Source: Candidatus Desulfosporosinus infrequens (GTDB taxonomy: Bacteria > Bacillota > Desulfitobacteriia > Desulfitobacteriales > Desulfitobacteriaceae). Taken from it: a stretch of DNA of 34,489 bases. Position 1 is the stretch's first letter; each line of letters opens with the position of its first letter. The notes beneath the pieces are model-generated. The model was not told where the DNA came from and did not search any database. It saw nothing but the letters and a program-made list of their open reading frames with translations. Position numbers and translations under genes: made by a program. The stretch covers positions 1 to 34,489 of the forward strand of contig OMOF01000026.1 of NCBI GenBank assembly GCA_900290375.1, given 5' to 3'. This document shows, piece after piece, positions 1 through 34,489 of this stretch.

Positions 1-1
1 T

Positions 2-235
2 GTACAGAGTTGGATGTATGAATGTCATCTGCCCAGTGTAGATGGTTCGTTGGTGGTTGACAATCTGCCCGTAATCATTACGATAGATAAGCAGGATAAA
101 CTTACAAAATATTGTTATACTGAAGATGTTGGCAGGGAAGTTAAAACATTAGTGCCTTTGACTGTCCAAGATATATTTGAACATAGGAAATATATCAATT
201 ATGCTTTAAAGTGTCAGGGAATTAAAGTAAAATAA
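2..235 (+). CDS. C-terminal part of an unidentified protein (5' end outside window)
   Basis: The frame is open from the first bases of the window and ends with TAA at 233-235, so this is the last 77 residues or so of a gene that starts upstream. An internal ATG at 14 is probably not the true start because no ribosome binding site can be seen and the frame continues leftwards. The fragment mixes hydrophobic and charged residues and contains two cysteines (YECHL and LKCQG). I see no membrane segment and recognise no family. About 107 bases separate it from the stress-protein gene. Confidence 0.5.
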   Translation, partial: VQSWMYECHLPSVDGSLVVDNLPVIITIDKQDKLTKYCYTEDVGREVKTLVPLTVQDIFEHRKYINYALKCQGIKVK

Positions 236-342
236 CAAATGAGAAATTACTAGAAAAAATTATTACGATCAATCATCAAAAAGAAGGATATTAACATTAT
301 AGAGTGGAATAGATATTAATAATGATTTTGAGGAGGGTTTTT

Positions 343-765
343 ATGTTGAAAAAAATATTGGTGGCAACTGATGCTTCAGAGTATTCACGACGAGCATTGA
401 AAACTGCATTGGAGATTGCTCGGAAATTTAACTCAGAAGTTGAGCTTCTGTTCGCTATGCAAATACCGTTGGCCTATGATTCTAGTGTTTATAGTTATGT
501 AATTTCTCCGGAACAAATCCAATATGAAGGAGATGTTGCCTTAAAACACACACTTGATGGAATCGATACAAGTGATGTCACCGTGGTTAAGAAAAAAATC
601 CAAGGAAAACCGGCGATCGTCATCTTGCAAGAGATTGAAGATGAGAACATTGACTTAGTTGTCATGGGGAGCCATGGTTACGGGGCGGTGGCTGGTTCCT
701 TGTTAGGCAGTATCAGTCAGCACGTCCTTCACAAAGCAAAATGTTCTGTGCTTGTTGTAAAATAA
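343..765 (+). CDS. Universal stress protein, UspA family, ATP-binding type
   Basis: A 140-residue single-domain protein. It begins MLKKILVATDASEYS, the usual first strand with its conserved Asp, and ends with the nucleotide-binding pattern G-x2-G-x9-G-S (MGSHGYG ... LLGSIS) followed by the last strand CSVLVVK. That pattern marks ATP-binding members of the family, cytoplasmic dimers involved in stress and energy-limitation responses. A longer frame starts at ATG 322, but AGGAGGG at 331-337 sits six bases before ATG 343, so 343 is chosen. It appears monocistronic. Its place before the cytochrome bd genes fits a link to redox or oxygen stress, but that is inference. Confidence 0.9.
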   Translation: MLKKILVATDASEYSRRALKTALEIARKFNSEVELLFAMQIPLAYDSSVYSYVISPEQIQYEGDVALKHTLDGIDTSDVTVVKKKIQGKPAIVILQEIEDENIDLVVMGSHGYGAVAGSLLGSISQHVLHKAKCSVLVVK

Positions 766-1007
766 AATATATATTGAACGTCCTATTCCTTTTGACGTTG
801 CTGTTACACACTATACATTCCCCAAACAGATTTCCGCATGATAACATTTTATTTTTGGTTGATTTGAACCAGCTTCTAATCATACCGAAAATATAGTTTA
901 TATGCGGATTTTTATTGTTGGGTAAATTTGTCGAAGTGAGTCAATTATAGAATGTGATTTACTTATGCTCTAAATTTAAGCGAAAGAGGTGATGCGAAAA
1001 TATTTCA

Positions 1008-1036
1008 TTGACTGACTTATCAATAATTAGTATAAT
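1008..1036 (+). promoter_or_regulatory. Sigma-A type promoter of cydAB
   Basis: TTGACT at 1008-1013 and TATAAT at 1031-1036 are separated by exactly 17 bases, close to the vegetative consensus. It lies about 137 bases before the cydA start codon and is the best promoter in the 406-base gap after the stress-protein gene. I did not find a convincing Rex or Fnr operator next to it. Confidence 0.75.
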
Positions 1037-1042
1037 ATAAAT

Positions 1043-1172
1043 TAGCTTGATATATAAATATTATCTATTAATAATTATTATAAAATGGAGGTGAAAATTT
1101 AGCGAACTGAAGTCTCTTTCAAAAAGGCAAAGACCCATTAGGGCATAATACTAAAATAGTGGAGGTGGAACG
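1043..1172 (+). other. 5' leader of cydA with a small hairpin
   Basis: About 130 transcribed bases separate the predicted start point from cydA. GTCTCTTT at 1112-1119 can pair, with one bulge, with AAAGAC at 1129-1134. A short inverted CCC-ATTA-GGG follows, and then the cydA ribosome binding site GGAGG. A second ribosome-binding-site-like GGAGGTGA at 1087-1094 precedes only a five-codon frame. No known riboswitch class could be matched. The rest of the gap (766-1007) holds nothing I can identify. Confidence 0.3.
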
Positions 1173-2561
1173 ATGACTGAACTCATTTTGGCCAGATTAC
1201 AATTCGCTGTTATCACTTCGTATCATTTCCTGTTCGTGCCATTGACTCTGGGCCTATCAGTCTTGGTTGCGATGATGGAGACTTGGTATGTGCGGACTGG
1301 AAATGAAACGTACAAAAAAATGACTAAGTTTTGGGGGAAATTATTTTTAATTAACTTTGCCATGGGTGTCGTGACCGGATTAGTTCAAGAATTTTCATTT
1401 GGAATGAACTGGTCCGAGTATTCAAGGTTTGTCGGGGATATTTTTGGAGCACCTTTGGCCATTGAGGCCTTAGTAGCCTTCTTTTTAGAGTCGACATTCA
1501 TAGGTGTATGGGTTTTTGGATGGGATAAATTGCCCAAAAAAGTACATGCCTTGAGTATTTGGCTAGTGGCGATTGCCACCAATGTGTCCGCACTTTGGAT
1601 TTTGATTGCCAACTCCTTTATGCAAGAACCAGTTGGGTATGTTTTACGAAATGGCCGAGCGGAGATGACCGATTTCATAGCCTTAATTACTAATCCTCAT
1701 GTTTTCTATCAGTTTCCACATACCGTTCTGAGTGGCTTTGTGACCGCGGCGTTCTTCGTCATGGGTATTAGCGCTTACCATCTCCTGAAGAAGAACCATC
1801 TGGATATTTTTCACCGTTCGTTTCAAATAGCAGTTATTTTTGGGTTAATAAGTGCCGTCGCAGTCGCCGGAGTTGGGCATGCCCAAGCAATGCATCTTGT
1901 CGAAGTACAACCCATGAAAATGGCTGCAGCAGAGGCTCTTTGGAACACGGAGAATCCGGCCGGGTTATTGTTATATGCTTCCATCGATGAAAAGGGACAA
2001 AAGAACACCTCTGAAATTAAAATCCCGGGCCTGTTAAGCTTCCTGTCCCACAATAGTTTCACGGGGGAAGTTAAAGGAATTCATGAACTTCAAGCAGCGG
2101 ATGTCCAGCAATATGGGCCGGGCAACTATATTCCCCAAGTAACTTCGTTGTTCTGGAGTTTCCGGATTATGCTAGTGGCTGGATTATGGTTAATCTTGAT
2201 CCCGCTCCTCGGACTTTATTATTATAAGTCGAAACGCTTGGACCAAAAAACCTGGTTCTTAAAAGTTTTACTTTGGACGATTCCCATACCCTATATTGCC
2301 AATACCGTGGGTTGGTATATGGCTGAAGTTGGACGAATGCCTTGGATTGTTTATGGCTTACAAAAAGTAGAAGCAGGGGTATCCACTTCAGTTTCGGTCT
2401 TATCCATATTGATCACGTTTAGTGGCTTCACTCTGATTTATACAGTTTTGGCAGTAGCGGACGTTTACCTCTTAGTTAAGTATATTAAGAAGGGTCCGGA
2501 AGATGATAGCACGAATGAATCACTGAAAGGTCGGAGAAAGGGGGCGTCCTTGTGGACTTAA
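1173..2561 (+). CDS. cydA: Cytochrome bd quinol oxidase subunit I (CydA)
   Basis: A 462-residue polytopic membrane protein carrying the quinol site and the three hemes of cytochrome bd, which reduces oxygen to water. Positions equivalent to the E. coli ligands are present: His18 (heme b595), His183 in FPHT and Met333 in FRIM (heme b558), and Glu98 and Glu106 in AIEALVAFFLES. Lys249 and Glu254 match the quinol-loop residues. The periplasmic Q-loop is short, as in Gram-positive enzymes. GGAGG lies seven bases before ATG 1173. It overlaps cydB by ten bases. In an anaerobe this enzyme usually serves oxygen scavenging or micro-oxic respiration (inference). Confidence 0.97.
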   Translation: MTELILARLQFAVITSYHFLFVPLTLGLSVLVAMMETWYVRTGNETYKKMTKFWGKLFLINFAMGVVTGLVQEFSFGMNWSEYSRFVGDIFGAPLAIEALVAFFLESTFIGVWVFGWDKLPKKVHALSIWLVAIATNVSALWILIANSFMQEPVGYVLRNGRAEMTDFIALITNPHVFYQFPHTVLSGFVTAAFFVMGISAYHLLKKNHLDIFHRSFQIAVIFGLISAVAVAGVGHAQAMHLVEVQPMKMAAAEALWNTENPAGLLLYASIDEKGQKNTSEIKIPGLLSFLSHNSFTGEVKGIHELQAADVQQYGPGNYIPQVTSLFWSFRIMLVAGLWLILIPLLGLYYYKSKRLDQKTWFLKVLLWTIPIPYIANTVGWYMAEVGRMPWIVYGLQKVEAGVSTSVSVLSILITFSGFTLIYTVLAVADVYLLVKYIKKGPEDDSTNESLKGRRKGASLWT

Positions 2562-3556
2562 ACATCCTTTGGTTCATACTCATCACTGTCTTGTTTGTCG
2601 GATTCTTTTTTCTGGAAGGGTTTGATTTTGGAGTCGGGATTCTGCTACCTTTCCTTGGGAAAAACGATTTAGAACGTCGCATGATCATCAATACCATTGG
2701 ACCGATTTGGGACGGGAATGAGGTCTGGTTAATTACTGCTGGTGGGGCGATGTTTGCGGCTTTTCCAAATTGGTACGCAACCTTGTTTAGCGGCTTCTAT
2801 CTCGCGTTGTTTCTGGTCTTGTCCGCAATAATTATCCGTGGCGTTGCCTTTGAATTTCGCAGCAGTGACAGTGCTCCCCGTTGGCGAACCACATGGGATT
2901 GGATGATCTTTACAGGCAGTTTTCTATCCGCTCTTCTTTGGGGCGTTGCAATGACGAATATTGTTAAGGGAGTACCGATTGATGCCAAAATGCAATACGT
3001 TGGGACCTTCTTTACTCTACTCAATCCCTATGCTATCGTTGGAGGTCTCACCACGCTACTGGTTTTCATGCTTCACGGTGCCTTATATCTCAACTTAAAG
3101 ACTACAGAGGTAATGGCTGAGCGGGCATTGAAGACTGCCAAGAAGATTGGCTTGGTGGCCATCGTAGTAGTTCTCTTGTTTGCGGGATTAACCTATTTTC
3201 AAACCGATCTGTTTGCTAATCTGGGGGCCGGCATTACTTTACTAGCAGCCGGAGTAGCTCTAGTTGTTGCTTATCTTTTGATATGCTCCCGTAAGGGAGG
3301 CTGGGCTTTTATCGCCAATGGTGTAACCATTCTCTTGTTCACAGTCGCTTTATTCTGGGGACTTTTCCCACGCGTCATGGTTTCCAGTCTGAATCCGCAG
3401 TGGAGCCTAACCATCTACAATGCCTCCTCTAGTCCGTATACTTTGAAGATCATGACCTTCATTGCCTTGACGATGGTTCCAATCGTTCTTTTGTATCAGG
3501 GCTGGACCTATTGGGTCTTTCGCAAGCGCGTTACAGAAAAGGACCTTCACTATTAA
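2552..3556 (+). CDS. cydB: Cytochrome bd quinol oxidase subunit II (CydB)
   Basis: A 334-residue membrane protein with about eight helices, partner of CydA. Family signatures are GFDFGVG near residue 24 and the WDGNEVWL motif followed by GGAMFAAFP near residues 52-72. The start is GTG at 2552, inside the last codons of cydA, preceded by a purine-rich GGAGAAAGGGGG tract; this overlap indicates translational coupling. The gene ends 14 bases before a strong terminator, so cydAB forms one transcription unit separate from cydDC. Confidence 0.96.
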   Translation: MDLNILWFILITVLFVGFFFLEGFDFGVGILLPFLGKNDLERRMIINTIGPIWDGNEVWLITAGGAMFAAFPNWYATLFSGFYLALFLVLSAIIIRGVAFEFRSSDSAPRWRTTWDWMIFTGSFLSALLWGVAMTNIVKGVPIDAKMQYVGTFFTLLNPYAIVGGLTTLLVFMLHGALYLNLKTTEVMAERALKTAKKIGLVAIVVVLLFAGLTYFQTDLFANLGAGITLLAAGVALVVAYLLICSRKGGWAFIANGVTILLFTVALFWGLFPRVMVSSLNPQWSLTIYNASSSPYTLKIMTFIALTMVPIVLLYQGWTYWVFRKRVTEKDLHY

Positions 3557-3570
3557 GTTAATATCCTTTA

Positions 3571-3610
3571 AACTGAAGGGGCAAGATACTTATATCTTGC
3601 CCCTTCAGTT
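3571..3610. terminator. Intrinsic terminator after cydAB
   Basis: A perfect 18-bp inverted repeat (3571-3588 with 3593-3610) has a four-base loop, can be extended by one A-T pair, and is followed by TTCTCTAAACTTTCTTT on the plus strand. A-rich sequence on the other side might also allow minus-strand use. Confidence 0.9.
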
Positions 3611-3697
3611 TCTCTAAACTTTCTTTATGTAAGTGTCTACCAATCTCCGTTAAGTAAAACCAAGGCTGGAGGACTTGTCTTGTCCATGAATGCAAGT

Positions 3698-3736
3698 GAG
3701 AACCGTCCCCGATTGCACGCCGATTGCACGATTGCA
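3698..3736. repeat. GAGAACCGTCCCC motif with three tandem CGATTGCA units
   Basis: GAGAACCGTCCCC occupies 3698-3710 and is followed by CGATTGCA starting at 3710, 3721 and 3729. From memory, GGGGACGGTTCTC-type words are dispersed in many clostridial genomes and are often near REP-associated transposases. No transposase is present here. The stretch lies in the 208-base gap between the cydB terminator and cydD. Confidence 0.45.
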
Positions 3737-3764
3737 TCGAAACTGACGACTAGGAGATGACCAA

Positions 3765-5507
3765 ATGTTCGATAAGCGGTTAGTTCAAGAGGGGAGGCCT
3801 GTCTGGGGATTACTGTTGCTCACGGTCGGAATGGGTATGGGGATCGCCTTATTGGCTGTGGCTCAAGCTTGGTTTTTCTCCCGTGTCGTTGCCGGGGTCT
3901 TCCTAGAAGGGGCTACTCTAAGTCGGGTTTGGAATTCCCTAGCCCTGATACTCGGGATCATTGTACTGCGGGCGGTGTTGCAATGGGTCAGTGACCTAAG
4001 CGCACATGAAGCAGCTTCCCACATAAAGTCGAGCCTGCGTCAACGTTTAATGAGCCATATTGTCTCATTAGGGCCGGTGTATGCTCGGGGAGAAAGGACC
4101 GGAGAGTTAATCACAACGGTAGTGGATGGGATTGAAGCTCTAGAGGAATACGTTTCTAAGTATCTGCCCCAATTGCTGCTCGCTGTAGGAATTCCCCTCC
4201 TTATTTTAGGATTTGTTTTTCCTCTAGATTGGAAATCAGGAATCATTCTACTCCTGACCGGGCCGCTCATACCGTTCTTTATGATTCTAATTGGTAAGTT
4301 AGCGGAGAAGAAATCCCTGCACCTGTTCCAAAGTCTGAGTTGGATGAGCGCCCATTTTCTCGATGTTTTGCAGGGGATGACAACGCTTAAAGTGTTTGGT
4401 CGTGCCAAAGATCAAACCCGGGTGATTGAGAGAATCAGCGATTCTTTTCGTAAAGCTACGTTAAGTGTGTTAAGGATCGCTTTTTTATCCGCACTCGTTC
4501 TAGAGTTTTTGGCCACGATGAGTACAGCCTTAGTCGCAGTAACCATTGGCTTAAGGCTAGTCTATGGTACCCTCACTTTCTCTGTCGGATTGTTTCTTTT
4601 GCTGCTTGCTCCCGAATTTTACACTCCTTTGAGAACGCTCGGCTTGAATTTTCACGCAGGTTTGTCCGGGGTAAATGCGGCGGGGCGAATCTTTGAAATC
4701 CTAGATCTTCCTTTGACGTGTAATGTGGATGTTGGGAAAGATGTGGAAGACGATCAAGTGTTAGCCTCTGATTTTAATATATCCTTTCAACACGTCAGTT
4801 TAAGTTATCAACTAGGGAAAAACTTGGCTTTAAACGGAGTCAACTTGTCCCTGAAATTTGGCGAGAAGGTTGCTCTTGTCGGCCCGAGTGGAGCAGGTAA
4901 AACTTCGATTGCTCAGCTACTGCTTCGCTTTATAGAGCCTACTGCGGGGGAGATATTCGTCAACGACGGTTTGCTTAAGACAATTTCGGCAAAGAAATGG
5001 CGGCAACAGATTGCTTACGTTTCGCAGACACCACATCTTTTTGCAGGGAGTATTGAGGAAAATATTCACTTCGGTCGGCCTTCCGCAACCAGCTCAGAGG
5101 TCAAACGTGCTGCCCAAGCGGCTTCAGCTCATGAATTTATTTTAAAACTCTCAGACGGTTACCAAACTGTCCTCGGCGAAGGCGGTACTCGTTTAAGCGG
5201 CGGACAGGCCCAAAGAATTGCTATTGCCAGGGCTATCTTGAAAGAGGCCCCAGTGCTTATCTTGGATGAGGCCACTTCCAATTTGGATACTGAGAGTGAG
5301 CGCGTTGTACAGTTGGCCTTGCAACGACTAATTCACGGTAAGACTGCCCTGATTATTGCCCATCGGCTGAGTACGGTTCGGCAAGCGGATCGCATCCTGG
5401 TGATGGAGCAAGGGCAGATTGTCGAACAGGGTAAGCACGAGGAGTTAATGAAAGAGCAGGGTCTCTATTACCGAATGGTGACAGAATATCGAGGTGACTC
5501 TCTATGA
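3765..5507 (+). CDS. cydD: ABC exporter subunit CydD (cytochrome bd assembly)
   Basis: A 580-residue fused membrane-ATPase half-transporter. About six helices fill residues 12-300. The ATPase domain shows Walker A GPSGAGKTS at 373-381, signature LSGGQ at 477-481, Walker B VLILDE at 497-502 and the H-loop His at 533. With CydC it forms the heterodimer that exports glutathione/cysteine-type thiols (as known from E. coli) and is needed to assemble cytochrome bd. AGGAG lies upstream of ATG 3765. Its end overlaps cydC by four bases (ATGA). The position right after cydAB supports CydD over a generic exporter. Confidence 0.93.
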   Translation: MFDKRLVQEGRPVWGLLLLTVGMGMGIALLAVAQAWFFSRVVAGVFLEGATLSRVWNSLALILGIIVLRAVLQWVSDLSAHEAASHIKSSLRQRLMSHIVSLGPVYARGERTGELITTVVDGIEALEEYVSKYLPQLLLAVGIPLLILGFVFPLDWKSGIILLLTGPLIPFFMILIGKLAEKKSLHLFQSLSWMSAHFLDVLQGMTTLKVFGRAKDQTRVIERISDSFRKATLSVLRIAFLSALVLEFLATMSTALVAVTIGLRLVYGTLTFSVGLFLLLLAPEFYTPLRTLGLNFHAGLSGVNAAGRIFEILDLPLTCNVDVGKDVEDDQVLASDFNISFQHVSLSYQLGKNLALNGVNLSLKFGEKVALVGPSGAGKTSIAQLLLRFIEPTAGEIFVNDGLLKTISAKKWRQQIAYVSQTPHLFAGSIEENIHFGRPSATSSEVKRAAQAASAHEFILKLSDGYQTVLGEGGTRLSGGQAQRIAIARAILKEAPVLILDEATSNLDTESERVVQLALQRLIHGKTALIIAHRLSTVRQADRILVMEQGQIVEQGKHEELMKEQGLYYRMVTEYRGDSL

Positions 5508-7231
5508 AGAGCATGACCTGGTTAACTCGCCTGATGTTACCCTATTGGCGGCAAATCGTGCTGGCCTTGATTTTAAGTACGCTCACGGTCACCAGTCACA
5601 TCGGCTTAATGGCGACTTCCGCCTATCTTTTGGCGCGCGCTGCCCTTCATCCTCCGGTACTCGATTTAATGCAAATTATTGTCGGAGTTCGTTTTTTTGG
5701 ACTCGCTCGCGCAATCTCGCGGTATTTAGAACGCTATGTGTCGCATGACGTGACGTTTCGAGTGTTGAGCCAAATCCGCGTCAAGTTTTACCAAGGCTTA
5801 GAACCTTTGGCCCCGGCTCGGTTGCAAAACTTCCGCAGTGGGGATATGTTGAGCCGAATTGTGGCGGATGTTGAAATTCAACAGAACTTATTTTTGCGCG
5901 TAGTTGGGCCGCCGTTGGTTGCGTTACTGGTTCTCTTCGGCTATGGATTGTTCTTGGCTCGTTTTGATGTGCGATTTTCCTTTCTTCTGGCTGCTTGTTT
6001 TCTAATAGCGGGGCTTGGGATTCCGTGGGGAATAAAAGGTTTGAGTCAAGGGGTGGGGCGTCAGTTGGTCGCCTTAAAAGCAGAATTGAATACTCAGGTT
6101 GCAGACAGCCTGTTAGGCATCACGGAATTGCTGATCTATGGCCAAGCTCGTGCGCACTTGGCTAAAATTCAGCACACAGACAAAGCCTTGAGGGATCAGC
6201 AGCGTCGAATCGCTCGTCTTTCCGCGCTTTCCTCTGCCCTAACGGGGATGATTGCCAACTTGGGAATGTGGCTCGTCCTTGTGTTGGGGATCCTACTTGT
6301 GGAAAAAGGGAAATTGAGCGGAGTAAACTTAGGGATGTTAGCGTTGGGGACTTTTAGCAGTTTTGAAGCGTTGTTTCCCTTAGCCCTTGTACCTCATCAT
6401 CTGGAACAAAACCGAGCGGCAGCGGATCGCTTGCTGGAGTTGATTGAGGCTGAACCCGCCGTAAAAGACAGCGGTGCACTGTCTCCCAAACCGGAGGGGC
6501 TGGATCTTGCTTTCCGTGAGGTGTGCTTTAGGTATGATCAAGACGAACCTTGGGCTCTTAACCAGCTTTCTTTTCGGATTCCCCAACAAGGCAAGGTGGC
6601 GATCATTGGACCGAGCGGTGCAGGTAAAACCAGCGTGGTGAATCTTCTGCTGCGCTTTTGGGAATACGACGAGGGACGGATTGACCTAGGTGGTCATTCG
6701 TTACGAGACTATACCCAGGAAGATGCTCGAGGTTATATTGGAGTGGTGACTCAGCGAACTCATCTTTTTAACGCGACAATCCGAGAAAACCTCCTTTTAG
6801 CAAAACCCCTAGCAACGGACGAGGAACTAATGCAAGTCTCTCAGCAGGCTAAGCTCCATGATTTTATCCTATCTTTGCCCCAAGGATATGACAGTTACGT
6901 TGGAGAAGGGGGATTCAAGCTTTCAGGGGGGCAGAGACAGCGTTTGGCCATTGCCCGAGTCTTCTTAAAAAACGCCCCGATCTTAATCCTTGATGAAGCT
7001 ATGGCAGGGCTTGATCCTTTGACGGAGCGAGAGGTTATGGATGAAGTTTATCTACTCATGGAAGGTCGTACTACCTTAGTGATAACTCATCGCCTTACAG
7101 GACTAGAGAGGATGGATGAGATTCTAGTTCTGGACCGAGGACAAATCGTAGAACGGGGTAAGCATACAGAGCTCCTCCAACAAAAAGGGCTTTATTACCA
7201 AATGTGGGAGACAGCGACCGTATTTGATTGA
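5504..7231 (+). CDS. cydC: ABC exporter subunit CydC (cytochrome bd assembly)
   Basis: A 575-residue half-transporter, partner of CydD. The membrane domain covers roughly residues 15-300. The ATPase domain has Walker A GPSGAGKTS at 369-377, LSGGQ at 473-477, Walker B ILILDE at 493-498 and the H-loop His at 529. The start ATG at 5504 overlaps the cydD stop, so translation is probably coupled. It converges with rmuC with only five bases between the stop codons, and no intrinsic terminator is visible there, so read-through into antisense of rmuC is possible. Confidence 0.93.
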   Translation: MKSMTWLTRLMLPYWRQIVLALILSTLTVTSHIGLMATSAYLLARAALHPPVLDLMQIIVGVRFFGLARAISRYLERYVSHDVTFRVLSQIRVKFYQGLEPLAPARLQNFRSGDMLSRIVADVEIQQNLFLRVVGPPLVALLVLFGYGLFLARFDVRFSFLLAACFLIAGLGIPWGIKGLSQGVGRQLVALKAELNTQVADSLLGITELLIYGQARAHLAKIQHTDKALRDQQRRIARLSALSSALTGMIANLGMWLVLVLGILLVEKGKLSGVNLGMLALGTFSSFEALFPLALVPHHLEQNRAAADRLLELIEAEPAVKDSGALSPKPEGLDLAFREVCFRYDQDEPWALNQLSFRIPQQGKVAIIGPSGAGKTSVVNLLLRFWEYDEGRIDLGGHSLRDYTQEDARGYIGVVTQRTHLFNATIRENLLLAKPLATDEELMQVSQQAKLHDFILSLPQGYDSYVGEGGFKLSGGQRQRLAIARVFLKNAPILILDEAMAGLDPLTEREVMDEVYLLMEGRTTLVITHRLTGLERMDEILVLDRGQIVERGKHTELLQQKGLYYQMWETATVFD

Positions 7232-7236
7232 GCAAC

Positions 7237-8565
7237 TTATGAGTCGTCACTCTCCGTTCCTTGTCCCAAGAGTGATTCCGCTTCGTGGGCTGGGAGAGTC
7301 TGCACATCTTTAAGTTTTCGGGCAATGGTGCGAGATTTTCGGGTCGCAGTTTCGATCGTGTTGCTCGCTTCTTGAAGTTTCTTCTGAGTTTTTTCAAGGA
7401 TCTCCACAAATTTACCGAATTCTGTTTTGACAGCGCCCAGTAAGTGCCATACTTCACTGGAGCGCTTTTCAATGGCTAGGGTTCTAAAACCCATTTGCAG
7501 GCTATTGAGGAGGGCGGCAAGTGTGGTGGGTCCTGAAATAATGACTTTGTATTCTCGTTGGAGGAGTTCACACAAGCCAGGACGACGTAACACCTCGGCA
7601 TACAAGCCTTCAACCGGTAAGAATAGAATGCCAAAATCTGTGGTGTTGGGAGAATCAAGGTATTTATCTCGAATGGTTTTCCCTTCTAGTTTGATGCGAT
7701 TTTCCAAAGATTTACCAAGTTCTTCAATGCGGGGGAGGTTGGCTTGATCCTGGGCTTCGATTAATCGTTCATAATCTTCGATCGGAAATTTGGCATCGAT
7801 CGGGAGCCAAATAATACTGTCCTGACCATCCCGAGCGGGGAGTTTGATCGCAAATTCGACGCGGTCGTTGCTGCCGACCTTAGTTATAACATTTGTGGCA
7901 TATTGTTCGGGAGTTAGGATTTGCTCCAACAAATTCCCCAGTTGAATTTCCCCCCAAATTCCTCGAGTTTTTACATTGGTGAGGACTTTCTTTAAGTCGC
8001 CGACGCCAGAAGCCAAGGTTTGCATTTCTCCAAGCCCTTTATGCACCGCTTCTAAACGCTCACTGACTAATTTGAAGGACTCTCCTAAGCGATGTTCAAG
8101 GGTAGCCTTGAGCTTTTCGTCCACGGTCGCCCGCATCTGCTCTAATTTCTGGCTGTTATCTTGCTGGAGAAGGAGAAGCCGTTCTTCCACCGTTTTGCGG
8201 AGTTGTTCTAATTTCTGATCATTTGTTTTGGTTAAAGAGCCTAACTGGGTGGCGAAAATATCCAATTGATTGCGTTGGAGGGTGGCGATTTCTGCCATGC
8301 GCATTAGGACTGATTCATTGAAGGAATGGACGGACTGGTTAAGCTCTTCACGGGCTTGTCGGGAGTTCGTAGAGGTTTCCTCGCGGTTCTTGGCAATTTC
8401 TCCATTGACAAGTCGTTCGTTGCGTTCAAGCGTTTTCTCTAAAGAAGCGAATTTACTCTCGAACTGGACAAAGGGAGTGCGTGACGAGCGTGTTAATAAG
8501 GTAATGAGTAAAATGATGGCGATAACGACTAGGATAATTAATCCGATCAGTAACGGTTCTGTCAT
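7237..8565 (-). CDS. rmuC: DNA recombination protein RmuC
   Basis: A 442-residue protein with one N-terminal membrane helix (about residues 5-25), a long coiled coil (about 35-190) and the RmuC domain. The domain is recognised by the GIWGEIQLGNLLEQIL segment, the LPIDAKFP motif and the later GPTTLAALLNSL segment. RmuC proteins limit recombination between inverted repeats, and their conserved domain is related to restriction-type nuclease folds. AGGAGG at 8575-8580 (minus strand) precedes ATG 8565. The 284-base gap to the next gene should hold both divergent promoters, but I could not assign either with confidence. Confidence 0.93.
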   Translation of the reverse strand: MTEPLLIGLIILVVIAIILLITLLTRSSRTPFVQFESKFASLEKTLERNERLVNGEIAKNREETSTNSRQAREELNQSVHSFNESVLMRMAEIATLQRNQLDIFATQLGSLTKTNDQKLEQLRKTVEERLLLLQQDNSQKLEQMRATVDEKLKATLEHRLGESFKLVSERLEAVHKGLGEMQTLASGVGDLKKVLTNVKTRGIWGEIQLGNLLEQILTPEQYATNVITKVGSNDRVEFAIKLPARDGQDSIIWLPIDAKFPIEDYERLIEAQDQANLPRIEELGKSLENRIKLEGKTIRDKYLDSPNTTDFGILFLPVEGLYAEVLRRPGLCELLQREYKVIISGPTTLAALLNSLQMGFRTLAIEKRSSEVWHLLGAVKTEFGKFVEILEKTQKKLQEASNTIETATRKSRTIARKLKDVQTLPAHEAESLLGQGTESDDS

Positions 8566-8849
8566 ATCAAGTGCCTCCTGCTCTGTAGTGCGCTATTGAC
8601 TAATACTTTATCATATTTGGCAGGCATATTCGTATCTTAAATTAACTAAGAAACACATTGGCATGTATAGGGTGATTTTCTTTTTGTGGAAAATATCCTT
8701 AATTTTACTGTCGTAATATATATTTCACTAAAATATTGTCGAAATAAGTTGTTTAATAAAGGAATTTAAGTGTTCTGAGAGAACTTAATACATAGAGGGA
8801 TTTATGCGTCCCATGGATTACGATCCTAATTCGTATAAACGGAGGAAAA

Positions 8850-11468
8850 ATGAAAAATTTTAAGATAAATCTAACGAGTCTGATTATTGCAGCCTTAATC
8901 TTCGGCCTAGGTGGTTTATCCTTATTAACCTATATTAAGACGAGAGATGTTTTAAACACAAATTTAGAAACGCAGATATCCTCGCTGACCTTATCTTCGA
9001 CTGCTGAAGTGGGATTGTGGTTATTAGCTCATCAAAAGGAAATGGAGGTCATGGCCAATACACCAATCATCAAAAGTGGGGATAAAGATGCGATTAGTTC
9101 TTATCTGAATCAAGAAATTCAGCGTAATCCTAATTATGAACAATTTTTTGTAGCGGACAATTTGGGCGAATTTTATGCTAATTCTGGCCGGAGTGGTAGC
9201 GCTGCTGACCGTGATTATTTTCAGAACGTAATGACTACTGGCTTATCCGAGATATCGGATCCCTATATTTCTAGGGGAAGTGGTAACCAAATTATTGTGG
9301 TGGCAGTTCCGATTCGGAAAGATGACAAGGTAATTGGTCTCATGGGGGGCAAAATTAGGCTGGAAGAATTAGCTAAAAAGGTTACGTCGGAAAAGGTTGG
9401 AGAGATAGGCAGCGCTTTTATTGTACAAAAGGATGGACTGGTTATTTTGCATTCGAACCAGGACTTTAGCATTTCGAACAATCCACTCAAGGATGATAGT
9501 GCTTCACAAGATCTCAAAGACGCTGTCCGGAAAATGATTCAAGGGGAAACCGGGTTTACCCGTTATACTTTGCAAAAAGAAGTCAAATATCTTGCCTACG
9601 CTCCGGTGCCGGGTGTGAAATGGTCTTTGGGAGTTACGATACCCGTAACCTATGTCACCAGACAACTCCGTTACTTACCAATCTACTTTATAGTGATAAC
9701 GGTACTTTTTGGTATAATTTTGGCTTATTTCTTGAGTCGATGGCTTGTCGTTCCCCTTAGAAAGGTGACGAAATTTACTACGGAACTAAATGACAAATTA
9801 TATGAAAAGGTGGATATATATCGACTGGATAGTCGCGTTATAGAGGTACAATCTCTGGCAACCAATTTCCAAACTATGGCGGGTGCGCTTCATAAAAGCT
9901 TTCAAGAGCTAGAAAGTGCTAATGCCAATCTGGAGGCTGAAATTTTTGAGCGCACAAGGGTACAAGAAGACCTGGAGCATAGCTATGAAGAACTTACGGC
10001 TTCTGACGACGAACTGAGGTTCAATTATGAAAAACTTCAAGTACAGGAAGAGTCCCTGCGTGAATCAGAACGCCGTTTCCGTTCGATGCTTGAAAATATA
10101 AAACTAATCACCGGAATTATTGATAAGGACGGTCAGATAATCTTCTGTAATGACTTTGCTTTAGAGCTAACTGGGTTTCAAAAGTTCGAGGTGATCGGAC
10201 AAAACTATTTTGATATGTTTATACCTTATGAAAGGCAAGAGGACGCAAAAGCTTGTTTTGAAGAAGTATTAAACACTAAGAAATTACTAAAACAAAATGT
10301 ATTTTCTCTACGAATTAAAAATGGAGAAGAACGCTTTGTGAATTGGAACTATACCCTTCTCTTTGATTCTGAGGGGAACGTCTCCGGTATTGCTAGTATC
10401 GGAGAAGATATTACAGAGCGCAAGCAATTTCAAGAAAGGCTTGAGCATATGAGTTTCCATGATGCTTTAACTGGTCTTTATAACCGAACTTATTTTGAAG
10501 AAGAACTTCGTCTTCTGGAAGAAGAATGTTCTGACCCAGTAGGAATGATTGTAAGTGATGTCGATGGATTAAAACTAGTAAATGACACCCTCGGACACAG
10601 CATTGGTGATCAATTGCTTCGCCTAACTGCTGATATTATCAAAAAATGCTTTCGTGAAGAGGACAAGTTGTTTAGGATAGGTGGCGACGAGTTCGCAATA
10701 ATTTTGCCGAAAAGTGAACTGTCAGTCGTAGAACAAGCCTGCTCAAGAGTGCGTATGGCAGTGGAAAGGTATAATGACGAAAATGTTGAGTTTCCCCTCA
10801 GTTTATCAATGGGATATGCTGTGAGCGGGAAGCCTAAGGCGAACCTGAATCTTGGCGATGTATTTAAAGAAGCGGACGATAACATGTATCGGGAGAAACT
10901 GCATCGCAGCAAAAGCACTCGCAGCGCCATAGTTCAAGCCCTCATGAAAGCACTTGAGGTCAGAGATTTTATCACGGAAGGACATGCGGACCGTTTGCAA
11001 GATCTTGTGGTTTTATTAGGCCGAGAATTGGATCTCTCGGAGCGGAACCTTGCCGATTTACGTCTTTTGGCACAATTCCATGATATTGGAAAAGTGGGCA
11101 TACCGGATCGCATACTTTTCAAGCCAGGACGTCTTACTAGCGAAGAATTTAAGGAAATGCAGCGGCACAGTGAGATCGGACATCGAATTGCTCAATCTGC
11201 CCCTGACTTACTGCCTATTGCTGATCAAATCCTAAGACACCATGAGTGGTGGAACGGTGGGGGCTATCCTTTGGGCCTTAAAGGGTACGATATCCCCTTA
11301 GAATGCCGTATTTTGGCAATTGCAGATGCTTATGATGCCATGACCAGTGATCGCCCATACAGGAAAGCCATGAGTCAAGAAGAAGCCCTTATGGAATTAA
11401 GAAAAAATATCGGCATCCAATTTGACTCGAAATTAGTACAAACATTTATTCGAGTGATTACTAGGTAA
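8850..11468 (+). CDS. Membrane sensor with dCache, HAMP, PAS, GGDEF and HD-GYP domains
   Basis: An 872-residue cyclic-di-GMP signalling protein. A membrane helix at about 9-27 is followed by an extracellular double-Cache region (about 30-275, with a DRDYF motif at 120-124), a second helix (about 277-298), HAMP (299-352), coiled coil, PAS (about 405-527), GGDEF (about 535-690) and HD-GYP (about 695-870). GGDEF is intact at 611-615, with an RxxD inhibitory site at 602-605, five residues upstream. HD-GYP is also intact, with HD at 744-745 and GYP at 805-807. It can therefore in principle both make and degrade cyclic-di-GMP, depending on the external ligand. GGAGG at 8841-8845 sets the start. Nothing suggests an operon. 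Confidence 0.93.
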   Translation: MKNFKINLTSLIIAALIFGLGGLSLLTYIKTRDVLNTNLETQISSLTLSSTAEVGLWLLAHQKEMEVMANTPIIKSGDKDAISSYLNQEIQRNPNYEQFFVADNLGEFYANSGRSGSAADRDYFQNVMTTGLSEISDPYISRGSGNQIIVVAVPIRKDDKVIGLMGGKIRLEELAKKVTSEKVGEIGSAFIVQKDGLVILHSNQDFSISNNPLKDDSASQDLKDAVRKMIQGETGFTRYTLQKEVKYLAYAPVPGVKWSLGVTIPVTYVTRQLRYLPIYFIVITVLFGIILAYFLSRWLVVPLRKVTKFTTELNDKLYEKVDIYRLDSRVIEVQSLATNFQTMAGALHKSFQELESANANLEAEIFERTRVQEDLEHSYEELTASDDELRFNYEKLQVQEESLRESERRFRSMLENIKLITGIIDKDGQIIFCNDFALELTGFQKFEVIGQNYFDMFIPYERQEDAKACFEEVLNTKKLLKQNVFSLRIKNGEERFVNWNYTLLFDSEGNVSGIASIGEDITERKQFQERLEHMSFHDALTGLYNRTYFEEELRLLEEECSDPVGMIVSDVDGLKLVNDTLGHSIGDQLLRLTADIIKKCFREEDKLFRIGGDEFAIILPKSELSVVEQACSRVRMAVERYNDENVEFPLSLSMGYAVSGKPKANLNLGDVFKEADDNMYREKLHRSKSTRSAIVQALMKALEVRDFITEGHADRLQDLVVLLGRELDLSERNLADLRLLAQFHDIGKVGIPDRILFKPGRLTSEEFKEMQRHSEIGHRIAQSAPDLLPIADQILRHHEWWNGGGYPLGLKGYDIPLECRILAIADAYDAMTSDRPYRKAMSQEEALMELRKNIGIQFDSKLVQTFIRVITR

Positions 11469-11529
11469 AGATTGGATGATTTCGTTGACTTTAACCATCG
11501 ACCATGTTAGATTTAATAAAATCACATAA

Positions 11530-11795
11530 TGTAATGGGCGGGGGAGCTGGAAAGGCTGGCTGAGATTTAGACCCTATAAGGTCTAAGACCCTTTTAGGCA
11601 TAGGAAAGGAAATAACAAGTCAAAGATGCCATGGATATTTTGCGTCAGACAAGGAGAAGGAGGTATGTTTACCTCATAGCGGGGCTATTAGGTGAACATG
11701 CCGACGCAGTAAGACACAAAATAGACTGGCATACTGACTGGTTATTTTTTTGAATGTGCCTTAACCTGATCTGGATAATGCCAGCGTAGGTAAGC
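11530..11795 (+). promoter_or_regulatory. TPP riboswitch (expanded) controlling thiD-cytX-thiM-thiE
   Basis: Conserved thi-box pieces are present. P2 is GGGGG at 11540-11544 pairing with GACCC at 11587-11591. P3 is AGCTGG/CTGGCT (11545-11550 with 11556-11561). The TGAGA junction runs 11561-11565. An accessory hairpin TTAGACC/GGTCTAA lies at 11567-11586. The pyrophosphate-binding half, CCTGATCTGG ... CCAGCGTAGG, lies at 11765-11790. The two halves are normally a few bases apart; here 164 extra bases separate them (listed separately). A terminator follows before thiD, so control is probably by transcription termination when TPP is bound. Confidence 0.9.
11597..11760 (+). ncRNA. 164-nt structured arm inserted in the TPP riboswitch P2-P4 junction
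   Basis: The segment folds on paper into one long arm. GGCATA 11597-11602 pairs with TGTGCC 11755-11760. ATGCCA 11626-11631 pairs with TGGCAT 11727-11732. TATTTT-GCGTC 11636-11646 pairs with GACGC 11703-11707 and AAAATA 11718-11723. A 13-bp stem (11662-11674 with 11690-11702) is topped by ATAGC-GGG-GCTAT. A purine-rich bulge AGACAAGGAGAAGGA (11647-11661) sits on the 5' side. No frame of useful length is encoded. I do not recognise an RNA family. Confidence 0.6.
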
Positions 11796-11818
11796 AGTTT
11801 TACTCTTTTGCAGAGGAT

Positions 11819-11857
11819 AAAAGAGCACAACCCTATTCTGGGCCTGTGCTCTTTTTT
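11819..11857 (+). terminator. Riboswitch-controlled terminator before thiD
   Basis: AAAAGAGCACA (11819-11829) pairs perfectly with TGTGCTCTTTT (11845-11855), and the T run continues to 11857. CTCTTTT at 11803-11809, just after the aptamer, is complementary to AAAAGAG at 11819-11825 and could form the competing antiterminator. thiD starts 33 bases further on. Confidence 0.88.
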
Positions 11858-11890
11858 GCTGATATTTAATAAGAAATCTAGGAGGACATC

Positions 11891-12694
11891 ATGAAAAAGG
11901 TACTTACCATAGCTGGTTCAGACTGTAGCGGGGGAGCTGGAATTCAAGCGGATCTAAAAACATTTTCTGCTCACGGGGTCTATGGAATGAGCGTAATAAC
12001 TGCAGTCACCGCCCAAAATACTCAAGGAGTCTATGCTGTACAGGATATCTCTAGAGACGTTGTTGCCCAACAAATTGAGGCCATCTTTGACGACATTGAG
12101 GTCGACGGAGTGAAAGTTGGAATGGTCTCTCAAGTCCAAACTATCGAAGTGATTGCAGAACGGTTGAGACATTATGCGCTTCAAACGATCGTCGTGGATC
12201 CTGTCATGATTTCCAAAAGCGGCTACCACTTGTTAAACCCAGAGGCTGAAGTAACGCTGATTAAGGAATTATTGCCCTTGGCCATGCTCGTTACACCTAA
12301 TATTCCGGAGGCTGAAGCCATCACCAAAACTTCCATTAGCTCGTTGCAACAAATGGAAGAGGCTTCTAAAAAAATTTATCAGATGGGGGCCAAAAATGTC
12401 TTGCTTAAGGGGGGGCACCTGGAAGGAGATGCGATTGATATTCTCTATGATGGGCAGGAATTTAGTTATTTTCACTCCTCTCGAATTGCTACTAAAAATA
12501 CCCATGGTACGGGCTGTACGCTATCCTCTGCTATCACAGCCAACTTGGCTGTAGGATATAGCTTAAACAAAGCCATTTCTCTGGCAAAAGAGTACATTAC
12601 GATCGCCATTCAACATTCTCTATCCATCGGCAAAGGTGTAGGACCAACCCATCACTTTTATACTCTTTACAAAAAGGCGGGAATAATCGAGTGA
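11891..12694 (+). CDS. thiD: Hydroxymethylpyrimidine/phosphomethylpyrimidine kinase
   Basis: A 267-residue ribokinase-fold enzyme that phosphorylates HMP and then HMP-phosphate, giving HMP-PP for thiamine. The N-terminus TIAGSDCSGGAGIQADLK and the C-terminal anion-hole motif HGTGCTLSSAI near residue 208 are diagnostic. AGGAGG at 11880-11885 sets the start. It is the first gene behind the expanded TPP riboswitch, and its stop overlaps the cytX start by four bases (GTGA). Codons 13-17 contain a 15-base word also found in the upstream aptamer (see findings). Confidence 0.96.
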   Translation: MKKVLTIAGSDCSGGAGIQADLKTFSAHGVYGMSVITAVTAQNTQGVYAVQDISRDVVAQQIEAIFDDIEVDGVKVGMVSQVQTIEVIAERLRHYALQTIVVDPVMISKSGYHLLNPEAEVTLIKELLPLAMLVTPNIPEAEAITKTSISSLQQMEEASKKIYQMGAKNVLLKGGHLEGDAIDILYDGQEFSYFHSSRIATKNTHGTGCTLSSAITANLAVGYSLNKAISLAKEYITIAIQHSLSIGKGVGPTHHFYTLYKKAGIIE

Positions 12695-13920
12695 GCCTAT
12701 CTGCAAAAAATAACTTGAGCATGTTTAACTTTACAACTCTTTGGTTTGGCGCAGCTATTTCGGTGGCCGAAATCTTAGCCGGTGGTATGCTGGCCCCCCT
12801 AGGCTTTAAGATGGGGGTTTTAGCAATCCTTCTTGGACATTTTGTAGGAACAACTCTTTTAGTTTTGGGTGGTATTATCGGAACAACAGAGCGAATTCCA
12901 GCTCTGGTCTCGACTAGAATCTCTTTTGGACAGTACGGATCTTACGTATTTTCCGTCTTAAACGTGTTGCAATTAGTAGGTTGGACTGCCGTGATGATTA
13001 TTGTGGGGGCCCGATCGGTAAACCAGATTACTAAAATTTTATGGTCGTTTGATCATTTGACCGTCTGGAGTCTAGTCATAGGAGCCTTCATTTTGGTTTG
13101 GGTTTGGTTAGGAAAAGATAGTGGCTGGAAAAAGGTCAACCACATTGCCGTTATTTTATTGTTCCTGTTGACGATCGTCTTAAGCGTGATCATTTTCCGC
13201 AACCCCGAATTATTTAGTAAACCGCTTGTCGGAGATATGGCGTTCGGCTCAGCCTTAGAATTGGCTGTGGTCATGCCCTTATCCTGGTTGCCTCTAATCT
13301 CTGACTATACCCGCTTTGCTAAGACCAAACGGGGCGGAGCAGGCGGTAGCTGGCTGGGTTACTTTTTCGGCAGCAGTTGGATGTACATTATCGGGTTAGG
13401 TGCCGCCATCATCTCCTCTGATCCTGACCCCGCTGCGATGTTACTGGCTGCTAATCTTGGCATAGTAGCCTTAGGAATAATTGTCTTGGCAACGGTAACC
13501 ACGACCTTTCTAGATGCTTATTCAGCCGGGGTTACTTTTTTAAATATCTTTCCTAAATTAAATGAGAAATCGGTAGCCTTAGTGATGACCGCGATTGGAA
13601 CTGGACTTGCAATCATCGTAAATATTGAACAATATCAAGATTTTCTCTATGCAATCGGCTCGGTTTTTGCGCCTTTGTTTGCCATTTTGTTGACGGATTA
13701 TTTCCTGTTAAAAAATAAAAAGATTCAGCCAGAGGTCTTAGTGAACTGGGGAACACTTGCCCTTTGTGTATTAGGTACGATATTATATTATCAATTTATT
13801 AAGTTAAATTTTGTTCTGGGCTATACTATTCCGGTTATGCTGATCATCAGCATAATACATTTATTAACATGGAGGGTGACTGTTCAATGGAAATACGTAA
13901 GAAAATCTTCGCAAACTTAA
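12691..13920 (+). CDS. cytX: NCS1-family permease, likely HMP transporter CytX
   Basis: A 409-residue membrane protein with about twelve helices. It resembles cytosine/purine permeases of the nucleobase-cation-symport-1 family, with an N-terminal WFGAAISVAEILAGG segment and a central LAVVMPLSWLPLISDYTRFAK segment. CytX is the name used for members in TPP-regulated operons, and this one sits between thiD and thiM, so import of hydroxymethylpyrimidine or a related precursor is the likely role. Substrate identity is inferred from context. GTG at 12691 is the start, coupled to the end of thiD. It overlaps thiM by 34 bases. Confidence 0.88.
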   Translation: MSLSAKNNLSMFNFTTLWFGAAISVAEILAGGMLAPLGFKMGVLAILLGHFVGTTLLVLGGIIGTTERIPALVSTRISFGQYGSYVFSVLNVLQLVGWTAVMIIVGARSVNQITKILWSFDHLTVWSLVIGAFILVWVWLGKDSGWKKVNHIAVILLFLLTIVLSVIIFRNPELFSKPLVGDMAFGSALELAVVMPLSWLPLISDYTRFAKTKRGGAGGSWLGYFFGSSWMYIIGLGAAIISSDPDPAAMLLAANLGIVALGIIVLATVTTTFLDAYSAGVTFLNIFPKLNEKSVALVMTAIGTGLAIIVNIEQYQDFLYAIGSVFAPLFAILLTDYFLLKNKKIQPEVLVNWGTLALCVLGTILYYQFIKLNFVLGYTIPVMLIISIIHLLTWRVTVQWKYVRKSSQT

Positions 13921-14699
13921 GCGAGGTCAAAGAAAAAAGCCCCTTAATTCATCATATTACCAACTATGTGACCGTTAATGATTGCGCTAATATCGTCCTA
14001 GCCCTCGGAGGTTCCCCCGTCATGGCGGATGATCTCGGGGAAGCGGCAGAAATGGTGGGCTATGCCTCAGCTCTAGTTCTTAATATTGGCACTCTAAATT
14101 CCAGAACGATCGAAAGCATGTTGCTTGCTGGACGACGGGCGAAGGAATTGGGGATTCCAGTGATCTTAGATCCGGTAGGGGTAGGAGCCACAATGCTACG
14201 AACTAATACCGCAGAAAAACTGATTAGGGAGCTAAACCCTGAGGTAATCCGGGGGAATATGTCCGAAATCAGAGTTTTAGCCGGCCTAGAGGGAGCCATC
14301 AAGGGAGTCGATTCACTCGCCGACGAACAAGGTAGCTCGATGATCGCCAAGAAACTAGCCTCTGAATTAGCCTGTGTGATTGCCATTACAGGAAAAACAG
14401 ATGTTGTTTCCGATGGTCGTGAAGTCTGTTTGCTGGATAATGGACATCGAATTTTGGCTGATGTCACTGGTACAGGGTGTATGACAACCTCTCTTGTGGG
14501 TACCTATTGCGGCGCGACAAAGGACTACTTCACGGCAGCCGTGGCTGGAATAATAAGTATGGGCCTAGCGGGAGAGAGTGCTCAAGCTTCTCTGCGCCAT
14601 GGAGAAGGGATAGGAACGTTTAGAGTCCGGTTGTTGGATAGTATTTACAATCTGACCCCTGAGACCTTGGCAGAAGAAGGCAAAATCAGCTATGAGTGA
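13887..14699 (+). CDS. thiM: Hydroxyethylthiazole kinase
   Basis: A 270-residue ThiM enzyme that phosphorylates 4-methyl-5-hydroxyethylthiazole for salvage. The motifs SPLIHHITNYVT near the N-terminus, LDPVGVGAT, RGNMSEI and DVTGTGCMTTSL are those of the family. A longer frame starts at ATG 13869, but that ATG lies just before the ribosome binding site GGAGGGTGA (13871-13879), which is correctly placed for ATG 13887. It overlaps cytX at its start and thiE at its end. Confidence 0.95.
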   Translation: MEIRKKIFANLSEVKEKSPLIHHITNYVTVNDCANIVLALGGSPVMADDLGEAAEMVGYASALVLNIGTLNSRTIESMLLAGRRAKELGIPVILDPVGVGATMLRTNTAEKLIRELNPEVIRGNMSEIRVLAGLEGAIKGVDSLADEQGSSMIAKKLASELACVIAITGKTDVVSDGREVCLLDNGHRILADVTGTGCMTTSLVGTYCGATKDYFTAAVAGIISMGLAGESAQASLRHGEGIGTFRVRLLDSIYNLTPETLAEEGKISYE

Positions 14700-15360
14700 G
14701 GTCAAACTCAAAGTGGACTATAGTCTGTATCTAGTCACAGATCGGAAAATGCTCCGCGAAGGGGACTTGGGTCAGAGTATTGAGCTAGCCATTCAGGGCG
14801 GAGTTACCCTGGTGCAACTTCGAGAAAAATCAGTTTCTACCCGGGAGTTTTTAGAGTTGGCAATCAGGATCAAAGAGATAACTTCTCGTGAGCGAATCCC
14901 CCTGATTATTAACGACCGTCTAGACATAGCGCTGGCTGTCGATGCTGACGGATTACATATCGGACAAGATGATCTCCCTATGCTAAAAGCGAGGGAGCTA
15001 TTTCCTAACAAGCTTATCGGGGTCTCAGTCAGTACTTTGGCTGAAGCCCTTCTAGCCCAACAACAGGGCGCTGACTATTTGGGAGTTGGAGCTGTCTTTA
15101 GTACCTCTACTAAAACTGATGCCACTGAAGTCAGTCTTGAACAATTAGAAATGATCAAGAAATTGGTCACGATACCCGTGGTAGCGATCGGCGGAATTAA
15201 TGAGACAAACCTAATACAGGTTCTGGCTACGGGTATTGACGGGGTTTCTGTAGTATCCGCTATTTTGGCGAAAGAGAACATTTTAATGGCTGCCAAGCAT
15301 TTGCAAGAACTAATTAGGTCGATTAGTATTTTTGCTCGAGGCAACAATAGTTTGTGCTGA
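14692..15360 (+). CDS. thiE: Thiamine phosphate synthase (first copy)
   Basis: A 222-residue TIM-barrel enzyme that joins HMP-PP to thiazole phosphate to give thiamine phosphate. It shows YLVTDR near residue 13, VQLREKS, NDRLDIALAVDADGLHIGQDDLP, the GADYLGVGAVFSTSTKTDA phosphate-binding segment and VVAIGGI. It closes the salvage operon and overlaps thiM by eight bases. A second, divergent copy is in the minus-strand operon (about 24659-25318), so each operon can finish thiamine phosphate by itself. Confidence 0.95.
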   Translation: MSEVKLKVDYSLYLVTDRKMLREGDLGQSIELAIQGGVTLVQLREKSVSTREFLELAIRIKEITSRERIPLIINDRLDIALAVDADGLHIGQDDLPMLKARELFPNKLIGVSVSTLAEALLAQQQGADYLGVGAVFSTSTKTDATEVSLEQLEMIKKLVTIPVVAIGGINETNLIQVLATGIDGVSVVSAILAKENILMAAKHLQELIRSISIFARGNNSLC

Positions 15361-15372
15361 AGATGGTCGTAG

Positions 15373-15990
15373 TCAGTTTGGTAGGAAAGAAGAAGTTCTC
15401 TGGGTAGCTGGAATCGCCTGCCAAATTAGATGCGTAATATCTGAAGCAAGTTTCATCACTGTATGAAGACGGGTGCACTGTAGAATCTGAAATTCTAAAT
15501 AGCCTCCCATATTAACAATTCCCATGATTGAGATATCACCAACTGGAGGTAAATCCTTATGTACCCCTGAGCCAGGTTTTAAAGGAAAGTTAGCTAAAGT
15601 GATTGTTCCGATATCGTCGAAATGCCCCAGGCAGGCATCAATCGCCAGAATAAGTTCAGGATTATACATGGTTGGTATCTTTTGGAGTTCTTGTATCAGG
15701 TTTTTCGCGTGCAACGGTTGATCAATAGTCCCCAAAACGGCATAGCCCAACCGCTTGAGATTCGTTCCAACCAAAGGTCCTAAACAGTCACCTGTTGCTC
15801 GGTCAGTCCCGATACAGGTGAAGAGGACCTTTTTCATGTGCGTGAGTTCTCTTAAAGTGGAGACGAAGGATTGTTTATCTTTGTAATTATTGGTGAATGA
15901 ATTAACAGAGGCTAGGACCCGTTTTGGATTCTCAAGAATAATTCTCACTCCCATCAAAGGTGTGCTCGATTCACCCTTCGCTACCGACAC
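15373..15990 (-). CDS. yyaC: Spore protein YyaC family (DUF1256)
   Basis: A 205-residue protein of the sporulation-associated YyaC/DUF1256 family, described as a germination-protease-like fold. Visible features are CIGTDRATGDCLGPLVG, the AIDACLG segment, KPGSGVHKDLPPVGDISIMG and NMGGYLEFQILQ. The frame begins with GTG at 15990 without a clear ribosome binding site. An ATG start at 15954 is also possible, so the N-terminus is uncertain. It converges on thiE with a 12-base gap and no visible terminator. The family supports an endospore-forming host. Confidence 0.85.
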   Translation of the reverse strand: MSVAKGESSTPLMGVRIILENPKRVLASVNSFTNNYKDKQSFVSTLRELTHMKKVLFTCIGTDRATGDCLGPLVGTNLKRLGYAVLGTIDQPLHAKNLIQELQKIPTMYNPELILAIDACLGHFDDIGTITLANFPLKPGSGVHKDLPPVGDISIMGIVNMGGYLEFQILQCTRLHTVMKLASDITHLIWQAIPATQRTSSFLPN

Positions 15991-16466
15991 TCTTGGTGAC
16001 CAGAGGATTCGTTAGGTGTAATTGCTTTATTCATGTAAAGTTGTTTATTAGTCAGCGGTGGGTAACCAAACTCATTATACTGGTGTTCCACACTTAACAT
16101 CAACCAAATATTTCCATCAGTATGTTCCGATATTCGTTAATGTTTATGATCTTTCAACATTATTTATTATCTGAGCACCTAATCTTTCTTTTGCTCGCTC
16201 TTTAAATCTTAGTAATAGGCAGATAAACATATGAGAAAGGAAGAATCTTATGATGTGAATGCTGTGAAGGATTTATTGTAACCATTACATGATTCTGCTG
16301 CAGAAACCCCTTGTCATGCTATTAATATCACGTTTTATTGTCATCCTGAGCGAAGCGAAGGCTCAGGATGACACCAAAATAATTGCAGTGACTTGATATT
16401 TTATATCATTTTAGACTTTCTGCAGAGGAACCATAACAGAGATCTCGAAAAAAGAGCGGCTTGCAC
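15991..16466. other. Non-coding stretch upstream of yyaC
   Basis: AT-rich sequence with no convincing reading frame. It contains the REP-like palindrome at 16339-16373. The yyaC promoter must lie here, but I could not pick a sporulation-sigma promoter with confidence. Confidence 0.5.
16339..16373. repeat. REP-like palindrome TGTCATCCTGAGC
   Basis: TGTCATCCTGAGC (16339-16351) and its exact complement GCTCAGGATGACA (16361-16373) flank GAAGCGAAG. The same core (GTCATCCTGAGCGAAGCGAAGG) is a widely dispersed palindromic repeat in unrelated bacteria. Flanking TTTTAT/ACCAAAAT and AATATC/GATATT extend the symmetry imperfectly. It may also act as a weak terminator. Confidence 0.75.
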
Positions 16467-16494
16467 TTGACAATTAGCTGATTTCAGGTATAAT
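16467..16494 (+). promoter_or_regulatory. Near-consensus sigma-A promoter with no protein gene behind it
   Basis: TTGACA at 16467-16472 and TATAAT at 16489-16494 are separated by 16 bases. No open frame follows for 800 bases, so the product is expected to be an RNA starting near 16501. Confidence 0.75.
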
Positions 16495-16500
16495 AAAGAC

Positions 16501-16674
16501 ATAGAAGGTTAGTTTTTAAAGGATCTTAAAAGTTCTTAGAAGCTAGTTCATCAAAAACTGTGTTGGTAGCGTGCTAGGTAAAGTTTCGATTCATCGAAGG
16601 TTTCAGCATTGCAATCAGTTGAGCCAGTGCTGAATTTCGCGGAATTGGGGCCACCTAGAAGGGTGGTTTTTTAG
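16501..16674 (+). ncRNA. Candidate small structured RNA (about 170 nt)
   Basis: This stretch lies between a strong promoter and an intrinsic terminator. AGTTTTT 16511-16517 can pair with AAAAACT 16553-16559. TTCGAT 16585-16590 pairs with ATCGAA 16593-16598. TCAGCATTG 16603-16611 pairs with CAGTGCTGA 16625-16633 (nine pairs, one G-U). It has no protein-coding frame. A 6S-like role was considered because of size, but the required end-to-end pairing was not found. Class unknown. Confidence 0.5.
16651..16672 (+). terminator. Intrinsic terminator of the candidate small RNA
   Basis: CCACC 16651-16655 pairs with GGTGG 16662-16666 over a six-base loop, followed at once by six T. The stem is short but GC-rich. 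Confidence 0.7.
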
Positions 16675-16688
16675 TTTAAAAATAACTT

Positions 16689-17131
16689 TCCCGCAAAGTT
16701 CCTCCTACTGGTCAGTTTGTCTGAGTTAAGTTATCCGTTTCGGTAGAATGTTAATCAAAATCAAAGAAATTGAGTTCAGAATTCAGGTGATGTGATTTAC
16801 AACCTTAACGTTGCTTTCTCTGTAGGGGCTGTTGTCAGATTAACCCCAGTTAGATGTTAAGTTATCGGATGAAATAGTGGAAGATTTGTCAAGATTAGTT
16901 TCCTTACCTTAAACTTGGTTTTTGACTGGTTTAGTTTCAGTTTAGGTCACCGTATTGCTTCCTTACTGGTTTAGTTGTTCCGAGCGTATTTTATCTACTA
17001 GTTTGTTTAGCTGTAAGGCGTATTTTCTACAGACCTAGGTTACTCCGGTTAATAATAGTTTAGTAAAGATTGGTTTGGTGAAGATTAATCTCGAGCCGTG
17101 TATCCATTAATTCTGGAGGGACTTTGCGGGA
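16689..17131 (+). ncRNA. Candidate large structured RNA closed by a 17-bp long-range stem
   Basis: TCCCGCAAAGTTCCTCC at 16689-16705 is complementary over all 17 positions (one G-U) to 17115-17131, 443 bases across, and a terminator follows at 17150. Inside are local hairpins such as CCG-TTT-CGG, CAAC/GTTG, GGGG/CCCC (16825-16828 with 16843-16846) and CTGTA/TACAG (17011-17015 with 17028-17032). There are also direct repeats: ACTGGTTTAGTT at 16925 and 16965, and a GCGTATTTT(A)TCTAC word at 16984 and 17018. The strand is T- and G-rich and has no open frame of 60 codons. It may be transcribed from the 16467 promoter by read-through or from its own. It resembles large ornate RNAs (OLE, ROOL, GOLLD) only in size and layout. 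Confidence 0.5.
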
Positions 17132-17149
17132 TTCAATTTAGATTTTAAA

Positions 17150-17180
17150 GGCCACTCATTGAAAATGAGGGGTCTTTTCT
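17150..17180 (+). terminator. Intrinsic terminator after the large RNA candidate
   Basis: GGCC-A-CTCATT (17150-17160) pairs with AATGAG-G-GGTC (17164-17174), followed by TTTTCTTTT. It has no coding gene upstream within a kilobase. Confidence 0.75.
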
Positions 17181-17312
17181 TTTGGCGAAAAGACTTTGAC
17201 TGAATATTGAATGAAGGATGAGTTAAAGGATATTCTGAATTAAAGGGCGAAGTAATAAAATATATACAATATATACATTTGGAAACGATTTTTCCGAGAG
17301 AAGGTGAATTTT

Positions 17313-18380
17313 TTGAACAACGCGCAAATGCAGAATGCGAGAGAATTTCTCAGTCTCTTATCAAGTGGCTCAGGGGTTTCTGGTTATGAAGTTTCGATCG
17401 CTTCCTTGGTTAGAGAACGTTTTATTATGCTTACTGATGAAGTGTATAGCGATACGTTTGGCAATGTTTATGCTCTGAAAAAAGGCAAGAGCCTAAGTTG
17501 TAAAAAAATTATGTTAGCTGCTCATATAGATGAAATTGGTCTTATCGTAAATACAATTGATCCTCGTGGTTTTTTGCATTTTACATCCATTGGTGGGGTA
17601 GACCAGCGAACCCTCCTCTCCCAAGAAGTGCTCATTCATGGACGTCAGGTTATCCCCGGAATTATTGGTGCCTTGCCTCCCCACTTGCTCAAAAATGATG
17701 ACTCGGATCAAGCAGTTAAGATGGAAGACCTAGCTATTGATGTCGGACTTTCTCCCGCAAAGATTAATGAGGTTATTCAAGTAGGAGATATAATTACCCT
17801 TAAACGTGAAACGTATCCCTTACTCAATAACGTGATGGCGGGGAAATCGTTCGATGATCGGGCTGGGGTTGTAGTGATGATGGTTTGTCTGGAAGAACTC
17901 TCTCGCCTTCAGCATACTCACGATGTCATTGCGGTGGCTACGACACAAGAAGAAGTAGGAGTTCGGGGAGCACGTACCAGTGCTTATACGCTTAATCCAG
18001 ATCTCGCAGTGGCTATTGATGTAACCCACGCGAGTACCCCAGATACTAAGGGTCAAGTCACCATTGAATTGGGTAAGGGACCTGCCGTGGCTTTCGGTCC
18101 CAATATTCATCCTGCTATCTTCCGTCATTTTTCAGAAACTGCCCAAGAGCATCGTTTGTCCATTCAGATTGAACCGATCCCAGGAGCATCTAGAACGGAT
18201 GCTTGGGCTATACAGGTATCCCAAGCAGGTATTCCTACTGGCCTTATCTCTCTTCCCTTACGCTATATGCATACTTCTGTGGAAACTCTTGATATGCAAG
18301 ATGTCCTTGATACTGGAAAATTACTGGCTCGTTTTATCTCCTCCTTACCAGATGATTTGGAGGGATTTTTATGTTATTAA
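17313..18380 (+). CDS. M42 family metallo-aminopeptidase (first of three)
   Basis: A protein of about 355 residues of the M42 (TET aminopeptidase/glutamyl aminopeptidase, also annotated endoglucanase) family: cytosolic, di-metal, usually a dodecameric peptidase acting on small peptides. The ligands are visible: His and Asp in AAHIDEIG, the bridging Asp in FDDRAG, the catalytic and ligand Glu pair in TTQEEVG, Asp in AIDVTHAS and the last His in RYMHTS. GTG 17304 overlaps the ribosome binding site AGAAGG (17299-17304), so TTG 17313 is the better start. It overlaps the next gene by ten bases. Confidence 0.93.
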   Translation: MNNAQMQNAREFLSLLSSGSGVSGYEVSIASLVRERFIMLTDEVYSDTFGNVYALKKGKSLSCKKIMLAAHIDEIGLIVNTIDPRGFLHFTSIGGVDQRTLLSQEVLIHGRQVIPGIIGALPPHLLKNDDSDQAVKMEDLAIDVGLSPAKINEVIQVGDIITLKRETYPLLNNVMAGKSFDDRAGVVVMMVCLEELSRLQHTHDVIAVATTQEEVGVRGARTSAYTLNPDLAVAIDVTHASTPDTKGQVTIELGKGPAVAFGPNIHPAIFRHFSETAQEHRLSIQIEPIPGASRTDAWAIQVSQAGIPTGLISLPLRYMHTSVETLDMQDVLDTGKLLARFISSLPDDLEGFLCY

Positions 18381-19417
18381 AGTGTCTTAGTGAATTAAAT
18401 GGTACTTCAGGCGCCGAATCCCTTGTCCGTAATTTCTTGCGACAACAAATCGAACCCTTTGTCGAGACAATCACAATTGATAAAATCGGAAATTTGATTG
18501 CTACGAAAAACAGACGACTTTCTGGTCCCAAGGTTATGATTACCGCTCATATGGACGAAGTAGCGTTGATGGTCACCGATATAACTAGCGACGGTTATCT
18601 TAAGTTTCGGCCAGTTGGTGGCATTGACGCTCGAATTCTCGTCTCAAAACCAGTCCGAATTAACGAATCCCTCGTCGGGGTCATCGGAGCGAAAGCCATT
18701 CATTTACAAAAACGTCGAGAACGTCAAAAGGCATTGCCCATTGACCAGCTTTATATAGATATCGGAGCTAAATCCAAAGAAGAGGCTTCCAGTAAGGTAA
18801 AGTTGGGCGACTATGCCTATTTCATGACAAAATTCGAGCCTTTCGGAGAGGGTCTTTACAAAGGAAAGGCCTTTGATGACCGGGTAGGGTGTGCCATCTT
18901 AGCGGAGCTTCTGCAACGGGACTATGATTTTCCTTTAGTCGCTGCATTTACAGTGCAAGAGGAGGTAGGCCTCCGAGGTGCCAAGGTCGCAGCGTATCAC
19001 CTTGCGCCGGATTTTGCCATTGTCATCGAGGGAACGGTAGCAGCAGATGTGTCAGATCGCGACGAAGAGGGCTGGGTTACAGAGTTAGGCAAAGGACCTG
19101 CTTGCTCGCTGATGGATAAAACAACCCTTTACAGTCCCAAGCTTATTAAATGGGTGACAGACTTAGCCCAGCAACAGGGAATTCCGCTACAGTTTCGGCG
19201 CGGAACCAGCGGCGGAAATGACGCTGGTCCTATTCATGTGAGCAAAGCGGGAATCCCAACGATTGTCTTAAGTGTACCGTGTCGCTACATTCATTCCTTG
19301 GCTTCGATTATCTCCGAAAAGGATTATGCCGCTTGTCTTAACCTAGTAGATGAACTATTAAAGGACCTCCCGCGTATGCTTGGGGTTAGCTCAATCGATA
19401 AGGAGGAAAACGTGTGA
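18371..19417 (+). CDS. M42 family metallo-aminopeptidase (second of three)
   Basis: A 348-residue paralogue of the preceding gene. Motifs are TAHMDEVA, FDDRVG, TVQEEVGLRGA and RYIHS. The fourth ligand position is Glu (VIEGTVAAD) where the flanking paralogues have Asp, a replacement also possible within the family. It carries an insertion-like DRDEEGWVTELG segment and a distinct GTSGGNDAG segment. GGAGGG six bases before ATG 18371 sets the start. It overlaps the neighbours on both sides, so the three are translated as one operon. Confidence 0.93.
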   Translation: MLLKCLSELNGTSGAESLVRNFLRQQIEPFVETITIDKIGNLIATKNRRLSGPKVMITAHMDEVALMVTDITSDGYLKFRPVGGIDARILVSKPVRINESLVGVIGAKAIHLQKRRERQKALPIDQLYIDIGAKSKEEASSKVKLGDYAYFMTKFEPFGEGLYKGKAFDDRVGCAILAELLQRDYDFPLVAAFTVQEEVGLRGAKVAAYHLAPDFAIVIEGTVAADVSDRDEEGWVTELGKGPACSLMDKTTLYSPKLIKWVTDLAQQQGIPLQFRRGTSGGNDAGPIHVSKAGIPTIVLSVPCRYIHSLASIISEKDYAACLNLVDELLKDLPRMLGVSSIDKEENV

Positions 19418-20412
19418 TGGATCTGGATTATGCAATGCTTGGACACTTAACCCAGATATTTGGCCCGTCCGGTTCCGAAGAGCGGGTCGCGGATTTTATC
19501 TCCGCCCTTCTTAGCCCTTACTGTGACGAACTGAAAACGGACATCTTAGGGAATCTTATTGTCATGCGTCATGGGACTGGTAAGAAAATTATGGTGGCTA
19601 CTCATATGGACGAAATCGGGTTGATGATCACCCATATTGATAAACAAGGGTTTCTACGGTTCACTCCTCTTGGCGGAGTACGTATTCCTTACCTAGTCGG
19701 TCAAAGAGTCCAGCTTAGCAAGGGCAGGATCGGAACGATCGGAGTTGAAAAATTAGACAAAATCGGGGATTACAAGCTTGATAAGCTCTATCTCGATATT
19801 GGTGTAGCATCTCGGAAAGAAGCGGAACAGTTCGTCTGCATAGGGGAAACGGCGGTTTTTGTCGGAAATTTCATAGAATCTGGATCTCGAATAATTTCCA
19901 AAGCTCTAGATGACCGCATTGGTTGCTTTGTAGCGATGGAAGCACTCAAACGAACGAAGTCCACTCATGAATTGGCGTTTGTCTTTACCGTGCAGGAAGA
20001 AATTGGGACTCGTGGTGCCCAAACGGCTGCCTATGCTCTCGAACCTGACTTAGCCATTGCCGTGGATGTAACACTTACCGGGGATACCCCCAAAGCGCAT
20101 CCTATGTCCGTAGAACTAGGAAGTGGGGTGGGGATTAAGGTCTTAGACCACTCCATGATAACCTCTCCTCAAATTAAGCGTTGGATGGCCGCTGTTGCCA
20201 CGGACCTCAATATTCCTTTCCAATGGGAGGTTTTAGAGTACGGGGGAACAGATTCTGGAGCGATTCATTTGTCTCGGGGAGGGGTGCCCTCAGGAGTGCT
20301 TTCGATTCCCACGCGCTATGTTCACAGCCCCGCCGAAATGCTTGACAAACGGGATGTGGAAGCTGCTGTAGATTTATTAGTGGCTCTGTTAGAACGCCCT
20401 ACAGAATTATAG
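19414..20412 (+). CDS. M42 family metallo-aminopeptidase (third of three)
   Basis: A 332-residue paralogue with all metal-binding motifs: ATHMDEIG, LDDRIG (Leu replaces the usual Phe), TVQEEIGTRGA, AVDVTLTGD and RYVHS. GGAGG at 19402-19406 serves either GTG 19414 or ATG 19417; both are in frame. It is the last gene of the tandem triplet. A CGCCGAC/GTCGGCG hairpin (20433-20467) lies downstream but has no T run on this strand. Confidence 0.93.
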   Translation: MMDLDYAMLGHLTQIFGPSGSEERVADFISALLSPYCDELKTDILGNLIVMRHGTGKKIMVATHMDEIGLMITHIDKQGFLRFTPLGGVRIPYLVGQRVQLSKGRIGTIGVEKLDKIGDYKLDKLYLDIGVASRKEAEQFVCIGETAVFVGNFIESGSRIISKALDDRIGCFVAMEALKRTKSTHELAFVFTVQEEIGTRGAQTAAYALEPDLAIAVDVTLTGDTPKAHPMSVELGSGVGIKVLDHSMITSPQIKRWMAAVATDLNIPFQWEVLEYGGTDSGAIHLSRGGVPSGVLSIPTRYVHSPAEMLDKRDVEAAVDLLVALLERPTEL

Positions 20413-20475
20413 AAGAGACCGAACTCGAAGTTCGCCGACTGAGGCGCAACATGTTTCTTGGTCGGCGGAAGGCAA

Positions 20476-20509
20476 AAGCAAAATTCCTCCCCACTAAAGA
20501 AGGAGGAAT
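20476..20509 (-). terminator. Terminator of the DsrK/HdrD-like gene
   Basis: On the minus strand ATTCCTCC (20509-20502) pairs with GGAGGAAT (20490-20483) and is followed by TTTGCTTTTGCC. It lies 36 bases beyond the stop codon of the minus-strand gene. Confidence 0.65.
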
Positions 20510-20544
20510 GCTATAATTTGTGATTCTTATAATTAAATGGGCTA

Positions 20545-22158
20545 TTATTCCAAAAACTCCATAAACGGTTTTTTCATACTCACAAGTGCATTCACCATTA
20601 GTTCCACTAAACCACCATACTGAACATTAAATTTATCCGTCGCCTCGTAGAACTCCAGTATATCTCGAATAGCTCCTTTGCAATTAGAACAAGGTGCGCA
20701 GACATATTTAGGTATGTTGACGTTTTCCATGGTATCCTGAAAGGCACCAAGGATCTGGTTAAATTTCATCCGAGAACTAATTTTATTTCTCCATTCAGAA
20801 AAATTCATGGAATTCGTAATCGCGAAACCACCACCACCACCACAGCAGTAATTGTCGACTCCATGGGGAGTCATTTCTCTAAACTGAGGGCAAATAGCTT
20901 TTAAGACATTCCGTTGAGGTTCGACAATCCCCATTCCCCGAACATAATTACAAGGATCATGCAGCGTCACAGGGAAATTATTTTTACTGGGATCGAACTT
21001 TAAACGTTTGCTCTGGACCATATCCCAAAGCAGAGGCAGACAGCTTTCCACGGGGATCTTAGCTTCTCCATAGGTCATGCGATCCCCTACAATTATCGAA
21101 GCTTTATGGGCATGCCCACACTCAGCGATCATTATGCGGTTAACTCCTAATTCTTTAGCAACTTTCATTTGCAACACGGCTAGCGATTTTGCTTGAAAAT
21201 CATCATACCAGATGCCATAATTTACATTGTCATAGCCCGCAATTTCACTACTGAGGGTCCAATTTATTCCAGCTGCTTCGAAGAGAATGGCAAAAGCAAT
21301 GGGGTTTTCTGGCCAGGCCATGTACTCGCCCGCATTATGAAGCAGAAGGATATCGGCACCTTTTTTGTCCATCGGAAATTTGATCTTCAAACCATATTTT
21401 TCTTCCATATCCTCTTCTAAAAACTCAATCGTATCTAAGAAAGCCGGTTTGCTAACTCCCGTAGACGAACCTGTTTTGAGCTGCAGCACGGTACCTTTGG
21501 TATGCAGGGGAAGCGGAGCAATGCCCAGCTCTTGGCTGAAGACTTTACGAATCTCTTTTGTGAGAATAGCGTTATCTAAGCCTAGTGGGCAAGTCTGAGC
21601 ACAACGGCGGCAAAGATTGCAGCGATAGGCTAATTCTCCAAGTCGAGCAATCGTTTCCCAGTTCACATCAATATCGGCTCCGACAAAAGCGCCGAACAAC
21701 CTTCCGCTTTTGGTAAAATACTTCTTTAGAATTTTTCGAAGAACTTCAGAACGGAAAATGGGACGGTATAACTCGTTTTTGCCGGATGCTTCGTAAATAT
21801 GACAAGCTTCTGAACACGTATTGCATTTTGCGCAATATTCGAAGGACAATAAGAGCGGTTGAAGTATACCATTGTTGGCATCAGAAAAGATCTTCTCTAA
21901 GCCAGTAAGGAACTTACGGACAAATTCATCCTCTTCCGCTTTAGTCTGTGGGCGGATTAAGGTATCGAGACCAACGTAGCCATCTAAAGAAGTACAAAAT
22001 TTTTCTTGCCAGGCAGGCTTAGGGTCCGTTAGTGGTGGTTCCATGCCGGGTTTATCATAAGGCGGTAACAAAGGCATCAGCTGTTCGGGTTCGAGTTTGA
22101 TCAATTGCTTATCCGGGCGTCCCATATCACTTGGACGTAAATCTTTTTGATTTATCAT
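20545..22158 (-). CDS. DsrK/HdrD-like iron-sulfur oxidoreductase with CCG domain
   Basis: A 537-residue soluble protein. A first [4Fe-4S] site is CxxCxxCxxxC at residues 109-119, lacking the usual Pro after the last Cys. A second, at 180-190, does end in CP. The C-terminal half holds a CCG-type cluster-binding domain: HDPC, then CCGGGGG, then CAPCSNCKG. This layout is that of HdrD, DsrK and related thiol/disulfide-linked electron-transfer subunits. No membrane cytochrome partner (HdrE/DsrM type) is adjacent, so its electron donor is unknown. ATG 22158, eight bases after AGAGGAG, is preferred over an upstream GTG (22179). Its promoter shares a 17-base element with the divergent DUF5320 gene. 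Confidence 0.85.
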   Translation of the reverse strand: MINQKDLRPSDMGRPDKQLIKLEPEQLMPLLPPYDKPGMEPPLTDPKPAWQEKFCTSLDGYVGLDTLIRPQTKAEEDEFVRKFLTGLEKIFSDANNGILQPLLLSFEYCAKCNTCSEACHIYEASGKNELYRPIFRSEVLRKILKKYFTKSGRLFGAFVGADIDVNWETIARLGELAYRCNLCRRCAQTCPLGLDNAILTKEIRKVFSQELGIAPLPLHTKGTVLQLKTGSSTGVSKPAFLDTIEFLEEDMEEKYGLKIKFPMDKKGADILLLHNAGEYMAWPENPIAFAILFEAAGINWTLSSEIAGYDNVNYGIWYDDFQAKSLAVLQMKVAKELGVNRIMIAECGHAHKASIIVGDRMTYGEAKIPVESCLPLLWDMVQSKRLKFDPSKNNFPVTLHDPCNYVRGMGIVEPQRNVLKAICPQFREMTPHGVDNYCCGGGGGFAITNSMNFSEWRNKISSRMKFNQILGAFQDTMENVNIPKYVCAPCSNCKGAIRDILEFYEATDKFNVQYGGLVELMVNALVSMKKPFMEFLE

Positions 22159-22329
22159 ATTTAGCTCTCCTCTTTCCACAAAGTTAACTCTTAGACCTTT
22201 GTAGTTATTCCTTGGGGTGCGTCGGTTGCCTTATTATGAAGGAAATAAAAAGATGTAGTCGTACTAGCCGTCTTCTCTAGCCTGTTCAGTGCCCCCTTTT
22301 AGTTATTGACATATGCCTATTAAATCATA

Positions 22330-22357
22330 ATTATACCCTCTTGTGAACATATGTCAA
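22330..22357 (-). promoter_or_regulatory. Promoter of the DsrK/HdrD-like gene
   Basis: On the minus strand TTGACA (22357-22352) and TATAAT (22335-22330) are separated by 16 bases. The -35 box lies inside the shared 17-base element at 22344-22360. Confidence 0.75.
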
Positions 22358-22360
22358 TAA
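22344..22360 (-). promoter_or_regulatory. Putative operator, copy facing the DsrK/HdrD-like gene
   Basis: TTATTGACATATGTTCA on the minus strand, identical over 17 bases to 22452-22468 on the plus strand. The core TTGACATATGTTCA is a near palindrome. A partial copy, TTATTGACATATG, lies at 22303-22315 (plus). The 17 bases cover the -35 box, so a bound regulator would block or assist polymerase directly. Confidence 0.55.
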
Positions 22361-22451
22361 CTAATTATTGATAGCACCTATTCATTGTGAATATGACAAT
22401 GATTGGTTAAAGAACTGTTAAACGTCGGGAAATAAAAGAGGAAGATATTAA

Positions 22452-22482
22452 TTATTGACATATGTTCAAAACGATATATAAT
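22452..22482 (+). promoter_or_regulatory. Promoter plus putative operator of the DUF5320-DUF134 genes
   Basis: TTGACA 22455-22460, a 16-base spacer, then TATAAT 22477-22482. The -35 region (22452-22468) repeats exactly the 17-base element of the divergent promoter. A degenerate reverse copy (GTCAATAA, 22501-22508) lies just after the expected start point. Confidence 0.7.
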
Positions 22483-22528
22483 GAAAACCATAAAAGCATA
22501 GTCAATAATTAATGAGGGGGTAATGAAC

Positions 22529-22774
22529 ATGCCAAAAGGAGATGGAACTGGTCCAATGGCCCGCGGAGTGACGAATGGAAGAGGTTTAGGTATTTGCAAT
22601 AGAGCAAATGCTGTTAGAGCTGGTACTGGTTTAGGACTAGGGAACAGAAGAGGGTGTGGAAATTCCGTAGCTGATCCAACAGGATCTAAAACACCAAAAG
22701 AATTGCTACAAAAGCAAAAAGAGCTGCTTGAAAACAAGCTTGATAGCATTAGCAAGCAATTAGAGAGTCTATAA
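22529..22774 (+). CDS. DUF5320-type small Gly/Met-rich protein
   Basis: An 81-residue protein beginning MPKGDGTGPM and continuing with Gly-rich GRGLGICNRANA and GLGLGNRRGCGN, each with one Cys. It ends in an amphipathic coiled coil (about residues 52-81). The pattern is that of DUF5320 proteins, found in anaerobes next to NifX/NifB-like dinitrogenase-cofactor proteins and Mrp-type ATPases; biochemical function is unknown. ATG 22523 lies only two bases after the GAGGGGG tract; ATG 22529 has proper spacing and gives the family N-terminus. It shares a unit with the DUF134 gene. Confidence 0.85.
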   Translation: MPKGDGTGPMARGVTNGRGLGICNRANAVRAGTGLGLGNRRGCGNSVADPTGSKTPKELLQKQKELLENKLDSISKQLESL

Positions 22775-22778
22775 GAGT

Positions 22779-22821
22779 CAGCAAAAGTGGCAGGGGGACC
22801 CTCCTCCTGTTACTTTTGCTG
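22779..22821 (+). other. Intercistronic hairpin between DUF5320 and DUF134 genes
   Basis: CAGCAAAAGT (22779-22788) and ACTTTTGCTG (22812-22821) form a perfect 10-bp stem. Inside is a second G-rich/C-rich stem, CAGG-GGGA/CTCC-TCCTG. No T run follows, so it looks more like an mRNA stability or attenuation element than a terminator. Confidence 0.5.
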
Positions 22822-22841
22822 TAAGTTGGGGTGAATGAATT

Positions 22842-23225
22842 ATGCCAAGACCAAGAAAATGGAGAAAAGTGTGTTGCTTGCCGGAAAATAATCAATTTGG
22901 ACCACTGAACCCCTCGTTTAAGCAAGAAATGTTTATTACTATGTCGGTTGATGAATATGAAACGATACGGCTCATTGACATAGAAGGCTATACGCAGGAA
23001 GAGTGTGCAGATCAAATGCATATCGCACGCACAAGCGTTCAGCGTACTTATAATGATGCGAGAAGAAAACTTGCCGAGTCTCTAGTTAACGGAAAAGTGC
23101 TCAGGATTGAAGGTGGGGATTACAAACTTTGTGACGGCCAGGAAAAATCATGTGGTGGTGGCGGTTGTCGCAGGCATAAATGTGGCAGAAGCACTGGTGA
23201 AGAGGATAATGGAGATGAGCCTTAA
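22842..23225 (+). CDS. DUF134 family DNA-binding protein
   Basis: A 127-residue protein of the UPF0251/DUF134 family. It begins [16 protein letters not shown] helix-turn-helix resembling sigma-70 region 4 ([28 protein letters not shown]) spans about residues 47-80. A Cys-rich tail ([18 protein letters not shown]) follows, which could bind a metal or cluster. The family often accompanies DUF5320 and NifX-like genes and is presumed regulatory. It is the best local candidate to bind the duplicated 17-base element upstream (inference). ATG 22842 is preceded by GGGGTGA. Confidence 0.88.
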
Positions 23226-23251
23226 TATAATCGAAGAGATTGTTATAAACA

Positions 23252-23283
23252 AAAACCGCATCTATTTGCCGAGATGCGGTTTT
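23252..23283. terminator. Bidirectional terminator between DUF134 gene and thiC
   Basis: AAAACCGCATCT (23252-23263) pairs with AGATGCGGTTTT (23272-23283) over an eight-base loop, giving T runs on both strands. It serves the converging DUF134 and thiC transcripts. Confidence 0.88.
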
Positions 23284-23298
23284 GTCATGTCATTAGAT

Positions 23299-24576
23299 CT
23301 ATTTATTCATAACCCGGTTCATGAGGCGCATCGAACACATTTCTCCGCACATGGTGCAGCTGTCCTGATGCTCAGGGGCGGACTCTTTGCGATAGCGCTC
23401 CGGTTTTTCTCGGTCCAAGGCAAGGCCAAACATTTTCTCCCAATCCATAACTTGGCGGGCTTGGCTCATCTTCCGATCCCAGTCGGCAGCTCCGGGTATC
23501 CCTTTGGCGATATCTGCGGCATGCGCGGCGATCTTGACCGCTATAATCCCTTCGCGCACGTCGTTTAAAGTGGGCAGACGAAGGTGTTCTGCCGGTGTCA
23601 CATAGCAGAGAAAATCTGCCCCTGCCGAGGCGGCTAAAGCTCCGCCGATCGCACTGGTGATGTGATCGTAACCGGGCGCTATGTCAGTGACCAACGGTCC
23701 TAAGATGTAAAAGGGCGCACCGTGACAAAGTTTTTTGGCCAACTGGACATTAGCCACAACTTCATTCAGGGGAACGTGGCCCGGTCCTTCAATCATGACT
23801 TGAACATTCCGTTGCCAAGCCCTTTGGGTTAATTCTCCGAGGACAATCAATTCCGAAATTTGAGCTCCGTCTGTGGCATCGGCGATGCTGCCTGGTCGGC
23901 AGGCATCCCCTAGGCTTAAGGTTACATCGTATTCGGCGCAGATATCGAGGAGGTCATCAAAATATTCGTAAAAAGGGTTTTCCTGCCCGGTTAATTTCAT
24001 CCAGGCATACAGTAAGGACCCACCCCGGGAGACGATGTTGGTGACGCGGGAGGTCTGCTGGAAGTGACGGGCGGTTTCCCGGTTGATGCCGGCGTGGATG
24101 GTGACAAAATCAACGCCATCTCGGGCGTGCTGTTCTACCACGGCTAAAAACTCTTGGGGTGTAATGTCTTCTAATTTCTTATCTAAATAACCAAGGGCAT
24201 CATACATAGGAACCGTCCCAATCATGGCGGGGGACATTGCGATGAGGCGGTGGCGGAATTCGACAGTTTTACCGTAGTTGCTGAGATCCATTATCCCTTC
24301 CGCTTTCATATCCAGAGCCATACGTACTTTGGCCAGCTCGCTATCCAGGTTGGCACACTCCGGAGAAATCCCCAAATTGACGTTAATCTTCGTCTTAAGC
24401 CCCAGACCAACACCCTCCGGACTTAAAGAGGTGTGATTGCGGTTAGCGGGGATGGCAATTCTGCCCGCCGCCACCCGGAGCCTGATTTCTTCAGCAGTCA
24501 GGCTTTCTTTAGCAGCGACCGTTTGCATGGCCGCTGTGATAACTCCGTTTTTAGCTTGTTCCATCTGTGTACTCAT
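23299..24576 (-). CDS. thiC: Phosphomethylpyrimidine synthase ThiC
   Basis: A 425-residue radical-SAM enzyme converting aminoimidazole ribotide to HMP-phosphate. The short form seen in clostridia lacks the long N-terminal extension of proteobacterial Thi[11 protein letters not shown] near the N-terminus, [22 protein letters not shown] and [22 protein letters not shown] are family segments. The C-terminal cluster motif reads CTMCGEMC (CX2CX3C), one residue shorter than the CX2CX4C usually quoted. It is the last gene of the minus-strand thiamine operon, 82 bases after thiE. AAAGAG upstream of ATG is a weak ribosome binding site. Confidence 0.95.
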
Positions 24577-24658
24577 TGAATCACACTCTTTCTCTATACT
24601 TCATACTGTGCTTAGGTTTGTGTTTACGCAGGTAGGATGGGAAGTTTTGTTGCCTAGT

Positions 24659-25318
24659 TTAATAGTGTGTCTCCATAAGACGTTGCAACCTCTTGATCTT
24701 GCCCGCAATGTCAGGGCTACCCACAATCTCGGTAACAAAGGCGACGGTCTGAGCGCCTGCTTTGAGGACTGAGGCCAGATTGTGTTCCTTGATGCCGCCG
24801 ATGGCGACAAAAGGGATCTTCAGATTCTGAATGACGTAGTCTAAATAGTCCAGTCCTACTGGATCACAGACATCAATTTTAGTTTGGGTGGCAAATAAAG
24901 GTCCTACTCCGATGTAATCAGCGCCATCTTTTACAGCTGCCTGTGCTTGAGCAGGTGAATGAGTGGAAACCCCAATCAGAAAATCAGGTCCCAGCAACTC
25001 GCGTACTTTGGACAGAGGTAAGTCGTCTTGCCCAATATGCACGCCATCAGCGCCTACAGCAAGAGCCAGATCTAAGTGGTCGTTGATAATGAACAAGGCG
25101 CCGGTATGTTGGGTCATAGTCCGCAGAACAAGACACTCCTCATACATTTCCCTAACCTTTTTGGACTTCTCCCGGTACTGAAGAATCGGTACGCCGCTGG
25201 CCAAAATCTGACCGGCCACTTCAAGATTGCTGCGGCTTTGAGAGTGGAGTTCAGATGTGAGGGCATAAATGCCAGCGGGAAGGGCGCGCTTTTTTGAAGA
25301 TTTATTGATGATTATCAG
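24659..25318 (-). CDS. thiE: Thiamine phosphate synthase (second copy), start codon uncertain
   Basis: The body is clearly ThiE: ILQYREKS, NDHLDLALAVGADGVHIGQDDLP, DYIGVGPLFATQTK and FVAIGGI. The first strand expected of the family, GIYALTSE, is encoded at about 25250-25275, upstream of the first usual start (GTG 25219, which would give 186 residues and delete it). Between the in-frame stop at 25319-25321 and 25219 there is no ATG, GTG or TTG. A good ribosome binding site AAGGGAG (25328-25322) points to initiation at a rare codon such as CTG 25318, ATA 25315 or ATC 25312. The open frame is reported. It lies between thiF and thiC. Confidence 0.85.
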   Translation of the reverse strand: MIIINKSSKKRALPAGIYALTSELHSQSRSNLEVAGQILASGVPILQYREKSKKVREMYEECLVLRTMTQHTGALFIINDHLDLALAVGADGVHIGQDDLPLSKVRELLGPDFLIGVSTHSPAQAQAAVKDGADYIGVGPLFATQTKIDVCDPVGLDYLDYVIQNLKIPFVAIGGIKEHNLASVLKAGAQTVAFVTEIVGSPDIAGKIKRLQRLMETHY

Positions 25319-25359
25319 TCACTCCCTTCGTGCTACTAGTTCTTTTTCACCATCCTTGG

Positions 25360-25989
25360 TCAGCGCTTGGCGCTAGCCAACTTTCCGTTAAGTGCCCATG
25401 CTAAAACTAGGTTTGCTTGTTTAGCAGCAACAACACCGATGCGGGGAGAGAGGGGAGGGTGGTCATCTGCCACGTCCGTGCAGAAATCCCCGACAACTGA
25501 TAAACCGGAACTCCAGTGCAAGGTCTGGATCGCATCTGTGTCTCCCCAACCAGCCAGTCCAGACGCGCCGATAACTTTTTTCCCAGCCGCCAGACCCTCT
25601 TCCACGAACATTCTCTTAGAAGCGGTCTGATCAAAACCCTCTACCCACACCGCACACTGCCCAAATATCGTCTGGACATTGTCTGGTGTTATGAGAATCG
25701 ACCACAATTCCAAGTGTAACTCGGGGTTGATTCGCAAAAGGTTTTCAGCCAGAGCATCAGTTTTCAAAAGTCCTAATTGATCAGGAAAATAGACTTGTCG
25801 ATTCAGGTTGCTGGCCTCTACCCGGTCAAAATCGGCCAAGACGAGGTGCGTAAACCCACAGCGCACTAAGTGCCATGCGACATTGGAGCCCAAGCCGCCT
25901 AAACCAGCGATCCCGACGGATGTTTGCTGGACCCTAGCTAATTGTTCTGGAGGTAATGTCTCGGCCAATCCGGTCGTTAAAGGATTCAT
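25360..25989 (-). CDS. thiF: Sulfur carrier protein adenylyltransferase ThiF
   Basis: A 209-residue E1-like enzyme that adenylates the C-terminal Gly of ThiS. The nucleotide-binding GLGGLGSNVA sits near residue 30, followed by DFDRVEASNLNRQ. There is no CxxC zinc site, as in the short clostridial ThiF type. A longer frame starts at 26031, but ATG 25989 overlaps the thiH stop as ATGA and gives the usual length, so it is chosen. It follows thiH in the operon. Confidence 0.92.
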   Translation of the reverse strand: MNPLTTGLAETLPPEQLARVQQTSVGIAGLGGLGSNVAWHLVRCGFTHLVLADFDRVEASNLNRQVYFPDQLGLLKTDALAENLLRINPELHLELWSILITPDNVQTIFGQCAVWVEGFDQTASKRMFVEEGLAAGKKVIGASGLAGWGDTDAIQTLHWSSGLSVVGDFCTDVADDHPPLSPRIGVVAAKQANLVLAWALNGKLASAKR

Positions 25990-27116
25990 AGACCAACAGC
26001 AGCCTTTTTCCGCATATTCACCCAGTCGCAAAACGAAGGCAGATAGCCTTTGGCCCGGATCATGCCTACCACTTCTGGGACGGATCGTTCGTCGGCAATT
26101 TCAAATTGAGCGCTGCCCACGTTGTTATTCTCACTATATCCACCGACTGAAGTGAGAGCGCCAGCCGACATGCGAGTGATGCCGAGGGGCATTAGATTTT
26201 CACGCATTTGCGGACTTTCCCGGGTGGACAAGGTAAGTCCTGCTCGTGGCAGAAACAGCCTGTAAGCCAATATAATTTGGACGAAAGAGGCATCCGTGAC
26301 AGGAGCAGCAGAGGAGCGAAAACTGCCGGCATAGGGTCTGAGGCGCGGCACAGAGAGCGCAACTTCAACCCCGGGATAAGTCCTTTGCAAGTAATCAGCG
26401 TGAAGTGCCGAGAAAAAAGCGTCTTGCCTCCAGTCCGAGAGGCCCAAAAGTGCACCAATGTTAATGGCAGAGATTCCAGCCTCACAGGCACGCTCTGGTG
26501 CCTCTAAGCGGTAATGATAATTTCTCTTAGGTCCGGAGGGGTGTACCTTCGCATAGGTGATCTGATCGTAGGTTTCTTGAAAGAGAGTGACAGAATCAAC
26601 CCCTGCCTCGTATAAACGCCGGTATTCATGAGTGGATAGGGGATACACTTCAAGCCCAAGAGAGGCAAACATGGGCCGCAAGGCCTGTACGCATTCTTCT
26701 ATGTAAGCTGGTCCGCTCTGGGTGCGCGATTCTCCCGTCAAGAGCAGCAAATGTTGCAGTCCGGTTGCCGAGATAGCCTCACCTTCCTTGATGGCTTGTT
26801 CGACAGTAAGCTTGCAGCGTACAATCTCATTGCCAGCGTGGAAACTACAATAGAGGCAGCTGTTAGTACAAAAATTGGCGAGATAGAGTGGAGTAAATAA
26901 ACCAATCGTGCGCCCGAAATGGCGGATAGTTAAAGCCTGAGCCTTTTTGGCCATGGGTTCCAGATAAGAGTGGGCTGCTGGGGAAAGCAAGACCACCAAA
27001 TCATGGGGGCGGAGGGTTTCGCGGGTCAACACTCGCTCGACGTCGACTCCGCTAAAACTCTCCCAGGCCGACTCGGAGAGTCTGGGTTGCCAGTCCGTGA
27101 TTTGCTCGTAAAACAT
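25986..27116 (-). CDS. thiH: 2-iminoacetate synthase ThiH
   Basis: A 376-residue radical-SAM enzyme that cleaves tyrosine to dehydroglycine for thiazole formation, the anaerobic route (aerobes use ThiO). The cluster motif CTNSCLYC (CX3CX2C) lies near residues 107-114, followed by FHAGN. LLLTGES and SVPRLRPYAG are further family segments. ThiH is oxygen-sensitive, in keeping with an anaerobic host. GGAGGG precedes ATG 27116. It starts three bases after thiG and overlaps thiF by four. Confidence 0.95.
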   Translation of the reverse strand: MFYEQITDWQPRLSESAWESFSGVDVERVLTRETLRPHDLVVLLSPAAHSYLEPMAKKAQALTIRHFGRTIGLFTPLYLANFCTNSCLYCSFHAGNEIVRCKLTVEQAIKEGEAISATGLQHLLLLTGESRTQSGPAYIEECVQALRPMFASLGLEVYPLSTHEYRRLYEAGVDSVTLFQETYDQITYAKVHPSGPKRNYHYRLEAPERACEAGISAINIGALLGLSDWRQDAFFSALHADYLQRTYPGVEVALSVPRLRPYAGSFRSSAAPVTDASFVQIILAYRLFLPRAGLTLSTRESPQMRENLMPLGITRMSAGALTSVGGYSENNNVGSAQFEIADERSVPEVVGMIRAKGYLPSFCDWVNMRKKAAVGL

Positions 27117-27119
27117 CCC

Positions 27120-27923
27120 TTAACCCTCCTGCAAAAAGCCAGTTAAGGGGGAGGAAGCTTCGGCCGTTAGTCGTCGTTCACCTAGACCAGCTAAATAGCC
27201 TAGGCGTCCTGCGGCTACGGCTAAGCGGAAGGCTTGAGCCATGAACACCGGATCACCTGCCGTTGCAATGGCCGTATTCACAAGCACTGCGGCCGCCCCC
27301 ATTTCCATGGCTTCGGCTGCCTCGGAGGGTCGACCGATGCCGGCATCGACAATGATCGGCAGAGAGATCTCTTCAATCAGAATCCGGATGAGTTCTTTGG
27401 TTTGTAAGCCACGGTTGCTGCCAATCGGAGCTCCCAGGGGCATAATGGCTGCCGCCCCCGCATCTCGCAGACGCCGAGCTGCACCGAGATCAGGACTCAT
27501 ATAAGGTAGTACCACAAACCCCTCGTTCACCAGTTGTTCGGTGGCATTAAGTGTCTCCCAATTATCCGGCAATAAGTAGCGCTGATCCTGAACGACTTCG
27601 ATTTTTACCCAGTTTCCGCAGCCGGCTGCCCGAGCTAAGCGAGCGATGCGCACGGCTTCTTCGGCCGTGCGCGCGCCGGAGGTGTTGGGCAATAAAATAG
27701 TGTTCTGAGGTAGGTAATTAAGAATATTCTCCTGAGGGTTTTTCCAATCGACTCGACGTAAAGCCATCGTTACTACCTGACTGCCGCTTGCTTCCAACAT
27801 TTGGGGCACAATTTCATGAGATGAAAATTTACCAGTTCCTACGAACAGTCGGCTATGCAAATTTATGCCACCGATGAGTAGAGTGTCCTCTGCTAGATTA
27901 TCACTTTGTGTGATATCGTTCAC
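27120..27923 (-). CDS. thiG: Thiazole synthase ThiG
   Basis: A 267-residue TIM-barrel enzyme that condenses deoxyxylulose phosphate, ThiS thiocarboxylate and dehydroglycine. Recognised by [10 protein letters not shown], the [15 protein letters not shown]-like segment, the Schiff-base Lys in [17 protein letters not shown] and [25 protein letters not shown] 27923 is the start, three bases after the thiS stop and preceded by GGAGGTGG, which lies inside the codons for the essential Gly-Gly end of ThiS. Confidence 0.96.
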
Positions 27924-27926
27924 GTA

Positions 27927-28127
27927 TTAGCCACCTCCCATAAAAATTAAGATTTCCAAACGGTCACCAGCCTGCAAAGGAGTACCCTGCCAATATTCTT
28001 GTTTCAGGATTTTTCCATTGTGCTCTACGACCGTCGCGTTGAGGGTCACAGCTTGGTTTTTGAGTAACTGGAATACGGTACAGTCGGAGAGAATTTCCTG
28101 AGCTTCACCGTTCACAACAATCTGCAA
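27927..28127 (-). CDS. thiS: Sulfur carrier protein ThiS
   Basis: A 66-residue ubiquitin-like sulfur carrier ending in Gly-Gly(-Gly), the residue activated by ThiF. TTG at 28127, nine bases after GGAGG, yields the family N-terminus MQIVVNGE. A longer frame to 28184 runs through the ribosome binding site and was rejected. It is the first gene behind the minus-strand TPP riboswitch. Confidence 0.9.
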   Translation of the reverse strand: MQIVVNGEAQEILSDCTVFQLLKNQAVTLNATVVEHNGKILKQEYWQGTPLQAGDRLEILIFMGGG

Positions 28128-28218
28128 CGGAATCACCCTCCTTTCGCTTGTTCTCCATACATGTTTGTCGCAGGGGTATCCCATTTTTCTGTCTTAGCAC
28201 CAGAGAAAGCTTAAACCA

Positions 28219-28249
28219 TAAAAAAAGAGAACTGCGGTAAGCAGTTCTC
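28219..28249 (-). terminator. Riboswitch-controlled terminator before thiS
   Basis: On the minus strand GAGAACTGC pairs perfectly with GCAGTTCTC over a five-base loop and is followed by a run of T. It lies between the aptamer and thiS. Confidence 0.9.
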
Positions 28250-28272
28250 ACTTATATTCCTATAAGTAAAAC

Positions 28273-28362
28273 GATTAGCTTTCCTCCGCTGGTATTAACC
28301 AGATCAGGTTCAAAGGGTTAGAGTTTCCTCATCTCAGCCCCGAAGGGCACCCCTAGCAAACA
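28273..28362 (-). promoter_or_regulatory. TPP riboswitch controlling thiSGHFEC
   Basis: A classical thi-box of about 90 bases on the minus strand: AGGGGTGCCC, GGGCTGAGATGAGG, ACCCTTTGAACCTGATCTGG, then TTAATACCAGCGGAGGAAAGC. Pieces are spaced normally, in contrast with the expanded copy at 11530. The 167 bases upstream (28363-28529) should hold the promoter; none was assigned. Confidence 0.95.
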
Positions 28363-28529
28363 AACGTATTCAATTGACTGGGTAACAATACTTATCCTAC
28401 CAAGTATTACCCTGTGCCCATTATATAACTAAAAGAGTGTAAGTGTAAATATATCTCCGAGATACATAATAAGAGGTCGCTAGAACCTTTACTTGAGAGA
28501 AGGCAGCATTGATTAATATTCGGGAGGGT

Positions 28530-29042
28530 TTAGCCGTCCTCTGGATTTTCAGGGCCGGGGAGATTTAATTGATAAAAGGCTAAATCAAGCCACTTACCAA
28601 ACTTAAAGCCGGCCCTTCTTACAGTGCCAGAGTATTCAAAGCCTAATTTCTGATGTAATTTCAGGCTATTTTCATTAAAGGCATCAATGCCAGCGACTAT
28701 GGTTGCAAACTTTCTTTCATCCGCCATTCTAATTATTTCTTTTATCAGCGCAGTACCAACCCCATGGTGCCGATAGCCATTATGTACATAGACTGAATGC
28801 TCAATCGTATATTTATAGGCTGGCCAAGTCCTAAAAGGACCAAATGTTGCAAATCCAATTACTTTGTGCTTTTCCTCAGAAACAAGGACAGGAAATTTAT
28901 CCTCATTCTTCTTGCGAAACCATAACATTCTGTCCTCAAGGGTCTGAACGTTATAGGTATATACTGCTGTAGTATTTAAGATAGCATCGTTGTAAATTTC
29001 TAGGATTTGGCATAAATCGTTTTCAACTGCTTGTCTAATCAT
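28530..29042 (-). CDS. GNAT family N-acetyltransferase (phosphinothricin acetyltransferase-like)
   Basis: A 170-residue acetyltransferase using acetyl-CoA. Motif A is the RHHGVGTALIKEII segment (R-x-x-G-x-G). The N-terminus IRQAVENDLCQILEIYNDAI and the C-terminal NENSLKLHQKLGFEYSGTVRRAGFKFGKWLDLAFYQ pattern match the Pat/MnaT subgroup that acetylates phosphinothricin or methionine sulfone/sulfoximine. The actual substrate is unknown. ATG 29042, nine bases after GAGGGG, is preferred to a longer frame from 29153. It is monocistronic. Confidence 0.88.
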   Translation of the reverse strand: MIRQAVENDLCQILEIYNDAILNTTAVYTYNVQTLEDRMLWFRKKNEDKFPVLVSEEKHKVIGFATFGPFRTWPAYKYTIEHSVYVHNGYRHHGVGTALIKEIIRMADERKFATIVAGIDAFNENSLKLHQKLGFEYSGTVRRAGFKFGKWLDLAFYQLNLPGPENPEDG

Positions 29043-29281
29043 GCAATCAACCCCTCTATGCCTTAGTTTAACATTATTGATAAAGATAAGATACTCAAAT
29101 TTACGCCTTAAATTTGTGCATGAAACAAGATTAGAGGAGCGCTTTTTGAACACTTGGATTGATCAAACATTTAAATCTTAAGAAATCTTAACATTGTCCT
29201 CGCAAATTATTCATAAATTTATTGTATACTAATAACAGAAGATCTTAATTAGATAAAAAACTACATGAAAAAGATGAGAAG

Positions 29282-29306
29282 CCGTCCTTGCTGTGGGGCG
29301 GTTTTT
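29282..29306 (+). terminator. Terminator or attenuator in the leader of the molybdopterin oxidoreductase
   Basis: CCGTCCT (29282-29288) pairs with GGGGCGG (29295-29301, with G-U pairs), followed by five T. It lies 44 bases before the gene and downstream of a probable -10 box TATACT at 29225, so it probably terminates the gene's own leader. No known riboswitch was recognised upstream of it. Confidence 0.6.
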
Positions 29307-29349
29307 CGCTGTATGCCCCGTTAATTTAACTCAACAAGGAGGCTATAAC

Positions 29350-31356
29350 ATGAAGACGGAATTAAAACGATCTGTATGCCCGTACGACTGCCCAGATATG
29401 TGCGGGCTTTTGGTTAAAGTTGTCGACGGTCAGGCTGTCAAAGTTACGGGTGACCCGGAACATCCCTATACTAGGGGAACTTTATGCCCCAAAATGGTTC
29501 ATTATGAGCGAACGGTACATTCTCCGCAAAGACTGACTCACCCCTTACTGCGTATCGGGGAAAAAGGCGGGGGGCAGTTTAAAGCCATTACGTGGAAAGA
29601 GGGGATTCAACGTCTTGCCGACAGATGGACGGGAATTATATCCGACTATACTGCGGAAGCTATCTTACCCTATTCTTACGCAGGAACGATGGGGCTTGTC
29701 CAACGCAACTGCGGGGAGGGTTTTTTTCACCGTTTGGGAGCTTCAAGATTGGCTCGCACTATTTGTTCCTCTGCCAAGGGTTATGGCTGGGCTTCAGTTA
29801 TGGGGGAGACCTTGGCGCCACACCCGGATGAGGTTAAGAAAAGCGATTTTATTATCTTGTGGGGTTCGAATGCCTTGGCAACTAACATTCACCTGCTGCA
29901 TAATGTCCGAGCAGCGAAAAGGCGTGGTGCTACTGTCTGGCTCGTTGATACGTATGAAAATCCCACGGCCCAAATTGTTGATCAGGTCGTGTTAGTACGT
30001 CCGGGGAGTGATGGTGCTTTGGCTCTCGGCATAATGCACATCCTAGTTCGTGAGGGGTGGATTGACCAAGCGTTTATGGAGCAGCATGTTCAGGGGTTTG
30101 AACAGTTCCAAGGTGAGGTTTTGCCTGATTACCCGCCGGAGAAAGTCAGTCAAATTACTGGGATAGACGTTAATTTGCTCGAACTTATGGCGGCTCGTTA
30201 CGGCAAAGCTCTTGCGCCTTTCATTTCTTTGGGGTCAGGGCTTTGCCGTTATGGTAATGGAGCGATGACGGTCCGCGCTATTACCTGCCTGCCCGCATTG
30301 GTAGGGGCATGGGGCAAGTCGGGCGGTGGCTTGTTGGCCAGTATTTCTACTAATAAAGCCTTTAATACTGGTCGAGTAACGCGTGAAGATTTCATGCAAA
30401 AGCCAACCCGGATCGTAAATATGAATCAACTTGGCTATGCACTGACGGATTTATCGGAACCGCCAATTATGAGCTTGTATGTCTACCACTCCAATCCCGT
30501 TTGCGTAGCCCCTGACCAAAATATGATTATCAAGGGACTTAGGCGCGAGGACTTATTTACGGTCGTTCATGAACGTTTTATGACAGATACAGCCCGCTAT
30601 GCCGACCTTATCTTGCCAGCTACAAGCTCATTAGAGCACGCAGATATCTACCGCTCTTATGGTCATTATGGCGTCCAGCGAGCGGCGGCTGCGATTCCTC
30701 CGGTTGGGGAAGCAAAATCGAACTGGGAAGTTTTTCAGCTCCTTGCCCAGGCTATGGGCTTTGAAGAGCCTTTCTTTAACCAGACTACAGACGAAGTTAT
30801 CAACCAGCTGATCGAGCCACCTACCCCGTGGTTGGGACGTGTTGAGTTAGCGAAACTCCAGGAGGGCCGCCCCGTTGAACTCTCCCTGCCTGAGAATTAC
30901 AAAACAACTTTCCTGACTCCATCCGCTAAAATCGAGCTCTATAATCCCAGTGAAGCCGAGCCGCTTCCACGTTATTGTGAGCCTTACGGTGATGACGCCC
31001 CATTCTATCTGATGAGTGCACCTAGTTTGTTTTCTCTGAATTCTTCCTTTAATGAGCGTCCTGATCTACTGCGTAAAAAGGAAACCGCTTATCTTCAGAT
31101 GAACCCAAAAGATGCTGAAAACAAAAATTTACAAGCTGGTCGGAGCGTGATCGCCTTTAATGAACGTGGTGAAGTGCCTTTTATGCTGAAACTAACGACT
31201 AAAGTTCCCCAAGGTGTCGTCGTAACCGAGGGCTTATTTTGGTACGCCAAGGGGCCTGACGATAGCACGGTTAACGCACTTACTTCTCAACGCCTCACGG
31301 ATAGAGCAGCGGGTAGTACTCTTTATGATGTCAAAGTTGATGTCAGGCTAGCTTAG
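29350..31356 (+). CDS. Molybdopterin-dependent oxidoreductase, catalytic subunit (orphan)
   Basis: A 668-residue protein of the DMSO-reductase superfamily. The N-terminal [4Fe-4S] ligands are C10, C14, C18 and C46 (CPYDCPDMC ... GTLCPK). Mo-bis-MGD-binding segments include ILWGSNALATN and YHSNPVCVAPDQN. The residues near the metal read RTICSSAKGYG, so Cys139 or an adjacent Ser could be the ligand; there is no in-frame TGA. No twin-arginine signal is seen, so it is likely cytoplasmic, like the YoaE-type enzymes of Bacillus. No FeS or membrane subunit gene is adjacent. ATG 29350 follows AGGAGG; a longer frame from 29293 crosses the terminator and was rejected. Substrate unknown. Confidence 0.9.
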   Translation: MKTELKRSVCPYDCPDMCGLLVKVVDGQAVKVTGDPEHPYTRGTLCPKMVHYERTVHSPQRLTHPLLRIGEKGGGQFKAITWKEGIQRLADRWTGIISDYTAEAILPYSYAGTMGLVQRNCGEGFFHRLGASRLARTICSSAKGYGWASVMGETLAPHPDEVKKSDFIILWGSNALATNIHLLHNVRAAKRRGATVWLVDTYENPTAQIVDQVVLVRPGSDGALALGIMHILVREGWIDQAFMEQHVQGFEQFQGEVLPDYPPEKVSQITGIDVNLLELMAARYGKALAPFISLGSGLCRYGNGAMTVRAITCLPALVGAWGKSGGGLLASISTNKAFNTGRVTREDFMQKPTRIVNMNQLGYALTDLSEPPIMSLYVYHSNPVCVAPDQNMIIKGLRREDLFTVVHERFMTDTARYADLILPATSSLEHADIYRSYGHYGVQRAAAAIPPVGEAKSNWEVFQLLAQAMGFEEPFFNQTTDEVINQLIEPPTPWLGRVELAKLQEGRPVELSLPENYKTTFLTPSAKIELYNPSEAEPLPRYCEPYGDDAPFYLMSAPSLFSLNSSFNERPDLLRKKETAYLQMNPKDAENKNLQAGRSVIAFNERGEVPFMLKLTTKVPQGVVVTEGLFWYAKGPDDSTVNALTSQRLTDRAAGSTLYDVKVDVRLA

Positions 31357-31456
31357 ACAGGAAATTAAGGTACTCTTGTCGAAATGCATAGATAATACGA
31401 CATTTAATAGGGTATCTCGATTCTATTCTTTTCAAGGAATGTTGGTGAGGTGAAGC

Positions 31457-32620
31457 ATGGCTTCGTGTGTACGTATTTTACATTGTGCAGGATTTCGCTT
31501 GGACAGCCCTTCCTGGGAAGGGCCGGAGAAATGGATTGCACAACGTAATCAAGATTTGTGGCAAACCTTTGCAGCGGTCCTCTCGCTTTGCCGGTCGGAA
31601 AAAGTAGATTTCCTTTTCCTGGTCGGTAATTTATTTGAACAAGAGTATGTGCGCAAGGAGACAGTCGAGCGGGTTGCCAAATCACTGGCCAAGCTGGATG
31701 AAACTAAAATCTTTATAGCTCCGGGAGAGAGGGATCCGTTGGTTACAACCTCTGCCTATCGCCTAGCCGTGTGGCCGAGTAATGTGCATGTATTCTCAGG
31801 TGGTATCAGCAGCGTAAAAGTTTCTGCCCAAAACGTCACGGTTTCTGGAGCGGGATGGACAGCCTATCGTCAAGAGGGGCCATTCCTCGACGGTTTTCAG
31901 ACTACGAGGGACGGAACGATTCAGTTCATGCTTCTGCATGCTGAGGTGGACTCGGTAGAGAATACCAAAGGGTTTATTTCTATCAGCCCAGAGCAAATTG
32001 CTGCCAGTGGTTTGAACTACCTAGCCTTGGGGCACCTGGAAAATTGGAGTGGGGTCCAGCAAGAAGGGGAAACAATTTGGGCCGATTGTGGTTCGCCCGA
32101 GGCTAGAAGCTTTCGTGAAAGTGGACCTCATGGTGTAGTCCTGGGAAAAATCGGGATAGAATCTACCCAATTCGAATTTCGGGAACTAGGACAGCGCCGT
32201 TATATTGAAAAGACTCTAGAGATCCGATCCGATCTGATAGGCCTTATGGCAGAGTTATTGGCAGAAACGAGCACACAAGAACGGCAAAAGGATTTATTTA
32301 GAATCAATTTGTCTGGGCCTTTATGGGAAGTAGAAGCGGCTATTCCAGCACTTCAGAAACTATTAGCGGATAAGTTTCGCTACATCGAAGTTTTACCTTT
32401 GGAAAGCCAACAAACTCAATTTAGGCAAGATGTCGTTAAACCCGTGCCCTTAATGCCTAAAACCCAGGATGGCTATCCTACCCTGCCTCAAATATTTGTT
32501 GATAAAATAGAAGAGCGCTTGAATGGAGCAGAGAGTGCGGAGGATCGCGAACATTGGGAGTTGGTACAGAAAATCGGATTGGCCGCACTGGGGCAGGGAC
32601 GGGAAGATGATGAGAATTGA
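31457..32620 (+). CDS. SbcD/YhaO-like metallophosphoesterase homologue with degenerate metal site
   Basis: A 387-residue protein with the layout of YhaO/SbcD nucleases: N-terminal phosphoesterase fold, C-terminal capping region. The metal motifs are altered. The usual ADLH is AGFR (residues 11-14), GDxFD is GNLFE (57-61), GNHD is GERD (90-93) and GHxH is GHLE (192-195). Two His positions (161 and 193) remain. It may therefore be a non-catalytic, structural subunit (inference). It overlaps the following SMC-like gene, as yhaO and yhaN pairs do. GGTGAGG lies a few bases before ATG 31457. Confidence 0.8.
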   Translation: MASCVRILHCAGFRLDSPSWEGPEKWIAQRNQDLWQTFAAVLSLCRSEKVDFLFLVGNLFEQEYVRKETVERVAKSLAKLDETKIFIAPGERDPLVTTSAYRLAVWPSNVHVFSGGISSVKVSAQNVTVSGAGWTAYRQEGPFLDGFQTTRDGTIQFMLLHAEVDSVENTKGFISISPEQIAASGLNYLALGHLENWSGVQQEGETIWADCGSPEARSFRESGPHGVVLGKIGIESTQFEFRELGQRRYIEKTLEIRSDLIGLMAELLAETSTQERQKDLFRINLSGPLWEVEAAIPALQKLLADKFRYIEVLPLESQQTQFRQDVVKPVPLMPKTQDGYPTLPQIFVDKIEERLNGAESAEDREHWELVQKIGLAALGQGREDDEN

Positions 32621-34489
32621 ACGAATCAGAAGCACAAATCTAACAGGTTTAGGGGATGTAGACTTGATATTTCCAGTGGGCCCAGCTTTGCTATGTTTTG
32701 AGGATCGAAGTCGTCAAAAGAAGCTGGGTGATCTACTGCTAGAACTATTCTATAATTCAAAGAACCCTCTGGCTGCAAAATCTCAAAGCTGTAACGGTAT
32801 AGTGGAAGTGTGGATGGTTGGGCAAAATACTCGCTTCCATATCCAGCGACAATTTGTGCAGCGTAGTAACGGATTAGAGCAGTCCCCAGATCTGGTGATT
32901 AAAGATGAAACAGGACGACAAATCTCCTTTCCAGAAACGATGACGCTAGGGGAATTTTTATTTCGGGTCAAGCAGGAAGCTTTCCGTCTGGGAGGGGTCC
33001 TGGAATGGCCAAGAAGCGGAGAAAATGATACCTTTTTCCGACGTTCCCGTAACATGCGGCAAGGAGGAGACGAAGGATTCTCGCTAGCTAAAGTACGGGC
33101 TTCTTTGGCAGGAGCGCAAAAGAGAGTGGAAGAACAAACAGAGAGTATGGCGTTGGTTAAGGCTGAGTACGATGCCCTACGACATGAATGGGAGGAAGCG
33201 CACCGCCAGCAGGAAAGAGAACGGTTGCTTCTGATAGAAATCAAGAATCTGCAAGAGAAGGAGAAGGTTTTATCCGAGAGGATTAATCAGGCAGAAAAAA
33301 TGCAGGAGCGCTTAACCGTGCTTCGTCAAAATACGGACTACCGTGAGTTACGTCAACTCCAAGGTGAACTAACTCGGTTGGAAGAACTTTGCCAAGAATT
33401 AGAATCAAATTTAACTGCGCTTACTCGTGAGTCGCAAGTGGATTGGGCAATGATTGAGAGCTTACGTGAAGAGTGTCTAGAGTGGGCAGGTTTTCAAGAA
33501 CAGGTGAATCTTATAGCTTCCGACTCTCAAATACTAGCACGAGAAATTTACGAGACACAAAATTCTCTACAAACGTCTGGATATCAAGGAATGTCGGAAA
33601 ACGAGGTCCAGGCTCTGCGTCGGGCGGAAGAGGAAAGGCGCGCGGCCCAGGAGGAACTCGAACCTGAACTAGAGAATCTAGTCGTCCTGAAAAGTGAACT
33701 TGAAAAAATACAAATAGTACGTACAAATGAGATTACGAAACTACAGGCTTTATCAGGTATGGCTGGAGTAACTGAGGCTGCTGAAACAAGGATTGCGCGC
33801 AGAGAAAGACTTTTGGCGCTGTGGCGAAACTCCCAAATAGGCAGTTTTCTTGACCAGACATTGCGAGAAAAGCTTAGCGTGACTAGTATCAGCGATAGGC
33901 TTTCATTGCGCCTTACAAAGTACTACCAAAACTATAATGTCTCAAACTTCAAAGAATTCACATGTCAATTGGAAGATTTTCGTGTCTTAAGGCAGCAGGT
34001 AGAACGGTTGCAAATGGAGTTAGAACTCCTGCAAGAGAAAGTGCGTTGGGAGGAAAAACTACGTAAGATAGTAAATTCTTGCAATACGATGTTAAAAAGG
34101 GCTTTTAGAACGGCTAAAGTAGCTGATTTTCCGGCTTGGCTGAACGGATGGGAAGACCATCAGCAAAAAAAAATCCAGATTGACCTCTGGCAGGATGAGT
34201 TGCGGCTTAAACTAGAACAGCAGACGAGGGAAGAAAAAAAGATGGCAACGTCTACCGAACGACTGCGTGAAAAATTGGGAATTTGGGAAAATATTACATC
34301 TGACAGAGATGAAGTTTTGGCTGAAGTCATGAACATTGCCAGGCAATTACGAACCAAAGATGAGGCGGAAAGAGAAGCCGCCGTGTTTTCGGAAAAGTTT
34401 AATGATATGCTCGGTGATCGCAATATCGAACAGCTTGCCAAGATTTTGGAACCCTTGGCGGATTTGGAACGCGAAACCCGTCTTTCCGG
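32607..34489 (+). CDS. SbcC/YhaN-like coiled-coil protein lacking the P-loop (runs off right edge)
   Basis: An uninterrupted frame from ATG 32607 (or ATG 32610) to the window end, 627 codons. The N-terminal strand MRIERIRSTNLTGLGDVDLIFP matches the start of YhaN/SbcC ATPases, but where GPNEAGKST is expected the sequence reads FEDRSRQKK (residues 31-39). The following helix, LGDLLLELFYN, aligns normally. Long coiled coils occupy about residues 165 to the edge. No CxxC zinc hook is seen so far. The C-terminal ATPase half is outside the window. It overlaps the SbcD-like gene by 14 bases. Confidence 0.8.
   Translation, partial: MMRIERIRSTNLTGLGDVDLIFPVGPALLCFEDRSRQKKLGDLLLELFYNSKNPLAAKSQSCNGIVEVWMVGQNTRFHIQRQFVQRSNGLEQSPDLVIKDETGRQISFPETMTLGEFLFRVKQEAFRLGGVLEWPRSGENDTFFRRSRNMRQGGDEGFSLAKVRASLAGAQKRVEEQTESMALVKAEYDALRHEWEEAHRQQERERLLLIEIKNLQEKEKVLSERINQAEKMQERLTVLRQNTDYRELRQLQGELTRLEELCQELESNLTALTRESQVDWAMIESLREECLEWAGFQEQVNLIASDSQILAREIYETQNSLQTSGYQGMSENEVQALRRAEEERRAAQEELEPELENLVVLKSELEKIQIVRTNEITKLQALSGMAGVTEAAETRIARRERLLALWRNSQIGSFLDQTLREKLSVTSISDRLSLRLTKYYQNYNVSNFKEFTCQLEDFRVLRQQVERLQMELELLQEKVRWEEKLRKIVNSCNTMLKRAFRTAKVADFPAWLNGWEDHQQKKIQIDLWQDELRLKLEQQTREEKKMATSTERLREKLGIWENITSDRDEVLAEVMNIARQLRTKDEAEREAAVFSEKFNDMLGDRNIEQLAKILEPLADLERETRLS

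Follow-up and report, generated by a model that had tools for sequence, protein, structure and literature searches.

A two-gene locus at the end of the contig

The window, by which we mean the whole stretch of DNA analysed (34,489 nucleotides), is contig C408 of the Candidatus Desulfosporosinus infrequens genome (G000, 5.3 Mb in 971 contigs). Two plus-strand open reading frames (ORFs) lie at its end. The first (31457-32620) begins 101 bases downstream of a molybdopterin-oxidoreductase-like gene and encodes a degenerate homologue of the YhaO/SbcD/Mre11-like nucleases (387 amino acids), a pseudo-nuclease that matches a YhaO profile and has lost active-site residues. The second (32607-34489) overlaps it by 14 bases and encodes the N-terminal 627 residues of a YhaN/Rad50-like coiled-coil partner, hereafter the SMC-like protein. 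This ORF opens with ATGATG at 32607, orthologues starting from the second of these ATGs (32610), and it is still open where the window ends. The final 102 bases of the window recur without mismatch at the end of another contig of this genome, C451, and joining the two contigs gives a protein of 815 amino acids with its stop at the window-equivalent position 35054; the remainder of the gene lies on the minus strand of C451 (L003, 15721 down to 15157). Orthologues align across the join, the nearest with 69% identity over the full length, and the assignment of the partner is based on the contig overlap, the orthologues and structure. Two other minus-strand regions of the window were annotated: an RmuC-family gene (7237-8565), which encodes a second recombination-linked coiled-coil protein 23 kb from the pair, and ThiC with a BATS-domain radical SAM protein (23299-27116), part of a thiamine synthesis cluster.

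Both proteins are homologous to the YhaO-YhaN pair

Pfam and NCBIfam models do not recognise the SMC-like protein and match the nuclease-like protein below their cut-offs only, with weak Mre11 matches in NCBIfam and PDB. An intact YhaO-YhaN pair is present in two genomes of the same order (G047 and G048; loci L104 and L105), and profiles built from these and other pairs align along both proteins, which are thus homologous to it over their full length. The nuclease-like protein matches the canonical YhaO profile of the order with an E value of 2e-50 (28% identity over 370 columns), and profile-profile comparison of the SMC-like protein with YhaN gives an E value of 3e-8 and a probability of 95.

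Structure was assessed on an AlphaFold2 model of the orthologue at L034 (mean pLDDT 84). At each end of the model, strands and helices follow the pattern of a Rad50 head; long helices connect the two ends, and the N- and C-lobes are assembled, so the SMC-like protein has the bipartite head and long coiled coil of the Rad50 type. Among solved structures it is matched best by Rad50 and SMC heads, the Rad50 heads scoring Z 17-18; Pyrococcus furiosus Rad50 (4nch_A) superposes with Z 18.3 and 3.2 Å over 244 residues across both termini. A fold search with a model of a fused protein, of low confidence in the nuclease part (residues 131-249), gave middling scores only (Mre11, Z 8-9). The first-pass annotation of this DNA had aligned the N-terminal strands with YhaN-type ATPases and labelled the protein SMC/YhaN-like; both the alignment and the label are borne out, YhaN being the closer relative.

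The ATPase and nuclease centres are lost throughout the clade

In the window, the sequence FEDRSRQKK (32697-32723, plus strand) stands exactly opposite the P-loop GPNESGKST of the intact same-order pair, as aligned with YhaN at L104, L105, L064 and L066, and as had been proposed from the letters alone. The residues at this position vary among orthologues. None of the 33 SMC-like sequences examined contains a G-x4-GK[ST], and a P-loop at another place in the protein was likewise sought and rejected. With the rest of the gene in hand, the C-lobe could be aligned with intact YhaN: no orthologue examined retains the signature motif, the Walker B Asp/Glu or the switch His. Intact YhaN carries GPNESGKST, LSxGT, LDEPF and FSCH, whereas all four are gone in the pair studied here, with sequences such as YFAYRMA, PLFFSVG and TTSD in place of LSxGT, LDEP and FSCH. 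Since the loss is common to the orthologues and none has a normal P-loop, a local mutation or assembly error is ruled out.

The nuclease half was scored over 38 nuclease-like sequences for the eight active-site residues of Mre11-type enzymes. Intact YhaO has DxH, GD, GNHD and GHxH, whereas most of these nuclease residues are gone here. Motif I (canonical D-x-H) reads G-F-R in the window (31490-31498, plus strand), its Asp being absent in 38/38 sequences and its His in 37/38. Motif III (canonical PGNH) reads PGER (31721-31732, plus strand), and both Asn and His are missing in all 38. Motif V (canonical GHxH) reads GHLE (32030-32041, plus strand), again with the second His absent throughout. Motifs I, III and V are therefore broken in every member, the set of five phosphodiesterase motifs of Mre11 is nowhere complete, and at least five of the eight active-site residues are lost in nearly all members. 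The suggestion that the adjacent nuclease is degenerate, and that both enzymatic centres have gone together, holds well beyond this genome: joint loss characterises the clade as a whole (38 nuclease-like and 33 SMC-like sequences).

The pair was found in one group and is under purifying selection

Of the 30 genomes in the genus, 26 carry the SMC-like gene, as does one genome from another genus of the same family. The genus carriers have open frames, one of them fused and one broken by an assembly gap, and share 38-69% identity. Of 75 genomes of the class, 40 are matched by the nuclease profile, and these fall in seven of the 25 genera, the sequences of G047 and G048 being the canonical forms; canonical YhaN was detected by profile in these two only in the survey of class genomes. 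The intact pair was seen only in a sister family, within the same order. When about 85,000 species genomes were scanned with a sequence pattern, the clade was found in this group only, apart from three distant matches (L064-L066). The pair is absent from G020, a 98%-complete member of the genus, and from most other genera of the family. In the nuclease tree a branch supported at 98/98 has all degenerate sequences to one side of it; the exact root is unsure, the outgroup branches being long.

Both genes are under purifying selection: dN/dS is 0.15-0.28 for each gene in seven pairs, and about 0.2 also in the SMC N-lobe. At each of the 29 loci checked, the first gene is preceded by a GAGGTGAA-like Shine-Dalgarno sequence. 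The nuclease gene comes first and the two genes are adjacent in all complete two-gene loci, while the other neighbours change; no conserved neighbour that could serve as a functional clue is common to the whole clade. Recurrent neighbours restricted to subclades are MutY (L059, L102 and L107), an Fpg-like glycosylase and an SNF2 helicase. At L107 (4153-6424, in the single-contig genome G052) the SMC-like ORF is split by a frameshift, either a sequencing error or true decay.

Three other origins or settings were considered. A prophage or viral origin was rejected, no relative being found among viral contigs. PADLOC models of defence systems gave chance-level matches only (best E 0.025). The yhaONM genes of Bacillus pumilus belong to the LexA/SOS regulon (PMC3896406); in the clade studied here a GAAC-N4-GTTC site was found 217-218 bases upstream in only three close relatives and no general LexA-like site was detected, and SOS control was accordingly rejected.

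Conservation has shifted to the predicted interface, and the genes have fused repeatedly

In the nuclease-like protein the conserved parts are residues 1-120, residues 181-210 and a C-terminal helix, WELVQKIGLAALGQGR (32555-32602, plus strand), which occupies the position of the Rad50-binding region in Mre11. Mean column entropy is 1.06 at residues 361-387, compared with 1.8-2.0 at residues 301-360. In Mre11, the C-terminal helix-loop-helix binds the coil base of Rad50 (PMC7260605). The corresponding coil base of the SMC-like protein (residues 149-215; 33051-33251, plus strand) is its most conserved part, above all at residues 151-210. Mean column entropy at the coil base is about 1.0, compared with 1.56 for the protein as a whole and about 2.0 in the former P-loop region, one of the least conserved. 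Within the coil, DYREL and LEPL are conserved as well; DYREL, part of QNTDYRELR (33327-33353, plus strand), is present in each fused or shortened form tested and in all tested two-gene orthologues except one. Conservation has thus shifted to the fold, to the helix by which Mre11 binds Rad50, and to the coil base.

The sampled genomes can be arranged as a series of reductions. The intact pair (G047 and G048) is the first stage. The second, in Desulfosporosinus and at L029 and L059, consists of two genes with all motifs gone and an N-lobe of 142-151 amino acids, counted up to the coil-base motif, a length that holds for most two-gene forms. In the g14 genomes there are still two genes, with the N-lobe cut to 104 (L102) or 65 amino acids (L103). 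A fourth form, in five genomes (L051, L054, L055, L056 and L058), is a single ORF of 1063-1093 amino acids without the N-lobe, in which the Mre11-type C-terminal helix lies 37-46 residues before the coil-base motif. Finally, two g17 metagenome-assembled genomes (L061 and L062) encode one ORF of 563-571 amino acids comprising the nuclease fold and a short coil; these have also lost the cap region, most of the distal coil and the C-lobe, and keep the DYREL and LEPL motifs. Because of this shortening, the absence from G020 and most other genera of the family, and the frameshift in G052, the pair is not essential everywhere.

Fusion into one protein happened at least twice. In D. metallidurans (L012/L038; L038, 9926-13486) an in-frame deletion produced a separate 1187-amino-acid fusion in one ORF, which drops about the first 35 SMC-like residues, including the P-loop position; it is seen in this one species. 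Another fusion arose separately in Gracilibacter, Dichloromethanomonas and other Peptococcaceae, and mapping the fusion label on the nuclease tree requires three changes. Repeated fusion supports the view that the two proteins form a complex, as do their linkage and the conserved interface. The main argument for its persistence is that both sides of the predicted contact are kept and that the fusions occur at that point. The first-pass annotation had postulated a co-evolved pseudo-SbcCD complex; the complex is supported in this way, but pseudo-YhaO/YhaN (SbcE) is the more exact name.

A probable non-enzymatic scaffold

The two-gene unit probably survives as a non-enzymatic scaffold. We consider it likely, with considerable room for doubt, that the pair is an ATP-independent, nuclease-dead scaffold derived from YhaO-YhaN, both centres having been lost before the clade diversified. 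By descent the two genes belong to the YhaO-YhaN (SbcE) lineage of the Mre11-Rad50/SbcCD superfamily. The pseudo-nuclease would still dimerise, and its C-terminal helices, like the Rad50-binding domain of Mre11, would still hold on to the partner's coil at its base. The resulting complex may be a fixed scaffold or tether, two joined heads with projecting coils, that holds a DNA or protein partner without cutting and without an ATP gate. With ATP no longer bound, the N-terminal ATPase lobe would be dispensable, and could have been shortened or deleted in several lineages while the nuclease fold, the interface and the proximal coil were kept. Of the roles proposed at first, an architectural or tethering one fits the data best, and an inhibitory one is weaker.

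That inhibitory role would make the pair a regulator or decoy of the cell's own canonical SbcCD, the dead proteins competing for DNA ends or forming mixed complexes and so restraining the active enzyme. The canonical enzyme does coexist with the pair in most carriers: sbcD lies above the cut-off in 56 of 66 order genomes of at least 80% completeness, most carriers included, and adjoins sbcC in the window's own genome. However, five carriers (G034, G037, G038, G056 and G062, most of them drafts) have no sbcD match above the cut-off, sbcCD is equally common in genomes without the pair, and the pair descends from YhaO-YhaN rather than SbcCD. We therefore regard such a role as unlikely.

Several active-site residues survive in many members of the nuclease family (Asp of motif II in 23/38 sequences, His of motif IV in 32/38, the first His of motif V in 28/38), and for this reason residual metal binding may persist. 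These residues (Asp or Asn of motif II and the two His) could even form a new metal site or ligand pocket, making the protein, for example, a sensor or a phosphodiesterase with a different specificity, and newly conserved residues such as Cys10, Cys45 and D16-S17-P18 would agree with this. Such a changed enzyme seems improbable given the breadth of the active-site loss described above; moreover, the motif II Asp is Asn in 15/38 sequences, and several lineages have lost the His residues retained elsewhere yet still keep the protein. Slow decay of a relic YhaO-YhaN without present function would account for the stepwise shortening in related genera, the split ORF in G052 and the absence from several relatives, but is very improbable in view of the dN/dS near 0.2 in both genes and the SMC N-lobe, the open frames in 26/30 genus genomes at 38-69% identity, the Shine-Dalgarno sequence kept throughout and near-invariant motifs such as DYREL.

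Comparison with known systems

The usual view of Mre11-Rad50 complexes is of nucleases driven by ATP that also have a structural role. A clade that has lost both activities, with selection on structure alone, would separate the enzymatic from the structural role, and its graded reductions would mark the parts needed for the latter. If the scaffold or tether reading is true, the architecture of such complexes is useful without ATP or nuclease activity. More broadly, we see about even chances that an Mre11-Rad50-type repair machine became, in this Bacillota clade, a wholly non-enzymatic constitutive tether of DNA or protein, along a path from intact pair to double pseudoenzyme to fused protein without the Walker A lobe. 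The literature searched, mostly outside subscription journals, yielded no report of a YhaO-YhaN or SbcCD pair that has lost its activities, in line with the initial impression that the pair was unreported; its position below Pfam and NCBIfam cut-offs may explain this.

The pair shares its gene order, architecture and descent with YhaO-YhaN (SbcE) of Bacillus subtilis and relatives. With SbcCD and Mre11-Rad50 it has in common the head fold, the long coil and the adjacent nuclease gene, but it is without catalytic centres, and most of these genomes have a separate canonical sbcCD as well. In function, the nearest analogues are the B-subunits of eukaryotic replicative DNA polymerases, whose Mre11-like nuclease fold (of the calcineurin-like phosphoesterase type) is inactive, its catalytic residues having been lost, and is regarded as a scaffold (PMC4996933). 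These belong to another family and have no Rad50-like partner, so the likeness is one of analogy only.

Planctomycete YhaO-YhaN pairs (L066 and L113-L124) resemble the present pair in that the nuclease half is degenerate in 12/12 loci read, but the YhaN P-loop, GPNEAGK[ST], is intact in 11/12 of the same loci, and only one centre is lost. This is an independent, one-sided inactivation, common in the family sampled, and YhaO inactivation is thus recurrent. Loss of both halves was seen only in the Desulfosporosinus-group clade. In two further YhaO homologues (L064, 10004-11113; L065, 9902-11059) motif III alone is changed, from GNH to GEK or GER, and the other motifs are intact. These were rejected as a step on the path of inactivation, as the loci had been found by a pattern containing the altered motif. 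At L064 an intact YhaN adjoins the altered YhaO homologue.
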